Shown here: positions 1 to 64,000 of the stretch, piece by piece
Layout of the letters: the number at the start of each line of letters is the position of its first letter
Position numbering within the stretch: the stretch's first letter is position 1
Source: Bacteroidales bacterium
GTDB taxonomy: Bacteria > Bacteroidota > Bacteroidia > Bacteroidales > UBA932
Reading direction: 5' to 3'
NCBI GenBank assembly: GCA_017619655.1
Contig: JAFZRV010000010.1
Span: 26,495 to 90,494 of the forward strand
DNA: 64,000 nt
Notes under the pieces: generated by a model
Told to the model about the DNA's origin: nothing
The model's database searches: none
Seen by the model: the letters and a program-made list of their open reading frames with translations, nothing else
Program-made: the position numbers and the translations under genes

Positions 1-212
1 TCGATGACGCGCAGGAAATCCGAAGCGGGCATGTCCTTGACCTCGGAATTGACGCGGCAGTCGCTGCCGCAGTGGATGCAGGCGGCGTTGCAGCGCAGGG
101 TGCACTCCCAGAAGAGCTGCCGGAGGCGGTGCTCTTCAATCCGTTTATCCTGAAGCTTGGCAAAGAGTTCGAGTTTCAGCCGCTTGCCCGGGCCGACGTG
201 TTTCCCGGTCAT
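1..212 (-). CDS. Radical SAM enzyme of an rSAM/lipoprotein system (N-terminal part, cut by window edge)
   Basis: Only about the first 70 residues are in the window; the gene continues past position 1. Translation of the minus strand from the ATG at 212 gives a basic N-terminus followed by WECTLRCNAACIHCGSDC, which holds the CX3CX2C motif that binds the radical SAM 4Fe-4S cluster, with an extra downstream Cys. Its start overlaps the stop of the upstream lipoprotein gene by four bases (ATGA), so the two are probably translationally coupled. A radical SAM gene directly behind a dedicated lipoprotein matches the family pair annotated as 'radical SAM enzyme, rSAM/lipoprotein system' plus 'radical SAM-associated putative lipoprotein' in Bacteroidales. 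The reaction is unknown. The identification rests on the motif, the coupling and the partner; the C-terminal half, where auxiliary clusters would lie, cannot be seen. Confidence 0.85.
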   Translation of the reverse strand, partial: MTGKHVGPGKRLKLELFAKLQDKRIEEHRLRQLFWECTLRCNAACIHCGSDCRVNSEVKDMPASDFLRVI

Positions 213-700
213 TTCTTTTTCAGTTTGACGGTGGGAACATCCACTTTGGCACTTCCGGAGTACCAGGGATTCTTGTCCTGCTTGCTCTTTTCGAACTTGA
301 TGTCTACGAGGGTCGTGTTGCTTTCAAAATCGCCGCCGTTCGCAGGACCGTCTGAATCGTCGAACTGGATCTTGACCTGCGGATAGGGGAAATGCTGTCT
401 GTCAAAGAAATAGGTTCCCTTTTCGTCGGTCTTGAGCAAGACGCCGAAAGGATCGGAGCCGTATGGGGTGCCGGGGCTTCCTTGATAAATGCCGTAGAGG
501 CTGATGTCGATGTTGGGAATCGGATTGCCTTTTTCGTCAACAACCTTGCCCTTGACGGAATAGTGGGCCGTCGGGGTGCCATACATCAACATCCCCTTGA
601 AAGGATCGTCTTCGTTGTTGACTTCACTGCAACTGCCGATGCCCAGCAGGGTCAGCAGCAAGGTGAAAAAGCCGAGGCGGCGGGGTTTGCGGATTTTCAT
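209..700 (-). CDS. Radical SAM-associated putative lipoprotein
   Basis: A 163-residue protein starting at the ATG at 700. A basic hydrophobic leader ends in the lipobox-like IGSC with Cys24, so it is predicted to be lipidated and exported. Residues about 50-110 (VKGKVVDEKGNPIPNIDISLYG and on) resemble the carboxypeptidase-regulatory-like beta-sandwich common in Bacteroidota surface proteins. The C-terminus is Lys-rich. It overlaps the preceding mini-lipoprotein by four bases and the following radical SAM gene by four bases, so all three form one translational chain. By family context it is the putative partner or substrate of the radical SAM enzyme, but no modification or function is established. 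Because radical SAM enzymes are cytoplasmic, any modification would have to precede export. Confidence 0.8.
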   Translation of the reverse strand: MKIRKPRRLGFFTLLLTLLGIGSCSEVNNEDDPFKGMLMYGTPTAHYSVKGKVVDEKGNPIPNIDISLYGIYQGSPGTPYGSDPFGVLLKTDEKGTYFFDRQHFPYPQVKIQFDDSDGPANGGDFESNTTLVDIKFEKSKQDKNPWYSGSAKVDVPTVKLKKK

Positions 701-852
701 GGCATCAATTCGGGTTGGGTGGGGATGAGCTCTTCCTGCGCCGGCTTCTCCGGATCGCCTTTTGTGACGCGTTCCGGCAATACGATATCCCCGCAGCCCG
801 CTGCCAGAAGCAGCGTCAGCAGAAGGAGGATACAAGCCATTTTCGTTTTCAT
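697..852 (-). CDS. 51-residue mini-lipoprotein
   Basis: A short frame from the ATG at 852 encodes a 51-residue protein with a hydrophobic leader ending in LAAGC (Cys20), a clear lipobox. The mature part is only about 31 residues, Pro- and Glu-rich, with no further Cys. The stop codon overlaps the start of the next lipoprotein (ATGA), which supports the start and its membership in the operon. I recognise no family. It could be a small structural lipoprotein, a precursor peptide for the neighbouring radical SAM enzyme, or a leader whose translation feeds the downstream gene. The coupling is visible; the role is not. Confidence 0.65.
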   Translation of the reverse strand: MKTKMACILLLLTLLLAAGCGDIVLPERVTKGDPEKPAQEELIPTQPELMP

Positions 853-893
853 ACGAAGGATAGATGCAGAAAAGAGGTGAAATGTTGCGTCGG

Positions 894-1781
894 TCAGTGC
901 AGATTTCTGTAGTTGTAGGCTTCCCGGACGGCGCCGTCCTGCATCACGAGCAGGACAGGGAAGGAGCCGTTGGTGATGCGAAGGAAGTCGGCGGGCTCGA
1001 TGAAGTGGACCTCGTCGGGCACCAAGCCGGTTTCTCCGAAAAAGGCGGTGGTGTCGGTGTCGGCGCCGCGCCCGAAGATCACGATGACCGGTGCGTCGGA
1101 AAACTCCCCGCGTGCCCGCAGGACCGCCAGCTTCTGGGCCGACATCTTGCAGAAGGGGCACTTGAGGCTGTAGAAGCAGACCACGCGCCCGCCGTCCGCG
1201 ACGGATGCGGGCAGGAGTTCCGTGTCGAGGGCTTCCTGCAACGCCTGCTCGTTGTACAGCGCGTGCCGGGCATACGCATCGTAGCGCCAGTTGTCGGGCG
1301 GCGAAACGATGAGCACCGTGGCCAGCGGCACGAGGACGGCCAGGGCCAGCCACAGGCCTTTGCGCTTCAAGCGGAAGGGCTGCATGCGCGCGCCGAACAG
1401 CAGCAGGGCCAGCATGCCCGCATTCTTGAGCAGGGATTGCGCGGGGTTGAGGTCAACCCATTCGCCGAAGCAGTGGCAGTTGTCCTGCCGTCCCGCGAGC
1501 AGCAGTCCCGCCAGGAAGAGCGAGAAGCCGCCCAGCATCGCCAAACTGCCCCAGAAGGCCAGCCGGGGATAAAAGTTCCCGATCAGCAGCAGGCCCAGGG
1601 CATACTCCGCCGCGATCACGAGGCGGGCCAGCAGGTAGCTGGCGCCGAGGCTGAACCAGCCGAAGCTGAAGAGGTACATCTCGAACGAATCGATGTCGAC
1701 CAGCTTGGCTGTGGCGGAGCATAAAAAAAGTATTCCGAGCAGAGCCCGGAATACATACTTGGCGATTTGTGTTGTTTTCAA
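894..1781 (-). CDS. MauE/DoxX-type membrane protein fused to a thioredoxin-like domain
   Basis: A 295-residue protein. Residues 1-135 form four membrane segments of the MauE/DoxX type, including the characteristic Cys-His-Cys-Phe-Gly at Cys102/Cys104. After a fifth hydrophobic segment (about 142-160), residues 165-295 look like a periplasmic thioredoxin fold with an active-site CPFC at Cys208/Cys211. Such proteins pass electrons from quinones or membrane dithiols to exported thiols. The only start that keeps the first membrane segment is TTG at 1781, one base after the stop of the upstream Cys-rich lipoprotein, so translation probably depends on coupling. The context suggests it maintains the redox state of the small lipoproteins encoded around it. 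The class is well supported; the substrate is an inference. Confidence 0.82.
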   Translation of the reverse strand: MKTTQIAKYVFRALLGILFLCSATAKLVDIDSFEMYLFSFGWFSLGASYLLARLVIAAEYALGLLLIGNFYPRLAFWGSLAMLGGFSLFLAGLLLAGRQDNCHCFGEWVDLNPAQSLLKNAGMLALLLFGARMQPFRLKRKGLWLALAVLVPLATVLIVSPPDNWRYDAYARHALYNEQALQEALDTELLPASVADGGRVVCFYSLKCPFCKMSAQKLAVLRARGEFSDAPVIVIFGRGADTDTTAFFGETGLVPDEVHFIEPADFLRITNGSFPVLLVMQDGAVREAYNYRNLH

Positions 1782-1782
1782 A

Positions 1783-2004
1783 TTAGAAAATAACCGGCGT
1801 GCACTTGGTCTCCACGGTCACGTTGATGACAGGAACGGAAACCTTCTTGTTGAAGTCGGAGCACTTGTCACCGTCTTCAATCTGGATCGACTCCTCGTAG
1901 ACGACTTCGCCATTGTAGCTGGCGGAGCATTCGCAGTTCTTCGAGCAGCTGGCGAGGGTGAAGATGCCGGCAGCGATCAGCAGGGTAAACAAAACTTTCT
2001 TCAT
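1783..2004 (-). CDS. Cysteine-rich 73-residue lipoprotein
   Basis: A 73-residue protein with a typical leader and lipobox LASC (Cys20). The mature part has four more Cys (24, 26, 48, 68), high for about 53 residues, and ends in Phe. The Cys pattern and the adjacent membrane-bound thioredoxin fusion suggest disulfide formation or isomerisation in the periplasm. It starts only 20 bases after the encoded CCA end of tRNA-Ser with no terminator between, so it is probably the first protein gene of the transcript that runs to the radical SAM gene. I recognise no named family. Confidence 0.75.
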   Translation of the reverse strand: MKKVLFTLLIAAGIFTLASCSKNCECSASYNGEVVYEESIQIEDGDKCSDFNKKVSVPVINVTVETKCTPVIF

Positions 2005-2024
2005 AACTACTGTTTTTTAATAGT

Positions 2025-2115
2025 TGGCGGAGAGATCGGGATTCGAACCCGAGATACCCTTTTGGGGTATACACGCTTTCCAGGCGTGCCTCTTAAGCCA
2101 CTCGAGCATCTCTCC
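2025..2115 (-). tRNA. tRNA-Ser (GGA anticodon)
   Basis: The minus strand reads a complete class II tRNA: acceptor GGAGAGA, D-arm, anticodon stem-loop with GGA, a long variable arm (TACCCC...GGGTA), the T-arm GGTTCGAATCC and an encoded 3' CCA. The long variable arm and GGA anticodon identify tRNA-Ser reading UCC/UCU. Its 5' end lies just behind a short GAAA-capped hairpin, and the next protein gene begins 20 bases after the CCA. Confidence 0.95.
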
Positions 2116-2134
2116 AGGGTCCCTTTCGGGACCG

Positions 2135-2165
2135 CAAAGGTAACAAAATTTTTTAAGCCGACAAG
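2135..2165 (-). promoter_or_regulatory. Promoter for tRNA-Ser
   Basis: On the minus strand CTTG (2165-2162), a 19-base spacer and TACCTTTG (2142-2135) match the Bacteroidota primary-sigma consensus TTTG-N19-TAnnTTTG with one change. It overlaps the 3' end of purC. Transcription would begin around 2128 and run through a GGTCCC-GAAA-GGGACC hairpin (about 2117-2132) into the tRNA. Confidence 0.6.
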
Positions 2166-3094
2166 AAATTGTTGATGTTCTTCTCGATACGGCCTTCAAT
2201 GTCTTCGTCTTCGTGTTTTTGGAACTTTTCGCCGGTGATGTGCTCGTAGAGCTCGATGTAGCGGTCGGTGATGCCGGCCACGACCTCGTCGGTCATCGGG
2301 GGGACCTGCTGGCCTTCCTTTCCCTGGAAGTTGTTGGCCATCAGCCACTCGCGGACAAATTCCTTCGAAAGCTGCTTCTGGCGCTCGCCGCGGGCGAGGC
2401 GCTCTTCGTAGCCTTCCTTATAGATATAGCGCGAAGAGTCGGGCGTGTGGATCTCGTCCATCAGGTAGATCTTTCCGTCACGCTTGCCGAACTCGTACTT
2501 GGTGTCCATCAGGATCAGGCCGCGTTCCGCAGCGAGCTCCTGGCCGCGCTGGAAGAGCGCGAGCGTGTATTTTTCCAGCTGGGCGTAGTCCTCCGCGGAA
2601 ACCAGGCCCTGCGCGATGATCTCGGCGCGGCTGATGTCCTCGTCGTGCCCTTCGGCGGCCTTGGTGGTCGGGGTGATGATGGGGTGGGGCAGCTTTTCGT
2701 TCTCCCGCATGCCCTCGGGCAGCGCCTCGCCGCAGAGGGTGCGCTTGCCTTCCTTGTATTCGCGCCAGGCGTGTCCGGCGAGGTAGCCGCGCACCACCAT
2801 CTCCACCTTGAAAGGCTCGCAGAGGATGCCGACGGTAGCCATCGGGTCGACCTCGGCGATCTTCCAGTTCGGGACGATGTCGGCGGTCTTGTCGAGGAAG
2901 CTGGATGCAATCTGGTTGAGAACCTGACCCTTGCAGGGAATACCCTTGGGCAGGACCACGTCGAAGGCGGAAATGCGGTCGCTGGCGACCAGCACGATGT
3001 ATTTTCCACCGATGAAGTAGACGTCCCGGACCTTGCCGACATACTTGCCGGTCTGTCCCGGGAAATGGAAATCAGTGCGGGTAATGGCTTTCAT
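2153..3094 (-). CDS. purC: Phosphoribosylaminoimidazole-succinocarboxamide (SAICAR) synthase
   Basis: A 313-residue SAICAR synthase that joins aspartate to CAIR using ATP in purine biosynthesis. The N-terminal GKVRDVY and [13 protein letters not shown], the central [13 protein letters not shown] and the [13 protein letters not shown] segment are hallmark sequences of the family. The length fits the longer Bacteroidota/eukaryote-like form rather than the roughly 240-residue enzyme of E. coli. The ATG at 3094 overlaps the stop of the upstream amidophosphoribosyltransferase (ATGA), so the two purine genes are coupled; a GTG one codon upstream is less likely. Confidence 0.96.
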
Positions 3095-4878
3095 CACTTT
3101 TTCAGATATTCGTTCTCGTAATAATCAATATAGGCGCGGTTCAGCAGCTTGTAGCCGCCCGGGGTGGGGTAGTCGCCGCTGAAGTACCAGTCGCCCGGGT
3201 GGTTCGGGCAGGCCTTGTGCAGGCCCTCCAAAGACTGGTAGACGATCTCGACCTCGGCTTTCACGTCGTCGGTCTTGAGCAGCTCCACGATCTTGGCGCT
3301 GATCTCCTCGTCGGTGAAGGGGTCGTAGATGCGCCGGACGTAGTTGCGGTATTCGCCGGCAGGCAGTTTTTCCTGGGCCTTGCACTGGCGGTAGATCTCT
3401 TCGAGGATCCATTCCTGGCCCCGTTCCTGCAGCAGCGCCACGGCGGCGATGAAGGCGATGAACTCGTCGAGGCGGGCCATGTCGATGCCGTACCAGTCGG
3501 GATAGCGCACCTGCGGGCTGGAACTCACGATCACGATCTTCTTCGGATGGAGCCGGTCGAGGATGCGGATGATGCTCTCGCGCAGGGTGGTGCCGCGGAC
3601 GATGCTGTCGTCGATCACCACCAGGTTGTCGCGGCCCGGTTCGAGGGTGCCGTACGTGATGTCGTAGACGTGTCCGGCCAGGTCGTTGCGGGCGCTGCCT
3701 TCAGTGATGAAGGTGCGGAGCTTGATGTCTTTCGAAACCACCTTGTCGGCCCGCACGCCCGGGTAGAGGCTGCGTATGCCTTCGACCATGCCGTAGTAGG
3801 CCACTTCGGCGGTGTTCGGAATATAGGAGATGACGGTGTGCTCGATGTCGTTGTCGACGGCCTTGAGGATGCGATCGCGCAGCTGGAAGCCCAGTTTTTT
3901 GCGTTCCAGGTGGATGTCGCGGTCGTTGCCCCGGCTGAAGTAGATGCGCTCGAAGCTGCAGGCGGCCAGCTTGCCGGCCGGAATGATCTGCTGCAGGGTG
4001 CGTTCGGCGCGGCCGTTGACGATCAGGGCCTGTCCGGGCAGGAGCTCGTTGACCTGGTCGATCTCGGCGGCGAAGGTGGTCTGGAGCACGGGACGCTCGC
4101 TGGCGACGGCCAGCAGCTCGTCGTCCGCATACCAGAAGGCGGGGCGGATGCCGTTGGGGTCGCGCATGGCGAAGAGTTCGCCGCTGCCGGTCAGGCCGCA
4201 GACCACGTAGCCGCCGTCGAAGTGGGGCATGGTGGTCTGGAGCACGTTGGCGATCTTCACGTGCTGGTCGATATAGCGGGTGATATCCTTTCCTTCCAGG
4301 TTGAGCTTCTTGGCGTCCACGTAGTTGCGCTCGACTTCCCGGTCGAGGCGGTGGCCCATCAGCTCCAGCAGGATGTAGGCGTCGGCGTTGATGCGGGGGT
4401 ACTGCCCCTGGTCGGCCAGCATCGAAAAGACGTCCTCGATGTTGGTCATGTTGAAGTTGCCGCAGATGCAGAGGTTCTTGGCCTTCCAGTTGTTGCGGCG
4501 CAGGAAGGGATGCACGTATTTGATGCCGCTGCGGCCGGTGGTCGAATAGCGGAGGTGACCCATGTAGAGTTCTCCGATGAAAGGGGGCTGCTCGCCGGCG
4601 GGCGCGTCTTCGATCTGCCGGTGCACGTCGGCGAAGACGTTGGTGATGGCGTCCTTGCCGAGGGCTTTTTCACGGAACATGAATTCATGCCCCGGCTCGG
4701 TGACGAGCTTGACGCTGGCGATGCCGGCGCCTTCCTGCCCGCGGTTGTGCTGCTTCTCCATCATCAGATAGAGCTTGTTCAGCGCATAGAGTTCCGTACC
4801 GTATTTTTCCTTGTAATACTGAAGCGGCTTGAGCAGCCGGATCATGGCGATGCCGCATTCGTGCTTGATCTGTTCCAT
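3094..4878 (-). CDS. purF: Amidophosphoribosyltransferase, long Bacteroidota form
   Basis: A 594-residue class II glutamine amidotransferase fused to a phosphoribosyltransferase; it makes phosphoribosylamine, the first purine intermediate. From the ATG at 4878 the protein begins [12 protein letters not shown], so a seven-residue propeptide would expose Cys8 as the N-terminal nucleophile. An upstream ATG at 4893 is possible but would lengthen the propeptide. Conserved points include NRGQEGAG (45-52), [10 protein letters not shown] (106-115), the CGNFN loop near 139 and the PRPP-binding [13 protein letters not shown] (420-432). It is about 100 residues longer than E. coli PurF, with insertions and a C-terminal tail typical of the second Bacteroidota paralogue. 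It leads a two-gene operon with purC and diverges from the DUF486 gene. Confidence 0.9.
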
Positions 4879-4893
4879 CGGATGAGATTGCAA

Positions 4894-4950
4894 GGCGCAA
4901 AGATAATCAAAAGATGGAGATTTTGCATAAGTTTATGCTATCTTTGCGCC
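4894..4950. promoter_or_regulatory. Divergent promoters built on a 12-base inverted repeat
   Basis: GGCGCAAAGATA (4894-4905) and its exact reverse complement TATCTTTGCGCC (4939-4950) each contain a TATCTTTG -7 element, one facing purF and one facing the DUF486 gene. The repeat extends beyond the consensus into the start of each transcript (GCGCC). Between them lies a smaller palindrome, GCATAA-GT-TTATGC (4925-4938). No good -33 element was seen on either side. Confidence 0.6.
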
Positions 4951-4967
4951 CCGAAAAACATAATCCT

Positions 4968-5336
4968 ATGCAAGCCATCTGGACCATCCTGATGCTGGTC
5001 TGTTCCAACATCTTCATGACATTCGCCTGGTACGGGCACCTCAAGCTCCAGGAGATGAAAATCTCCACGGGCTGGCCGCTCATCGGGATCATCCTCTTTT
5101 CTTGGGGCATCGCCTTCTTCGAGTACTGCCTCACCGTTCCCGCCAACCGCATCGGCTTCTCGGGCAACGGCGGCCCCTTCAACCTGATGCAGCTCAAGGT
5201 CATCCAGGAAGTCATCTCCCTGACGGTCTTCTCCATCATCGTGATGTTCGTCTTCAAGGGCCAGCCGCTTCAGTGGAACCACCTGGCCGCCTTCGCCTGC
5301 CTGGTCCTGGCGGTGTTCTTCGTCTTTTTGAAATAA
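4968..5336 (+). CDS. DUF486 family small membrane protein (DMT-type)
   Basis: A 122-residue protein with four hydrophobic segments, matching the DUF486 family related to drug/metabolite transporters. The central WGIAFFEYCLTVPANRIG segment is the family signature. The ATG at 4968 follows the -7 element TATCTTTG (4939-4946) by about 21 bases; an earlier ATG at 4914 lies upstream of that promoter and is rejected. It is followed after 11 bases by the S41 peptidase gene. Substrate unknown; family membership is confident. Confidence 0.85.
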   Translation: MQAIWTILMLVCSNIFMTFAWYGHLKLQEMKISTGWPLIGIILFSWGIAFFEYCLTVPANRIGFSGNGGPFNLMQLKVIQEVISLTVFSIIVMFVFKGQPLQWNHLAAFACLVLAVFFVFLK

Positions 5337-5347
5337 ACGCGATTCAT

Positions 5348-6229
5348 ATGAAACAGATGATTCTTTGGGCATCGCTTGCGATGCTGGTCGTGGCCGGATG
5401 CGCACAGTCGGCCGAAAAGCAATATGTGCGCAAGGCGGTCCGGATGATGGACAAAGACGGCCTGTTTGCAGAAGGAATGGAATGGGAAACGGCGCGCAGC
5501 GCGGCGCTGGCGACCGAACCGGCCTCGATGGACGAGGCCTATGACGTGGTCCGCGAAGCGCTGAAGGTGGCCGGCGGCAAGCATTCCTTCCTGTGGACGA
5601 AAGACCAGATGGAAGAGCGGGCTGCCGAAGATGAAGCCACGGCGCCCTCCGTCGTGCTGCTGGAAGGCGACATCGCCGTCATTACGCTGCCCAGATTCAG
5701 CGGCCAGACGCAGGACGAGAACCGGCGTTACGCCCGGACCGTGCTGGATGCCCTGCCGGCATCCCTGTCCGGCGTGGTCATCGACCTGCGCGGCAATACC
5801 GGCGGCAACATGTATCCGATGATCGCGGCCGTGCACCGTTTCCTGCCGGACGACAAGATCCTTCGTTTCAAGAGCCGCAAGTTCAACATGCCGGTGACGA
5901 AAGACTATGTTCTGCGGACGGTCGACATCGAAGCGCAAGCGCAGATCGACTGTCCTGTCGCCATCCTGACCGACGAAAATACGGCCAGTTCCGGGGAGGC
6001 CACCCTGCTCTGCTTCAGGGGATTGGATTATGCCCGTTCGTTCGGTGCGCCCACGGCCGGCTACGCTTCCGCCAATCAGCCGAAAACCTTGCCCGACGGT
6101 TCCCGGCTCGTGCTGACCACGAGCTGCGACGTCGCCCGTACCGGCGAAATCTTCTGCGACGACCCGATCGCGCCGGACGTCGAGACCGGCCAGCCGCTCG
6201 AAGACGCACTGGCCTGGCTCAGACAGTAG
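5348..6229 (+). CDS. S41 family (tail-specific/IRBP-like) peptidase lipoprotein
   Basis: A 293-residue protein with a lipobox leader (VVAGC, Cys18), so anchored in the envelope. It has the S41 core: VVIDLRGNTGGNMYPM around residues 137-152, TDENTASSGEA with the likely catalytic Ser214/Ser215, and GAPTAGY, which resembles the IRBP-type subfamily rather than CtpA, whose equivalent region carries the catalytic Lys. No PDZ domain is visible. It probably cleaves peptides in the periplasm. Start at the ATG at 5348; the gene runs from the DUF486 gene, ending 10 bases before the convergent acyltransferase. Confidence 0.85.
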   Translation: MKQMILWASLAMLVVAGCAQSAEKQYVRKAVRMMDKDGLFAEGMEWETARSAALATEPASMDEAYDVVREALKVAGGKHSFLWTKDQMEERAAEDEATAPSVVLLEGDIAVITLPRFSGQTQDENRRYARTVLDALPASLSGVVIDLRGNTGGNMYPMIAAVHRFLPDDKILRFKSRKFNMPVTKDYVLRTVDIEAQAQIDCPVAILTDENTASSGEATLLCFRGLDYARSFGAPTAGYASANQPKTLPDGSRLVLTTSCDVARTGEIFCDDPIAPDVETGQPLEDALAWLRQ

Positions 6230-6239
6230 CGCCGAATCC

Positions 6240-7403
6240 TCAACCGACGAAGATCTTCCCCAGTTTGGGGATCTTTTGAAGGAATACGCAGGCGACCGCG
6301 ACCAGCACGTAGCTGATCAGGGCGGTGGCCAGGATCTGTACGGGTGTCGTCCAACTGCCGAGCAGGCCCTCATTTCCCAGTCCGAGCGTGTCGCGCAGCC
6401 AGGCGGATACGAAACTGAGCACCAGCAGGTGACTCAGGTACATGCCGTAGCTGGCCCGGGAAACGGGCAGCACGATCCCGCGGTAGAAGCGGCTGTCGGC
6501 CTGGCATTTCCGCAGGACCAGGATCCAGCCGATGGCCATCATCGCCACGCCGATGCTGTCGTTGAGCCATGGGGTCTCCCAAAGCGCCGCCAGCCCGACG
6601 GGGCCTTCCACCGGAAAGACGCCCTGCGCATCGGCGCCGACGCGGCGAAGGAAGCCGAAGACGCCGATGGCGAATCCGCCCAGAAAGACCGGCAGGGCGA
6701 TCGCCAGCGTCTTTTTCCAGGACAGTTCATCCACGAATTTTCGGAAATACAGGCCCAGCAGCAGGTAGCCGAGCATACCGCTGATATAATAGAACAGGCC
6801 GTACGTGTTCCAGCTCGCCTCGCCCCAGAGCGGATACTTGGCCGGATTGGGAATGCCGGACGGCCCGTAGATGACCGGCGCGGCGCCGCCCAGCCATTCC
6901 CGGATCAGGGGAATCAGCGTCGTGAACAGCCAGATGCCCAGATAGACCTGCAGTTCCCGCTTGCCCACTTTCTCCGCCCAGGGAGAGAGCAGCGGCATGA
7001 TCAGGTACAGGCCGACGAGCATATAGACGAACCAGAGGTGTCCCGCGGCATAATTGAAATTCCAGAGCAGGTCCTTGAAGTTCTGGACGGGCTCTCCCCA
7101 GACGAGCGCATAGACGACCGTCCAGAGCAGGAACGGAGCGAGGATACGCGCCGCCCGCCGGCGGAAGAATTCCCCGGCAGGATAGCGGAGCGGCAGCTGC
7201 AGGTAGCTGGACGCAATGACGAACAGCACGACCGCCGCCCGGGACAGCACGTCCAGGACAGCGACCCAGACGGCATCGGATTGCGTCAGGATCAGGGAGC
7301 CTTCGCCGCCCAGATAGAAGGGTTCCGTGCTGTGGGTCAGCATCACCAGAAAACAGGCTGTCAGGCGCAGCCAGTCAAGCCAAATCTCGCGTTTTTGTTC
7401 CAT
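6240..7403 (-). CDS. Acyltransferase 3 family integral membrane protein
   Basis: A 387-residue protein with about ten membrane segments. The N-terminal WLDWLRLTACFLVMLTHS carries the conserved Arg and His of the acyltransferase 3 family (OafA/NodX type), which moves acetyl or other acyl groups onto exopolysaccharide, lipopolysaccharide or other exported molecules. Late segments (MYLSHLLVL) also match. The ATG at 7403 is upstream of the first membrane segment and fits the family length. It stands alone, convergent with the S41 peptidase, and shares its upstream region with the divergent outer-membrane receptor operon. The acceptor cannot be inferred. Confidence 0.85.
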   Translation of the reverse strand: MEQKREIWLDWLRLTACFLVMLTHSTEPFYLGGEGSLILTQSDAVWVAVLDVLSRAAVVLFVIASSYLQLPLRYPAGEFFRRRAARILAPFLLWTVVYALVWGEPVQNFKDLLWNFNYAAGHLWFVYMLVGLYLIMPLLSPWAEKVGKRELQVYLGIWLFTTLIPLIREWLGGAAPVIYGPSGIPNPAKYPLWGEASWNTYGLFYYISGMLGYLLLGLYFRKFVDELSWKKTLAIALPVFLGGFAIGVFGFLRRVGADAQGVFPVEGPVGLAALWETPWLNDSIGVAMMAIGWILVLRKCQADSRFYRGIVLPVSRASYGMYLSHLLVLSFVSAWLRDTLGLGNEGLLGSWTTPVQILATALISYVLVAVACVFLQKIPKLGKIFVG

Positions 7404-7437
7404 AGGAAAGGATTTCGATCAGGCGAATATACGCATT

Positions 7438-7503
7438 TTCGTCGAAGAATCCGGCCGATTCGTCGAAAAAGCGGAGAGCCGGTGCGCCAGGCGGGTACTT
7501 TTG
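7438..7503 (+). promoter_or_regulatory. Promoter with candidate LytTR operator (two direct repeats)
   Basis: Two identical nonamers TTCGTCGAA lie at 7438-7446 and 7459-7467, exactly 21 bases apart and each followed by (G/A)AA. The -7 element TACTTTTG is at 7496-7503, 22 bases before the ATG of the receptor gene, and no -33 element is present. Two nine-base direct repeats about two helical turns apart are the known binding geometry of LytTR-domain regulators, and the operon encodes such a regulator, so self-activation is likely. Confidence 0.55.
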
Positions 7504-7525
7504 TGGCCAAGAAAAACACAAAGCC

Positions 7526-9997
7526 ATGAAAACCCGCGTAATGATCCTGTTGTCGGCCTTGCTGCTGAGCCTGCCGACCTTTGCCCAGACAACCATCGTG
7601 ACCGGCGTCGTCCGGGACTCCCTGACCCGCGAAGGCGAGCCGGCCGCCGTGCTGCAGTTCTTCCAGGCGGAGAATCCGGAGAAGCCCGTCGCCTATACGA
7701 CGACCGACGAGGAAGGCCGTTTCGCCCAGCGGCTCGACGGCTCCGGCCTGTACGAACTCTTGTTCAGCGGCATCGGGCGCATGACGGTAAGGCGCGCCTT
7801 TACGATTCCGGGGCAGCAGGATACCCTCGACCTGGGCGAAATCCTGATCCGGGACGATGTGGAAACGCTCTCGGCCGGCGTCGTGACGGCCCAGCGGACC
7901 CTGGTGAAGATGGAGGTCGACAAGATGACCTACGATGTGTCCGGCGACGTGGACGCCAAGACCTCCACGGTGCTCGACATGCTCCGGAAGGTGCCGATGG
8001 TGTCGGTCGACGGCCAGGACAACATCACCGTCAACGGCAGCAGCAGCTTCCAAGTGTATGTGGACGGCAAGCCCAACCAGATGCTGTCGCAGAACGCTTC
8101 CACCATCTTCAAGGTCATGCCGGCCAGTACGGTCAAGAACATCGAGGTCATTACCAATCCGGGCGTGAAATACGATGCGGAAGGCGTGGGCGGCGTGCTC
8201 AACATCACCACCAACCGCGAGGCGACGGGCGGCGGCTCCATGGGCGACGGCTTCTACGGAACGGTGATGGCGAATGCCTCGAACCGGGGCGGCGGCGCCG
8301 GCCTGACGGCCGCCCTCCAGAAGGGGAAATTCGCGATGAGCCTGACCGCCACCGGCGCGTACAACGCGATGAAGCATACCGAAACCGACATGGCCAGCAC
8401 GCAGGACAACGGCTTCAGCAATACGAGCCATACCACCACGGACATGAAGATTCCCGTGGCCATGGTCAACGGCAGCGCCAGCTATGAGATCGACAGCCTG
8501 AACCTCGTGTCCGCCACCTTGGGCTACATGCACTACGGCATGGTGAATGAAAGCAGCTTTACCAATACCATCCTGTACGCTCCGGGCACCGAGCCCTTCA
8601 GCTACGCCGGCGCGATGTCGACGCGCAACACCCGCAACAGCATTTCCGTCAGCGCGGACTACCAGCACCTCTGGGCCGATGCGCCGGGCCGCAGCCTGGT
8701 GCTCAGCTACCAGTACAACGGCGCTCCCGCCGTCAACAACAGCCTGACCCTGATGGATGCGGCGTCCTTCGCCGGATTCGATTTCACGGACCGCAAGAGC
8801 GAAGGCCGCACCGGTTCCGACGACCACACCGTGCAGCTCGACTTCACCACGCCGCTCGGCAGCCGGCACAGCCTCTCCACGGGCGCCAAGTTCCTCCATC
8901 GCCACAACGCTTCCGACCAGACGGATTACCTGTGGAACGGCGCTTCCTTCGTGGAAAACCCGCTGGGCAGCCTCGAATACGACTTCTATAACCGCATCGG
9001 CGCCGCTTACACGGAACTCAGCGGCAACTACGGCGCGTTCAGCCTGAAAGCGGGCCTCCGCTACGAATATACCTGGCAGAGCTACCAGTCTTCGAAGGAA
9101 AGCGGTGCGTTCGGCGTGAACTATGGCAACCTCGTGCCCAGCGCCAGCCTGCAGTGGAGCCTCAGCCCCATGCAGAACATCGGCCTGAGCTACAACATGC
9201 GCATCAGCCGCCCCGGCATCTCCTACCTGAACCCGTACGTCGACACCTCCGACCCCACGGCCCGCACTTATGGCAATCCGGATCTCGAGACGGAACGCGG
9301 CCACAACATCTCGCTGGTATACAACTACTATTCGCCGAAGGTCATGGTCAACACCACCGTGCGCCACAGCATCACCGGAAACGCCATTTCGGCCTATAGC
9401 TTCTATACGCCCGACAACATCCTGAATACCACCTACGGGAATATCGTGCGGCGCAACAGCACCAGCCTGGACGCCTTCCTGATGCTGACTCCGACCGGCA
9501 AGACGCGCATCATGCTCAACGGCGGCTTCGGCTACACGGATCTCCGCAGCGCGGAACTGGGCCAGCAGAATGCCGGATGGAACTACAACGTGCTGCTGGG
9601 CGTGCAGCAGACCCTGCCCTGGGACCTTCGCCTGAGCGCCAACCTGATTTCCTCCGGGCGTGAGATCGAGCTGCAGGGATGGACCAGCGGCATGAGCCTC
9701 GGCATGCTGGGCCTCACGAAGACCTTCCTCGACGACAAGTTGAGCCTCTCCCTCAGCGGCATGGTTCCCTTTGCCAAGGAAGGCAAGCTGAGCATGACCT
9801 CCCATACGCGCGGAAGCGGCTTCACCACGGACCTTTCGACGCGGATTCCGCTGGCTACCGTCAGCTTCCAGCTCAGCTGGAGCTTCGGCAAGCAAGGCAA
9901 CTACGCCGCCAAGAAGGCCCGCCGCACCATCGAGAACGAGTCGCAGCTCAACAGTACCACGACCGCCCAGAGTGTCGGCTCCGTCATCGGTCTGTAA
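7526..9997 (+). CDS. TonB-dependent-receptor-like outer membrane beta-barrel protein
   Basis: An 823-residue outer-membrane protein. A Sec signal ends near SLPTFAQ, then a carboxypeptidase-regulatory-like domain (about 25-110) and a plug-like domain (about 115-235: VLDMLRKVPMVSVDGQDNITVNG, VYVDGKP, IEVITNPGVKYDAEGVGGVLNI) precede a C-terminal barrel of the OMP_b-brl_3 type ending SFQLSWSF. It lacks the SusC signature and has no SusD neighbour, so it is more likely a peptide, metal or signalling receptor than a glycan importer. It is the first gene of an operon with a LytS-type kinase and LytTR regulator, with a candidate operator upstream, which suggests a receptor under its own sensor. Confidence 0.85.
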   Translation: MKTRVMILLSALLLSLPTFAQTTIVTGVVRDSLTREGEPAAVLQFFQAENPEKPVAYTTTDEEGRFAQRLDGSGLYELLFSGIGRMTVRRAFTIPGQQDTLDLGEILIRDDVETLSAGVVTAQRTLVKMEVDKMTYDVSGDVDAKTSTVLDMLRKVPMVSVDGQDNITVNGSSSFQVYVDGKPNQMLSQNASTIFKVMPASTVKNIEVITNPGVKYDAEGVGGVLNITTNREATGGGSMGDGFYGTVMANASNRGGGAGLTAALQKGKFAMSLTATGAYNAMKHTETDMASTQDNGFSNTSHTTTDMKIPVAMVNGSASYEIDSLNLVSATLGYMHYGMVNESSFTNTILYAPGTEPFSYAGAMSTRNTRNSISVSADYQHLWADAPGRSLVLSYQYNGAPAVNNSLTLMDAASFAGFDFTDRKSEGRTGSDDHTVQLDFTTPLGSRHSLSTGAKFLHRHNASDQTDYLWNGASFVENPLGSLEYDFYNRIGAAYTELSGNYGAFSLKAGLRYEYTWQSYQSSKESGAFGVNYGNLVPSASLQWSLSPMQNIGLSYNMRISRPGISYLNPYVDTSDPTARTYGNPDLETERGHNISLVYNYYSPKVMVNTTVRHSITGNAISAYSFYTPDNILNTTYGNIVRRNSTSLDAFLMLTPTGKTRIMLNGGFGYTDLRSAELGQQNAGWNYNVLLGVQQTLPWDLRLSANLISSGREIELQGWTSGMSLGMLGLTKTFLDDKLSLSLSGMVPFAKEGKLSMTSHTRGSGFTTDLSTRIPLATVSFQLSWSFGKQGNYAAKKARRTIENESQLNSTTTAQSVGSVIGL

Positions 9998-10009
9998 AAG
10001 AAAATTGAT

Positions 10010-10017
10010 TATCTTTG
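10010..10017 (+). promoter_or_regulatory. Internal -7 promoter element before the histidine kinase
   Basis: TATCTTTG matches the -7 consensus exactly in the 24-base gap between the receptor and kinase genes. It is five bases from the kinase ATG, so a transcript from it would have almost no leader. No -33 box was found at the expected distance. Confidence 0.4.
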
Positions 10018-10021
10018 CAGT

Positions 10022-11080
10022 ATGCAGACCCGGGACAGAAGGAAACTGATCGTGAACACCACCCAGATTATCGTCTGGGCGGGTGTTCTCATTGCACCGG
10101 CCCTGATCACCTGGTCGACGGCAGGTTCCGTGGACGCGGCCTTGACCGTGTTCAAGGCCACGGCCGTCGTCGTGCTGCCGATGTGCCTCCTGTATTTTGT
10201 GAACTTCCTGTTCCTGGTGCCGAAGTTCCTCTTCGGGGGAAAGCCGGTATGGTTCTATCTGATCAATCTCCTCGTGCTCCTCACGTGGAATCTGTGGGAG
10301 TATTTTCCCCACAAGCCGATCGACTTCCCGCAGGAAGTGGTGGACCAGTTCGGCAGCGACAAGCTGTGGGCCATCTACGCCGTCAGTATCCTGATGATGT
10401 TCATCATCGAGTGCCTGGTCATCCTGCTGGCGGTCGGCGCCCGCTACGTGATCCGGACCCATGAAGCGCTGGTTCGGGCGGAAGAGGAGCGGCGCAAAAG
10501 CACGGAAGCGGAGCTGACCTGGCTCAAGAACCAGCTCAACCCGCATTTCCTCTTCAACACGCTCAACAACATCTCATCGCTCACGCAGATAGATCCGGAC
10601 CAGGCCCAGGAACGCATCGGCCAGCTCAGCGACGCGCTCCGCTACGCCCTCTACGACAGCGAGGCGGAAAAAGTGCCGTTGGCGGGCGAGGTGGCCTTCA
10701 TGGAAAACTACATCGACCTGATGGCGCTGCGCTGCAACGAGCATACCCGTGTCGAGCGCTCGCTGGTGCTTCCCGACCAGGAGCTGATGATCGCTCCGCT
10801 GCTCTTCATCTCGCTGATCGAGAATGCATTCAAGCACGGGGTGAGCGCGCGGAACGACTCGGCGGTGCGGATCGACCTGCACGCCGAGGGCCGTGACCTC
10901 TGCTTCGTGTGCGAGAACACGCTTTTCGAGAAAGGCACGGACGACCGCAGCGGTTCCGGCATCGGCCTGGTCAACCTGCGCCGCAGGCTCGAACTCATCT
11001 ATCCCGGCCAGTACAGCTATGACCAGTCCGTCGTCGACGGCATGTACCGCGTGGAAATCCGGCTCAAGAACCAACTGTGA
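10022..11080 (+). CDS. LytS/YehU-type sensor histidine kinase
   Basis: A 352-residue membrane kinase. Four hydrophobic segments (about 16-34, 45-68, 78-95, 118-142) lead to a short coiled coil and then LNPHFLFNTLNNISS, in which His175 is the expected phosphorylation site of the His_kinase family. The ATPase part shows LIENAFKHG and GSGIGLVNLRRRLELIYPG. It lacks a large periplasmic sensor, so the signal is probably membrane-borne. Its stop overlaps the start of the LytTR regulator by one base (TGATG), marking a cognate pair. Confidence 0.92.
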   Translation: MQTRDRRKLIVNTTQIIVWAGVLIAPALITWSTAGSVDAALTVFKATAVVVLPMCLLYFVNFLFLVPKFLFGGKPVWFYLINLLVLLTWNLWEYFPHKPIDFPQEVVDQFGSDKLWAIYAVSILMMFIIECLVILLAVGARYVIRTHEALVRAEEERRKSTEAELTWLKNQLNPHFLFNTLNNISSLTQIDPDQAQERIGQLSDALRYALYDSEAEKVPLAGEVAFMENYIDLMALRCNEHTRVERSLVLPDQELMIAPLLFISLIENAFKHGVSARNDSAVRIDLHAEGRDLCFVCENTLFEKGTDDRSGSGIGLVNLRRRLELIYPGQYSYDQSVVDGMYRVEIRLKNQL

Positions 11081-11802
11081 TGGAAGCGCTTAAGTGTGTC
11101 ATCGTGGACGACGAGCCGCTGGCCGTCAAGATGCTGGAGAATTATGTCGCGCGTACGCCCTTCCTGACGCTCTGCGGCGCGTTTACCGACTCGATGGAGG
11201 CACTCGCCCAACTGCCCGTCCTGCAGCCCCAGCTGGTTTTCCTCGATATCCAGATGCCCGACCTGAACGGCCTGGAACTGTCCCGGATGGTGCCGGCCGG
11301 CACGAAGATCATCTTCACGACCGCCTTCAAGCAATATGCTTTCGAGAGCTATGAGGTGTCGGCCCTCGACTACCTGCTCAAGCCCATCCGCTACCAGAAA
11401 TTCCTGGAAGCCGCCACGAAGGCGCAGCTGTGGTTCGCCCGCGAAGAAGCCCGGCCCGCCTCCGCTGCGGCGGCCCCGGCTTCCTTCTTCCTGAAGACGG
11501 ACGGCCGTCTGCGCAAGGTGGACCTGGCTGACATCCTGTACGTGGAGGGCATGAAAGACTATGTGCTGGTGCACCTGGCTTCGGAGAAGCAGCCGCTCGT
11601 CACGCACAGCACCATGAAAAACATGGAAGAGCAACTGCCCGCCGACGCCTTCCTGCGCGTCCACCGCTCGTTCATCGTCGCGCTCGACCGCATCGACAGC
11701 GTCACCCGCGACGGCGACCTCCTCATCGGCGGCCGCCTCATCCCAGTCACCGACAGCTACCGCCCCGGCTTCGAGGCCTACCTGCAATCACACAGTTTGT
11801 AA
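11080..11802 (+). CDS. LytTR-family response regulator
   Basis: A 240-residue regulator. The receiver domain (1-120) has Asp10/Asp11, phospho-acceptor Asp56 in LVFLDIQMP and the conserved Lys in LKPIRY. The C-terminal LytTR domain (about 138-240) has the typical ILYVEGMKDYVLVHL and FLRVHRSFIVALDRI segments and binds DNA as a beta-fold dimer on nine-base direct repeats. The ATG at 11080 is preferred to the GTG one codon upstream. The kinase is its partner, and the repeats at 7438-7467 are its most obvious candidate site. Confidence 0.93.
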   Translation: MEALKCVIVDDEPLAVKMLENYVARTPFLTLCGAFTDSMEALAQLPVLQPQLVFLDIQMPDLNGLELSRMVPAGTKIIFTTAFKQYAFESYEVSALDYLLKPIRYQKFLEAATKAQLWFAREEARPASAAAAPASFFLKTDGRLRKVDLADILYVEGMKDYVLVHLASEKQPLVTHSTMKNMEEQLPADAFLRVHRSFIVALDRIDSVTRDGDLLIGGRLIPVTDSYRPGFEAYLQSHSL

Positions 11803-11814
11803 TACTTCCGCCCT

Positions 11815-13488
11815 ATGAAGAAAACGCTCCTTTTACTCACGATGCTCTGCTCGGTGAGCACGGCTTTCGCGCAAGGCTGGCCTTGGCCCCAGCCGACACA
11901 GGTCGCGCTCGTCCGCCGCGGCACCATTCCGGTCGTCTTCGGCGGCGAGACCCGCGCAGAGGGACGATCCTACAACAACGCGCCTACCTTCTTTATCTAT
12001 CCCGACGCCCGGCTCGGCGAGGATGAGGCAGAATCGCTGTTCGTTTCGCTGGCCATGCAGTCCGTCCTGGACGAGAATTTCGGGACGGCCTTCGTCGTCA
12101 ATCCGACCGGGGAGAGATGGGATGCCGACAAGGACTTTGACGCTTTCGTGGAGCTGTTTAACATCGCACGCAGCGGCAATCTCAAAGTAATCGGCTTCGG
12201 CGGCGGCGCCACCTTCATCAACCAGGTGCTCGCCCTCCGCGCCGCCGACCACATCGCCGGCATCGCCACGGTCGGCGGCCAGCCCGCCAAACTGCCCAAG
12301 GGATTCACTTCCTACGGCGTGCCGGCCTTTGTATCCGGCAAGAACGCCGCCAAGGTCGCCCGGGAATACGAAGCCTTGAATGCGGCCCACGCCGCGGAAG
12401 AGCCGCTGCTGCAAGTCGTGGTTTCCAGCGCGACGCAGCCGGACGCGGTCTTCGCGGAGGCCTGGGACCAGGTCTTTTCGCGCAACTTCCGCTTCAACAA
12501 CTACAAGCATACCCACTATGAAGGCGCCCGCTTCGGCCAGTACGGCCCCTATGAACTGGAACCCTACACCATGGCAGAGCGGCTGGGCCTCAAGCGTCTG
12601 ATCGTTGAACTGCCTGCCGGATTCCGCCAGCGGACGCTCGACGGGCCCAAGTATCTCTGGTATGAGTACTGGCCGGAAGAACTCCTGGAAGACGCTCCGG
12701 CGCAGAGCGTTCCGATGGTCGTGCTGCTGCACGGCAATACCAACGATCCCCGCACCCAGGCAGAGACTTCGGGCTTCCTGCAAGTAGCCGGAGAGGACCG
12801 TTTCCTCGTAGTGGAGATGGAATGGCAGGGCACGCCGAACTATCAGGCCATGGGCCACGACGGCATCGAGAGCGTCATCGGCCTGCTGCTGCAAAAGTAT
12901 CCGCAGATTGACCCTTCCCGCATCTATGCGGAAGGCCTCTCGGCGGGATCGATGACGGCTTCGGCGCTGGGCATCAAAAAATCACACGTGTTCGCCGCGA
13001 CGGGCGGCCATTCCGGCGGCCTCTTCAGCGGCCATTGGATCGGCCCTTTCCCCACCTTCGAGACCGTCTGGAACGAAGCCACGCAGAAGCGCGGTTTTGT
13101 CGAGACCGCCTACTGTTCCGTCTTCGGCACCATGGACACGACGGTTCCCTATATGACGCCTGAAAACTGGAAAGGAAACGGCTATCTCAATGCCTGGAAT
13201 GCTTACGAGCAGATGAATGGAATGGAGGTCGTCGACCAGATGGACTTCAGTGTGGATCCTGTCTTCGGCCAGGCCGTCCGTGACCGCGAAACCATCCGCA
13301 CGGCCAAGGGCGAAGGCATCACCATCGAGACGGGCCAGCTCTACAAGGGCGAAACGCCGCTGATCAAGCTCGTCGCCGTCATGGATTACGGCCACTGGAA
13401 CTTCATGCCCACCGCCCGCATCATGTGGGACTTCTTCCGTCACTACCGCCGCGACCCCGCCACAAAGCAGTTGATCTACGTGGAATAA
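11815..13488 (+). CDS. Secreted alpha/beta hydrolase (PHB-depolymerase/esterase-like)
   Basis: A 557-residue protein with a Sec signal ending STAFAQ and no lipobox Cys, so probably periplasmic or secreted. The C-terminal half is an alpha/beta hydrolase: VVLLHGNTND supplies the oxyanion loop and IYAEGLSAGS the nucleophile elbow with Ser376; His in GHWNF near the C-terminus is a candidate catalytic base. The N-terminal 200 residues hold another Rossmann-like segment (LKVIGFGGGATFINQV) that may be a degenerate hydrolase fold. It is 12 bases behind the LytTR regulator and the last gene of that operon, so it may be the output enzyme of the signalling system. The substrate is unknown. Confidence 0.75.
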   Translation: MKKTLLLLTMLCSVSTAFAQGWPWPQPTQVALVRRGTIPVVFGGETRAEGRSYNNAPTFFIYPDARLGEDEAESLFVSLAMQSVLDENFGTAFVVNPTGERWDADKDFDAFVELFNIARSGNLKVIGFGGGATFINQVLALRAADHIAGIATVGGQPAKLPKGFTSYGVPAFVSGKNAAKVAREYEALNAAHAAEEPLLQVVVSSATQPDAVFAEAWDQVFSRNFRFNNYKHTHYEGARFGQYGPYELEPYTMAERLGLKRLIVELPAGFRQRTLDGPKYLWYEYWPEELLEDAPAQSVPMVVLLHGNTNDPRTQAETSGFLQVAGEDRFLVVEMEWQGTPNYQAMGHDGIESVIGLLLQKYPQIDPSRIYAEGLSAGSMTASALGIKKSHVFAATGGHSGGLFSGHWIGPFPTFETVWNEATQKRGFVETAYCSVFGTMDTTVPYMTPENWKGNGYLNAWNAYEQMNGMEVVDQMDFSVDPVFGQAVRDRETIRTAKGEGITIETGQLYKGETPLIKLVAVMDYGHWNFMPTARIMWDFFRHYRRDPATKQLIYVE

Positions 13489-13612
13489 CGATAGCGAAGC
13501 CAAGCGAACGATAGCACGTTTATACAGCTGTTTTAGCAAAATAGTTGACAATTCACGGTCGCCCGCTCTCCGAATGCTGGGTTGGCAGCAGAGAGTCAGT
13601 TAGTCTGTTGAA

Positions 13613-13984
13613 CTATGCCAGCGAACCCATGAACTTCTCGCGGCCCACGATGAAGCGGATGTGGGTGCCTTCGCCGATGAGTTTGTCGCCTTCGGAGGCG
13701 GAGAGAGCGAAGCTGAGCTTGCGGCCTTCGACTCGCGTCAGGACCGCGGTGGCGGAGACCGTTGCGCCGATGGCGGAAGGTTTCAGGTGAGAGACCGAGA
13801 TCTGGCCGCCGACGGTGGTCTCGCCCGGCGCCAGGGCCGGCGCCACGGCCAGCATGGCCGCATTTTCCATCAGGGCGATCATGCGCGGCGTGGCCAGCAC
13901 GGCCAGTTCGCCGGAGCCCTGCGAGAGGGCCGAATCGTTCTGCGTTACGAGAAGCTGGCTGGTATGCGACAAACCTTCTTTCAT
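13613..13984 (-). CDS. Hotdog-fold thioesterase (FlK-like)
   Basis: A 123-residue single hotdog domain. VLATPRMIALMENAAM and the later SHLKPSAIGATV line up with fluoroacetyl-CoA thioesterase FlK and relatives, whose catalytic Thr, Glu and His lie in these segments; all three appear present. The final THIRFIVGREKF also fits. Such small thioesterases cleave acyl-CoA side products; fluoroacetate itself is unlikely here. The ATG at 13984 was chosen over a TTG four codons upstream. It follows metF by 15 bases on the same strand, so it is probably co-transcribed with the methionine genes. Confidence 0.8.
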   Translation of the reverse strand: MKEGLSHTSQLLVTQNDSALSQGSGELAVLATPRMIALMENAAMLAVAPALAPGETTVGGQISVSHLKPSAIGATVSATAVLTRVEGRKLSFALSASEGDKLIGEGTHIRFIVGREKFMGSLA

Positions 13985-13999
13985 GGCAGGATACAAGAA

Positions 14000-14926
14000 T
14001 TAGAAGCAGGCTTTCAGGATTTCGACGATGTTGCGGGACTTGCCCATCGTGTAGAAGTGGACGGCCGGGGCGCCGTGGGCCAGCAGGTCGCGGCACTGCG
14101 CGATGCACCAGTCTGTGCCGATGCGATAGACGGCTTCCTTGTCGTCGCCCGCCCGGCGGATGGCCTCGGTGAGTTCCACGGGGATGTCGATGGAAAAGGC
14201 CTCGGGCAGCAGCGCGATCTGGCGGGCCGTGGAGAGGGGCTTCAGGCCGGGCAGGATGGGCACGGTGATGCCGGCGGCGCGACAGCGGTCCACGAAGCGG
14301 TAGAACACGCTGTTGTCGAAGAACATCTGGGTGATGACTACGTCGGCGCCCGCGTCGACCTTGCGCTTGAGATGCGCGATGTCCGTCTCCAGGTTGGCCG
14401 CTTCGAAGTGCTTCTCCGGGTAGCCGCCGACGCCGATGCAGAAGTCGCCGCCGTTCTCCCGCTCGAAGGCGCGGATGGCCGCCACCAGCTCGTTGGCATG
14501 CGCATAGCCTTCCGGATCGGGGGTGAAGCGCTTCTCTCCGGTCAGCGAGTCCCCGCGCAGGGCCATGACGTTCTCGATGCCCATGAACTTGAAATCCTGC
14601 AGCAGGGCCTCCGTCTCGTGGGCGGGCGTGCCGCCGCAGATCAGGTGCGGCACCACCTCCACGTCGTAGCGGCTCTGGATGGCCGCGCAGACCGCCACGG
14701 CGCTCACGCGGTTGCGGACGATGCGGCGACGGAAACTGCCGTCGGGCTGCGGGTCGAAGCGCACCTCGTCGCGGTGCGTGGTCACGTTGATATAACGCGG
14801 CGCGAATGCCATGAGCGGCGCGATGCTGTCGAGGAGTTCTTCCTTGCTGATGCCGCTCAGCGGCGGAACGATTTCGAGGGACGGGAACGGCGCGGCGCCG
14901 CTGCGGAGCATGTCGGAGATTTTCAT
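14000..14926 (-). CDS. metF: 5,10-methylenetetrahydrofolate reductase
   Basis: A 308-residue FAD-containing TIM-barrel enzyme that makes 5-methyl-tetrahydrofolate, the methyl donor for MetH. Landmarks are FPSLEIVPP with the catalytic Glu near the N-terminus, VTTHRDE, VPHLICGG, ENVMALRGD, GVGGYPEKH and ITQMFFD. Length matches bacterial MetF. The start overlaps the stop of metH by four bases (ATGA), so methyl donor and acceptor enzymes are translationally coupled. Confidence 0.97.
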   Translation of the reverse strand: MKISDMLRSGAAPFPSLEIVPPLSGISKEELLDSIAPLMAFAPRYINVTTHRDEVRFDPQPDGSFRRRIVRNRVSAVAVCAAIQSRYDVEVVPHLICGGTPAHETEALLQDFKFMGIENVMALRGDSLTGEKRFTPDPEGYAHANELVAAIRAFERENGGDFCIGVGGYPEKHFEAANLETDIAHLKRKVDAGADVVITQMFFDNSVFYRFVDRCRAAGITVPILPGLKPLSTARQIALLPEAFSIDIPVELTEAIRRAGDDKEAVYRIGTDWCIAQCRDLLAHGAPAVHFYTMGKSRNIVEILKACF

Positions 14927-17900
14927 AGCAGATGGGACAGGAAAAGCCGTGCCTCTTCGGGGGAGAACCCGCGGGCGGCGGCGTAACGGTCGTATTGGGG
15001 CTGGCTGATGTGGCGGATATCGGGATAGCCCGCCTCCGGATGCACGAGCACCAGGCCGCAGATGGAGGCGGCGGGCTTCATGGCGCAGGAGTCGGTCAGC
15101 GTGATGCCGAGTGCATCCGCCTCGGGCAGCAGGCCGAGGATGTCGCGCTTGAGGCTGTGGTCGGGGCAGCTGGCGTAGCCGGCAGCCGGTTTGGCCACCT
15201 TCACGCCGGGCCGGTGGATGCGGGCCGCGAGCTGGCTGCTGAGCCACTGGGAGCAGGCTTCCGCCAGTGTCACCTTCACGGCGCGGCGCAGCATCTGCTC
15301 GTATTCGTTGTGGCAGGCCTCGCAGCTGCAGCCTTCGGGGTGCCGGTCGGCATTGTGCACGCTGAGCGCGAAAAGACCCAGCGGCCCGCTGCCGTCGGCC
15401 GGTACGAAGTCGGCCAGCGAGCGTCCGGCGCCCTCTTCCTGCCGCAGCATGGGCAGTCGCGTGTCGGCGTCGAGGCGGATGGCATCACCCTCGCGCGAGG
15501 CTTCAAAAAACTTCAGGGACAGGCGGATACGGAATTCCGGATGCTGCAGCGCACGTTCGAGGAGGGCATGGGCTTCCGCCACGAGTTCGGGCGCTTCGTC
15601 GCCCTTGAGACCCCAGGTCATGCGGAACACGCGGTCGTCGAAGTGCGGCAGCACGGCGGACAGCGGCACTTCGCAAGGGCCCAGCCCGCTGAAATCGTAT
15701 TCTCCGGGACGGAGATAACTATCCGGCGCAAAACCGGGCTGCGGCTGCGGCGTGGCGGGAGCCTCCCGGGTCTGCCGCTGGCGCAGGTAAAGCGTACGCA
15801 GGTGCGCCTGGGCAGCATGCTGCTGCTGCTCGAAGGCGGCGCGGTCGGCCAGGCAGCGCTTGGCCAGGACGGCGTTCGCCGAAGCGTCGGGGGAATAGAA
15901 CACATGCGCGTAAAGCGGTGCGAGCTTCACGGCGGTATGCAGGGCCGAGGTGGTGGCGCCGCCGATGAACAGCGGCGTGTCGAGGCCGCGGGCGGCCATT
16001 TCCCGGCAGAGTTCTTCCATCTGGAACAACGACGGCGTGATCAGGCCGCTCACACCGATAAACGCGGCGTGGTGCTCCTCGGCAGCCGCCAGGATGGTTT
16101 CCTTTTCGACCATCACGCCGAGGTCGACGACCTCGAAGCCGTTGCAGCGCAGCACGATGCCCGTAATGTTCTTGCCGATGTCATGGACGTCGCCCTTGAC
16201 GGTGGCGTGGATCACCACGGGCCGGACCGACGCTTCCTCGGCGTCAGCCGCCATATACGGTTCGAGGATGGCCACGGCGTCTTTCATCACCTTGGCCGAC
16301 TTGACCACCTGCGGCAGAAACATCTTGCCGGCGCCGAATTGGACGCCCACCTGCTCCATGCCGGCCATCAGCGGGCCTTCGATGACTTTCACGGCGCTGC
16401 CGAGCGTTTCGAGGCAGCGCAGCACATCACCCTGCAGGTCAGCGGCTTTACCCGCCACCAAGTCGGCGCTCAGCTGCGCTTCGGGCGAGCGTTCGACCAT
16501 GGTTTCTTTCGGCGCGGCGCCCTGCTCCTTCAGGGCCAGATAGCTGGCGGCCAGGGCGGTCAGTCGCTCCGTGGCCTCCGTGTCGCGGGCCAGGACCACG
16601 TCTTCCGCGGCTTGCCGAAGCGCCGGTTCGATGCTGTCGTAGGGCTTGAGCTGCGCCGGATTGACGATGGCCATGTCGAGTCCCGCGTGGATGGCGTGAT
16701 AGAGGAATACGGTATGCATGGCGGCACGGACGGGCTCGTTGCCGCGGAATGCGAACGAAAGGTTCGAGATGCCGCCGGAGGTGTACGCGCCGGGCAGGTT
16801 CTGCTTGATCCAGCGCACGGCCTCGATGAAATCGATGCCGTAGCGGTCGTGTTCGGCGATGCCGGTGCCCACCGAGAGCACGTTGACGTCGAAGATGAGT
16901 TCCTGCGGCGGGATGCCGGCCGCGGTGAGCAGCCGGTAGGCGCGCCCGCACACGGCGATCTTGCGTGCATAGGTCGTGGCCTGCCCTTCCTCGTCGAAGG
17001 CCATCACCACCATCGCGGCGCCGAGGCGGCGGATCTCGCGCGCCTTGGCCAGGAAGGCTTCCTCGCCTTCCTTCAGGCTGATGGAGTTGACGATGCACTT
17101 GCCCTGGGCGTTCTTGAGCCCGGCCAGGATGCAGTTCCAGTCGGAAGAGTCGATCATGAGGGCGGCCCGGGCCACGGCGGGGTCGTTCTGTATCTGGCGG
17201 ACGAAGCGTTCCATGGCGGCGGGGCCGTCGAGCATGGCGTCGTCCATGTTGATGTCGATGATGTCGGCGCCGCCGGCGATCTGGTCGGCAGCCACTTGCA
17301 GGGCGGTGTCGTAGTCGCCCGCGGCGATGAGCCGGGCGAACTTGCGGGAGCCCGCCACGTTGGTCCGCTCGCCGATAAGGGCGAAATTTTTGTGCGCCAC
17401 GTCGAGCGTGACGGTCTGCAGGCCGCTGACACGCAGGAGCTTATCCGCTTCGCGGAAGGCACGTGGTGCGAGGCCCGAGACGGCAGCCTTTTCGGCGGCG
17501 ATGTGTTCGGGCGTGGTGCCGCAGCAGCCGCCCAGGATGTTGACGAAGCCGGCTTCGGCCATCTTCCGCACGGAGGCGGCCATTTTTTCGGGCGTCTCGT
17601 CGTAGAGGCCCATTTCGTTGGGCAGGCCGGCGTTGGGGTAGCAGATGACGGGCACGTCGCAGAAGCCGGACAGCTGCTCGATGAGGGGCAGGAGCTGCTC
17701 GGCGCCGAGCGAGCAGTTGAGGCCGAAGGCCGTCAGGGGGTAGTGCCGGACCGCGGTGTAGAAGGCCTCGAGGGTCTGGCCGGTGAGGGTGCGGCCGGCG
17801 CGGTCGCCGGGCGACACCGACACGATGACGGGAAAGCCTTCCGCCACGCGGCTGACCGCATAGAGGGCGGCCTTGGCGTTGAGGGCGTCGAAGCAGGTCT

Positions 17901-18372
17901 CGATGAGCAGCAGGTCGACGCCGCCTTCGACGAGGGCTTCGACCTGTTCCTGGTAGATGGCGGCCAGGTCGTCGAACGACAGGCTGCGGGCGCTTCCGTC
18001 GGCCAGGTCGGTGGCCAGGGTCAGGGATTTGGACGTGGGGCCGATGCTGCCGGCGACCCAGACCGGGCGGCCGGCGCGGTCGGCCTCGGCGCGCGCGATG
18101 CGCGCACCGGCGCCGGCGAGCCGGGCGACGTCGGCCTCAAGGCCGTACTCTTTCTGGGACAGGCGGTTGCTGCTGAAGGTGTTGGTCTCGATAATATCGG
18201 CGCCGGCCTTAATGTAGGCGCGGTGGACAGCGGCGACGCTGTCGGGGGCGGTGAGGTTGAGCTGGTCGAAGTTGCCGCTGAGACCCTGGCGCTGGAGCTG
18301 CGTGCCCATGGCGCCGTCCAGCAGCAGGATCCGTTCCTGCATCGCCTTACTGATATCGTCGTTCGTTTTCAC
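14923..18372 (-). CDS. metH: Cobalamin-dependent methionine synthase
   Basis: A 1149-residue modular enzyme that methylates homocysteine. Order: homocysteine-binding barrel (1-300; zinc ligands Cys220 and Cys283/Cys284 in GGCCGTTP), pterin-binding barrel (about 325-590; [25 protein letters not shown]), cobalamin cap and binding domains (about 630-870; [11 protein letters not shown] with axial His730), and a C-terminal AdoMet reactivation domain (about 880-1149; [13 protein letters not shown] in variant form [13 protein letters not shown]). It is slightly shorter than E. coli MetH. It needs vitamin B12. A structured inverted-repeat element separates it from metY upstream; no cobalamin riboswitch was seen. 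Confidence 0.97.
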
Positions 18373-18386
18373 GTCGCAAAAATAGT

Positions 18387-18550
18387 TATAAAATGCCTTT
18401 TTAGCTTATGTATATATGGTTTTGTCCACCTTCGCAGGCTAAAGCCTGCTCGTCCCTCCCAATCGCGAGCGATTGGGCCCCTCCCGTTCATGGGCCACGG
18501 GCGGCCACGTTCCCAAAACCATATATACAACGCTAAACGGCATTGTTATA
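18387..18550. repeat. 164-base inverted-repeat element with three internal hairpins (MITE-like)
   Basis: The ends are an imperfect inverted repeat of about 38 bases (18387-18424 against 18550-18514), including a perfect 16-base core TGTATATATGGTTTTG. Inside are three palindromes: GCAGGC-TAAA-GCCTGC (18434-18449), CCCAATCGC-GA-GCGATTGGG (18458-18477) and CCCGT...ACGGG (18483-18501). It fills the space between metY and metH and its right end runs into the metY stop codon. It encodes no protein. It could be a non-autonomous mobile element or a structured RNA inside the met transcript. Confidence 0.6.
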
Positions 18551-19832
18551 TTTTTTCGAGTGCCTGCGACAAATCGGCGAGGAGGTCGTCGATGTGCTCG
18601 GTGCCGACGGAGAGGCGGATCGTACTGTCGAAGATGCCCTGGCGGGCTTTTTCTTCGGCGGTCAACTGCGAGTGCGTGGTGGTCGCGGGGTGGATGACCA
18701 GCGACTTGACGTCGGCGACATTCGCCAGCAGCGAGAAGATCTGCAGGCTGTTGAGGAAGCGGAAGGCGGCAGCTTTTCCGCCCTTGAGTTCGAAGGTGAA
18801 GATCGAACCGCCGCCCTGCGGGAAATAGCGCACGTAGGTGGCGTGGTCCGGATGGCTGGGCAGCGAAGGATGGTTGACGCGCGCCACTTTCGGATGGTGC
18901 GCCAGGAAATCCACGATCTTCAGCGCATTGTCCACCTGCCGCTCCACGCGCAGCGAGAGCGTTTCGAGGCCCTGCAGGAGAATGAAGGCGGTGATGGGGC
19001 TGATGCTGGCGCCCGTGTCGCGCAGCAGCACGCAGCGGGCGCGGGTGACGAAGGCCGCGGGTCCGGCGAGGTCGGCGAAGATCACGCCGTAGTAGCCGCT
19101 CTCCGGCTCGGTGAACTGCGGGAACTTGCCGGAAGCGCGCCAGTCGAAACGGCCGCCGTCGACGATGACGCCGCCCAGCGCGGTGCCGTGGCCGCAGATG
19201 AACTTGGTGGCCGAGTGGACCACGATGTCGGCGCCGTGTTCGATGGGCCGGATCAGGAAAGGCGTTCCGAAAGTGTTGTCGACCACCAGCGGAATGCGGT
19301 GCCGGTGCGCGATGGCCGCCACCTCGTCGATGTCGATGAGGTTGCTGTTCGGATTGCCCAGCGTTTCGATATAGAGGGCTTTCGTATTCGGACGGATGGC
19401 CTTTTCAAAATTGTCCAGGTCGGCCGGGTCCACGAAACTGGTCGTGATGCCGTAAGGGACGAGCGTATGTTCCAGCAGGTCGAAGGTGCCGCCGTAGATG
19501 GTCTGGGCCGCGACGATGTGGTCGCCCGCACCCGCCAGATTCAGGATGGCGTAGGAGACGGCGGCGGCGCCCGTGGCGACGGCCAGCGCGCCTACACCGC
19601 CTTCCAACGCGGCGATCCGCTGCTCGAATACGGTCTGCGTGGGATTGGTGATGCGGCTGTAGATATTGCCTTCCTGGCTCAGGTCGAAGCGCGCTTCGGC
19701 GTCTTCCGCACTGGGGAACAGATAGGCGGTCGTCAGATAGACCGGCACGGCGCGGGCGTCCGTCACGGGATCGGCCTGCTCCTGTCCGACATGGAGCTGG
19801 CGCGTTTCAAAGTGGAGTTGGCTGAAGTCCAT
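18546..19832 (-). CDS. metY: O-acetylhomoserine aminocarboxypropyltransferase (sulfhydrylase)
   Basis: A 428-residue PLP enzyme of the Cys/Met metabolism family that makes homocysteine from O-acetylhomoserine and sulfide. The N-terminal FETRQLHVGQE, TNPTQTVFEQRIAALEGG, the ETLGNPNSNLIDI segment and VVHSATKFICGHGT with Schiff-base Lys210 are typical of MetY rather than MetB. The ATG at 19832 gives the normal family length; upstream in-frame Met codons precede or overlap the promoter. Its product homocysteine feeds MetH, encoded next on the same strand. Confidence 0.93.
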   Translation of the reverse strand: MDFSQLHFETRQLHVGQEQADPVTDARAVPVYLTTAYLFPSAEDAEARFDLSQEGNIYSRITNPTQTVFEQRIAALEGGVGALAVATGAAAVSYAILNLAGAGDHIVAAQTIYGGTFDLLEHTLVPYGITTSFVDPADLDNFEKAIRPNTKALYIETLGNPNSNLIDIDEVAAIAHRHRIPLVVDNTFGTPFLIRPIEHGADIVVHSATKFICGHGTALGGVIVDGGRFDWRASGKFPQFTEPESGYYGVIFADLAGPAAFVTRARCVLLRDTGASISPITAFILLQGLETLSLRVERQVDNALKIVDFLAHHPKVARVNHPSLPSHPDHATYVRYFPQGGGSIFTFELKGGKAAAFRFLNSLQIFSLLANVADVKSLVIHPATTTHSQLTAEEKARQGIFDSTIRLSVGTEHIDDLLADLSQALEKI

Positions 19833-19852
19833 TTTCGTAATGATTTTGGTTG

Positions 19853-19884
19853 CAAAATTAGGGAGATTGGATTTTTCGGACAAG
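19853..19884 (-). promoter_or_regulatory. Promoter of metY
   Basis: On the minus strand CTTG (19884-19881), a 20-base spacer and TAATTTTG (19860-19853) match the Bacteroidota consensus. The predicted leader is only about 14 bases, so there is no room for a SAM or cobalamin riboswitch. Confidence 0.55.
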
Positions 19885-20041
19885 ATTCTATGGAAAATAA
19901 GAATATTTGTCTACGAATCGGTTGTTAGTTGGAATATCTGGTTGAATTCGGCCCGTCAGGGGCGGAACGGCAGAAAAAACGGCTGTGCTTTTTGCCGCAT
20001 GTTCAAATGTTATCGCTCCTTGTTCAAAATCGAAAGCGAGG

Positions 20042-20072
20042 TTTGGAATCTGTTTTTTTATCCGTAAGTTTG
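20042..20072 (+). promoter_or_regulatory. Promoter of the first GH3 gene
   Basis: TTTG (20042-20045), a 19-base spacer and TAAGTTTG (20065-20072) match the full Bacteroidota promoter consensus, 37 bases before the ATG at 20110. Confidence 0.65.
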
Positions 20073-20109
20073 TATAGTGGAAAACCGCAAATCCAACATT
20101 TATTCTCAT

Positions 20110-22464
20110 ATGAAAAAATTCTTTTTGTTACTGATGACTGTGCTTTGCACGCTCTCCCTGTCCGCCCAGCCGAAGCTGCGCGCCGACAACATTGAAGATG
20201 TCCTGAAAGCGATGACGCTGGAAGAGAAGGCCACGCTGCTCGTCGGCGGAGGCTGGGGTTCCATGACTGCCGGCTCCATGACGGCCTCCAGCGAGACCCT
20301 CGTCTCCGGTGCCGCCGGTACGACCCGCCCGGTCGAGCGCCTCGGCATTCCCGTGACCGTCCTGGCCGACGGCCCTGCCGGCCTCCGCATCAACCCGACC
20401 CGTCAGGGTACGGACAAGACTTTCTACTGCACCGGTTTCCCGGTGGGTACCGTGCTCGCCTCGACCTGGAACACCGCCCTGGTGGAGGAACTGACCACCG
20501 CCATGGGTAACGAAGTGAAGGAATACGGTGTCGACGTGCTCCTCGCTCCGGGCCAGAACCTGCACCGCAACCCGCTCTGCGGCCGTAACTTCGAGTATTT
20601 CTCCGAAGACCCGCTGCTCTCCGGCAAGATGTCCGCCGCCTATGTCCGTGGCGTCCAGAGCAACGGCGTGGGCGTGAGCGTCAAGCATTTCGCCGCCAAC
20701 GACCAGGAAGTGAACCGCCAGCAGAACGACTCCCGCATCAATGTCCGCGCGCTCCGCGAGCTCTACCTGAAGGGCTTCGAAATCGCTGTCCGCGAGGCTG
20801 ATCCCTGGACGGTGATGTCGTCGTACAACCGCCTGAACGGCACCTTTACCCAGCAGAGCCACGAACTGCTCACCACCGTCCTGCGCGACGAATGGGGCTT
20901 CAACGGCATCGTGATGACCGACTGGGGCAACAAGGAAGGCACCGTGGCCGCCGTCAACGCCGGCAACGACCTGATGGAACCCGGTATGCAGAACGAGATC
21001 GACCGCATTGTCGCCGGCGTGAAAGACGGCAGCATTTCGCAGGAACAGCTCGACGCCAACGTGCGCCGCATGCTGCAGTACATCGTCCGCACCCCGCGCT
21101 TCAAGGGCTACAAATTCTCCAACAAGCCCGACCTGAAAGCGCACGCCAAACTCGTCCACAACGCCACGGCTGAAGGACTCGTGCTCCTCGAGAACAACGG
21201 CGTGCTGCCGATGAAAGGCGTGAAGAAGGTGGCCCTCTACGGCACCGGCTCCTATGACTTCATCGCCGGCGGCACCGGTTCCGGCAACGTGAACAAGGCC
21301 TATGTCCGCAATGTCGCCGAAGGTTTCAAGGCCAACGGCCTCGAGGTGGACGCCGACATCCAGACCTGGTACGAACAGTATATCACCTTTACGAAGACGC
21401 AGCTGCGCAACAATGCCGCCGACAACGGCCTGGGTATCCTGCTGGGCGACCCGGTGGTTCCTGAAATGGAAATCTCCCGCGGCTTCATCGAGAAGAAACT
21501 GCCGGTGACCGACATCGCCGTGCTGACCATCTCCCGCAACGCCGGTGAGGGCGACGACCGCAAGGCCGCCGACGGCGACTGGACCCTGACAGGCCAGGAG
21601 CGTGAACTGATGCAGACGCTGGCCGACGTCTACCATGCTGCCGGCAAACAGCTGGTGGTCGTGCTGAACATCGGCGGCGTCATCGAGACGGCTTCCTGGA
21701 AGCATATTCCCGACGCCGTGCTGCTGGCCTGGACCCCGGGTCAGGAAGGCGGCCTCGCCGTGGCCGACGTGCTCTGCGGTGCTGCCAACCCGTCCGGCAA
21801 GCTCCCGATGACCTTCCCGGTCAACTACTTCGACATTCCTTCGTCCTTCAACTTCCCGCACAACTACAAGGGTGGCAACTCCATCGACCTGGCAGCCCTG
21901 CTGGGTGGCGGCAACATGCGCCGCCGGATGGTCAAGGACATCGACTACACCGACTACGCCGAAGGTATCTGGGTGGGTTACCGCTACTTCCAGACCGCCG
22001 GCAAGGCCGTTTCCTATCCGTTCGGATACGGTTTGAGCTACACGACCTTCGCTTATAGCAAACCGGTCGTCAAGGTCGAGAAGGACGGCACCGTGAAGGC
22101 GACCGTCACCGTGACCAACACCGGCGCCGTGGCCGGCAAGGAAGTCGTCGAACTCTACGTGACGGCTCCCGACGGCGGCCTCGTCAAACCGGTCTACGAA
22201 CTGAAAGGCTTCGCCAAGACGAAATCGCTGAAACCCGGCGCTTCCGAGACGGTGACCATCACCATCGACCCGTACACCCTGGCTTCGTTCAATGAGAACA
22301 GCTCCGCCTGGGAGACCGCAGCCGGCAACTACACCATCCTGTTCGGTGCCTCCGCCGCCGACATCCGCTGCACGGTCGCGTTCAAGTTGGCCAAGCCGCA
22401 GAGCTGGCCGGTCAACCGCGTCCTGCTCCCCGCCGAGCCGGTGAAGGAGATCGCCGTGAAATAA
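20110..22464 (+). CDS. Glycoside hydrolase family 3 (beta-glucosidase/xylosidase-like)
   Basis: A 784-residue exported GH3 enzyme; the signal ends LSLSAQ. The N-terminal barrel shows LADGPAGLRI, SVKHFAANDQE and VMTDWG with nucleophile Asp271. The second domain (about 360-600) contains NAGEGDDR, with a candidate acid/base Glu, and the C-terminus is a fibronectin III-like domain (about 660-770: YVTAPDGG, ELKGFAKTKSL). Such enzymes remove single beta-linked sugars from oligosaccharide ends. The ATG at 20110 begins the signal peptide and lies downstream of the mapped promoter. It is the leftmost PUL gene, convergent with the HTCS regulator. Confidence 0.92.
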   Translation: MKKFFLLLMTVLCTLSLSAQPKLRADNIEDVLKAMTLEEKATLLVGGGWGSMTAGSMTASSETLVSGAAGTTRPVERLGIPVTVLADGPAGLRINPTRQGTDKTFYCTGFPVGTVLASTWNTALVEELTTAMGNEVKEYGVDVLLAPGQNLHRNPLCGRNFEYFSEDPLLSGKMSAAYVRGVQSNGVGVSVKHFAANDQEVNRQQNDSRINVRALRELYLKGFEIAVREADPWTVMSSYNRLNGTFTQQSHELLTTVLRDEWGFNGIVMTDWGNKEGTVAAVNAGNDLMEPGMQNEIDRIVAGVKDGSISQEQLDANVRRMLQYIVRTPRFKGYKFSNKPDLKAHAKLVHNATAEGLVLLENNGVLPMKGVKKVALYGTGSYDFIAGGTGSGNVNKAYVRNVAEGFKANGLEVDADIQTWYEQYITFTKTQLRNNAADNGLGILLGDPVVPEMEISRGFIEKKLPVTDIAVLTISRNAGEGDDRKAADGDWTLTGQERELMQTLADVYHAAGKQLVVVLNIGGVIETASWKHIPDAVLLAWTPGQEGGLAVADVLCGAANPSGKLPMTFPVNYFDIPSSFNFPHNYKGGNSIDLAALLGGGNMRRRMVKDIDYTDYAEGIWVGYRYFQTAGKAVSYPFGYGLSYTTFAYSKPVVKVEKDGTVKATVTVTNTGAVAGKEVVELYVTAPDGGLVKPVYELKGFAKTKSLKPGASETVTITIDPYTLASFNENSSAWETAAGNYTILFGASAADIRCTVAFKLAKPQSWPVNRVLLPAEPVKEIAVK

Positions 22465-22484
22465 GGCTTTGTCTGAACAGCAAT

Positions 22485-22518
22485 AAAGAGGGTGGCACGC
22501 ATGCTACCCTCTTTTTTT
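22485..22518. terminator. Intrinsic terminator after the GH3 gene
   Basis: AAAGAGGGTGGC (22485-22496) pairs with GCTACCCTCTTT (22503-22514) with one G-U pair across a six-base loop, followed by a T-run on the plus strand. It is 20 bases past the GH3 stop. Confidence 0.85.
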
Positions 22519-22546
22519 GTCATGCTGGACCGGAGCGGCATCTCGC

Positions 22547-22642
22547 AGCTTGTCGTTAGGGAAGCCCCATCACATCCGCTACGGCAACTCGCACATACCT
22601 CCCCGCAAAAACTCCGTGATGGGGCTTCCCTCACGACAAGCT
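22547..22642. repeat. 96-base element with 27-base terminal inverted repeats
   Basis: Left arm 22547-22573 and right arm 22616-22642 are inverted copies with 26 of 27 positions matching, around a 42-base loop with no coding potential. It sits between the GH3 terminator and the HTCS stop codon. The arms share no sequence with the 18387-18550 element. No T-run follows on either strand, so it is not a simple terminator. A non-autonomous mobile element or an mRNA-stabilising hairpin are both possible. Confidence 0.6.
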
Positions 22643-22646
22643 TGCT

Positions 22647-25600
22647 TTATCCGACGTATTCAGACGGCGGAACGCCGAACTGCTTCTTGAAGGAGGTCGA
22701 GAAGTGGGAGAGGGTGTTGAAGCCCGTCATGTAGGCGATCTCCGACATGTTGTATTTGCCTTCCTTGAGGAGGTCGGCGGCGCGGTTGAGCTTGTAGCGC
22801 TTGAAGAAGACCGACGGGTTCTCGCCCGTGAGGCCCTTGACCTTGTAGTAGAACTTCGTGCGCGAGATATGCATCATTTCGGTGATGCGCGTGATGTCGA
22901 GGTCGGTGTTGTCCAACTCCTTCTCCATCAGGTCGTAGAGCTGCTTCATGAAGGCGGCGTCGCGCGGGGAGAGCACCTCGGGCTCGATGGCGTCGGTGGA
23001 GGTGGCCGTGCTCAGCTGCGAGCGCATCTTGTCGCGGTTGCTGAGCAGCGACTTGACGAGCGCCAGCAGGTAGGCGGGCTGGAAAGGCTTGGAAACGTAG
23101 GCGTCGGCGCCTTTGCCCAGGCCTTCCACCTGGTTCTCGACCGCCACCTTGGCCGTCACGAGGATGACGGGGATGTGGCTCAGCTGCAGGTCGCCCTTGA
23201 CTTCCTCGCAGAGTTCATAGCCGCTCTTGCCGGGCATCACCACGTCGCTGATGATCAGGTCGGGCGTTTCCGCCGCCATGCCGGCCAGGGCAGAATCCGC
23301 GTCGAAATAGACATTCACGCGGTAGTTCGGCTGCAACAGGACTTTGACGTAGTTGGCCACGTCGATGTCGTCGTCCACGACGGCGATGAGCCGCTGCTGG
23401 CCGTTCTCTTCCTCCGGCGCGGGAGCCGTATCGGGCACGGCGGGGAAGGAGACGATCTCCGGCTGCCGCTCGGTGCGCTCGTCTTCCGTGTAGGACGAGG
23501 CGCTTACCGGCAGGATGAAGCGGAACACGGAGCCGCCTTCCGGCCTGTTCCAGGCTTTGAGGTAGCCGTGGTGCAGGGAAGTCAAAGCGCGGGCGTAGTA
23601 AAGGCCGATGCCGGTTCCCTGGGTCCGGGAATTCTCGGTGGAGCGGTAGAAACGTTCGAAGATCTTCTCGAGTTCGTCTTCCGGGATGCCGCTGCCCGAG
23701 TCGGAGACGGCGATGCAGGCGTACTGGTGGTCCGTATCTTTTTCCGTCAGGGGGAAGAGGCTTGTCAGCTCCTCGCGCGGCAGGACGTCGAAGGAGAGGG
23801 TGACTTTTCCGCCGGACGGCGTGTATTTCATGGCATTGGAGAGCAGGTTCATCGTGATCTTCTGCACCTTGTCGACGTCGGCCCACATGACGAGCGGTTC
23901 CTCCAGGCCCTGGGCGGAAAGCTCGATGTTCTTCGAATGGGCGTTGAAGCGGAAGAGTTCCACGGTGTTCTGCAGCGGCGCCACGATGTCGGTCTTGGCC
24001 ACTTTCAGCTGCAGCTTGTTGTTGCCGATGCGGTTGAAGTCGAGCAGCTGGCCCACCAGCGACAGCATCCAGTTGGCGTTGCGCTGGATGATGCCCACCA
24101 GTTTGCGGTCACGGCCGGTGACGGCTTCCGATTCGGCCAGCTCGGAAACAGGGCCTGCGATCATTGTGAGCGGTGTCCGGAATTCGTGGGCCACGTTGGC
24201 GAAGTAGTTCATCTGGATCTTGTTGAGGCGCTGCTCCTGCTCTTTTTCCTGCTGCGCCTTCTCGCGCTGCTCCCGCTCTTCGCGGATGTGCCGGGCGTGA
24301 ATGGCCTGCTGCCGGCGGATGCGGCGGAAGAACAAGAAGAAGCAGAAGAGCACACCCAAGGTCAAGAGCCACAGCAGGATACGGCCCCACCAGGAGCGAT
24401 ACCAGGCGGGAAGGACTTGCAGCTGCAAGGATTCCTCGGTCTCGACGATGCTGCGGTTGTTGTTGGTGATGCGCACCTTGAAACTGTACTTGCCTGCCGG
24501 AAGGTTGGCGTAGTAGGCTTCGTGGTTGTTGCCCGCGTCGATCCAGTAGCGGTCGAAGCCTTCCATCTTGTAATAATAGTGGGAGCGCTCGTGCTCGCTG
24601 TAGTCCAGGGCGGCGAAGGAGATGCTGAAGCCGTTCTGGTCCTGGCGCAGGGTGATGTCGGGTTTCGAGCTGAGCTCCCGGCTGATGGGGGCGTCGGGAC
24701 CGGGCGCGACCAGCTGGTTGTGGATCTTGAGGTCCTCGAACACCAGCGGCACGGTGCGGCGCTGCGACACGTCGATCGGGTTGAAGACGGTCAAGCCGTG
24801 GGTGCCGCCGAAGATGAGGGTGCCGTCGGCGAGCAGGCAGGCGGCGCGGTCGGAGAACTGGTTGCCGCCGATGCCGTCGGCTGCATAATAGTTGACGAAT
24901 TCATTGACGGTGCGGTCGTATTTGCCGAGGCCGTACATGGTTGAAACCCAGATATTTCCCTGTCGGTCTTCCTGGATGGCGCAGATGTCGCTGCAGGGAG
25001 CGCCGGGCACGGGTTCGGTGACATTGCGCTGGTAGTCGTGGCGCAGCAGCCCGTTGGCGATGGTGCCCACCCAGAGGTCCCCGCCGCTGTCCCGGAAGAG
25101 GACGTTGGGGATGAGGACGGAGCGCTGAATGCAGGCTTTCGCTTCCTCTTCGGATAGCGTCACGGGCGATACGAGGCCGGTTTTGGTATTGAGCTGCAGC
25201 ACTTTCGTGCCGTTGGCCGCCACGAACATGCGGCCGGGCTCGGCGAGCATGAGGTCGGAGACGAAAGCCCAGTCGGACCGGTCGGTGTAGGGGACGTTCA
25301 CCACGCTGCGCGTGGCCTTGTCATAGCGGGCCAGGTCCATGGAACTGCCGCCCACCCAGATGCGTCCCTGATCGTCCTGTGCAATGGCGGCAGGGTGCGT
25401 AAAGAAGAAGCTGTCGACCAGCTGGAGCCGTCCCTGCGCGTAGCGGCAGCGCACCACGCGGTATTTGTCGCTGAACAGCAGCCAGAGATCGCCTTCGGCG
25501 TCGCAGAAGATTTCGCCGCAGCGCAGATAACCGATGTGCGCGTCGGGGACCAGGTGCGAGACGTCCATGCGCCGGATCTGTTCCGTGCCGGGCTCGCGCA

Positions 25601-26705
25601 TCCAGAGCCCGTCGCTCATCGTGGCGACCCAGAGCCGGTTGGCGTCGTCGCGGCAGAGCGACACGACGGTCTTGTGGTCGAAGGCGGCGGTCAGGTGCTT
25701 GTTGTTGTTGAAGCCGTCGCGGTAATGGTAGCTGGTGGTATAGCCCTGGTCCACGGTGCCGAACCAGAGGTTGCCGCGGCTGTCCTTGAAAATGGTTCGG
25801 ATTTCGGCGTCGGGAATCTCGTAGGGGAATCCCGGATCGTTCTGGAGCAGGACACGGTCGATGTTGCGCTGCCAGCAGTACATGCCTCGGCCGATGACAT
25901 TGAGCAGCAGGGTGTTGTCGTCGACGGAGAAGAGGATGTCGACGTCGCCGCTCGTGATGCCCTTTTCGCGGCGGATGGATTCGGGCAGCGCTTTCCAGCT
26001 GCCGGTACGGGTGTCGAAGACATGCAGGTTGCCGACGCCCGACAGCCAGAGTTCGCCGTTGCCGGCGTGGCAGATATGGTAGGCGGTGAAGGGGAGGGGA
26101 ATGCTTTCGACGATGGAGAAGTCGTGGCTGTTGTACGAGCGGAGCGTGTTTCTGCCGTACAGGGCGTACAGGCGGTCGCCCACCCAGGTTTCCGCCGGGA
26201 GGCCATAGGCGTTGTAGTCGGCGACGACGGTCCGGAAGGACTCCGTTTCCGGGTCGAAGCGGAAGAGGGAAACCGCGTTGCTCATCAGGATGCTGCCGTC
26301 CGGGCTCTCGAGGATTCCCCGGAAATTGCCGAAGTCCCCTTCGTAGGGAATGCGCCGGAATTCGCCCGTTTCGGTGCGGAGGGCGGCTCCGTCGACCGTG
26401 GCCACCCACAGGCGGCCGTCGCGGCCGCAATATACGTCGTTGATCTGGTTGTCGGGAAGGCCCAGGGTGTCGTCCGTACAGAAATACTGGTGGTATTCGT
26501 GGATGTTGTATTTGTTGAGGCCGCGGGACGTGGCGATCCAGATATGGCCGTCGGTGTCTTCGGCGAAGGCGTTCACCTTCTGGTTGGAGATGGCGTCGGA
26601 CAGCACGAGCCCGTCGCCGGTATGGGGGAGCGGCTGGCCGTTCCGTCCGCCGTCGCAGGCAGGAAGGCAGGCCAGCAGCACCAGGATGGTCAAAATGCGT
26701 TTCAT
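22647..26705 (-). CDS. Hybrid two-component system (HTCS) sensor/regulator of the PUL
   Basis: A 1352-residue one-protein signalling system. A leader with lipobox-like LPAC is followed by two-component-regulator propeller repeats (about 20-700), a Y_Y_Y domain (about 700-775), one membrane segment (about 780-800), a histidine kinase (NVAHEFRTPLTM with His840, ATPase with SGSGIP and GTGIGLYYA), a receiver (Asp1154 in LIISDVVMPGKSG) and an AraC-type DNA-binding domain (about 1245-1352). In Bacteroidales such proteins bind an oligosaccharide in the periplasm and activate the adjacent PUL. It is flanked by GH3 and the SusC/D operon, which fits. Its own -7 element TATATTTG lies at 26717-26710. Confidence 0.95.
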   Translation of the reverse strand: MKRILTILVLLACLPACDGGRNGQPLPHTGDGLVLSDAISNQKVNAFAEDTDGHIWIATSRGLNKYNIHEYHQYFCTDDTLGLPDNQINDVYCGRDGRLWVATVDGAALRTETGEFRRIPYEGDFGNFRGILESPDGSILMSNAVSLFRFDPETESFRTVVADYNAYGLPAETWVGDRLYALYGRNTLRSYNSHDFSIVESIPLPFTAYHICHAGNGELWLSGVGNLHVFDTRTGSWKALPESIRREKGITSGDVDILFSVDDNTLLLNVIGRGMYCWQRNIDRVLLQNDPGFPYEIPDAEIRTIFKDSRGNLWFGTVDQGYTTSYHYRDGFNNNKHLTAAFDHKTVVSLCRDDANRLWVATMSDGLWMREPGTEQIRRMDVSHLVPDAHIGYLRCGEIFCDAEGDLWLLFSDKYRVVRCRYAQGRLQLVDSFFFTHPAAIAQDDQGRIWVGGSSMDLARYDKATRSVVNVPYTDRSDWAFVSDLMLAEPGRMFVAANGTKVLQLNTKTGLVSPVTLSEEEAKACIQRSVLIPNVLFRDSGGDLWVGTIANGLLRHDYQRNVTEPVPGAPCSDICAIQEDRQGNIWVSTMYGLGKYDRTVNEFVNYYAADGIGGNQFSDRAACLLADGTLIFGGTHGLTVFNPIDVSQRRTVPLVFEDLKIHNQLVAPGPDAPISRELSSKPDITLRQDQNGFSISFAALDYSEHERSHYYYKMEGFDRYWIDAGNNHEAYYANLPAGKYSFKVRITNNNRSIVETEESLQLQVLPAWYRSWWGRILLWLLTLGVLFCFFLFFRRIRRQQAIHARHIREEREQREKAQQEKEQEQRLNKIQMNYFANVAHEFRTPLTMIAGPVSELAESEAVTGRDRKLVGIIQRNANWMLSLVGQLLDFNRIGNNKLQLKVAKTDIVAPLQNTVELFRFNAHSKNIELSAQGLEEPLVMWADVDKVQKITMNLLSNAMKYTPSGGKVTLSFDVLPREELTSLFPLTEKDTDHQYACIAVSDSGSGIPEDELEKIFERFYRSTENSRTQGTGIGLYYARALTSLHHGYLKAWNRPEGGSVFRFILPVSASSYTEDERTERQPEIVSFPAVPDTAPAPEEENGQQRLIAVVDDDIDVANYVKVLLQPNYRVNVYFDADSALAGMAAETPDLIISDVVMPGKSGYELCEEVKGDLQLSHIPVILVTAKVAVENQVEGLGKGADAYVSKPFQPAYLLALVKSLLSNRDKMRSQLSTATSTDAIEPEVLSPRDAAFMKQLYDLMEKELDNTDLDITRITEMMHISRTKFYYKVKGLTGENPSVFFKRYKLNRAADLLKEGKYNMSEIAYMTGFNTLSHFSTSFKKQFGVPPSEYVG

Positions 26706-26709
26706 ATCT

Positions 26710-26717
26710 CAAATATA
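26710..26717 (-). promoter_or_regulatory. -7 promoter element of the HTCS gene
   Basis: TATATTTG on the minus strand matches TAnnTTTG and lies five bases upstream of the HTCS ATG; no -33 box was found. On the other side of this gap no canonical promoter is seen for the SusC/D operon, as expected if the operon depends on activation by the HTCS. Confidence 0.4.
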
Positions 26718-26875
26718 AGTAGAAATCAGGAAAATGGGAAGTTTTTTTAACAAATAGGAAGATTTTTGAACAAAGATTTTTTGCAAAAGCGGACGTATAG
26801 ATAAGAAGTTGTAACCCGGAGAAAGGCTTTGCGGATTGCATTGGCGAAATTTGCATAAAGATTTTTGGTTGTAAT

Positions 26876-28336
26876 ATGAAGATACTTCCTGTTGTTTCCC
26901 TCACGGCTGCGGTCCTGCTGACCGCCGCCTGCGCTTGTCCCTCCGGCAAGCAGTCCGAAGCGGCCTGTGCGGCTCCCCTGGAGACCTCGGCCAAGGCTTC
27001 GACCGTCCAGACGCTTTCCGGCCCCGTGGCCGGCTACATCGACGGCGGTGTGTACATCTACAAGGGCATCCCGTATGCCAAGGCGGCGCGCTTCATGCCG
27101 GCCGAGGATCCCGATCCCTGGACGGAAGTCCGTGCCAGCCGGGCTTACGGCCCGACCTGTCCGCAGGACAAACGCATGGGCTGGTACGACGACAACCAGG
27201 CGTTCGCCATGCACTGGGACGACGGTTTCCCGGACGAGGACTGCCTGCGCGTCAATGTCTGGACGGCGGGCATCAAGGACGGCGGCAAGCGTCCGGTGAT
27301 GGTGTGGCTGCACGGCGGCGGCTTCCGCGCCGGCAGCGGCCAGGAGCAGATCGGCTATGACGGCACGAACCTGGCCCGCGACCACGGCGTCGTGGTCGTC
27401 TCGCTCAACCACCGCCTCAACGCCCTCGGCTTCCTCGATCTCTCGGCCTACGGTGCCAAGTACGCCCACAGCGGCAACCTCGGCATGATGGACCTGGTCA
27501 AGGCCCTGCAGTGGGTGCGCGACAACATCGCCCAGTTCGGCGGCGATCCGGCCAACGTGACCATCTTCGGCCAGTCAGGCGGCGGCGGCAAGGTCTCCAC
27601 CCTCATGGCCATGCCTTCCGCGAAGGGCCTCTTCAACAAGGCCATCGTGCAGAGCGGTTCCATCACGCAGCTCATGGATCCCAAGTATTCCCGCCGCATC
27701 GGCGCCAAGACCGTCGAGGCCCTGCACCTCAATCCTTCCCGCATCAGCGAGATCGAGACGGTGCCTTACGAGCAGCTGCTGGCTGCCTATAACGCCGCCA
27801 TCGCCGCGGTCCGCGAGGAAGCCCAGCAGGCCGGCGAGTTCCCGGAGAACATCCTCAACGCCATCCTCTTCGGACAGGTTCCGGTCGTGGACGGCGAAAT
27901 CATCCCCGCCCAGCCCGCTTCCAACGATGCGCTGGCGCTCTCGAAGGACATCCCGGTGATCATCGGCACCACCTATCATGAATTCACGCGCGACCGCGAG
28001 GATCTGATCTTCCTGCCGCTGGCCCAGCAGCAGGCCGCCGACCGCTCCGCCGCAGGCTGTGCACCCGTATACCTCTATCAATTTACCTGGGAGTCTCCTG
28101 TGCTGGACGGCGCGCTCGGCAGCACGCACTGCATGGAGATTCCGTTCGTGTTCGACAATGTCGTCCTGCACCGCACCCTGACCGGCGGCGGCGCCGAGGC
28201 GGCCGAACTGGGCCACCGCATCAGCCGCGCCTGGACCAACTTCGCCAAGACGGGCGTTCCGTCGGCCGACGGACTGCCGGAGTGGGAGCCGTATCCCGCC
28301 CGGATGATCCTCAACACCGAATCATCAATCAAATAA
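26876..28336 (+). CDS. Type-B carboxylesterase lipoprotein, with a shortened middle
   Basis: A 486-residue esterase with a lipobox leader (LTAAC, Cys19). It has the type-B carboxylesterase core: YKGIPYA, EDCLRVNVWTAG, VWLHGGGF oxyanion loop, GQSGGGGK with nucleophile Ser234, and CMEIPFVF preceded by His418. Glu369 in TTYHEFT is the likely acid. Between the Glu motif and VYLYQFTW only about 30 residues occur where the family usually has roughly 100, so part of the lid region seems missing although all three catalytic residues remain. It is the first gene of the SusC/D operon, 17 bases before SusC, implying removal of ester groups from imported glycans. Confidence 0.85.
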   Translation: MKILPVVSLTAAVLLTAACACPSGKQSEAACAAPLETSAKASTVQTLSGPVAGYIDGGVYIYKGIPYAKAARFMPAEDPDPWTEVRASRAYGPTCPQDKRMGWYDDNQAFAMHWDDGFPDEDCLRVNVWTAGIKDGGKRPVMVWLHGGGFRAGSGQEQIGYDGTNLARDHGVVVVSLNHRLNALGFLDLSAYGAKYAHSGNLGMMDLVKALQWVRDNIAQFGGDPANVTIFGQSGGGGKVSTLMAMPSAKGLFNKAIVQSGSITQLMDPKYSRRIGAKTVEALHLNPSRISEIETVPYEQLLAAYNAAIAAVREEAQQAGEFPENILNAILFGQVPVVDGEIIPAQPASNDALALSKDIPVIIGTTYHEFTRDREDLIFLPLAQQQAADRSAAGCAPVYLYQFTWESPVLDGALGSTHCMEIPFVFDNVVLHRTLTGGGAEAAELGHRISRAWTNFAKTGVPSADGLPEWEPYPARMILNTESSIK

Positions 28337-28353
28337 CCTAAATATTCATCTTT

Positions 28354-31300
28354 ATGAGAAAATCGCTTTTCAAAAGGCTTGCGCTTGCCTCAGTGACCCT
28401 CCTTCTCGGCTGGTCGCTCTCCGCGCAGTCCCTGGTGACGCTCTCCGGAACGGTGGTCGATGACTACGACGAACCGCTCATGGGCGTGGGTGTCATCCAG
28501 CAGGGAACCACGAACGGCGTTGCCACCGACCTGGACGGTAACTATTCGATTACCGTTCCCGCCGGAACCGTCGTCGAGTTCTCCTACATCGGCTTCAAGG
28601 CACAGACCTTCGTGGCTGAAAAGACCATGACCCTCAACGTCAAGCTGCTCCCCGACACCGAGATGCTCGAGGAGACCATCGTCGTGGGTTACGGTGTCCA
28701 GAAGAAATCCGACGTCACCGGCGCTATCTCCCAGGTTAAATCGGAAGATATCGCCAACCGTACGATCACCTCGCCGGAGGCCGCCCTGCAGGGCAAGACC
28801 GCCGGTGTCCAGGCCTTCGCTTCTTCCGCCCGGCCGGGTGCCACGCCGGCTATCCGTGTCCGCGGTATTTCCTCCAACAACGACGCCAACCCGCTGTATG
28901 TGGTGGACGGTCGACTCACCACTTCCATCGCCGGCATCGACCCGAACGACATCGAGTCGATGGAGGTCCTGAAGGACGGTGCTTCCGCCGCCATCTACGG
29001 TGCTGAAGCCGGTAACGGCGTGGTGATGATCACCACCCGCAAAGGCAAGGGCGACGGCAAGATCAGCTATTCCTACCAGCTGTCTTCCCAGAGCCTCGGC
29101 AAGACCCCGAAGGTGATGAACTCCGAGCAGTTCCTGCAGTACTACCTCGAGAAAGGCACCATCAGCCTCAACGACGTGTACGGCAAATGGGACCAGCATA
29201 CCAACACCGACTGGCTCGGCGCTTCCTATGAGAATTCCTTCATGCACCACCACAACCTGACCTTCCAGGCCGGCAACGACCAGGGAAGCCTCTACATCTC
29301 GGGTTCCTACCTGAACAACAACGGTATGTTCGTGGGTGACGCCGATGTGTACGACCGCGTGACGGGCATGGTGAACGCCTCCTGGAAATTCAAACCCTGG
29401 CTGGATGTCCAGACCAACAACCAGGTGGAATACTACAAGTCCCGCAGCATCTCCGAGGGTTCCGACTACGGCTCCGCCGTCCTGGCAGCCCTCCAGCTCG
29501 ACCCGATGACCCCGGTCGTGTATGAGAAGGGCCAGGAACCCGACTTCATCCTCGACTATCTCGAGCAGGGCAAGGTGCTCCTGACCGACGAACAGGGCCG
29601 CATCTACGGTATCTCCCAGTTCAACCTCTCCGAGAACGTGAACCCGCTCGTGCAGCGTGACCGCGCCTACTCTGTCGGCAAGGGCTTCAACATCAACGGT
29701 TCGACCGCGTTGAACCTCCGTCCGATCAAAGAGCTGACCATCACCTCCCGCCTGGGCTACCGCTTCTCCTCGAGCGACAGCTACGGCTACTCCCACGACT
29801 ATTTCGTGAATGAAGGCTATGCCAAGCAGTATTATATGTCCATCAGCGCCAGCGCCAGCAACTCGATGTACTACCAGTGGGAAAACTTCATCAACTGGAG
29901 TCACCAGTTCGGCAAGCACACCGTGTCGGCCATGGCCGGTACCTCGTACAGCCAGACCCGCAGCTACAGCGCCAGCGCCGGCATCAGCGGTTCCGATACG
30001 GGCGGCGTGATCGACTTCGGTATCAAGCGCGACGACCCGCTGTTCTACTATATCAGCCAGGCTACTCCGACCGCGACCAAGAGCGTCGGTGGCGGTGTCG
30101 AGAATTTCAGCCGCAAGAATTCCTACTTCGGCCGCGTGGGCTGGAACTTCCTGAACAAGTACAACGTGCAGGCTACCTTCCGTGCTGACGCCGCTGACCT
30201 TTCGGTCTTGCCGAAGCCGATGCGCTGGGGCTTCTTCCCCTCCGTGTCCGGAGGCTGGACGATTTCCGAAGAGAACTTTTTCGCTCCGATCAAGCACGCG
30301 GTTTCGTTCGCCAAGCTGCGCGTGAGCTGGGGCCAGAACGGTTCCATCGCCGGTCTGGGCGGCTATGCCTATGCCAACGACATCACTTCGACGGGCCAGT
30401 ATCCGACCGGCCTGCAGAATATCGACGGTTCCTACCAGTACATCATCGGCTATGCGCCGTCGATGTCCGGTAACCAGGAGCTGAAATGGGAGACTTCCGA
30501 GCAGTTCAACGTCGGTCTCGACATGCGCTTCCTGCGCGACCGCCTGACCGTGAGCTTCGACTGGTTCGACAAGAAGACCAAGGACCTCATCGTGACCGGC
30601 ATCACCACCTCCACCATCGTGGGCGTGAGCGCCTCTCCGATGAACGCCGGTAACGTGGACAACAAGGGTATCGAGCTGGAACTCCGCTGGCGCGACCAGT
30701 TCGGTGAATTCAACTACAGCATCGCCGGCAACTTCTCGACCCTGCGCAACCGCGTGACCTACCTGCACCCGACCCTGAAAGACGGTCTTTCCGGTGTCGG
30801 TGTCCGCAACTACGGTACCGTCACCCGCTTCGAGATCGGCTATCCGGCCTGGCACCTCTACGGCTATGAATTCGCCGGTATCGAACCTACTACGGGTGAA
30901 GCTCTCTTCAACCACTATAACGAAGACGGCACCCTGGCCGGCACCACTACCGATCCCGCCGACGCGGACAAGCGTCACCTGGGTTCCGGTATCCCGACCT
31001 ACAACTACGGTATCACCCTGAACGCTTCCTGGAAAGGCATTGACTTCCTGGTGTTCGGCGCCGGTGCAGGTGGAAACCAGATCCTGAACGCCCTGAACAA
31101 CATCGACTACACGTCGAACCGCCTCACCTGCCTGACGGAAGACCGCTGGACCCCGACCCACACCAACGGCACCATGCCCGCGGCCGGTGCAGCCAACTAT
31201 GCCAAGTTCCTCACCTCCAGTGGCGTCGTGATGGATGCCGCTTACTTCAAGATCAAGCAGATCCAGCTGGGTTACAACTTCCCCAAGAATCTGCTCAAGA

Positions 31301-31473
31301 AAGCGCTGATCGACAATCTCCGCATCTATGCTTCCATGGATGACTGGTTCACCTTCACCAAGTATCCGGGCTTCGATCCCGAGATCGTGGGCGTGGGTGC
31401 CTCGATGGGCGTCGACAAAGGTAACTATCCGACCTCCAAGAAGGTGGTCTTCGGTGTCAACATCACTTTCTAA
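28354..31473 (+). CDS. SusC-type TonB-linked outer membrane glycan importer
   Basis: A 1039-residue SusC/RagA protein: Sec signal ending SLSAQ, carboxypeptidase-like domain (about 28-105), a TonB-box-like ETIVVGYG, plug domain (about 115-235; VRGISSNNDANPLYVVDG, DIESMEVLKDGASAAIYG, GVVMITTRKG) and a 22-strand-type barrel to the C-terminal FGVNITF. It imports oligosaccharides through the outer membrane, powered by TonB, with the SusD protein as lid. It is followed after 12 bases by susD. Substrate specificity is not readable from sequence. Confidence 0.97.
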   Translation: MRKSLFKRLALASVTLLLGWSLSAQSLVTLSGTVVDDYDEPLMGVGVIQQGTTNGVATDLDGNYSITVPAGTVVEFSYIGFKAQTFVAEKTMTLNVKLLPDTEMLEETIVVGYGVQKKSDVTGAISQVKSEDIANRTITSPEAALQGKTAGVQAFASSARPGATPAIRVRGISSNNDANPLYVVDGRLTTSIAGIDPNDIESMEVLKDGASAAIYGAEAGNGVVMITTRKGKGDGKISYSYQLSSQSLGKTPKVMNSEQFLQYYLEKGTISLNDVYGKWDQHTNTDWLGASYENSFMHHHNLTFQAGNDQGSLYISGSYLNNNGMFVGDADVYDRVTGMVNASWKFKPWLDVQTNNQVEYYKSRSISEGSDYGSAVLAALQLDPMTPVVYEKGQEPDFILDYLEQGKVLLTDEQGRIYGISQFNLSENVNPLVQRDRAYSVGKGFNINGSTALNLRPIKELTITSRLGYRFSSSDSYGYSHDYFVNEGYAKQYYMSISASASNSMYYQWENFINWSHQFGKHTVSAMAGTSYSQTRSYSASAGISGSDTGGVIDFGIKRDDPLFYYISQATPTATKSVGGGVENFSRKNSYFGRVGWNFLNKYNVQATFRADAADLSVLPKPMRWGFFPSVSGGWTISEENFFAPIKHAVSFAKLRVSWGQNGSIAGLGGYAYANDITSTGQYPTGLQNIDGSYQYIIGYAPSMSGNQELKWETSEQFNVGLDMRFLRDRLTVSFDWFDKKTKDLIVTGITTSTIVGVSASPMNAGNVDNKGIELELRWRDQFGEFNYSIAGNFSTLRNRVTYLHPTLKDGLSGVGVRNYGTVTRFEIGYPAWHLYGYEFAGIEPTTGEALFNHYNEDGTLAGTTTDPADADKRHLGSGIPTYNYGITLNASWKGIDFLVFGAGAGGNQILNALNNIDYTSNRLTCLTEDRWTPTHTNGTMPAAGAANYAKFLTSSGVVMDAAYFKIKQIQLGYNFPKNLLKKALIDNLRIYASMDDWFTFTKYPGFDPEIVGVGASMGVDKGNYPTSKKVVFGVNITF

Positions 31474-31485
31474 TCCGACTGCCTT

Positions 31486-33054
31486 ATGAAAACGAAATAT
31501 ATCCTTCTTACTTTTCTGACGGCCGTCATGGCCCTGTCTTCCTGCGACAGTCTGCTCGATATCCCCCGCAAGGGCGCCATCGACTACAATACCTACTACA
31601 AGACGGACGATGAGATCGAGTCCGGCGCCATCACCATGTACAGCGACGTCCGTGGCTGGTACTACAACGTGATGCTCGTCAAGAACATCATCTCCGACGA
31701 CTATTATGCCGGCGGCGCCGCCCACGGCGACAACGTGGACATGGACGCCCTCGGCGAGTTCGGCTTCAATTCCGAGACCGGCCAGATCGAAAGTTCGTTC
31801 TCCGGCTACTACGGCCTGATCTATCACGCCAACGTAATCCTCGGCCACATCGATCCGACACAGAGCGAAGCAGCGGCACGCGCCGTGGCTGAGGCACACC
31901 TGTTCCGCGGCTGGGCTTACTTCGAGCTCACCACCCTCTGGGGCAACCCGCCGATCGTGGACCATGAGCTGGCTCCGTCCGAGTATGCACAGCCCAATGC
32001 CAGCACCGAAGACCTCTGGGCCCTCATCGAGAGCGACCTGAGCTATGCCGTCAACTCCGGCAAGCTGGCGCAGAAGTCTTCCCTCAACGACAACACCACC
32101 TGGCGTGCTACCAAACAGTTCGGCCAGGCCCTTCTGGGCAAGGCCTATCTGTGGATGGCCAAGGAACTCGGCGACAATTCCTACTATAAGAAATCCGCCG
32201 ACATGTGCGCCGCCGTCATCAATTCGGGCCTCTACGATCTCTTCACCGCAGCTCCTTACGGTGACCAGCGCAACCAGGCCTACAAGATGAACTGCGAAGA
32301 CCTCTTCGAGAGCATCCGCGTCAACGACCTGGACAACCAGTTCGACAACTTCGATTTCTATGGTGCCATGGTGAGCTGGCGCAGCTCCGGTTCCGAGATG
32401 ACCATTCCTTCCGATGTCGCCTGCACCGGTGGCTGGGGCTTCATGGTGCCGACCGAGGACCTGCTCAAAACCTTCGAGTCTTACGAGGGCAAGAACAGCT
32501 ACCGTCGTACGGAAACCCTGAAGACCTATCAGGAACTCCGTGAAATGGGCGTTGTCTGGAATATGACCACGCTTTCGACCGGTATCTTCAACTGGAAGGG
32601 CCGCTTCATGAGCGACGAAATCTCCTACTATGCCATGGTCAACACCAAGAACCCGCTCTGGATGCGTCTGGCGGAGGTGCTGCTGATCGGCGCCGAGGCC
32701 AGCTATATGTCCGGCGACGTGGCTACCGCTACGAACTATATTAATCGGATCCGCACCCGTGCCCAGTTGCCCGCCGTCAACGGTGTGGACCTGGAGACCA
32801 TCAAGACCGAGAAACGCCTGGAACTCTGCGGTGAGGGCCAGCGCTTCCAGGACCTGCTTCGTTGGGGCGATGCCGCCGAACGGTTGAAAGACATGGGTAA
32901 AGACTATCCGAAGATGGAACCCAACGGTGCAGTGACGTATGTGCCGAGCGGCCGTTCCGTCTATGGTTTCAAGCCGGGCAAGCATGAACGTCTGCCTTAT
33001 CCTTACACGGAAGTTATGCTCAATGAGAACATTGATCAGAACCCGGGTTATTGA
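31486..33054 (+). CDS. SusD/RagB-type outer membrane lipoprotein
   Basis: A 522-residue surface lipoprotein (lipobox LSSC, Cys20) with the SusD architecture: N-terminal LDIPRKGAIDYNTYY, TPR-like helices with AEAHLFRGWAYFELTTLWG, and the C-terminal LWMRLAEVLLIGAEASY and RLELCGEGQRFQDLLRWG segments. It captures glycans and caps the SusC barrel. Its length and partner fit. It ends 20 bases before the four-repeat lipoprotein gene. Confidence 0.97.
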   Translation: MKTKYILLTFLTAVMALSSCDSLLDIPRKGAIDYNTYYKTDDEIESGAITMYSDVRGWYYNVMLVKNIISDDYYAGGAAHGDNVDMDALGEFGFNSETGQIESSFSGYYGLIYHANVILGHIDPTQSEAAARAVAEAHLFRGWAYFELTTLWGNPPIVDHELAPSEYAQPNASTEDLWALIESDLSYAVNSGKLAQKSSLNDNTTWRATKQFGQALLGKAYLWMAKELGDNSYYKKSADMCAAVINSGLYDLFTAAPYGDQRNQAYKMNCEDLFESIRVNDLDNQFDNFDFYGAMVSWRSSGSEMTIPSDVACTGGWGFMVPTEDLLKTFESYEGKNSYRRTETLKTYQELREMGVVWNMTTLSTGIFNWKGRFMSDEISYYAMVNTKNPLWMRLAEVLLIGAEASYMSGDVATATNYINRIRTRAQLPAVNGVDLETIKTEKRLELCGEGQRFQDLLRWGDAAERLKDMGKDYPKMEPNGAVTYVPSGRSVYGFKPGKHERLPYPYTEVMLNENIDQNPGY

Positions 33055-33074
33055 TACATTAAAGAATGAATACC

Positions 33075-34781
33075 ATGAAAAGAACATTCATTATAAGTTT
33101 GATGGCGGCCGCTTTGGCCTTCGTTTCCTGCACCAGCACCGCGCTGGATCCGCTGACCGGCGTGTTCCCGGATGCACAGGAGCCCGTCCTGACCACCCTC
33201 AACTCGTCTTCCTTTGAGAAGACCGCGACCAACCGCATCTTCACGCTGTCCTTCAGCGGTAACGGCGGCGCCTCCGTCGAGGTGAGCCTCGTGGGTGCGC
33301 GTGCCCAGTACTATCTCGAATCCAACGTGTATGGCCCGGGCGAGGGCACCGGTTGCTTCCTGGTCGGTCCGACGACCATCAACGGCAAGACGGTCAAGTC
33401 CGGTAACATCACCGTCCAGAAAAAAGCCGGTGACCTCTATAAACTGATCTTTGTCCTCTTCGACACCGACGGCACGCCGTACCGCACCAAATGGGAAGGC
33501 GACATCGTCTACGAACCCGATCCGGAGCCGGTCACGCTGACGAAACTCCTGATTGCGCAGGCCAACGCCGGTACGGTAACGTTCAAGCTGGGTACCAGTG
33601 ACATGACGATCGACGGCATGGGTACGCCCACTGGCGACGGCTATGCCCTGACGGCTGATGTCTACAGCACCGACGGCGTCCTGCACGAAGGCGTCTATAC
33701 GGCAGCCCCCGACCACGACAATGTCGGCCCCGGCCAGTATGCACCCGGCTACGAGTATGACCTCAGCGAGTGGGGCCTGGGCATCATGCACTGGGGCACC
33801 TGCTGGTGGGCCGGCGAAGCCTGCACGCACATCAACCAGGAACCCATCACGGTCGAAAAGAAGGGCTCCAAGTTTGTCATCACCTGGGGCTCCGAGGAGA
33901 CCTATCCGCACTGGGCTACCTTCACCGGTGAGATTCCGGAACTGAGCCCGTCCGCTCCGGCAGAGCCTGATTACAGCTACACGGATGAACTGAGCGATCC
34001 TGTCGATGAGACCTTCGCACCGGTTGCCGGCGTCAAAACCCACAACCTGACCCTCAAGAACAAGGCGGGTGAAGAAGTGGCCTGGTTCCAGTTGGTGCTC
34101 AAGGAAGGCGACAGCAACTATGCCGGCGACTATGTCTGCAAGGAATATGCGCACGAGGACCACACCTTCGGCAACGGCTATGACCTGAGACCTTATGGCA
34201 TGGATATGGTGGGCGGTTCCCGCTACATGAAGAACGGCGAACTCGTCATGATCAATCCGGGTGAGACCCTCAGCATCTCCAAGCTGGGTGACGACATCTG
34301 GGAAGTCAGCGGCAACGGCTTCGACTTCGTATTCGGAACGAGCGGCGGCAGTGGCTTCGACGGCACTTCGCTCACTCAGTTCCTCGGATCGGCCGACTAC
34401 ACGGGCTACGGCATCAACCTGGCCGGTGTGGATCTGGGTACCGACGGGATTACCGTGACGGCCGGCGCCTGGGGCAATACCTACGGCGGCGACGGCAACT
34501 ACCTGAAGCTGGAATTCTACTCGACGGACGGCAAACTGGCGCCGGGCAATTATACGGCCTGCGCAGTTGGCGGCACTGTCGGCGAGGGTGAGTTCGGCAT
34601 CGGCTACGACGGCGCATGGGGTGCTTCCGGCACGACCTGGTACACCATGGCCGCCGGCACCGCGACCGGTCAGTATGTGACGGACGGAACGCTGTCCGTG
34701 ACGCTCGAGGGCAATGTCTACACCATTACCTTGACCTCGTCGACCATCAACGCACAGTATGTCGGAACACTCTACGAGTAG
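33075..34781 (+). CDS. Four-repeat surface lipoprotein in SusE/F position
   Basis: A 568-residue lipoprotein (FVSC, Cys19). After the leader there appear to be four successive beta-rich units of about 120-145 residues (roughly 37-150, 152-297, 310-440, 445-568). Unit 2 and unit 4 share a theme, G..Y.L.....STDG.L..G.YTA, plus Trp and Gly-rich loops, and unit 3 has a related GNGYDLRPYGMDM. No enzymatic motif is visible. Position directly after susD and lipidation make it a candidate surface glycan-binding protein. No Pfam-type family was recognised with confidence. The ATG at 33075 starts the leader; ATG 33066 is three codons upstream. Confidence 0.7.
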   Translation: MKRTFIISLMAAALAFVSCTSTALDPLTGVFPDAQEPVLTTLNSSSFEKTATNRIFTLSFSGNGGASVEVSLVGARAQYYLESNVYGPGEGTGCFLVGPTTINGKTVKSGNITVQKKAGDLYKLIFVLFDTDGTPYRTKWEGDIVYEPDPEPVTLTKLLIAQANAGTVTFKLGTSDMTIDGMGTPTGDGYALTADVYSTDGVLHEGVYTAAPDHDNVGPGQYAPGYEYDLSEWGLGIMHWGTCWWAGEACTHINQEPITVEKKGSKFVITWGSEETYPHWATFTGEIPELSPSAPAEPDYSYTDELSDPVDETFAPVAGVKTHNLTLKNKAGEEVAWFQLVLKEGDSNYAGDYVCKEYAHEDHTFGNGYDLRPYGMDMVGGSRYMKNGELVMINPGETLSISKLGDDIWEVSGNGFDFVFGTSGGSGFDGTSLTQFLGSADYTGYGINLAGVDLGTDGITVTAGAWGNTYGGDGNYLKLEFYSTDGKLAPGNYTACAVGGTVGEGEFGIGYDGAWGASGTTWYTMAAGTATGQYVTDGTLSVTLEGNVYTITLTSSTINAQYVGTLYE

Positions 34782-34784
34782 CCG

Positions 34785-36801
<2,017 letters not shown>

Positions 36802-36817
36802 TCAGTCGAACACGTAT

Positions 36818-36852
36818 AAAAAAAGTCCGGTGTTTGCACCGGACTTTTTTTT
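36818..36852. terminator. Bidirectional terminator between the two PUL operons
   Basis: A perfect 15-base stem (36818-36832 with 36837-36851) around TTTG, with A-run on one side and T-run on the other, serves both convergent operons. Confidence 0.93.
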
Positions 36853-36866
36853 GTCAATATATTCTG

Positions 36867-38003
36867 TTATTTGAACAGCTTCTGCGCGAAGGTATTGAGG
36901 TACAGACGCCAGTTCGACCAGACGTGGCCGCCGTCAGAGACGAAGTACTCGTGGTCGAGGCCCTGCTCAGTGAGCTTGGCGTGCATTTCCTCGGCACCCT
37001 GGAACAGGAAGTCCGTGTTGCCGCAGGCGAGGAAGTAGAGCTTCACACCGGCTTTCTTGAGGGCAGCGATCTGCTCGGGCGTGGCGCTGCCGGCTGCGGA
37101 GAGCGGGCAGATGTAGTCGAACATCTCCGGATAGAGGATGGAGGCGCTGATGGTGTGGCCGCCGCCCATGGAGAGACCGGCGATCGCACGCGAAGCCGGC
37201 TTCGCGATGGCGCGGAAATTCTTCTCGATGAACGGGACGATCTCCGTGCAGAGACTCTTCACGTACAGGTCACGGTTCTCGGGAGCACGCCAGTCGATCG
37301 GCTTCTCCGGGATGTTGAGCGTGCGGGCAGCTGCCTGGCCCGGGTTGCCGTTCGGCATGACCACGATCATCGGCTCGGCCAGGCCCTTCTCGATCAGGTT
37401 GTCCAGGATCTGGGCGGTGCGGCCCATCGAGATCCAGGCTTCTTCGTCGCCACCTGCGCCATGGAGCAGATAGAGCACCGGATATTTCTTCTTGGGGTTG
37501 TTCTCGTAGCCGTACGGCGTGTAGACGGTCAGGCGACGGTCCATGCCCAGGATGTTGCTGTGGTACCAGGGATGGCTCACCGTGCCGTGCAGATTCGCTT
37601 CGCCATAGTTCTCCGTGCGCTCGCCGGGAACCAGGAGCATCGGGAGGTAGCGGGTGCCGTCGCGCTGGACAAGGACGTTCTGCGGGTCGTTCACATTGAC
37701 GCCGTCCACGACGAAATTGTAGGTGTAGATCTCCGGGCTCGGCAGGGGAATGGTGACTTCCCAGACGCAGTTCTCACCGCGCTTCATGTCGATGGTGCCG
37801 GTCCAGGGATTCTCCATCCAGGAGCCGCTGAGCTTCACGACCGTGGCGTAGTCGGCCTTCAGGCGGAAGGTCACGCTGTCCTGGGTGATTTCAGGAGAAA
37901 CGATGGGCTTCTGTCCCCAGAAGGCGAAGTTGGTCAGTTCCTGCGCGTTGAGGGCCGTGAGGGCCAGCAGGCAGGTTGCGAAAAGGGTCAGGATTTTTTT
38001 CAT
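36867..38003 (-). CDS. CE1-type esterase with N-terminal E-set/CBM48-like domain
   Basis: A 378-residue exported protein (signal to LTALNAQ). The N-terminal beta-sandwich (about 25-125: VTFRLKADYATVVKLSGSW, YTYNFVVDG) precedes a CE1 domain with HGAGGDEEAW, nucleophile Ser278 in GLSMGG, Asp331 in GNTDFL and His360 in DGGHVW. It is closely related in plan to the protein encoded at 35587-36801 on the opposite strand, suggesting an old inverted duplication. Final gene of the minus-strand PUL operon. Confidence 0.88.
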   Translation of the reverse strand: MKKILTLFATCLLALTALNAQELTNFAFWGQKPIVSPEITQDSVTFRLKADYATVVKLSGSWMENPWTGTIDMKRGENCVWEVTIPLPSPEIYTYNFVVDGVNVNDPQNVLVQRDGTRYLPMLLVPGERTENYGEANLHGTVSHPWYHSNILGMDRRLTVYTPYGYENNPKKKYPVLYLLHGAGGDEEAWISMGRTAQILDNLIEKGLAEPMIVVMPNGNPGQAAARTLNIPEKPIDWRAPENRDLYVKSLCTEIVPFIEKNFRAIAKPASRAIAGLSMGGGHTISASILYPEMFDYICPLSAAGSATPEQIAALKKAGVKLYFLACGNTDFLFQGAEEMHAKLTEQGLDHEYFVSDGGHVWSNWRLYLNTFAQKLFK

Positions 38004-38024
38004 ATGAATAAATGATTGGGTTGA

Positions 38025-39113
38025 TTATCGGAACAAGGTGGGGGCGAGGACCTGGAGGTCGGCGCGCCAGGTGGTCCAGCTGTGGCCCGCCTGCGCGTTC
38101 TCCAGATAATTGTACTTGACACCGGCATCTTTCAGGTAGCCGAGGGCCTCCTGGCAGTTCTTGTAAGCGATGTCGGCGGGGCCGCCCTGGGTGAAATACA
38201 GGGCCTTGAAGTTGCGGTTCAGCGCGGGCGCGATCTCGTTGAGCTTGATGCGCGCGATGTACTCCTGCTGCTTGCCGGGCGAGAAGCTGGAGCTCAGCAC
38301 CCAGACGTGGCTGAAGAGTTCGGGATGCAGGAAGGCCGTCTCGATGGTCTCCATGCCGCCCATCGACAGGCCGGCCATCGCGCGGTGCGCCTGGTCGGCT
38401 TTTACGCGGTAGTTGGCTTCCACGAAGGGGATGATGCTCTTGACCATGTCTTCGCCGAAGAGCGGCACTTCACCCATCATGTCGGAGGTCTCGATGGTGC
38501 CGTTGGGCATGACCACGATCATCGGGACGATCTTGCCCTCGGCCAGCAGGTTGTCGAGGATCCAGCCCGCAGCGCCCACGCCGGGCCAGGAGGCGTCGTT
38601 GTCGCCGCCGCCGTGGATGAGATAGAGCACGGGCAGCGCCTCGCCGGACTTCTCATAGCCCGCGGGCGTCCACACGTGCATGCGGCGCTGGCAGCCGAGG
38701 GTCTCGGACCAGTACCAGCGCTGCGCCAGGGCACCGTGCGGCACGTTCTTCACATAGCCTTCGCCCTTCGTGAAGACGGAGGCCTGCTCGGCGGACAGCG
38801 GGGCTTTCGGGTCCTGGACCCGCACGCCGTCCACCAGGAAACTGTAGCGGAAGCAGCCGTCGGCGAGGCCTTCGCAGAGGCCCTGCCATACGCCGTCGGC
38901 ATTCTTCCCGAACTTCACGGGCTTGTCCCACGGCAGGTCGCCGGTCACGGCAACGCTCTTGGCCTCAGGGGCATAGATCTGGAACAGCACCTTCCCGTCG
39001 GGCTGCACGCGGACGGACTGCAGGGTGTCGTTGGGGGTGGGCTGCCGGAACCATTGCGCCGACAGCGGCAGGGTGCAGAGCAGGGCTGCCAGGAGCATCA
39101 GAGTCTTTCTCAT
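38025..39113 (-). CDS. CE1-type esterase with N-terminal E-set/CBM48-like domain
   Basis: A 362-residue exported protein (signal to LPLSAQ). An E-set-like domain (about 35-110; VLFQIYAPEAKSVAVTGDL) precedes a CE1 domain with IHGGGDNDASW, nucleophile Ser250 in GLSMGG, candidate Asp314 and His344 in AGHSW. It is more divergent than the two other two-domain CE1 proteins: the usual GGH becomes AGH. ATG 39113 was chosen because GAGGAAA lies just before it; ATG 39122 is also possible, three bases from the upstream stop. Confidence 0.85.
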   Translation of the reverse strand: MRKTLMLLAALLCTLPLSAQWFRQPTPNDTLQSVRVQPDGKVLFQIYAPEAKSVAVTGDLPWDKPVKFGKNADGVWQGLCEGLADGCFRYSFLVDGVRVQDPKAPLSAEQASVFTKGEGYVKNVPHGALAQRWYWSETLGCQRRMHVWTPAGYEKSGEALPVLYLIHGGGDNDASWPGVGAAGWILDNLLAEGKIVPMIVVMPNGTIETSDMMGEVPLFGEDMVKSIIPFVEANYRVKADQAHRAMAGLSMGGMETIETAFLHPELFSHVWVLSSSFSPGKQQEYIARIKLNEIAPALNRNFKALYFTQGGPADIAYKNCQEALGYLKDAGVKYNYLENAQAGHSWTTWRADLQVLAPTLFR

Positions 39114-39124
39114 TTTCCTCATTC

Positions 39125-41383
39125 TTAGATGGTTACTTCAGCAGTCTGGCGAATGTCGTCGGAAGCGGAGCCCAGCAGGAGCTGCAGCTGGCCGTGTTCG
39201 AGATCCCAGGCGTTGGTCTCCTCGTTCCAGTAGCGGAGGTCGTCGAGCGGGATTTCGAGGGTCACTTTCTTGCGCTGGCCCGGGAGCAGGCTGACGCGCT
39301 GGAAGGCCTTGAGTTCCTTCTCGGGCCATTCGACGCTGGCTCCGACGCGGTGCACGTAGAGCTGGACCACTTCGTCGGCGTCCATGTCGCCTTCATTGGC
39401 GAGCTGGAAGCTTACCTTGACCTTGTTGCCGGAGACGGAGGCCTTCATGCCTTCATAGCTGAAGTCGACGTAGGAGAGGCCGTGGCCGAAGGCGTACATC
39501 GGCTTGATGGCCCGGGTGTCGAACCAGCGGTAGCCCACGTAGAAGCGCTCGGTGTATTCGGACACGGGTTTCGGCAGGGCGTCGATCAGGGCCTGGCGCT
39601 CGGCCGGGCTCATCTTGAGCACGTCGGGGCGGAACATCAGCGTGAAGAGGTCGCCGCCGGCGCTGTTGCCCGGGAAGTTGCCCAGGGCATAGGCCGGGCT
39701 GTCCTCCAGCTTCACCGGGAAGGTGAACGGGAGCTTGCCCGACGGGGCGATGTCGCCGAAGAGCACTTTGGCGAGCGCGGTGCCGCCTTCCGTGCCGTTC
39801 CACCAGCCCTGGACGATGGCCGGGGAGACGGGCTCGAGGACCTGCAGGTCGGTCGGACCGCCCGAGATCAGCACGCTGACCAAGTTCGGATTGGCTTCGT
39901 AGAGAGCCTGGACGAGGGTCTCCTGGCCGCAGGGGAGCTTGATGTCCTTGCGGTCGCTGCCCTCGGTCTCGATGTTCTTGTTGGTGCCGCCGAAGAAGAT
40001 GACCAGGTCGGCATCTTTCGCCAGGGCGACGGCTTCCGCCACGAGGGCCGGGTCGGCCGGTTCGTCGATGGCAGCGGCTTCCAGCGGGTTCGGCTCGGCC
40101 GGGGCGGGACCCCAGCGGCGGCCCGGGAAGTTCTTGTAGCCCGGCGCATAGGTCACTTCCACGCCTTTCTCGGCGGCGCGGGTGCAGATGCCTTCCAGCG
40201 GCGTGATCTCATAGAGGGCCTTCACACCGGCGCCCATGCCGCCGCTCTGGGTCTTGAGCACGGCGTTCTGGCCGATGACGGCGATCTTCTTCACCTCTTC
40301 CCGGATCGGGAGGACGCCCTGGTTCTTCAGCAGCACGATGGCTTTCTCGGCCACTTCGCGGGCGATCTTCTGGCTTTCGGGCTGCGAGGTCATCACCGTG
40401 TTGGCTACGTCGGCCGGAACCGGCTCGACGGCGAAGCGCAGGCGCAGGATCTGGCGGACTTTCTCGTCCACGAGCTCTTCGGTCAGCGCGCCGGTGGCGA
40501 TGGAGTCGATCACGGGCTGGCCCAGGTAGTTGGAGCCCGTCATCTGCACGTTGAGGCCGTGCAGCATGGCGCCCATGGTGCTGTGGGTGCCGCCCCAGTC
40601 GGAGACGGTCATGCCCTTGAAGCCCCATTCGCCGCGGAGGATCTCGTTGAGCAGGTGCTCGTTTTCGGAGCAGTAGTCGCCGTTGACCTTGTTGTAGGCC
40701 GGCATCACGCTCATGGCACCGCCTTCGACGATGGCGCGCTCAAAAGGCTTGAGGTAGATTTCGCGGAGGGTGCGCTCGTCGATCTTGACATCCACGCTGC
40801 CGCGGCTGGTCTCCTGGTTGTTGACGGCGAAGTGCTTGATGCACACGGCAGTACCTTGATCTTGCACACCCTTCGTATAGTAGAGGGCCAGGGCGGCGGA
40901 GAGGATCGGGTCCTCGCTGAGGTACTCATAGGTGCGGCCGCCCACGGGCAGGCGCTGGATGTTCACGGCGGGACCGAGGATCACGTCCTTGCCGCGCAGG
41001 CGGGCTTCCCGGCCCATGCCGGCGCCGTACTTGAAGGCCAGGTCCTCGCTCCAGGTGGCTGCCAGTGCCGAGCCGGTAGGGAAATAGGTGGCGGAGTCGA
41101 GGGTCCAGCCGGCGCTCATGAAGCCGTTGGGCTGGCCTTCCTCACGGATGCCGAACGGGCCGTCGGCGTAGTGGATGTCGGCGATGCCGAGGCGCTCCAC
41201 GCCCGCGGAAGACATGTTGGTCTTGCTGTGCAGCATCTCGACCTTCTCTTCGAGGGTCATCTGCGCGATGATGTCATTGATCTTGGCGTCGTTCGCCGTG
41301 AGCAGTTCCTGCGGGGGTACGGGTTTCGTGCAGGCCAGGGCCAGCAGAACCAGCAGGAACGAAGGGAAAAGGATTCTTTTCAT
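39125..41383 (-). CDS. Glycoside hydrolase family 3 lipoprotein
   Basis: A 752-residue GH3 with a lipobox-like leader (LALAC, Cys18). IHYADGPFGIREEG, CIKHFAVNNQE and MTVSDWGG with nucleophile Asp262 define the first domain; the second holds the flexible loop with candidate acid/base Glu; the C-terminal about 110 residues are fibronectin III-like (QLYVHRVGASVEWPEKELKAF). It resembles beta-glucosidase-type GH3 enzymes. It follows the other GH3 by 14 bases and precedes a CE1 gene by 11, so the operon couples de-esterification and exo-hydrolysis. Confidence 0.92.
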   Translation of the reverse strand: MKRILFPSFLLVLLALACTKPVPPQELLTANDAKINDIIAQMTLEEKVEMLHSKTNMSSAGVERLGIADIHYADGPFGIREEGQPNGFMSAGWTLDSATYFPTGSALAATWSEDLAFKYGAGMGREARLRGKDVILGPAVNIQRLPVGGRTYEYLSEDPILSAALALYYTKGVQDQGTAVCIKHFAVNNQETSRGSVDVKIDERTLREIYLKPFERAIVEGGAMSVMPAYNKVNGDYCSENEHLLNEILRGEWGFKGMTVSDWGGTHSTMGAMLHGLNVQMTGSNYLGQPVIDSIATGALTEELVDEKVRQILRLRFAVEPVPADVANTVMTSQPESQKIAREVAEKAIVLLKNQGVLPIREEVKKIAVIGQNAVLKTQSGGMGAGVKALYEITPLEGICTRAAEKGVEVTYAPGYKNFPGRRWGPAPAEPNPLEAAAIDEPADPALVAEAVALAKDADLVIFFGGTNKNIETEGSDRKDIKLPCGQETLVQALYEANPNLVSVLISGGPTDLQVLEPVSPAIVQGWWNGTEGGTALAKVLFGDIAPSGKLPFTFPVKLEDSPAYALGNFPGNSAGGDLFTLMFRPDVLKMSPAERQALIDALPKPVSEYTERFYVGYRWFDTRAIKPMYAFGHGLSYVDFSYEGMKASVSGNKVKVSFQLANEGDMDADEVVQLYVHRVGASVEWPEKELKAFQRVSLLPGQRKKVTLEIPLDDLRYWNEETNAWDLEHGQLQLLLGSASDDIRQTAEVTI

Positions 41384-41397
41384 TATAGGAACAGTTG

Positions 41398-43650
41398 TTA
41401 GTTTTTGCGGTATTGGCGGGTGCGGGCGTCGTCGATCACGCCGTTCCAGCCGAGGCCGAAGGCGAAATCGTAGCGGTTGCCGTCTGCGTCGACATAGCAG
41501 CGCATGTCGTGCGGCGTGTCTTCGCACTGCTCTTCGACGGTGCGCATGTCTTCCGGCAGCTGCATCGGCAGCAGGCCGGAGGGTTCGGCGGCGCCGCTGA
41601 CCAGGTCGAGGATGGCCTGGTGCTGCACGCCGAAGGCCGTCAGGATGGCGTCGGCGTAGGGCTCGAATTCGGCCGGGACGAAGGGCCGCGTGGCCGAAAC
41701 CACGACTACGACGGGCTTGTCACCCATGGCCTTGCGGGTGTCGATCACGCAGTGCAGGTCGTCGACGTTGTCGGTGGTGACCGTCTTGCCGCGGTACGAG
41801 CGGTTGGTGAAAGCTTCTTTCGGGTCGCCGCCGCCGAGCGACTCGGCGCGGGCATAGGTGGCGGTGTAGGGGAGATACTGCAGGCTGATGGGCACGTAGC
41901 CGTTGCCGCCTTTCTCGCGGTCCTTCACGTCGTAGCCGACGCCGGAATACGGCTCCTGGATCATCACCAGGGCGAAGTCGGCTTCCGCAGGGCTGTCGAC
42001 CCATTCATAGTACTGCTCCACCAGTTTCCGGTCGACGGGCCAGTCCCAGTAGTCGGGATGCGCCCCGAAGATTCCGAAGCGCCCGGCAAACGCCGGATAG
42101 TGCCGCTTCGGTACGTATACCTTCTTCCGGGCTTGACCCGGAATCTGCGGCAGCACGTTGCCGTGGTTCTTCAGCAGCACCACCGATTTCAGCTGCGCGT
42201 CGTAGCCCTGCTGCATGAAGGCCGGTTGGCCCACGACCGCCGTGGCGGTGGCCGGGTCCACGTAGGGATTCTCGAAGAGGCCGGTGCGGAAGATATTCAT
42301 CAGCAGCCGCACGGCGGACTGTTCGAAGCGGGCGCGGGCGCTCGCTTCGCCGTAGGCCTCGCACCACATCCGGTAGGCCTCCAGGATGGGGCCCTTGTCG
42401 TTGTTGCCGCCGAACTGGTCGACGCCCGCCAGGATCACGGCGAAATGGCGCTCGGCCACGCTCAGGTTCTCCATGCCCCAGCACTTCCCGTCGAACGACT
42501 CGATGCGGGCGTTGTCGTGGGTGATGCCCCAGTCGGTGCAGACCACGCCGTCGAACTGATATTTGTCGCGGAGCAACTCGCCGATGATATATTGGCTGTA
42601 GCTGTTGCCGGCGTTCTTGCCGGAAGGGTCGATGCCCGTCGAGATGGTGTAGTAGGGCATGACCGCCGTGGCGGAGCCCGTCTTGCCGTCGAGCCGGAAG
42701 GCGCCCTCCACGAAGGCCCGCAGGTGGTCTGCGAAGTGGCCGCCCGGATAGACCGCATATTTGCCGTAATTGAAGTGGGCGTCGCGGCCGCCTTCCTCGG
42801 GGCCGCCGGAGGGCCAGTGCTTGACCATCGCGTTCACGCTTTCGGCGCCCCAGCCGTTGCGCGCGCCTTCCGTGGTCTGGAAGCCGTCCACATAGGCGCG
42901 GGCCATGTCGACATCCAGGTCGGGATCTTCGCCGAAGGTGCCGACGAAGCGGTTCCAGCGCGGTTCCGTGGCCAGGTCGATCTGCGGGCTGAGCGCCGTG
43001 GCGATGCCCAGGGCACGGTATTCTTTCGATGCGATGTCGCCGAAGGTCCGGACGAGCGCCGGATCGAAGGTGGCGGCGAGGCCGAGCGGGGTGGGCCAGA
43101 GGGAGATCTGGCCGCCGGCTCCGGCGTTGTATTCGGCCGTCACGGCCGTTTCGTTGCGGGGATCCGAGCTGTTGTTGGCCGGGATGCCGTGGCCGCGTTC
43201 CTCCACGAAGGCCTGCACGTTGTTGTTCCAGCGTGCGGCCACTTCGGGGCTGGCGACCGTGGTCACGAGCACGTGGCGCAGGTTGTCGTCGGCCAGGAAG
43301 GTCCGCTGGGCTTCGGTGAGTCCGGGACCGGGAACCGCCTGGTGGCTGCTGTAGAGCATCAGGCCGGCGATCTCCTCGACGGAAAGCTGGGCGGCCAGGT
43401 CGCGGGCACGCACGTCGGCCGGTTTCCGCCAGTCTTCGTACGGGTCGATCACGCCGTTGCGGTTGAGGTCCTTGAAGGCGTAGCCGCTCTTTTCAAGGAT
43501 GGGGGCGGAGACGACGCCCAGGGTGGCGCCGCCGCGCTGTTCGATCAGTTGATAGCCGTCGGCTTGCGTGGCTTCCCATTTCGGGCCGCAGGCGGAGAGT
43601 GTCAGCAGGAAGGCGGCCAGCAGAAGCGGCCGGAACAGAGAGATATTCAT
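41398..43650 (-). CDS. Divergent glycoside hydrolase family 3 lipoprotein with EF-hand-like loop
   Basis: A 750-residue lipoprotein (LSAC, Cys20). After about 25 mature residues, KDLNRNGVIDPYEDWR looks like a calcium-binding EF-hand loop, as found in one GH3 subgroup. VVCTDWGITHDN gives nucleophile Asp373, and HWPSGGPEEGGRDAH fits the catalytic barrel. Unlike the other two GH3s here it lacks a fibronectin III domain. It leads the minus-strand operon. ATG 43650 was chosen because the -7-like box at 43683-43676 leaves a 20-base leader to it but almost none to ATG 43671. Confidence 0.88.
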   Translation of the reverse strand: MNISLFRPLLLAAFLLTLSACGPKWEATQADGYQLIEQRGGATLGVVSAPILEKSGYAFKDLNRNGVIDPYEDWRKPADVRARDLAAQLSVEEIAGLMLYSSHQAVPGPGLTEAQRTFLADDNLRHVLVTTVASPEVAARWNNNVQAFVEERGHGIPANNSSDPRNETAVTAEYNAGAGGQISLWPTPLGLAATFDPALVRTFGDIASKEYRALGIATALSPQIDLATEPRWNRFVGTFGEDPDLDVDMARAYVDGFQTTEGARNGWGAESVNAMVKHWPSGGPEEGGRDAHFNYGKYAVYPGGHFADHLRAFVEGAFRLDGKTGSATAVMPYYTISTGIDPSGKNAGNSYSQYIIGELLRDKYQFDGVVCTDWGITHDNARIESFDGKCWGMENLSVAERHFAVILAGVDQFGGNNDKGPILEAYRMWCEAYGEASARARFEQSAVRLLMNIFRTGLFENPYVDPATATAVVGQPAFMQQGYDAQLKSVVLLKNHGNVLPQIPGQARKKVYVPKRHYPAFAGRFGIFGAHPDYWDWPVDRKLVEQYYEWVDSPAEADFALVMIQEPYSGVGYDVKDREKGGNGYVPISLQYLPYTATYARAESLGGGDPKEAFTNRSYRGKTVTTDNVDDLHCVIDTRKAMGDKPVVVVVSATRPFVPAEFEPYADAILTAFGVQHQAILDLVSGAAEPSGLLPMQLPEDMRTVEEQCEDTPHDMRCYVDADGNRYDFAFGLGWNGVIDDARTRQYRKN

Positions 43651-43675
43651 GCGGATTTTCCGGGTTGTCATACTA

Positions 43676-43683
43676 CGAAGATA
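43676..43683 (-). promoter_or_regulatory. Probable -7 element of the minus-strand PUL operon
   Basis: TATCTTCG on the minus strand differs by one base from TAnnTTTG and lies about 26 bases upstream of the chosen GH3 start. No good -33 box is visible. Confidence 0.35.
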
Positions 43684-43773
43684 CGGTAATTCTTCGTCAT
43701 TTCCGATGAAAAAATGGCGGGATGGACAGTCGGGCAAACATTTGAACGAAGAAACAAACAAGGGGCTTCCTGC

Positions 43774-43804
43774 CTTGCATTTCGGCGGATTTTCACTATT
43801 TTTG
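43774..43804 (+). promoter_or_regulatory. Promoter of the plsC-like/pfkA genes
   Basis: CTTG (43774-43777), a 19-base spacer and TATTTTTG (43797-43804) match the consensus with one change, 24 bases before the ATG at 43829. Confidence 0.6.
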
Positions 43805-43828
43805 TAACCCGTTAGAAAAGAAAGGATC

Positions 43829-44452
43829 ATGGTTTCAGACACCAAGCTCAATCCGCCGCTGGCCGTCCTGGTACGGCTGCTTCTTCGCCCCAAAGTGCAC
43901 TATCTCGACCCTGCCCGCAAGGACGAAATCCTGTCCGAACCCTCCATTCTCGTGGTGAACCACACCGGCCACCTCGACGGCGGCATCCTCAATACGGCCC
44001 TGCGCAAGTATCCCATCCATACCCTGGCCGCCAAGGACCGCTTCGAGCAGCGTGGCTTCGGCTTCCTGCTCCGCCATTCGGGCTGCATTCCCATCGACCG
44101 CGAGCACGCCGACACGAGCTGGATCCACGATTCCCTGGAAGTGCTCCACAAGGACCGCGAGCATGTCGCCATCTATCCCGAAGGCCGCCACGGCGAACAC
44201 CGCAAGCAGCTGCCCTTCCATCCCGGCGTCACCATGCTGGCCACGATCGCCAAGGTGCCCATCGTCATGGTCTATCAGGACGGTCCGGCCCGCTTCTTCC
44301 ACCGCAATCACCTGCTGGTCGCGCCGCCTTTCCGTTTTGAAGCGACCGGTCTCGACGCCGATACCATCCAGGCGCAGACGAAAGTGCTGGAAGACAAGAT
44401 GCGGGAACTCATGAACGCCTACATTGAAAAATACGACAAATCAGAAGAATAG
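43829..44452 (+). CDS. 1-acyl-glycerol-phosphate acyltransferase-like (PlsC family) protein
   Basis: A 207-residue acyltransferase of the LPLAT family. NHTGHLD (44-50) is the HX4D catalytic motif with His45 and Asp50, and YPEGRHG (116-122) is the acceptor-binding EGxxx motif. It lacks a strong N-terminal membrane segment, so is probably membrane-peripheral. It may acylate lysophosphatidate or another lipid. It is 12 bases upstream of pfkA and probably shares its transcript. Confidence 0.85.
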   Translation: MVSDTKLNPPLAVLVRLLLRPKVHYLDPARKDEILSEPSILVVNHTGHLDGGILNTALRKYPIHTLAAKDRFEQRGFGFLLRHSGCIPIDREHADTSWIHDSLEVLHKDREHVAIYPEGRHGEHRKQLPFHPGVTMLATIAKVPIVMVYQDGPARFFHRNHLLVAPPFRFEATGLDADTIQAQTKVLEDKMRELMNAYIEKYDKSEE

Positions 44453-44464
44453 AATAAGTGCCCT

Positions 44465-45451
44465 ATGAAAGACATCCAATCGATAGGTATCCTGACCTCC
44501 GGCGGTGACTCGCCGGGCATGAATGCGGCCATCCGCGCCGTCACCCGTTCCGCCATCTTCGCCGGCTGGAAAGTCTACGGGATCTACCGCGGCTACGAAG
44601 GGCTTATCAACGGGGAGGTCAAGCCGTTCACCAGCGAATCGGTGAGCAACACCATCCAGCGGGGCGGCACCATCCTCAAGACCGCGCGCAGCGAGGAGTT
44701 CAGGACCCCGGAAGGGCGCGGCAAGGCCTATGAGACGATGAAGAAGCACCATATCGACGCCCTGGTGGTGATCGGCGGCAACGGCTCGCTGTCCGGTGCA
44801 CAGGAGCTCGCCCGCGAATTTGACGTCACGGTCATCGGCCTGCCCGGCACCATCGACAACGACCTCTACGGCACCGATTCGACCATCGGCTACGACACGG
44901 CGCTCAACACGATCGTCGACTGCGTCGACAAGATCCGTGACACCGCCACCTCGCACGACCGCATCTTCTTCGTGGAGGTGATGGGCCGCGACGCCGGTTT
45001 CCTGGCGCAGAACAGCGCCATCGCCGCCGGTGCGGAGGCCGCCATCATCCCGGAAGACCGCACGGACATCGACCAGCTCGCCCAGTTCATCGGACGCGGT
45101 ATCCGCAAGAGCAAGAACAGCTCCATCGTCATCGTGTCGGAAAGCCATCGGGACGGCACGGGCGGCGCCATGCACTACGCCGAACGTGTCCGCAAGGAAT
45201 ACCCGGAATACGACGTGCGCGTCACGATCCTGGGCCACCTGCAGCGGGGCGGACGCCCCTCGGCCTACGACCGCATCCTGGCGTCGCGCCTGGGCGTGGC
45301 GGCCGTCGAAGCCCTCAAGGAAGGACAGCGCAACATCATGATCGGCATCAAGAACGACCAGATCGTCTACGTGCCCATCAGCAAGGCCGTCAAGATGGAC
45401 AAGCCCATCGATCCCGAGCTCATCAACGTCCTGACGGTTCTGTCGATATGA
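44465..45451 (+). CDS. pfkA: 6-phosphofructokinase
   Basis: A 328-residue PfkA-type kinase of glycolysis. [12 protein letters not shown] (13-24), [21 protein letters not shown] and [13 protein letters not shown] are family landmarks. The metal/ATP loop reads GGNGS at 104-108 with Asn106, where E. coli has GGDGS (Asp103). The PGTIDND catalytic Asp residues are intact. The 3' end overlaps the convergent MscS-type gene by 29 bases. Confidence 0.95.
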
Positions 45452-48128
45452 TGTGCACGTCTCTCTGCGGGAACGGGATGTTGATGCCGTTCTCGTTGAG
45501 CGTGTTGTAGATCAATTCATTCGCGCGGGCGATAAAGCCGTTGCGCTCCTCGACCAGTACGTACTGCTTGAGGGCGATGTCCACGCTGCTGTCACCGAAA
45601 TTGTCGACCGTCACGGAAATGCCGCGTTTCGCGTCGACGACGTTGCGCCCGTACTTGTCTTTCGTCATCAGCTTCTGTGACGCCGCCGTCAGCAGCTGGC
45701 GCACCTTCTCCACGTCGGTGCCGTAGCTGATGCCGACGGTCACCTTCGCGAATTCGTAGGCGCTGCCGCGCGTCAGGTTCTTGAAGTTCTTGTTGAAGAG
45801 CGTCGTGTTGGTGAACGCGATCAAGGTGTCCTCCAGCGTCTGGATCTGCGTGGTCTGGTAGCTGATGGCCGTCACTTTGCCGCGGATGCCGTCGCATTCG
45901 ATGTAATCGCCCACGCGCAGGCGGCCGCTCATCAGTTGGATGCCGTAGATGAAGTTGTTGAGGATGTCCTTCATGGCCAAGCCGAGACCGGTGGCCAGGC
46001 CGGCCGCCACGATGGACAGGGCTCCCATCGGAATCTTCAGCAGGACGATGGCGATGGCCACGTAGCTGCCCCAGACCAGGAATCCGATCACGTTGTCGGC
46101 CAGCGTGAAATTGATCTCGTTGGCCTGGAGGTAGGTCTTGCCTTCCTGGTTCATCACCCTTTCCGACTTGGCCCGGCGGTAGACCGCCCGCAGCAGGTAG
46201 CAGATATAGCGGAAGAGGAAGTAGAGTACGGAGACCAGCACCAGCTTGTACACGGAGAGGTTCAGGATGGCATTTCCCGCTTTGTCGGACAAATTGAAGA
46301 AAGGCTTGTAGAAGAACTCCTTGCCGATCTCGGTCAAGTCGAAGATGCCGGAGGCCAGCCAGAGGCAGAGCGGGACCGAGAGTATCATCAGGATCGGCAG
46401 GCAGGCCTGCTTGACGAAGTCGAAGAGCCAGGTGACGGCGATGAAGGAATCCTTGCGGTCCAGGTCGTAGACGGTATGTTCCTTCTTGTATTCCAGCCTG
46501 CGCTTGTTGATGTAGCGGGCTTCATAGAGGTCCAGCAGCACATAGATGGCCGTGATGGTCTCGATGGCGGTGAGCTGGAAAAGCCACCAGATGAAGATCT
46601 GGACGCTCAGCAGCACGTAACCGGCCCAGGACACGACCAGCGTGGCGAGCATGACCCCGAAGGTGATCCAGCTGTAGAGCATATCGCCGCGCGCCGCTTT
46701 CTGGTGGCGCACCTTGCGGCAGAGCACGTACTGCCAGATGGTGAAGGCCAGGATAATCGGCGGGAAGATGAGGTTGACCAGCCGGTTCGGAATGAAGATG
46801 ATGCGGAAGGAAATGACCAGCAGCCCGAGCAGCGCGATGGGCAGGTAGAGCTGCGCTACCTTGCGGATGTGGGCGGCAGGGATGCGGATGAGCAGCGACA
46901 CCAGGATGGCCGCCATCAGCCATGCGTAGGTGAGCAGCAGGCCGGAAGCGACCTTGAAGAAGTTCTGGTCCACCAGCAGGGTGGCGATCATCACGGTCAC
47001 GGCGAAGATCACCACGCCGCTGAGCAGGGTGACGATGGGGCTCCGCTGCTTGAATTCTTCCGTCTGGAAGTATTGCACCCGCTTGCGCAGCAGCCGGACG
47101 GCCAGGTTGCTGACCAGCGTGGCGATCAGGATGTAAAAGAAGATGAAGAAGATGAAGCCGACGATCACCGGGCCGCGCCAGTCGCTCTGGCTCAGGGTGA
47201 GGGCGTCCGCGCTGCTGTCGCCGATGCCGTATTTGACGCGGGTGTCATGGATGGCCAGCCGCGTATAGCGCGGGAGGTTGGCCAGCACGTGGAAGTAATT
47301 ATCCTGCCCGTCGATGAAAATGTGTTTCTGGATGATGCGATAACGGTCCTGCGCAAAGGCGTAACTCTCTTCGAGGCGGGCGCTCATCGCGGCGTAGTGG
47401 TCGTTGTCCATCACGATCTTGTCGCGGAACTCGGTATACATCGCCAGCAGGTTGAGGGCATAGGCCAGGCAGGAATCGCGGTCCTCGCAGCCCTGGCGGT
47501 CCAGGAAGAAAGGCTCGTCGGCGTCGTGGCCGCCCTCAAGGTCTTCGTCATGGTCGTGATCCGTCTCCAGATGGCCGGTCAGCACCTCGTCGGTGCGGAT
47601 GTAGCGGCCTTCGCTGTCGTACATCGCGGCGTGGTCGTGGTGGTGCGTCTTCTCGCGGGACGCGATGGAATCGATGACGGCCGACAGGCTGTCGGGCAGG
47701 ATGTCGATCTTGTCGAGGGCCGGCGGCAGGCGGCGCAGCGCCTCGGCCAGGTGCTCGTAACGCTCGATTTCCAGGTTGAGGCGCTCCACGATCTTGTCGA
47801 AGGGCATCTTCTGCTTCGTGTAGGCGTCGTACTGCTTGGTTACCTCCTCCAGCGCGTAGGTCATGTCGAAGGTATAGTCCGGGTTCTGCGAGTAGAGGAT
47901 GAGCGCCAGTTCATTGCAGCGTTTCGTCATCTCCACGAGCTGGTCGTGCTGGGCGGAGTTGGTCTGCATCAGGCGGTCGCGCTGCTGTGACATTTTCTCG
48001 TTTTCCTGGTGGAGCTCGGAGCGGAGAATGGTCAGGGTCTGCGCGAAATTGCGTTCGTTGAACACGGCGTAAGCCGGAATGGCCAGCGCGAGCGCAACGG
48101 CGAATATGATGAGAAGACGTTTTTTCAT
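45423..48128 (-). CDS. Large MscS-type mechanosensitive channel
   Basis: A 901-residue membrane protein. A signal-like N-terminus leads to a periplasmic, largely helical region (about 25-330) with coiled coil and an unusual His/Asp-rich stretch (residues 162-205: HHHDH, DHDHDED, GGHDADE). Then come about ten membrane segments and a C-terminal MscS domain whose pore helix follows the pattern [22 protein letters not shown], followed by the beta domain ([28 protein letters not shown]). It resembles MscK/YbiO-type long channels that open under hypo-osmotic tension. The ATG at 48128 heads the signal; TATCTTTG (48141-48134) lies just upstream, leaving a very short leader. Confidence 0.88.
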
Positions 48129-48192
48129 AGATACAAAGATACAAAATCGCTGGATTTTTGCTATATTGCACAATTAAATGAATCGAAGTATC

Positions 48193-48750
48193 ATGTTCAA
48201 AGCGAGATCGCTTGTCTTTTTTGCCGTCGCGCTGGCGGTCTTTTGCGCGTCCTGCGGGCGCGGAAAGCAGCCGGACGTGCCGGATGCGTCTTCCCTGCGG
48301 GGCCTGAGCAAGGAGGAACTGCAGGAGATGCGCGAGGAGATTCTTGCCGCGAACGAAGGAAAGGAGCTGGGCAGGAAGGAAACCGCCCGCGTGGAGCTGA
48401 TCCGCGAGCAGGAACGCCGCCTCGAAAACGCCTGGATCTTCGGCGAATGGCGCGAGCGGCACGGGCGCCGGCTCATCTTCCGGGACGACGGTACCGTGAG
48501 CGTGGGCGCCAGGAGCGGTGCGTACGACGAGCTGGGCGTCTACAAGTTCATCTCGCCCGAAGAGCCGTCCTTCGAAGCGGTCTGGACCGTGCTTTACGAC
48601 GCTGCCGGCGACCCGGTGGTGGTCGTGCCGCAGCCCGATGGCGAGGACCTGCTTTATCCCTTCCACAAAGCCCGCAGCAGCGTCTACGAATGCACGGGCG
48701 ACCTGCAGGCCTCCCGTGAGACGGGCTGCTATTACACGAAAAATCAATAA
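48193..48750 (+). CDS. Hypothetical lipoprotein
   Basis: A 185-residue lipoprotein with leader ending CASC (Cys20 or so). A charged helical stretch (about 40-85, Glu/Arg/Lys rich, SKEELQEMREEI) is followed by a small beta domain (about 88-185) with GEWRERHGRRLIFRDDGTVSVG, reminiscent of lipocalin-like 'response to stress' folds, but no family is certain. The ATG at 48193 directly precedes the leader; ATG 48178 lies too near the -7-like TATATTGC (48162). It is divergent from the channel gene and leads the YtxH cluster. Confidence 0.6.
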   Translation: MFKARSLVFFAVALAVFCASCGRGKQPDVPDASSLRGLSKEELQEMREEILAANEGKELGRKETARVELIREQERRLENAWIFGEWRERHGRRLIFRDDGTVSVGARSGAYDELGVYKFISPEEPSFEAVWTVLYDAAGDPVVVVPQPDGEDLLYPFHKARSSVYECTGDLQASRETGCYYTKNQ

Positions 48751-48768
48751 CGCTAAAAATAGTTGACT

Positions 48769-48999
48769 ATGAGCGCAAATCATTTCTTTACCTTCCTCGC
48801 GGGCGCTGCCGCCGGTGCGGCCGTGGCCTGGTTGCTCACTTCCGAGAAGGGGCAGGAAACCGTAGCGGAAATCAAAGAAAAGGCGGCCGAAGGTTTCGAC
48901 CAGCTGGGCAATGCCTTTGAAGACATGAAGGAAAAAGCCAAGGCTTCGGCCAAGGCAGCCGTCGAGACGGTGGAAGAAGCTGTCAAGCAGAACGCATGA
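48769..48999 (+). CDS. YtxH domain-containing small membrane protein
   Basis: A 76-residue protein with one N-terminal membrane segment containing a Gly/Ala-rich AGAAAGAAVAWLLTSEKGQE, the YtxH signature, followed by an amphipathic Lys/Glu/Ala helix. YtxH proteins are general-stress envelope proteins of unknown mechanism. ATG 48769 preferred to 48763. It overlaps the next gene by four bases (ATGA). Confidence 0.85.
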   Translation: MSANHFFTFLAGAAAGAAVAWLLTSEKGQETVAEIKEKAAEGFDQLGNAFEDMKEKAKASAKAAVETVEEAVKQNA

Positions 49000-49316
49000 A
49001 CGAGCTCAAAGACTACGTCGACCTCAAAGTCGATGAGCTGAAACTGCAGGCTACGAAAGGCTTTTCCATGGCGCTGGCCCGCCTCACGGCGATCCTGCTG
49101 CTCGTGGGCGTGCTGATTATCGTGCTCGCGCTGCTGAGCGTGGTGCTGATTCAATGGCTGGGCGAACTGACGGGCTCGCTGGCCATCTCCAGCTCCATCG
49201 TCTGCGGCGTGTTCCTGCTGGTCCTGGTCGTGCTGTTCCTGATGCGCAAGCGCCTCTTCCGCGACACGTTCGTCCGCATGTTTGTCCAAGTATTTTTCGA
49301 CGATGGGAAAGAATAG
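48996..49316 (+). CDS. Holin-X-like two-helix membrane protein
   Basis: A 106-residue protein: an N-terminal amphipathic helix (NELKDYVDLKVDELKLQATK), two membrane segments (about 28-52 and 62-84) and a basic tail. This plan is that of the phage-holin/'Actinobacterial holin-X'-type families commonly found next to YtxH in Bacteroidota; no lysis function is implied. It is overlapped at both ends by its neighbours. Confidence 0.7.
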   Translation: MNELKDYVDLKVDELKLQATKGFSMALARLTAILLLVGVLIIVLALLSVVLIQWLGELTGSLAISSSIVCGVFLLVLVVLFLMRKRLFRDTFVRMFVQVFFDDGKE

Positions 49317-49524
49317 GGGTTTTTCGAACATCCAGTCGTTTGAGGAACTGGAGACGTCGCTGCAAATGGTCCAGTACCAGCTCCGGACGAGCAAGGTGAC
49401 GCAGCAGATGCATACGCTGACGCAGCAGGTGCAGTCGTTGAAGGCCGGCAACATTCCTTCCATCAACTGGAACAAAGTGGCCATCTTCTTCCTCGACCTC
49501 ATCAAGCAGCGGCTTTCCGACTAG
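49303..49524 (+). CDS. Small soluble helical protein of the YtxH cluster
   Basis: A 73-residue protein starting at ATG 49303 within the last codons of the holin-X-like gene (14-base overlap). It is predicted mostly helical: a Gln/Leu-rich region (about 15-50) that could form a coiled coil, then INWNKVAIFFLDLIKQRL. No signal or membrane segment of normal length. Not recognised as a named family; overlap with its neighbour suggests linked function. Confidence 0.6.
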   Translation: MGKNRGFSNIQSFEELETSLQMVQYQLRTSKVTQQMHTLTQQVQSLKAGNIPSINWNKVAIFFLDLIKQRLSD

Positions 49525-49527
49525 CTC

Positions 49528-50073
49528 ATGCCCGCCGTACAACAGAGCGGTTTCTTGATTCGACGCGCCACCCCGGATGACATTCCGCACATCCGGGCGC
49601 TGGCCGACGTGTGCTTCCGCGACACGTACCGCACGATCCTCTCGCCGGCGCAGATGGAATACATGATGGACTGGATGTATTCCGAGGAGAGCCTGGCGCG
49701 GCAGATGGGCCGCGACGGGCACGTCTTTTTCCTGGCGGAAGCGGACGGCGCGCCCTGCGGCTATTTTTCCGTGCAGCCGCTCGGCCTGCAGGAGGACGGT
49801 GAGTACCTGTTCGAGTTCCAGAAGATGTACCTGCTGCCCGCTTACAAAGGACAGGGCTTCGGACGCCGCATGGTCGGGCACGTCTTCCAGTTCGTGCGCG
49901 ACGCCGCCTGCGGCTGGCCCTGCCGCATCGAACTGCATGTCAACCGCGACAATCCGCAGGTCGCATTCCACAAGCACATGGGCTTCTCCATCCTCCGCTC
50001 GGGCGATTTTCCCATCGGGCAGGGGTTCTACATGAACGATTACATCATGGGTATCCGCCTTACCTCCGCTTAA
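49528..50073 (+). CDS. GNAT family N-acetyltransferase
   Basis: A 181-residue GNAT protein. IRRATPDDIPHIRALAD is the usual N-terminus and LLPAYKGQGFGRRMVGHVFQFV contains the acetyl-CoA pyrophosphate-binding Q/RxxGxG/A loop. VNRDNPQVAFHKHMGF is the typical C-terminal motif. It is close to spermidine/small-molecule acetyltransferases, but substrate is open. It starts three bases after the previous gene and overlaps the convergent FeS dehydrogenase by 14 bases. Confidence 0.88.
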   Translation: MPAVQQSGFLIRRATPDDIPHIRALADVCFRDTYRTILSPAQMEYMMDWMYSEESLARQMGRDGHVFFLAEADGAPCGYFSVQPLGLQEDGEYLFEFQKMYLLPAYKGQGFGRRMVGHVFQFVRDAACGWPCRIELHVNRDNPQVAFHKHMGFSILRSGDFPIGQGFYMNDYIMGIRLTSA

Positions 50074-51538
50074 GCGAGGAAAGGGGAATCCGCTTCGCGG
50101 CGTCGATGGCCGCGACAGGGCAGACCAGGCGGCAGAGGTGGCAGCCTACGCACTTGCTGCCGTCCAGACTGGGGCGCCGGTTCTCGTCCAGGCGGATGGC
50201 CTGATGCCCGCCGTCCCGGCAGGAGATGTAGCAGCGTCCGCAGCCGATGCAGGCATCCAGGTCGAACTTGGGGAACACGATGGTTTCGCGGTCCATGTCG
50301 GATACGGGGATGAACGAGGGCAGCTGCTCGCCGACCAGGTCGTCCAGGCGGCTGATGCCGCGGTCGGCCATATAGTGCTGAAGGCCCAGTTTCAGGTCTT
50401 CGATGATGCGGTTGCCATACTGCATCACGGCCGTGCAGACCTGCACGTTGCGGCAGCCCAGCTGGATGAATTCCAGGGCGTCGCGCCAGTTCTCGATGCC
50501 GCCGATGCCGCTCAGGTCCACCGACCGGCCGAAACGTTCGGACCTGTTGATATCGAGGCTGTTCGCGATTTCCAGGATGAAGCGCAGCGCGATGGGCTTG
50601 ACGGCCCGGCCCGACAATCCCGAAATGCAGCGATGCCCGTCCACTTCCGCGCGCGGAGCCATCGTGGCGCTCTTGATGGTATTGATGGCGGAAATGCCGT
50701 CGGCGCCGCCGAAGAACGAGGCCATCGCCGGCTGGCTCATGTTGGTGATGTTGGGCGTCATCTTGGGGATGACGGGGATGTCGACGGCCTGCTTGACGCA
50801 AGCCGTATAGAACAGCACGAGTTCAGGGTTCTGGCCCACGTCGCTGCCCATTCCGGCATGGCGCATCTGCGGGCAGGAGAAATTCAGTTCCACGGCGTCC
50901 GCGCCGGCGTCTTCCGCCCTTCGCGCGAGAACGGTCCACTCTTTTTCGTCCTTGCCCATGATGGAAGCGATGACCACCTTCTTGGGATAGTTCTTCTTCA
51001 GGCGCTGGATGATGCTGAAATCTTCCTGCGGCGTATGCTCGCTGAGCTGCTCCATATTCCGGAAGCTGTAGATATCACCGGTTCCCTTCACGTGCAGGGC
51101 GTCGAAACGGGGCGACACTTCCTTTATTTCCTGCAGGCAGATGGTCTTGAAATAGACGCCGGCCCAGCCGGCTTCGAACGCTGCGGACACCATCTCGTAG
51201 TTGGTGCTGACCGCCGAGGAAGCCAGGAAGAAGGGGCTTTCGCAGGGAATGCCGCAGAATTTGATGGCCAGGGACGGCAGGCGATCCACCATGGGAGGCA
51301 GGGGGAGCGCCTTGGCGATCTCCTTGATCCGGACGGGACGGTCGTAGTGGATGCAGGCCTTTTCAGCGGCTTCGAGTTCGTCGGGCGTCACGTCGTCCAG
51401 CCATTGGCGGGCCAGATTGACATTGCCGAAACGGATGGCACGGATGGCGCGGGCGGGATCGGCTTTGGGGCAGGCGGCGCTGCAGGGCGCATTTTCGCAG
51501 AGCAGGCAACGGCTGGCCTCTTCGTGGAGATGGATCAT
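50060..51538 (-). CDS. preA: PreA-like dihydropyrimidine dehydrogenase / dihydroorotate-dehydrogenase-type FeS protein
   Basis: A 492-residue protein. The N-terminus (1-80) has CLLCENAPCSAACP (Cys11, 14, 19, 23) and Cys62, a shortened version of the FeS domain normally in the PreT subunit. The FMN barrel (about 90-400) has VELNFSCPQM with Cys222 in the catalytic position, ASIMGKDEKEW and GIGGIENWRDALEFI. The C-terminus has two ferredoxin-type motifs (CIGCGRCYISC and CVGCHLCRLVCP). It fits NAD-dependent dihydropyrimidine dehydrogenase subunit PreA, involved in uracil/thymine reduction, but no PreT lies next to it in the window. Confidence 0.82.
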   Translation of the reverse strand: MIHLHEEASRCLLCENAPCSAACPKADPARAIRAIRFGNVNLARQWLDDVTPDELEAAEKACIHYDRPVRIKEIAKALPLPPMVDRLPSLAIKFCGIPCESPFFLASSAVSTNYEMVSAAFEAGWAGVYFKTICLQEIKEVSPRFDALHVKGTGDIYSFRNMEQLSEHTPQEDFSIIQRLKKNYPKKVVIASIMGKDEKEWTVLARRAEDAGADAVELNFSCPQMRHAGMGSDVGQNPELVLFYTACVKQAVDIPVIPKMTPNITNMSQPAMASFFGGADGISAINTIKSATMAPRAEVDGHRCISGLSGRAVKPIALRFILEIANSLDINRSERFGRSVDLSGIGGIENWRDALEFIQLGCRNVQVCTAVMQYGNRIIEDLKLGLQHYMADRGISRLDDLVGEQLPSFIPVSDMDRETIVFPKFDLDACIGCGRCYISCRDGGHQAIRLDENRRPSLDGSKCVGCHLCRLVCPVAAIDAAKRIPLSSLKRR

Positions 51539-51550
51539 GGCGGAAATGTG

Positions 51551-52315
51551 TTAGGATGTTTTTCCCTTGATATCGATACGAAAGCCTTCGTCGAGGAGGG
51601 GTTGGACCAGCGCGCGCATCTGCTCGACCGTAAAGGCTTCCAGGCCCCGCTGGGGCGTGGGGCGGTCGATGGTGTAGACCATCACCTCGCGGGGTTTGAG
51701 CTTTCTGACGATGTCCATCCAGCCCTGCAGCACTTCCGGTGCGGAAGAGTCGAAATCCGGGCTCTTGAGGAACATGGTCTGGAGGATGAACTGGCCGTCG
51801 AAGCGAGCCAGGGCGTCTACCACGCGGTCGAGCGAATAGCCGGGCGCGGGCTGGTTGATTTTCGCGACGAGGGCGTCGGTGGGCGCGTCGATCTTCAGGA
51901 TGGGGTTGTCCACCTTGCAGAGCGCGGCGAAGACCTCGGGCACGTGGACGCGGGTGGCGTTGGAGAGCACCGACACCTTGGCGCCGGGGCAGTAAGCGTC
52001 GCGCAGGAAAAGGGTATCGTCGATAATGCGGGGAAATTCAGGGTTGAGGGTGGGTTCGCCGTCGCCCGAGAACGTGATCGAGTCGATGGAAGTTCCGTCG
52101 AGCATCAGTTCCGTCAGCTTGTCTTCCAGGTCGTTACGGACCTTGGCGGCGGTCGGGAGGACCGTGTCGCCGCGTCCTTCGCAGTTCCAGCCGCATTCGC
52201 AGTAAATGCAGTCGAAATTGCAGATCTTGCCTTTCGTCGGCAGCAGGTTGATGCCGAGGGAACGGCCGAGGCGGCGGCTGTAGATCGGTCCGAAGACCGT
52301 TTCTTCTCTCATCAT
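51551..52315 (-). CDS. Radical SAM protein (COG0731-like)
   Basis: A 254-residue radical SAM protein. CNFDCIYC (Cys32, 36, 39) binds the 4Fe-4S cluster; two further Cys (41, 45) follow closely. TFSGDGEPTLNPEFP and VSVLSNATRV are AdoMet-contact regions of the COG0731-related group. No SPASM or Twitch domain is evident. It lies 12 bases upstream of the preA-like gene on the same strand, so co-transcription is likely. The reaction is not predictable. ATG 52312 is an equal start candidate. Confidence 0.82.
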   Translation of the reverse strand: MMREETVFGPIYSRRLGRSLGINLLPTKGKICNFDCIYCECGWNCEGRGDTVLPTAAKVRNDLEDKLTELMLDGTSIDSITFSGDGEPTLNPEFPRIIDDTLFLRDAYCPGAKVSVLSNATRVHVPEVFAALCKVDNPILKIDAPTDALVAKINQPAPGYSLDRVVDALARFDGQFILQTMFLKSPDFDSSAPEVLQGWMDIVRKLKPREVMVYTIDRPTPQRGLEAFTVEQMRALVQPLLDEGFRIDIKGKTS

Positions 52316-52326
52316 GGCAGATAGAA

Positions 52327-52357
52327 ATTTGTATAAAGTTAGCGATTATTTAACTTT
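52327..52357 (+). promoter_or_regulatory. Promoter of the thioesterase/M48 operon
   Basis: TTTG (52327-52330), a 19-base spacer and TAACTTTG (52350-52357) match the Bacteroidota consensus fully, 22 bases before the ATG at 52380. Confidence 0.7.
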
Positions 52358-52379
52358 GCACGGCAAAAAAGAGAAAGAA

Positions 52380-52775
52380 ATGTTTGTCTATCGTCACAAA
52401 GTCAACTATTACGAGACCGACCGGATGGGCGTCACGCACCACTCCAACTACATCCGATTCATGGAAGAAGCCCGCGTGGCCTTTCTCGATTCCATCGGCG
52501 CCAGCTATGCGAAGCTCGAGGCCGACGGCTTCATTTCGCCGGTGGTCGAGGTGAACGGCCGCTTCAAGCATACCACGACTTTCGACGACGTCATCGAGAT
52601 AGCCGTCTGGATTAAGTCGGCGACGACTTTCAAGCTGAAGCTCGGCTATGAGATGCGCTGCAACGGCGCGTTGGTCTTCGAGGGATACTCGCTGCACTGC
52701 TTCCTCGACCAGGACGGCAAGCCCATCCCGTTCGACGACCTTTATCCGCAGTTCCGCGAACACATGCAGGCATGA
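52380..52775 (+). CDS. Acyl-CoA thioesterase (YbgC/FadM-type, 4HBT)
   Basis: A 131-residue hotdog thioesterase. VNYYETDRMGVTHHSNYIRFMEEAR contains the catalytic Asp of the 4-hydroxybenzoyl-CoA thioesterase family (Asp14). Length and the VEVNGRFKHTTTFDDVIEI strand fit YbgC/FadM. ATG 52380 lies downstream of the promoter and starts at the domain edge; the upstream in-frame ATG at 52314 is before the promoter. The stop overlaps the M48 gene start (ATGA). Confidence 0.9.
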   Translation: MFVYRHKVNYYETDRMGVTHHSNYIRFMEEARVAFLDSIGASYAKLEADGFISPVVEVNGRFKHTTTFDDVIEIAVWIKSATTFKLKLGYEMRCNGALVFEGYSLHCFLDQDGKPIPFDDLYPQFREHMQA

Positions 52776-54004
52776 GCGCCGAAGGGCTTTACTGGCTGGT
52801 CATCGGTGTCGTCCTGGCGGAATACGCCTGGTCGACGTTCCTGACGCTGCTGAATATCAAGGCCTCCCGGCAGCCGGTTCCCGCATTGCTGGCCGATCTC
52901 TACGACGAGGAGCGCTACCGCCGGCAGCAGGCCTATGCGATGACGAACCGGAAGTTCTCGCTGCTCTCCGGCGCCGTGAGCACGCTCGTGACGCTGGGTA
53001 TCTTCGCCTTCGGCGGCTTCGCGGTCTTCGATGGCTCCGCCCGCGCCGTCAGCGCCGCGCCGGTCGTGCAGGCACTCGTGTTCTGGGGCATCTTCTACCT
53101 GATTTCCTGGTTCATCTCGCTGCCCTTCGACATCTACCGCACCTTCGTCATCGAGCAGCGTTTCGGCTTCAACCGCACGACGCCGAAGCTCTTCGCCGCC
53201 GACGCGGTGAAGAGCCTGCTGACGAGCCTGGTCATCATGGGCGCCGTGCTGGCGCTCTGCGCCTGGATCTACACGCTGACGCCGCGCTGGTTCTGGCTCC
53301 TGGCCTGGGGCGCCGTGTCGCTTTTCTCGCTGTTCATGCAGTATTTCTACTCGCAGCTCATCGTGCCGCTCTTCAACAAGCAGACGCCGCTGCCGGAAGG
53401 GGAGCTGCGCACGGCCATCGAGGCTTTTGCCGCGCGGGTGGACTTCCGGCTCGACAACATCTTCGTCATCGACTCGTCGAAGCGCAGCAGCAAATCGAAC
53501 GCTTATTTCACGGGCTTCGGCCGCCGCAAGCGGGTCGTGCTTTACGACACGCTGATGGAGCAGCTCACGACCGAGGAGATCGTCGGTGTCCTGGCCCACG
53601 AGATCGGGCACTACAAGCACCGCCATATCCTCCTTTCCCTTTTTGAGGGTTTTGCGACCAATCTGCTGATGTTCTGGTTGTTCAGTCTCTTCATCGGAAG
53701 CGATGCGCTGGCTGCCGCCGCTGGCTGCGTAGCGGCTTCCTTCCACGTGAACCTGGCGGTCTTCTCGCTCATCTACACGCCGGTTTCGCTCGTCCTCGAC
53801 ATCGTGACAAACGTCATCTCGCGCGGCCACGAGCGCCAGGCCGACGCCTTCGCCGCCGCCCACGGCATGGGCCCCGCGGAGGCTTCCGCCCTCAAGAAAA
53901 TGAGCGCCAAATCCCTCGCGAACCTCACGCCGCATCCGCTGGTCGTCTTCACGGAGTATTCCCATCCGACGCTGGCCGAAAGAGTAGAATCTTTGACGAA
54001 ATAA
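52772..54004 (+). CDS. M48 family metallopeptidase (Ste24/CAAX protease 1-like)
   Basis: A 410-residue membrane zinc protease. The N-terminal half has several membrane segments and LPFDIYRTFVIEQRFGFNRTTPKLF, characteristic of Ste24-type enzymes. VLAHEIGHYKH carries zinc ligands His276 and His280 with catalytic Glu277, and a later Glu in the RGHERQADAFA segment is the third ligand. In bacteria these proteases act on membrane or exported proteins. Coupled to the upstream thioesterase by a four-base overlap. Confidence 0.93.
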   Translation: MSAEGLYWLVIGVVLAEYAWSTFLTLLNIKASRQPVPALLADLYDEERYRRQQAYAMTNRKFSLLSGAVSTLVTLGIFAFGGFAVFDGSARAVSAAPVVQALVFWGIFYLISWFISLPFDIYRTFVIEQRFGFNRTTPKLFAADAVKSLLTSLVIMGAVLALCAWIYTLTPRWFWLLAWGAVSLFSLFMQYFYSQLIVPLFNKQTPLPEGELRTAIEAFAARVDFRLDNIFVIDSSKRSSKSNAYFTGFGRRKRVVLYDTLMEQLTTEEIVGVLAHEIGHYKHRHILLSLFEGFATNLLMFWLFSLFIGSDALAAAAGCVAASFHVNLAVFSLIYTPVSLVLDIVTNVISRGHERQADAFAAAHGMGPAEASALKKMSAKSLANLTPHPLVVFTEYSHPTLAERVESLTK

Positions 54005-54120
54005 GTGCGTAGAAACCATTTACGCAAGCGTAGCAGAGCGGGTGGTTTTCGGTGCAGCGACCTTTTTTTGGGAGCAAGACGGAAACCAGAGCTCAGCGTA
54101 GCGACAGGCTGTTGTTACTG

Positions 54121-55170
54121 TTATTTAACCCGCAGCTTGCGGCCGACCTTGAGGATGGTCGAAGAGGAGATGCCGTTGAGCTGGCAGATCTTGTCGACGG
54201 TCGTGCCATGCTTTCGGGCAATCTTGTAGAGCGTGTCACCCTTGACAACCGTATGATAGACTTGCTCCGGCGTCGCCGAGGAAGCGGCTGCCGCACTGTC
54301 GGCAGGCGGCGGCGTGACCGCCGTCGCAGCGCTCGCTGAAGGCTTGACCTCAGCCTCGATGTCGCGCGGGTCAGGTTCCAGGGCGGAAGCGGGGATGACC
54401 ACCTTCGCTTCGCGGGCCGGCGCCCAGTTGCCGTCGCCGGCCAGGATGAGACGGCCGCCCTGGTCGGGGATCGAGAGCGTTCCGTCGGCCGCCACGTAGG
54501 CCCATTTGCCGTTCTCGAAGAGAACGATGCGCCGGTCGGCGTCGGAAAGTACCAGGCTGTCCGGCGCGATGTGCACGCCCTCGTCCGGGTTGAACGCATA
54601 GCTGGCCGTGCTGTCGAAACTGACGTTGTAGTCCACGAAGTCGGGGAGGATGCGCCGCGCGCCGAGGAGACGGTTGGCGTAGTACGATTCGGTGTAGATC
54701 GAACTGTAGCGCACGCCATGCGTGGAGGCATGGATGAATTTCGGGTCGTTGCGCAAGGTGTCGAGCCCGATGAAGATGCCCACGTGCCCCACGACTTTCG
54801 GGTTGCGACGGCTGCCCAGCAGCAGGATGTCGCCCTTCTGCAGGTTGTGGAAGTCCGAGATGTCCACTTCGCGCCCGTCGCGCGCCTGGTCCTTGGCCGA
54901 ACGGCTCAGCTCGTCGTAACCGAAATGCCGGAACACGTAGCGCGTATAGCCCGTGCAGTCGAAACGCTTCGGCCCGTTTGCGCCGTAGCGGTAGGGGGTT
55001 CCCAGGAAGGTGGCCGCATAGTCGATGAGCCTGTCGGCCAGCTCTTCCGCCGTCATCTCTATCTCTGCGGGCCGTCCCTGCGAGATGACCGTCTCCTGCG
55101 CGAAGGCCGCCGGCGCCGTCAGGAGGAGCGCGGCCGGCAAGAGGATCGACAGGCGGCGGAAACGGTTCAT
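54121..55170 (-). CDS. NlpC/P60 peptidoglycan endopeptidase with C-terminal LysM
   Basis: A 349-residue exported protein (signal to PAAFAQ). The NlpC/P60 domain (about 40-175) has RFDCTGYTRYVF with catalytic Cys72 and VGHVGIFIG with His129. A central SH3-like/WG-type region (about 210-270) follows, then a Pro/Ala-rich linker and a LysM domain (about 303-349: VVKGDTLYKIARKHGTTVDKICQLNG). It probably cleaves stem peptides during growth. It is coupled by a four-base overlap to a 53-residue membrane protein upstream. Confidence 0.92.
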   Translation of the reverse strand: MNRFRRLSILLPAALLLTAPAAFAQETVISQGRPAEIEMTAEELADRLIDYAATFLGTPYRYGANGPKRFDCTGYTRYVFRHFGYDELSRSAKDQARDGREVDISDFHNLQKGDILLLGSRRNPKVVGHVGIFIGLDTLRNDPKFIHASTHGVRYSSIYTESYYANRLLGARRILPDFVDYNVSFDSTASYAFNPDEGVHIAPDSLVLSDADRRIVLFENGKWAYVAADGTLSIPDQGGRLILAGDGNWAPAREAKVVIPASALEPDPRDIEAEVKPSASAATAVTPPPADSAAAASSATPEQVYHTVVKGDTLYKIARKHGTTVDKICQLNGISSSTILKVGRKLRVK

Positions 55171-55328
55171 TTGGAAGAGTAGAAGTTGAAGCCGTGCTTG
55201 ATGCCCGCGACGACCGCATCCCAGCGGAGCAGGATGCCGATGACGGCGACGAGCCCGATCCAGAGCAGGGCTTTCGTCGTGTCGCTCTGGGCGGAATACC
55301 AGCTTTTGATTTTTTGGAACAAATTCAT
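55167..55328 (-). CDS. 53-residue single-pass membrane protein coupled to the NlpC/P60 gene
   Basis: A short frame from ATG 55328 gives MNLFQKIKSWYSAQSD then one membrane segment (about residues 19-36, ALLWIGLVAVIGILL) and an aromatic tail ending FNFYSSK. Its stop overlaps the NlpC/P60 ATG (AAATGA), which strongly supports it as a real gene. No family was recognised. Role may be localisation or regulation of the cell-wall hydrolase. Confidence 0.7.
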   Translation of the reverse strand: MNLFQKIKSWYSAQSDTTKALLWIGLVAVIGILLRWDAVVAGIKHGFNFYSSK

Positions 55329-55356
55329 GGCGTCTCTGTAGCAAAGGTAATGAAAA

Positions 55357-55388
55357 ATTGGATAAATGCCTTTTTTTTAGTAATATTG
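55357..55388 (+). promoter_or_regulatory. Promoter of the nucleoside phosphorylase operon
   Basis: ATTG (55357-55360), a 20-base spacer and TAATATTG (55381-55388) resemble the consensus with one change in each box. It decides for the ATG at 55408, because ATG 55393 would be nearly leaderless. Confidence 0.45.
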
Positions 55389-55407
55389 CTGAATGGAATC
55401 AAACGGT

Positions 55408-56235
55408 ATGAGCGAACGAAGCAAGGCCATCCACGAAGCGGCGGATTACATCCGGGAACGCATCGGCCCGTGCCGGCCGGCCATCGGCCTGGTGCTGGGC
55501 AGCGGCCTGGGTAACGTTTGCTCCCTGGTGCAGGCGGAAGCGGTTATCCCCTTCGCGGAGATACCCCATTTCGTCCGGTCGACCGCCCTGGGCCATGCCG
55601 GGAACTTCGTCTTCGGCACTGCCTGCGGGAAGCCCGTCTGTGTCATGCAGGGCCGCTTTCATTACTACGAGGGCTACACCATGGACCAGGTGACGCTCCC
55701 GATCCGCGTCATGGCCCTCCTGGGCGTCCGGACCCTGCTCGTGACCAACGCCGCCGGCGGCCTCAACCGAAGCTACGAGACCGGCGACGTGATGATCATC
55801 CGCGACCACATCAGCCGCATGCCCAATCCCCTGATCGGCCCCAACCTGGACGAATTCGGCGAACGCTTCCCCGACATGACGGCCGCCTATGACCAGGACC
55901 TGATCCGAAAGGCGGAAGCCATCTCCGAGCGCGAGCATCTCCATTTCCGGAAGGGAGTCTACCTGGGCAATCCCGGTCCGTCCTACGAGACGCCGGCCGA
56001 AGTGCGCTTCTACCTGACCATCGGTGCCGATGCCGTCGGCATGTCCACCGTGCCCGACGTCATCGTAGCCCGCCACTGCGGCATGCGCGTCTTCGGCCTC
56101 TCGGTGATCTCCAACATCTCGAACATCGAAAACGACAGCCCCGTGCTCAACGACGGGGAAGACGTTGTCCGCGCCGCCGACGCCGCGGCCGAGAAGATCC
56201 GCATCCTCTTTACCCACCTCATACCCGCCATCTGA
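55408..56235 (+). CDS. punA: Purine nucleoside phosphorylase (6-oxopurine type)
   Basis: A 275-residue trimeric-type PNP that splits nucleosides with phosphate to base and ribose-1-phosphate. LVLGSGLGN, MQGRFHYYEGY, TNAAGGLN, GPSYETPAEVR and GMSTVPDVIVARHCGMRVFGLSVISN are all present. The Glu in PSYET and the Asn in ISN are the residues that select inosine/guanosine; MTA phosphorylases carry Asp near the latter. It is three bases upstream of mtnA, which suggests a role in sulphur or deoxy-nucleoside salvage beyond inosine. Confidence 0.92.
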   Translation: MSERSKAIHEAADYIRERIGPCRPAIGLVLGSGLGNVCSLVQAEAVIPFAEIPHFVRSTALGHAGNFVFGTACGKPVCVMQGRFHYYEGYTMDQVTLPIRVMALLGVRTLLVTNAAGGLNRSYETGDVMIIRDHISRMPNPLIGPNLDEFGERFPDMTAAYDQDLIRKAEAISEREHLHFRKGVYLGNPGPSYETPAEVRFYLTIGADAVGMSTVPDVIVARHCGMRVFGLSVISNISNIENDSPVLNDGEDVVRAADAAAEKIRILFTHLIPAI

Positions 56236-56237
56236 CC

Positions 56238-57317
<1,080 letters not shown>

Positions 57318-57318
57318 G

Positions 57319-58107
57319 ATGGTCCGTTTCCTGAGCCTTTCGAGTGGAAGCAACGGCAACTGCTACTATTTCAGCGACGGCCGCCAGTCCTTCCTCATCG
57401 ACCTCGGCATCGGGACCCGCACCGTCAAGAAGCGTCTCGCCGAACACGACATCGCCCTCGAATCGATCGACGCCGTGTTCGTGACCCACGACCATTTCGA
57501 CCATATCCGCAGCCTCGGCAGCTTCACGGAGCGTTATCACAAGCCCGTGTACCTGACCCGCACGCTCGAACAGGCCCTGCGCCGCAACATCTGCACGGCG
57601 GGCAAGCTGAAGGGCTGCGTGCGCTACCTGGAGGAGGGGAAGGAGCAGGTGCTGGACGGCGGGCTCCGCATCACGCCCTTCGTCGTGCCGCACGACGCCT
57701 CCCAGACCGTGGGCTACCACTTCACCCTTTCGGGCGAGCGCTTCACCGTGATGACGGACCTGGGCGAAGTGACCGACGACGCGGTGCGCTACGCCCGCGA
57801 AGCGGACCACCTCGTCGTGGAGTCGAACTACGACGTGGACATGCTCATCACCGGACCGTATCCCAAGGAACTGAAGGAACGCATCCTGACCCAGCACGGG
57901 CACCTGTCCAACGAGCAGACCGCCTCGCTGCTGCTCCGCAGCCGGCACGAAGGCCTGCGCGACGTGTATCTCTGCCACCTCAGCGCCAACAACAACACGC
58001 CGTCCCTGGCCCTGGCGAGCGCAAAAAAAACGCTTGAGAGCATCGGCTCCCAAGCGTCTTTGCATTGCCTTCCGCGCGGTAGCGCGTCGGAATTATTCAC
58101 CTTTTAA
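57319..58107 (+). CDS. MBL-fold metallo-hydrolase (YycJ/WalJ-like)
   Basis: A 262-residue metallo-beta-lactamase fold protein. FLSLSSGSNGNCYYF at the N-terminus and VTHDHFDHIRS (His57, His59, Asp61, His62) bind two metals; VVPHDASQTVGYHF and LCHLSANNN follow. This matches the YycJ/WalJ group, implicated in 5' DNA exonuclease/cell-wall coordination in Firmicutes. Its last 15 bases overlap the convergent TPR gene, and its 3' coding region contains that gene's terminator. Confidence 0.88.
   Translation: MVRFLSLSSGSNGNCYYFSDGRQSFLIDLGIGTRTVKKRLAEHDIALESIDAVFVTHDHFDHIRSLGSFTERYHKPVYLTRTLEQALRRNICTAGKLKGCVRYLEEGKEQVLDGGLRITPFVVPHDASQTVGYHFTLSGERFTVMTDLGEVTDDAVRYAREADHLVVESNYDVDMLITGPYPKELKERILTQHGHLSNEQTASLLLRSRHEGLRDVYLCHLSANNNTPSLALASAKKTLESIGSQASLHCLPRGSASELFTF
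58023..58057 (-). terminator. Terminator of the TPR gene inside the convergent coding region
   Basis: On the minus strand ACGCTTGGGAGC (58057-58046), loop CGAT and GCTCTCAAGCGT (58041-58030) pair over 12 positions with one G-U, followed by a run of T (58030-58023). It lies 36 bases past the TPR stop and within the MBL-fold gene. Confidence 0.85.
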
Positions 58108-59412
58108 GGAGTTGAGGTATCCGTTGTACTTCTCGTACTTCTCCATGTACTTCGGATCTTCGCGGAAGATGAAGCAGATGGTCTTCAGCGGCTCTGCGCA
58201 CGCGGTCTTCAGGTCGGGATCCTTGGCGTTGTCGAAGGCGATCTCAAACGGCTCGACAGCTTTCTGCAGCGACTCTTCCATCTGTTTCTCGAGCGCGGCG
58301 TACTTGGCGTCGTCCAGCTCGTTGGAAGCTTTCTCGCGCAGGTCCACGAAGTTGTTGTAGTAGAGGGCGCCCAGGCCGTACATGCCGTAGAGGTAGTTCG
58401 GGTCAACCTCGTAGGACTTGCGGTAGTAGACCTCCGCGTTCTCCATGTCTTTCAGCTTGTTGTAGACCTCGGCCTCGGCGTAGTAGAGGCTGGCGTTCTT
58501 CGGGTCGAGGCCCTGTGCGGTGTGCAGCAGGTCGAAGAGCTTGGCGGGATCCTCGCTGGTCTCCATGTAGAGGTTGATCAGGCCGATCAGGATGCCGTTG
58601 TTCTCGGGGAACTTCACGAAGCCCTGCTCGAGCAGCGCCTTGCGGTTCTCGTTGTCACCCATGCTGTGGTAGACCTCGGCGAGGTTGGAGTAGGTGTTGC
58701 CGTCCTGGTAGAAGCCCTGCTCGAGGCACTTCTTGTAGTACTCGATGGCCTGTTCCTTGTCGCCGGCGAGGTTCGATACGAGGGCGCAGTAGTAAGCGTT
58801 CTGGGAATCTTCCTGGCCGAGCAGCGGGTTGGAAGCGCAGTCGGCGGCTTTCTTGAAGAGTCCGGCAGCCTTGGTGAAGTCACCGGCCAGGTACTGCGAG
58901 AGGGCCTCGTTGGCGTATTTCTCGTGGATGTCGGTCATCATGGCCGTGATGTCCTTGGCCTTGCTGTCTTTCGGGTCGACGGCCTTGGCTTTCTCGAGGG
59001 CTTCGATGGCCTTGGCCAGCATGTCGCCTTCGAAGACAGGCTTGGTGATCACGAAGAAGTCGAGGATGCCGGCTTCGTTGTAGTAGAGGTCTTTGTCAGC
59101 GTAGGAGTCGACGGAGTAGACACCTTCGGCGCCTTTCTTCTGGCTGGTGCCGAGCACCTGCTGTTCCTTCAGGAAGAGTTTCACCTCATTCTGGGGCGTT
59201 CCCGTCAGGATATTCTTGGAAGGCTGGTCGTAGGCATCGACATACGCCTTGGCGACGGCGATCCAGGTAGCCGGTTTGGCGGCCTTCTTTGCATCTGCTG
59301 CAGCTGCCTCAGCCTTGGCAACGGCCTTCTGGGCTTCTGCTGCGTTTTTGGGCTGTGCACTGACCATCGTCAGGGAGAGGATGAGCGACAGTGCGATGAG
59401 AATTTTCTTCAT
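58093..59412 (-). CDS. Tetratricopeptide-repeat protein, exported
   Basis: A 439-residue protein with a signal peptide (to MVSAQ) and an Ala/Lys-rich helical stretch (25-45), followed by about eight TPR-like helix pairs (for example NTYSNLAEVYHSMGDNENRKALLEQGF and NASLYYAEAEVYNKLKDMENAEVYYRKSYEVDP). No enzymatic domain. It is probably a periplasmic scaffold. It follows gyrA by 20 bases without a terminator and may share its transcript. Confidence 0.88.
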   Translation of the reverse strand: MKKILIALSLILSLTMVSAQPKNAAEAQKAVAKAEAAAADAKKAAKPATWIAVAKAYVDAYDQPSKNILTGTPQNEVKLFLKEQQVLGTSQKKGAEGVYSVDSYADKDLYYNEAGILDFFVITKPVFEGDMLAKAIEALEKAKAVDPKDSKAKDITAMMTDIHEKYANEALSQYLAGDFTKAAGLFKKAADCASNPLLGQEDSQNAYYCALVSNLAGDKEQAIEYYKKCLEQGFYQDGNTYSNLAEVYHSMGDNENRKALLEQGFVKFPENNGILIGLINLYMETSEDPAKLFDLLHTAQGLDPKNASLYYAEAEVYNKLKDMENAEVYYRKSYEVDPNYLYGMYGLGALYYNNFVDLREKASNELDDAKYAALEKQMEESLQKAVEPFEIAFDNAKDPDLKTACAEPLKTICFIFREDPKYMEKYEKYNGYLNSLKGE

Positions 59413-59432
59413 AACGCTTGCGTTTAGTTAGA

Positions 59433-61976
59433 TTATTGATTGTTGTTTTCTGTTTCCGTATTGTTCTCGTTGTTTTCGGGAAGCTCGGGGCTTTCCGTTT
59501 CTTCTTCCTTGCTGACGACGCAGACGGCCGCGATGCTGTCACCTTCCCGGATGCTGATGAGTTTCACGCCCTGCGTGGCTCTGCCCGCTACCCGGATGCT
59601 GTCGGCCGGCATGCGGATCGTGACGCCCGAACGGTTGATGATCATCAGGTCGTTTTCGTCGCTGACGGCTTTCAATGCAATTAGCTTGCCAGTCTTGTCC
59701 GTGATGTTGATGGTCTTCACGCCCTTGCTGCCGCGGTGAGTCTTTCTATACTCCTCAAGATCAGAGCGTTTGCCGAAGCCGTTTTCGCTCACGACGAGGA
59801 TGTCCTGCGGCTTGAGCGCCTGCTCTTCGGGGTCGATGCAGACCATGCCGACCACGTAGTCGTCCTCCTCCAGGTCGATGCCGCGGACACCCGTCGAATT
59901 GCGCCCGATCGCACGGGCTTCCTCTTCGTCGAAGCGGCAGCACTTGCCCTGGTTGCCGGCCAGCAGGATCTCGCAGTTGCCGCTGGTGAGGGCGGCCCCG
60001 ATCAGGGCGTCGCCTTCGCGCAGGTTGACGGCGATGATACCGTTGGCACGCGGGCGGGAGTAGGCCTCGAGCAGCGTCTTCTTGATGGTGCCGTTCGAGG
60101 TGGCCAGGACCACGTAGTGGCTGTTGGTGAATTCCTTGTCGTCGAGATCCTGCACGTTGAGGTAGGCCTGGATGCGGTCTTCCTGGGTGAGGGGCAGGAT
60201 GTTCTGGATGGCGCGGCCCTTCGAGGCCTTGGCGCCTTCCGGAATCTCGTAGACCTTGAGCCAGAAGCACTTGCCGCTCTGCGTGAAGAACATGAGCGTA
60301 CTGTGCATGTTGGCTACGTAGATATGTTCGATGAAATCTTCGTCGCGGGTGGTGCTGCCCTTGGCGCCGATGCCGCCGCGGCTCTGCGAGCGGTATTCGG
60401 ACAGGCTGGTGCGCTTGATGTAGCCGTAGTGCGAAATGGTGATCACCACGTCTTCGTTCGGATAGAAGTCTTCCGGGTTGAAGTCCTCGGCCGAGAGCGC
60501 GATTTCGGAGCGGCGCGGGTCGCCGTATTTCTCCTTGAGTTCCTGCAGCTCGTCCTTGATGATGCCCAGCTGCATGGCCTCGCTGCCCAGCACCTGCTGG
60601 TAGTAGTCGATCAGCTTCTCGAGCTCGTCGTACTCGGCCTGCAGCTTGTCGCGTTCCAGGCCGGTGAGCTGGCGGAGACGCATCTCCACGATGGCGTCGG
60701 CCTGCTCCACGGTGAAGCCGAACTGCTCCACGAGTCCGTCGCGGGCGTCGGCCACGCTGCGGGAGGCGCGGATCAGGGCGATGATCTCGTCGATGATGTC
60801 GAGGGCCTTGAGCAGTCCTTCGAGGATGTGGGCGCGCTTGAGGGCCTTGTTGAGCTCGAAGCGGGTGCGGCGCACGACCACCTCGTGGCGGTGGCGCACG
60901 AAATACTTGATGAGCTGCTTGAGGTTGAGCTGGCGCGGGCGGCCGTCCACCAGGGCGATGTTGTTGACCGAGAAGCTCGACTGGAGCGGGGTGAACTTGA
61001 ACAGGCTGTTGAGCACCACGTTCGAGGGAGCGCCCTGCTTCAACTTGATGACGATGCGCATGCCGTCGCGGTCGCTCTCGTCGTTGATATAGGAGATGCC
61101 GTCGAGTTTCTTGGTCTCCACCAGTTCGGCGATGCGCTCGATGAGCTCGCGCTTGTTGATGGTGTAGGGGATCTCCGTGACCACGATGGTCTCGCGGCCG
61201 GAGGACGACACTTCGATATTGGTCTTGGAACGGATGACGATGCGGCCGCGGCCCGTCTCGAAGGCGTCGCGGATGCCGCGGGTGCCCTGGATGATGCCGC
61301 CGGTGGGGAAGTCCGGGCCCTTGATGTGCTCCATCAGGCCGTCCACGTCGATATCCGGGTTGTCGATGTAGGCGCAGATCGCGTCGCAGCACTCGCCGAG
61401 GTTGTGCGGGGCCATGTTGGTGGCCATGCCCACGGCGATACCGTTGGAACCGTTCATCAGCAGCAGCGGCGCCTTGGCGGGCAGCACGGTCGGCTCCTGG
61501 AGCGATTCGTCGAAGTTGGGCTTGAAATCCACGGTGTCCTTGTCGAGGTCGGCCAGCACCTCCTCGGCCAGCTTCTGCAGCTTGGCCTCGGTGTATCGCA
61601 TGGCTGCCACGGGGTCGCCGTCGATCGAACCGAAGTTGCCCTGGCCGTGGACCAGCAGGTAGCGCAGGTTCCAGGGCTGGGCGAGGCGGGCCATGGCGTC
61701 GTAGACGCTGGCGTCGCCGTGCGGGTGGTATTTACCGAGGACGTCGCCGACGATGCGCGCCGACTTCTTCACGCCGCCGCTGTAGGTGACGCCCAGGTTG
61801 CTCATGCCGAACAGCACGCGGCGGTGCACCGGTTTCAATCCGTCCCGGACATCGGGAAGGGCTCGGGCCACGATCACTGACATGGAGTAGTCAATGTAGG
61901 CCGACTTCATCTCGTTTTCTATATTGATAGGAATGATCCTACCGCCGGTTTCTTCTACTGTCTCTTCAAAATCCAT
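59433..61976 (-). CDS. gyrA: DNA gyrase subunit A
   Basis: An 847-residue type II topoisomerase subunit. The breakage-reunion domain has active-site Tyr128 in AAMRYTE, and the C-terminal domain has six beta-propeller blades including the GyrA-box-like QRGGKG variant ([10 protein letters not shown]) near 520-530. In the quinolone-interaction loop ([11 protein letters not shown]) residue 89, equivalent to E. coli Ser83, is Ala and the Asp87 equivalent is retained. The C-terminus ends in an Asn/Glu-rich tail. Single-copy essential gene; the promoter lies at 62038-62007. Confidence 0.96.
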
Positions 61977-62006
61977 TTTCTCTTTTGTTGCTTACAAAAT
62001 ATCGTG

Positions 62007-62038
62007 TAAAAATACGAATAATTCATGAGGAATACAAA
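62007..62038 (-). promoter_or_regulatory. Promoter of gyrA
   Basis: On the minus strand TTTG (62038-62035), a 20-base spacer and TATTTTTA (62014-62007) match the consensus with one change, about 30 bases upstream of the gyrA ATG. Confidence 0.5.
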
Positions 62039-62105
62039 TTATTATTTCGGCAATATTTTTGCTAACTTGCGAACCATTCCAAAAGAACGAACAACAGCTT
62101 GAAAA

Positions 62106-64000
<1,895 letters not shown>

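Follow-up and report, generated by a model that had tools for sequence, protein, structure and literature searches.

Gene organization at the locus

The window, the whole stretch of 64,000 nucleotides that was analyzed, makes up the right part of contig C16. The genome is a partial one, with 1.40 Mb distributed over 19 contigs and a completeness of 60.65%. Its left end holds a run of minus-strand genes that is followed downstream by genes read from their sequence as lysA and ffh. The features are as follows.

1..212, minus strand: 5′-terminal portion of the gene for the radical SAM/SPASM enzyme (TIGR04133, 594.6 bits; Radical_SAM and SPASM Pfam matches)
L004:7631-8707 on contig G000:C16, minus strand: the radical SAM/SPASM gene at full length, 358 aa
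209..700, minus strand: partner lipoprotein, 163 aa (TIGR04134, 100.2 bits; 4-nt overlap with the enzyme gene)
572..586, minus strand: proposed modification site (XYGxP), encoding M39-Y40-G41-T42-P43 as read from the sequence
697..852, minus strand: 51-aa mini-lipoprotein (no family above its cut-off; judged outside the system)
894..1781, minus strand: MauE/DoxX membrane protein with a CPFC-containing C terminus, TTG start as listed (PF07291)
1783..2004, minus strand: 73-aa Cys-rich lipoprotein (no family above its cut-off)
2025-2115: tRNA-Ser, just behind which the run starts

All five genes lie where the original prediction had placed them, overlapping or nearly touching; counted from the enzyme, the coordinates give two 4-nt overlaps and then gaps of 41 and 1 nt. 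The extension to the left that it had called for completes the cut enzyme to a radical SAM/SPASM protein of 358 residues.

The radical SAM enzyme and its partner lipoprotein

The window enzyme belongs to TIGR04133 by the curated cut-off (594.6 versus 425 bits), and comparison with solved structures returns general radical SAM relatives only. A second TIGR04133 enzyme is present in the same genome on contig C5 (468.8 bits), accompanied by its own lipoprotein, which scores 25.6 bits to TIGR04134, below the cut-off of 39.8. TIGR04133 occurs in 90 of the 199 genomes of the bacterial family and in only 3 of 395 genomes drawn from the phylum, own genome included. Parabacteroides distasonis (L145) is among the bacteria with the pair. 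From 111 TIGR04133 matches we assembled 108 loci, comprising 106 fetched as wider stretches together with L004 and L005; the fragments in G058 and G108, and a second G167 copy inside an already fetched stretch, were excluded. Divided by the better-matching query, 71 loci are of class A (the window type) and 37 of class B (the C5 type). Locus L142 is a very divergent member of class B.

The partner protein is a member of TIGR04134 by the curated cut-off (100.2 versus 39.8 bits). It consists of a signal peptide, a lipobox with its cysteine at position 24, the sequence MYGTP, and a domain that weakly resembles carboxypeptidase-regulatory domains (PF13620, E = 0.0017, below that family's cut-off); comparison with solved structures yields weak transthyretin-like or dioxygenase matches. 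TIGR04134-like open reading frames (ORFs) are present in 101 of the 108 loci, with up to four per locus. In 88 loci such an ORF lies directly upstream of the enzyme on the same strand within 150 nt, bearing out the description of a lipoprotein dedicated to a radical SAM enzyme; it is divergent in 5 and found only downstream in another 5. The remaining 10 loci have no TIGR04134-like ORF in any of these places: two stand at contig edges, three have one ORF elsewhere, and five, away from contig edges, contain no recognizable lipoprotein. The own genome also encodes two orphan TIGR04134 lipoproteins, one with MYGTP on contig C1 and one with MYGVP on contig C15. The best explanation of this arrangement is that the system proper is a two-gene pair of lipoprotein and radical SAM/SPASM enzyme, and the 163-aa lipoprotein is likely the substrate of the enzyme, with the modification predicted at MYGTP.

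The other three genes of the run

The original prediction had joined all five genes into one complete modification pathway in which a "membrane thioredoxin fusion" accompanied small lipoproteins as candidate substrates. The membrane part of that fusion stands as a MauE/DoxX protein (PF07291, 74.9 bits versus a cut-off of 27); the thioredoxin part was read from a CPFC motif and its C-terminal place, and the profile search gave no match to a thioredoxin family. The protein does not belong to the BT_3928 family (51.4 bits versus a cut-off of 250, over residues 10-129 only). It is encoded in 25 of the 199 family genomes, which belong to 4 of 25 genera, and in only 6 of the 108 TIGR04133 loci, all from the same genus. 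In L004, L050, L052, and L053 it lies immediately upstream of the pair and in L049 downstream of it; in L047 it is about 5 kb away on the other strand. In all 25 loci that were read, the gene immediately upstream of the DoxX fusion encodes a lipoprotein of the 73-aa type, sometimes twice, and only 4 of these 25 loci stand directly before a TIGR04133 pair. Since the two genes stand together in all these loci and mostly apart from the radical SAM pair, they form a two-gene module of their own, with the 73-aa lipoprotein first and the DoxX protein second. In four genomes of the same genus (L240-L243) this module precedes lysA and ffh with no radical SAM gene there. These four genomes have a class B enzyme elsewhere.

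The 51-aa mini-lipoprotein, searched against the 108 loci, finds only itself and contains no YG, and we rejected it as a substrate. In L240 its place is occupied by a 144-residue lipoprotein, also without YG, that has GCGNIVL after the signal; the two match over residues 1-25 (68%), and a 150-residue lipoprotein in L053 is matched over 20 residues. Both longer proteins resemble TIGR04134. The mini-lipoprotein is thus likely, though not certainly, a truncated remnant of a longer lipoprotein of the GCGNIVL type, the aligned part being short and covering the signal peptide and lipobox only. The comparison of gene neighborhoods proposed in the original prediction finds none of the three additional genes conserved beside homologous radical SAM genes, an outcome that the prediction itself had named as a refutation. 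Both small lipoproteins and the redox protein are most likely bystanders.

A conserved Tyr-Gly site near the lipid anchor

Counted anywhere in the ORF, the motif Y[GA]xP is found in 130 of the 142 TIGR04134-like ORFs of the 108 loci (YGxP in 122, YAxP in 8). Of the 12 ORFs with neither form, two are truncated at contig ends, and four (L056, L113, L123, and L134) retain YG but have no proline at the expected position. A lipobox cysteine was located by eye and with a simple script in 120 of the 142 ORFs, the other 22 being left out of the spacing counts, and in 108 of these 120 the motif lies within 45 residues of the cysteine (class A, 79/87; class B, 29/33). In class A the motif mostly follows the cysteine by 3 to 14 residues (71 of 79), and the residue before Tyr-Gly is E (42), M (20), A (11), or L (6). 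In class B it stands directly behind the cysteine, always as C-Y-G (29 of 29 motif-bearing proteins). None of the 60 other lipoproteins called in these loci contains Y[GA]xP, and YG occurs in 6 of them; the background frequency of YGxP among all called proteins in the loci is 0.43 per 1000 residues.

Conservation was evaluated on 107 ORFs that passed filters requiring a lipobox cysteine, so that conservation of the cysteine is partly by construction. Across all 84 class A proteins, conservation within the motif is 96% for Tyr, 86% for Gly, and 94% for Pro. These figures are not drawn from alignment A2, which comprises 67 of the 84 proteins and three of the own genome; the 17 absent from it include four without the motif. 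The class A consensus, EYG.P.A....KG.V.D, places the motif just before the domain start. One glycine in the class A signal peptide is 95% conserved (84 proteins), and in class B one signal-peptide phenylalanine and the run Q-A-C-Y-G are invariant (23 proteins). As this conservation goes beyond the needs of export, the enzyme may read the signal peptide as a leader. The enzyme is predicted to modify, probably, a Tyr-Gly site near the lipid anchor of its partner lipoprotein, and we judge the chances that Tyr-Gly is the site to be well above even.

The link between motif and enzyme was also checked in genomes that lack the enzyme. Among the matches listed, at least 18 genomes have a TIGR04134-like match and no TIGR04133; 14 of them (all but G038, G071, G138, and G148) were read, giving 17 stretches, of which one is a C-terminal fragment and 16 have readable N termini. 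YGxP is missing from 13 of the 16 N termini, although one of these proteins has YGxP far inside and two have YG without the proline, and the test is partly circular in that the TIGR04134 family model includes the motif. The three N termini with YGxP are all at contig ends (two in G068 and one in G054), and one of the G068 lipoproteins adjoins a piece of the enzyme gene that is truncated where the contig stops. Two cases speak against a strict link: G067 keeps an MYGTP lipoprotein at this locus in a genome that has a class B enzyme only, and G031 has a YATP lipoprotein beside an enzyme remnant.

Kinship with TIGR04103 enzymes

In a plasmid search with the class B enzyme, the best match that is not itself of TIGR04133 is a TIGR04103 protein from Nostoc (29.4%, E = 4e-35). 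This protein scores 853 bits with TIGR04103 and about alike with AhbD (154.1) and TIGR04133 (152.0), and the Nif11 precursor beside it ends in LYGLPPELF. Judging by locus architecture, TIGR04103 is probably the family of PlpX (IPR026482 in PMC11002830). Among 80 related cyanobacterial TIGR04103 loci, a PlpY-like ORF is found in all 80 and Nif11-like ORFs in 77, at least one of which has XYG in its core in 76 of the 77 loci. Of 118 TIGR04103 precursors that contain YG, only 30 have the full YGxP. A partner resembling PlpY, which is a truncated RRE, is absent from the 108 TIGR04133 loci, where the sole match (E = 0.2) is on the opposite strand.

Two FastTree trees were calculated, one with 51 proteins and 11 other SPASM outgroups and one with 58 proteins and 18 outgroups, four of them AhbD/NirJ2-like. 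In both trees a FastTree local support of 1.0 unites TIGR04133, TIGR04103, the GDL-motif maturases, and an Agathobacter enzyme, relative to a thin sample of outgroups (18) that were picked by similarity; the TIGR04133 clade itself has support of 0.85 and 0.82 in the 51- and 58-protein trees, respectively. Just upstream of the Agathobacter enzyme is a short reading frame ending in VMYGTGVRM. With XYG in the partners of both TIGR04103 and the Agathobacter enzyme, Tyr-Gly beside the enzyme is a recurring feature of the clade. TIGR04133 and TIGR04103 have 14 residues in common that are rare outside, including G49, W204, G252, G255, E258, R262, and H340, as compared with 5 under the same rule for TIGR04133 and the AhbD/NirJ2-like set.

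Despite this kinship, the present tests place TIGR04133 outside the splicease family. The window and C5 enzymes score 103.4 and 136.9 bits with TIGR04103, whose cut-off is 725, and the window enzyme scores slightly higher with AhbD (111) and TIGR04053 (105.5). Searches for AhbD/NirJ2 in the phylum gave 6 proteins, all below both cut-offs, four of which entered the larger tree. Cysteines 37, 52, 180, and 250 of TIGR04133 have no counterpart in the nine TIGR04103 sequences used for comparison; Cys52 and Cys250 are common to TIGR04133 and the Agathobacter protein, and Cys250 also recurs in the AhbD/NirJ2-like set, so that the reaction may differ from that of TIGR04103.

Proposed mechanism and alternatives

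The pairing of the two genes, the conserved site, its absence from other lipoproteins of the same loci, and the kinship with TIGR04103 are the observations from which we infer a substrate (the lipoprotein), a site (Tyr-Gly), a leader role for the signal peptide, and modification before export. In the proposed mechanism, the signal peptide and lipobox of the pre-lipoprotein would serve as the recognition leader, and the enzyme would act in the cytosol on X-Y-[G/A]-x-P, which follows the cysteine that is to be lipidated at a distance of 1 to about 20 residues. The modified protein would then be exported, lipidated, and cleaved as an ordinary lipoprotein. The reaction may resemble tyramine excision, which is the least certain element. 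PlpXY spliceases excise tyramine at X-Y-G, as described in PMC10533398 and PMC11002830, and a published splice tag is PIRPLYGLPI (PMC10533398); according to the same paper, XYG alone is insufficient for PlpXY, as only two of the FtsZ constructs tested were spliced. Excision would be recognized as a loss of C8H9NO (-135.0757 Da) at X-Y-G. As an overall explanation, cytosolic modification of the pre-lipoprotein at Tyr-Gly by chemistry like tyramine excision, followed by export and lipidation, has in our estimation a somewhat better than even chance of being correct; for tyramine excision as the exact reaction, we put the chances at a little under even.

SPASM relatives catalyze many reactions, and the same substrate and site could undergo other chemistry, such as a crosslink (for example, a bond between Tyr and a neighbor), oxidation, or epimerization at the tyrosine. 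The cysteines absent from TIGR04103, the missing PlpY-like partner, and the low TIGR04103 score are consistent with such chemistry, as is the +3 proline, which is kept in 94% of class A proteins and is uncommon in TIGR04103 precursors. The nearest sampled clade, however, has XYG partners, and the residue before Tyr varies (E, M, A, and L among class A proteins, C among those of class B) as if only Tyr-Gly matters; we consider a different reaction at this site rather unlikely, if still a serious contender. A more distant departure would be for Y[GA]xP to serve in structure or sorting, marking the domain start or an export signal, with the enzyme modifying another residue or protein. The place of the class A motif just before the domain fits this notion, as do the retained MYGTP in G067 and the finding in PMC12636315 that the residue after the lipidated cysteine largely sets sorting. 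Class B, in contrast, keeps CYGTP without the class A consensus that follows the motif, and most N termini from enzyme-less genomes lack YGxP in the partly circular test above; we regard a purely structural or sorting role as improbable.

A single pathway of five genes, in which the small lipoproteins would be additional substrates and the DoxX fusion would be the redox partner, draws on the tight spacing in the window and on three close relatives in which the DoxX and 73-aa genes also lie directly upstream of the pair. It was rejected, and we give it very little credence, as the DoxX/73-aa module also exists where the enzyme is missing and mostly lies in other parts of the genome, and the mini-lipoprotein lacks YG and is unconserved. 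The preferred reading remains a two-gene system that would modify its lipoprotein at Tyr-Gly.

Implications

By analogy with PlpXY, the pair could be a protein-splicing radical SAM system for lipoproteins. Tyramine would be cut out of whole lipoproteins to leave an electrophilic α-ketoamide close to the lipid anchor; in class B, the residue turned into a β-amino acid would be the lipidated cysteine itself. The products could be membrane-anchored covalent protease inhibitors, because spliceotide products are described as protease inhibitors in PMC11117315. We offer this larger proposal tentatively, at clearly less than an even chance. If it is correct, backbone splicing extends beyond short secreted peptides to envelope lipoproteins, which could be revealed in cells by the tetrazine probes that have been applied to spliced proteins (PMC10533398).

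The pair was already known as two named families, and the statement that its chemistry is undescribed agrees with our survey of the open-access literature (most subscription journals lie outside its scope), in which no paper naming TIGR04133 or TIGR04134, and none giving their chemistry, was found. Nor did any paper found there describe the Tyr-Gly site, the leader-like signal peptide, the splicease link, or the separation of the DoxX module. Work by Scott et al. from 2022 reportedly finds splicing to be widespread and may already touch these families. What the named pair gains is a precise candidate site, a candidate reaction whose mass shift is defined, and a naturally occurring class in which the site lies directly on the lipidated cysteine, which turns its function into a question for one experiment.

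Comparison with known systems

Within NCBIfam, both window proteins are members of TIGR04133 and TIGR04134 and have the same pair arrangement, with no difference in kind. The PlpXY/TIGR04103 systems, whose cyanobacterial loci match the described PlpXY architecture of Nif11 precursor, XYG, and PlpY, resemble the pair in belonging to its nearest sampled clade (with the GDL-motif maturases and the Agathobacter enzyme), in the shared residues, and in X-Y-G in the partner protein. They differ in that TIGR04133 lacks a PlpY-like protein and has the extra cysteines 37, 52, 180, and 250; moreover, the window partner has a signal peptide and no match to a Nif11/nitrile-hydratase-like leader, and TIGR04133 partners are lipoproteins with a domain of their own.

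The GDL-motif maturases (TIGR03913), which are associated with DUF1843 peptides, fall in the same clade as TIGR04133. Eight of these peptides were read, and YG is present in four (RPYGPAM, MLYGGAM, KPYGVAI, and QPYGAGI), YA in two, and YM in two. Unlike the TIGR04134 lipoproteins, they are short tandem peptides in which no lipobox was seen.

The nearest concept in print is that of the DAG-RiPPs, described in a bioRxiv preprint (PMC12636315; the term "radical SAM" occurs 0 times in its main text). There, an iron-dependent MNIO modifies a precursor at a C-terminal motif, whereas the proposed TIGR04134 site is near the lipid anchor. The likeness is that a precursor is acted on by a modifying enzyme before it passes into the lipoprotein pathway, and the TIGR04133 loci have the corresponding feature of a lipobox precursor (120 of 142 ORFs) next to the enzyme (88 of 108 loci).

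Lipoproteins of the window and its genome

In 25 of 25 loci, the gene for the MauE/DoxX-CPFC fusion has that for the 73-residue Cys-rich lipoprotein directly upstream, and at some of these loci the lipoprotein gene is present twice.

Window 894-2004 (minus strand), also L240-L243 and L257-L272: 73-residue lipoprotein and MauE/DoxX-CPFC pair

The two form a separate, conserved pair of their own, in which the fusion is perhaps a disulfide-handling membrane protein and the lipoprotein its client.

Elsewhere in the same genome, two orphan TIGR04134 lipoproteins are encoded, which are possible substrates in trans; neither has an adjoining enzyme gene in the stretch read. An apparent integrase gene lies close to the second.

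L244:4955-5434, plus strand: first orphan lipoprotein, MYGTP
L006:6287-6778, plus strand: second orphan lipoprotein, MYGVP

Divergent and related systems

The divergent TIGR04133-like protein of locus L142 scores 305.7 bits against the TIGR04133 profile, below the cut-off, and no lipoprotein was found at its locus. Its alignment places Asn at the third cluster Cys, and the protein is possibly an inactive relative. The TIGR04133/TIGR04134 pair, with the sequence SCYGMP, also occurs on a Treponema saccharophilum plasmid close to a gene annotated as an Mpi-family DNA invertase, which suggests transfer between phyla.

Near their N-terminus, DUF1843 peptides adjoining GDL-type radical SAM genes (L147, L148, and L149) have Y-G, Y-A, or Y-M, as in RPYGPAM and PMYMATM, which suggests that they likewise have a target tyrosine there. 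An Agathobacter rectalis plasmid carries a radical SAM gene with a short unannotated reading frame just upstream, which is a candidate precursor for a splicease-like system of a gut Firmicute.

L146:3704-3916, plus strand: reading frame with C-terminal end VMYGTGVRM
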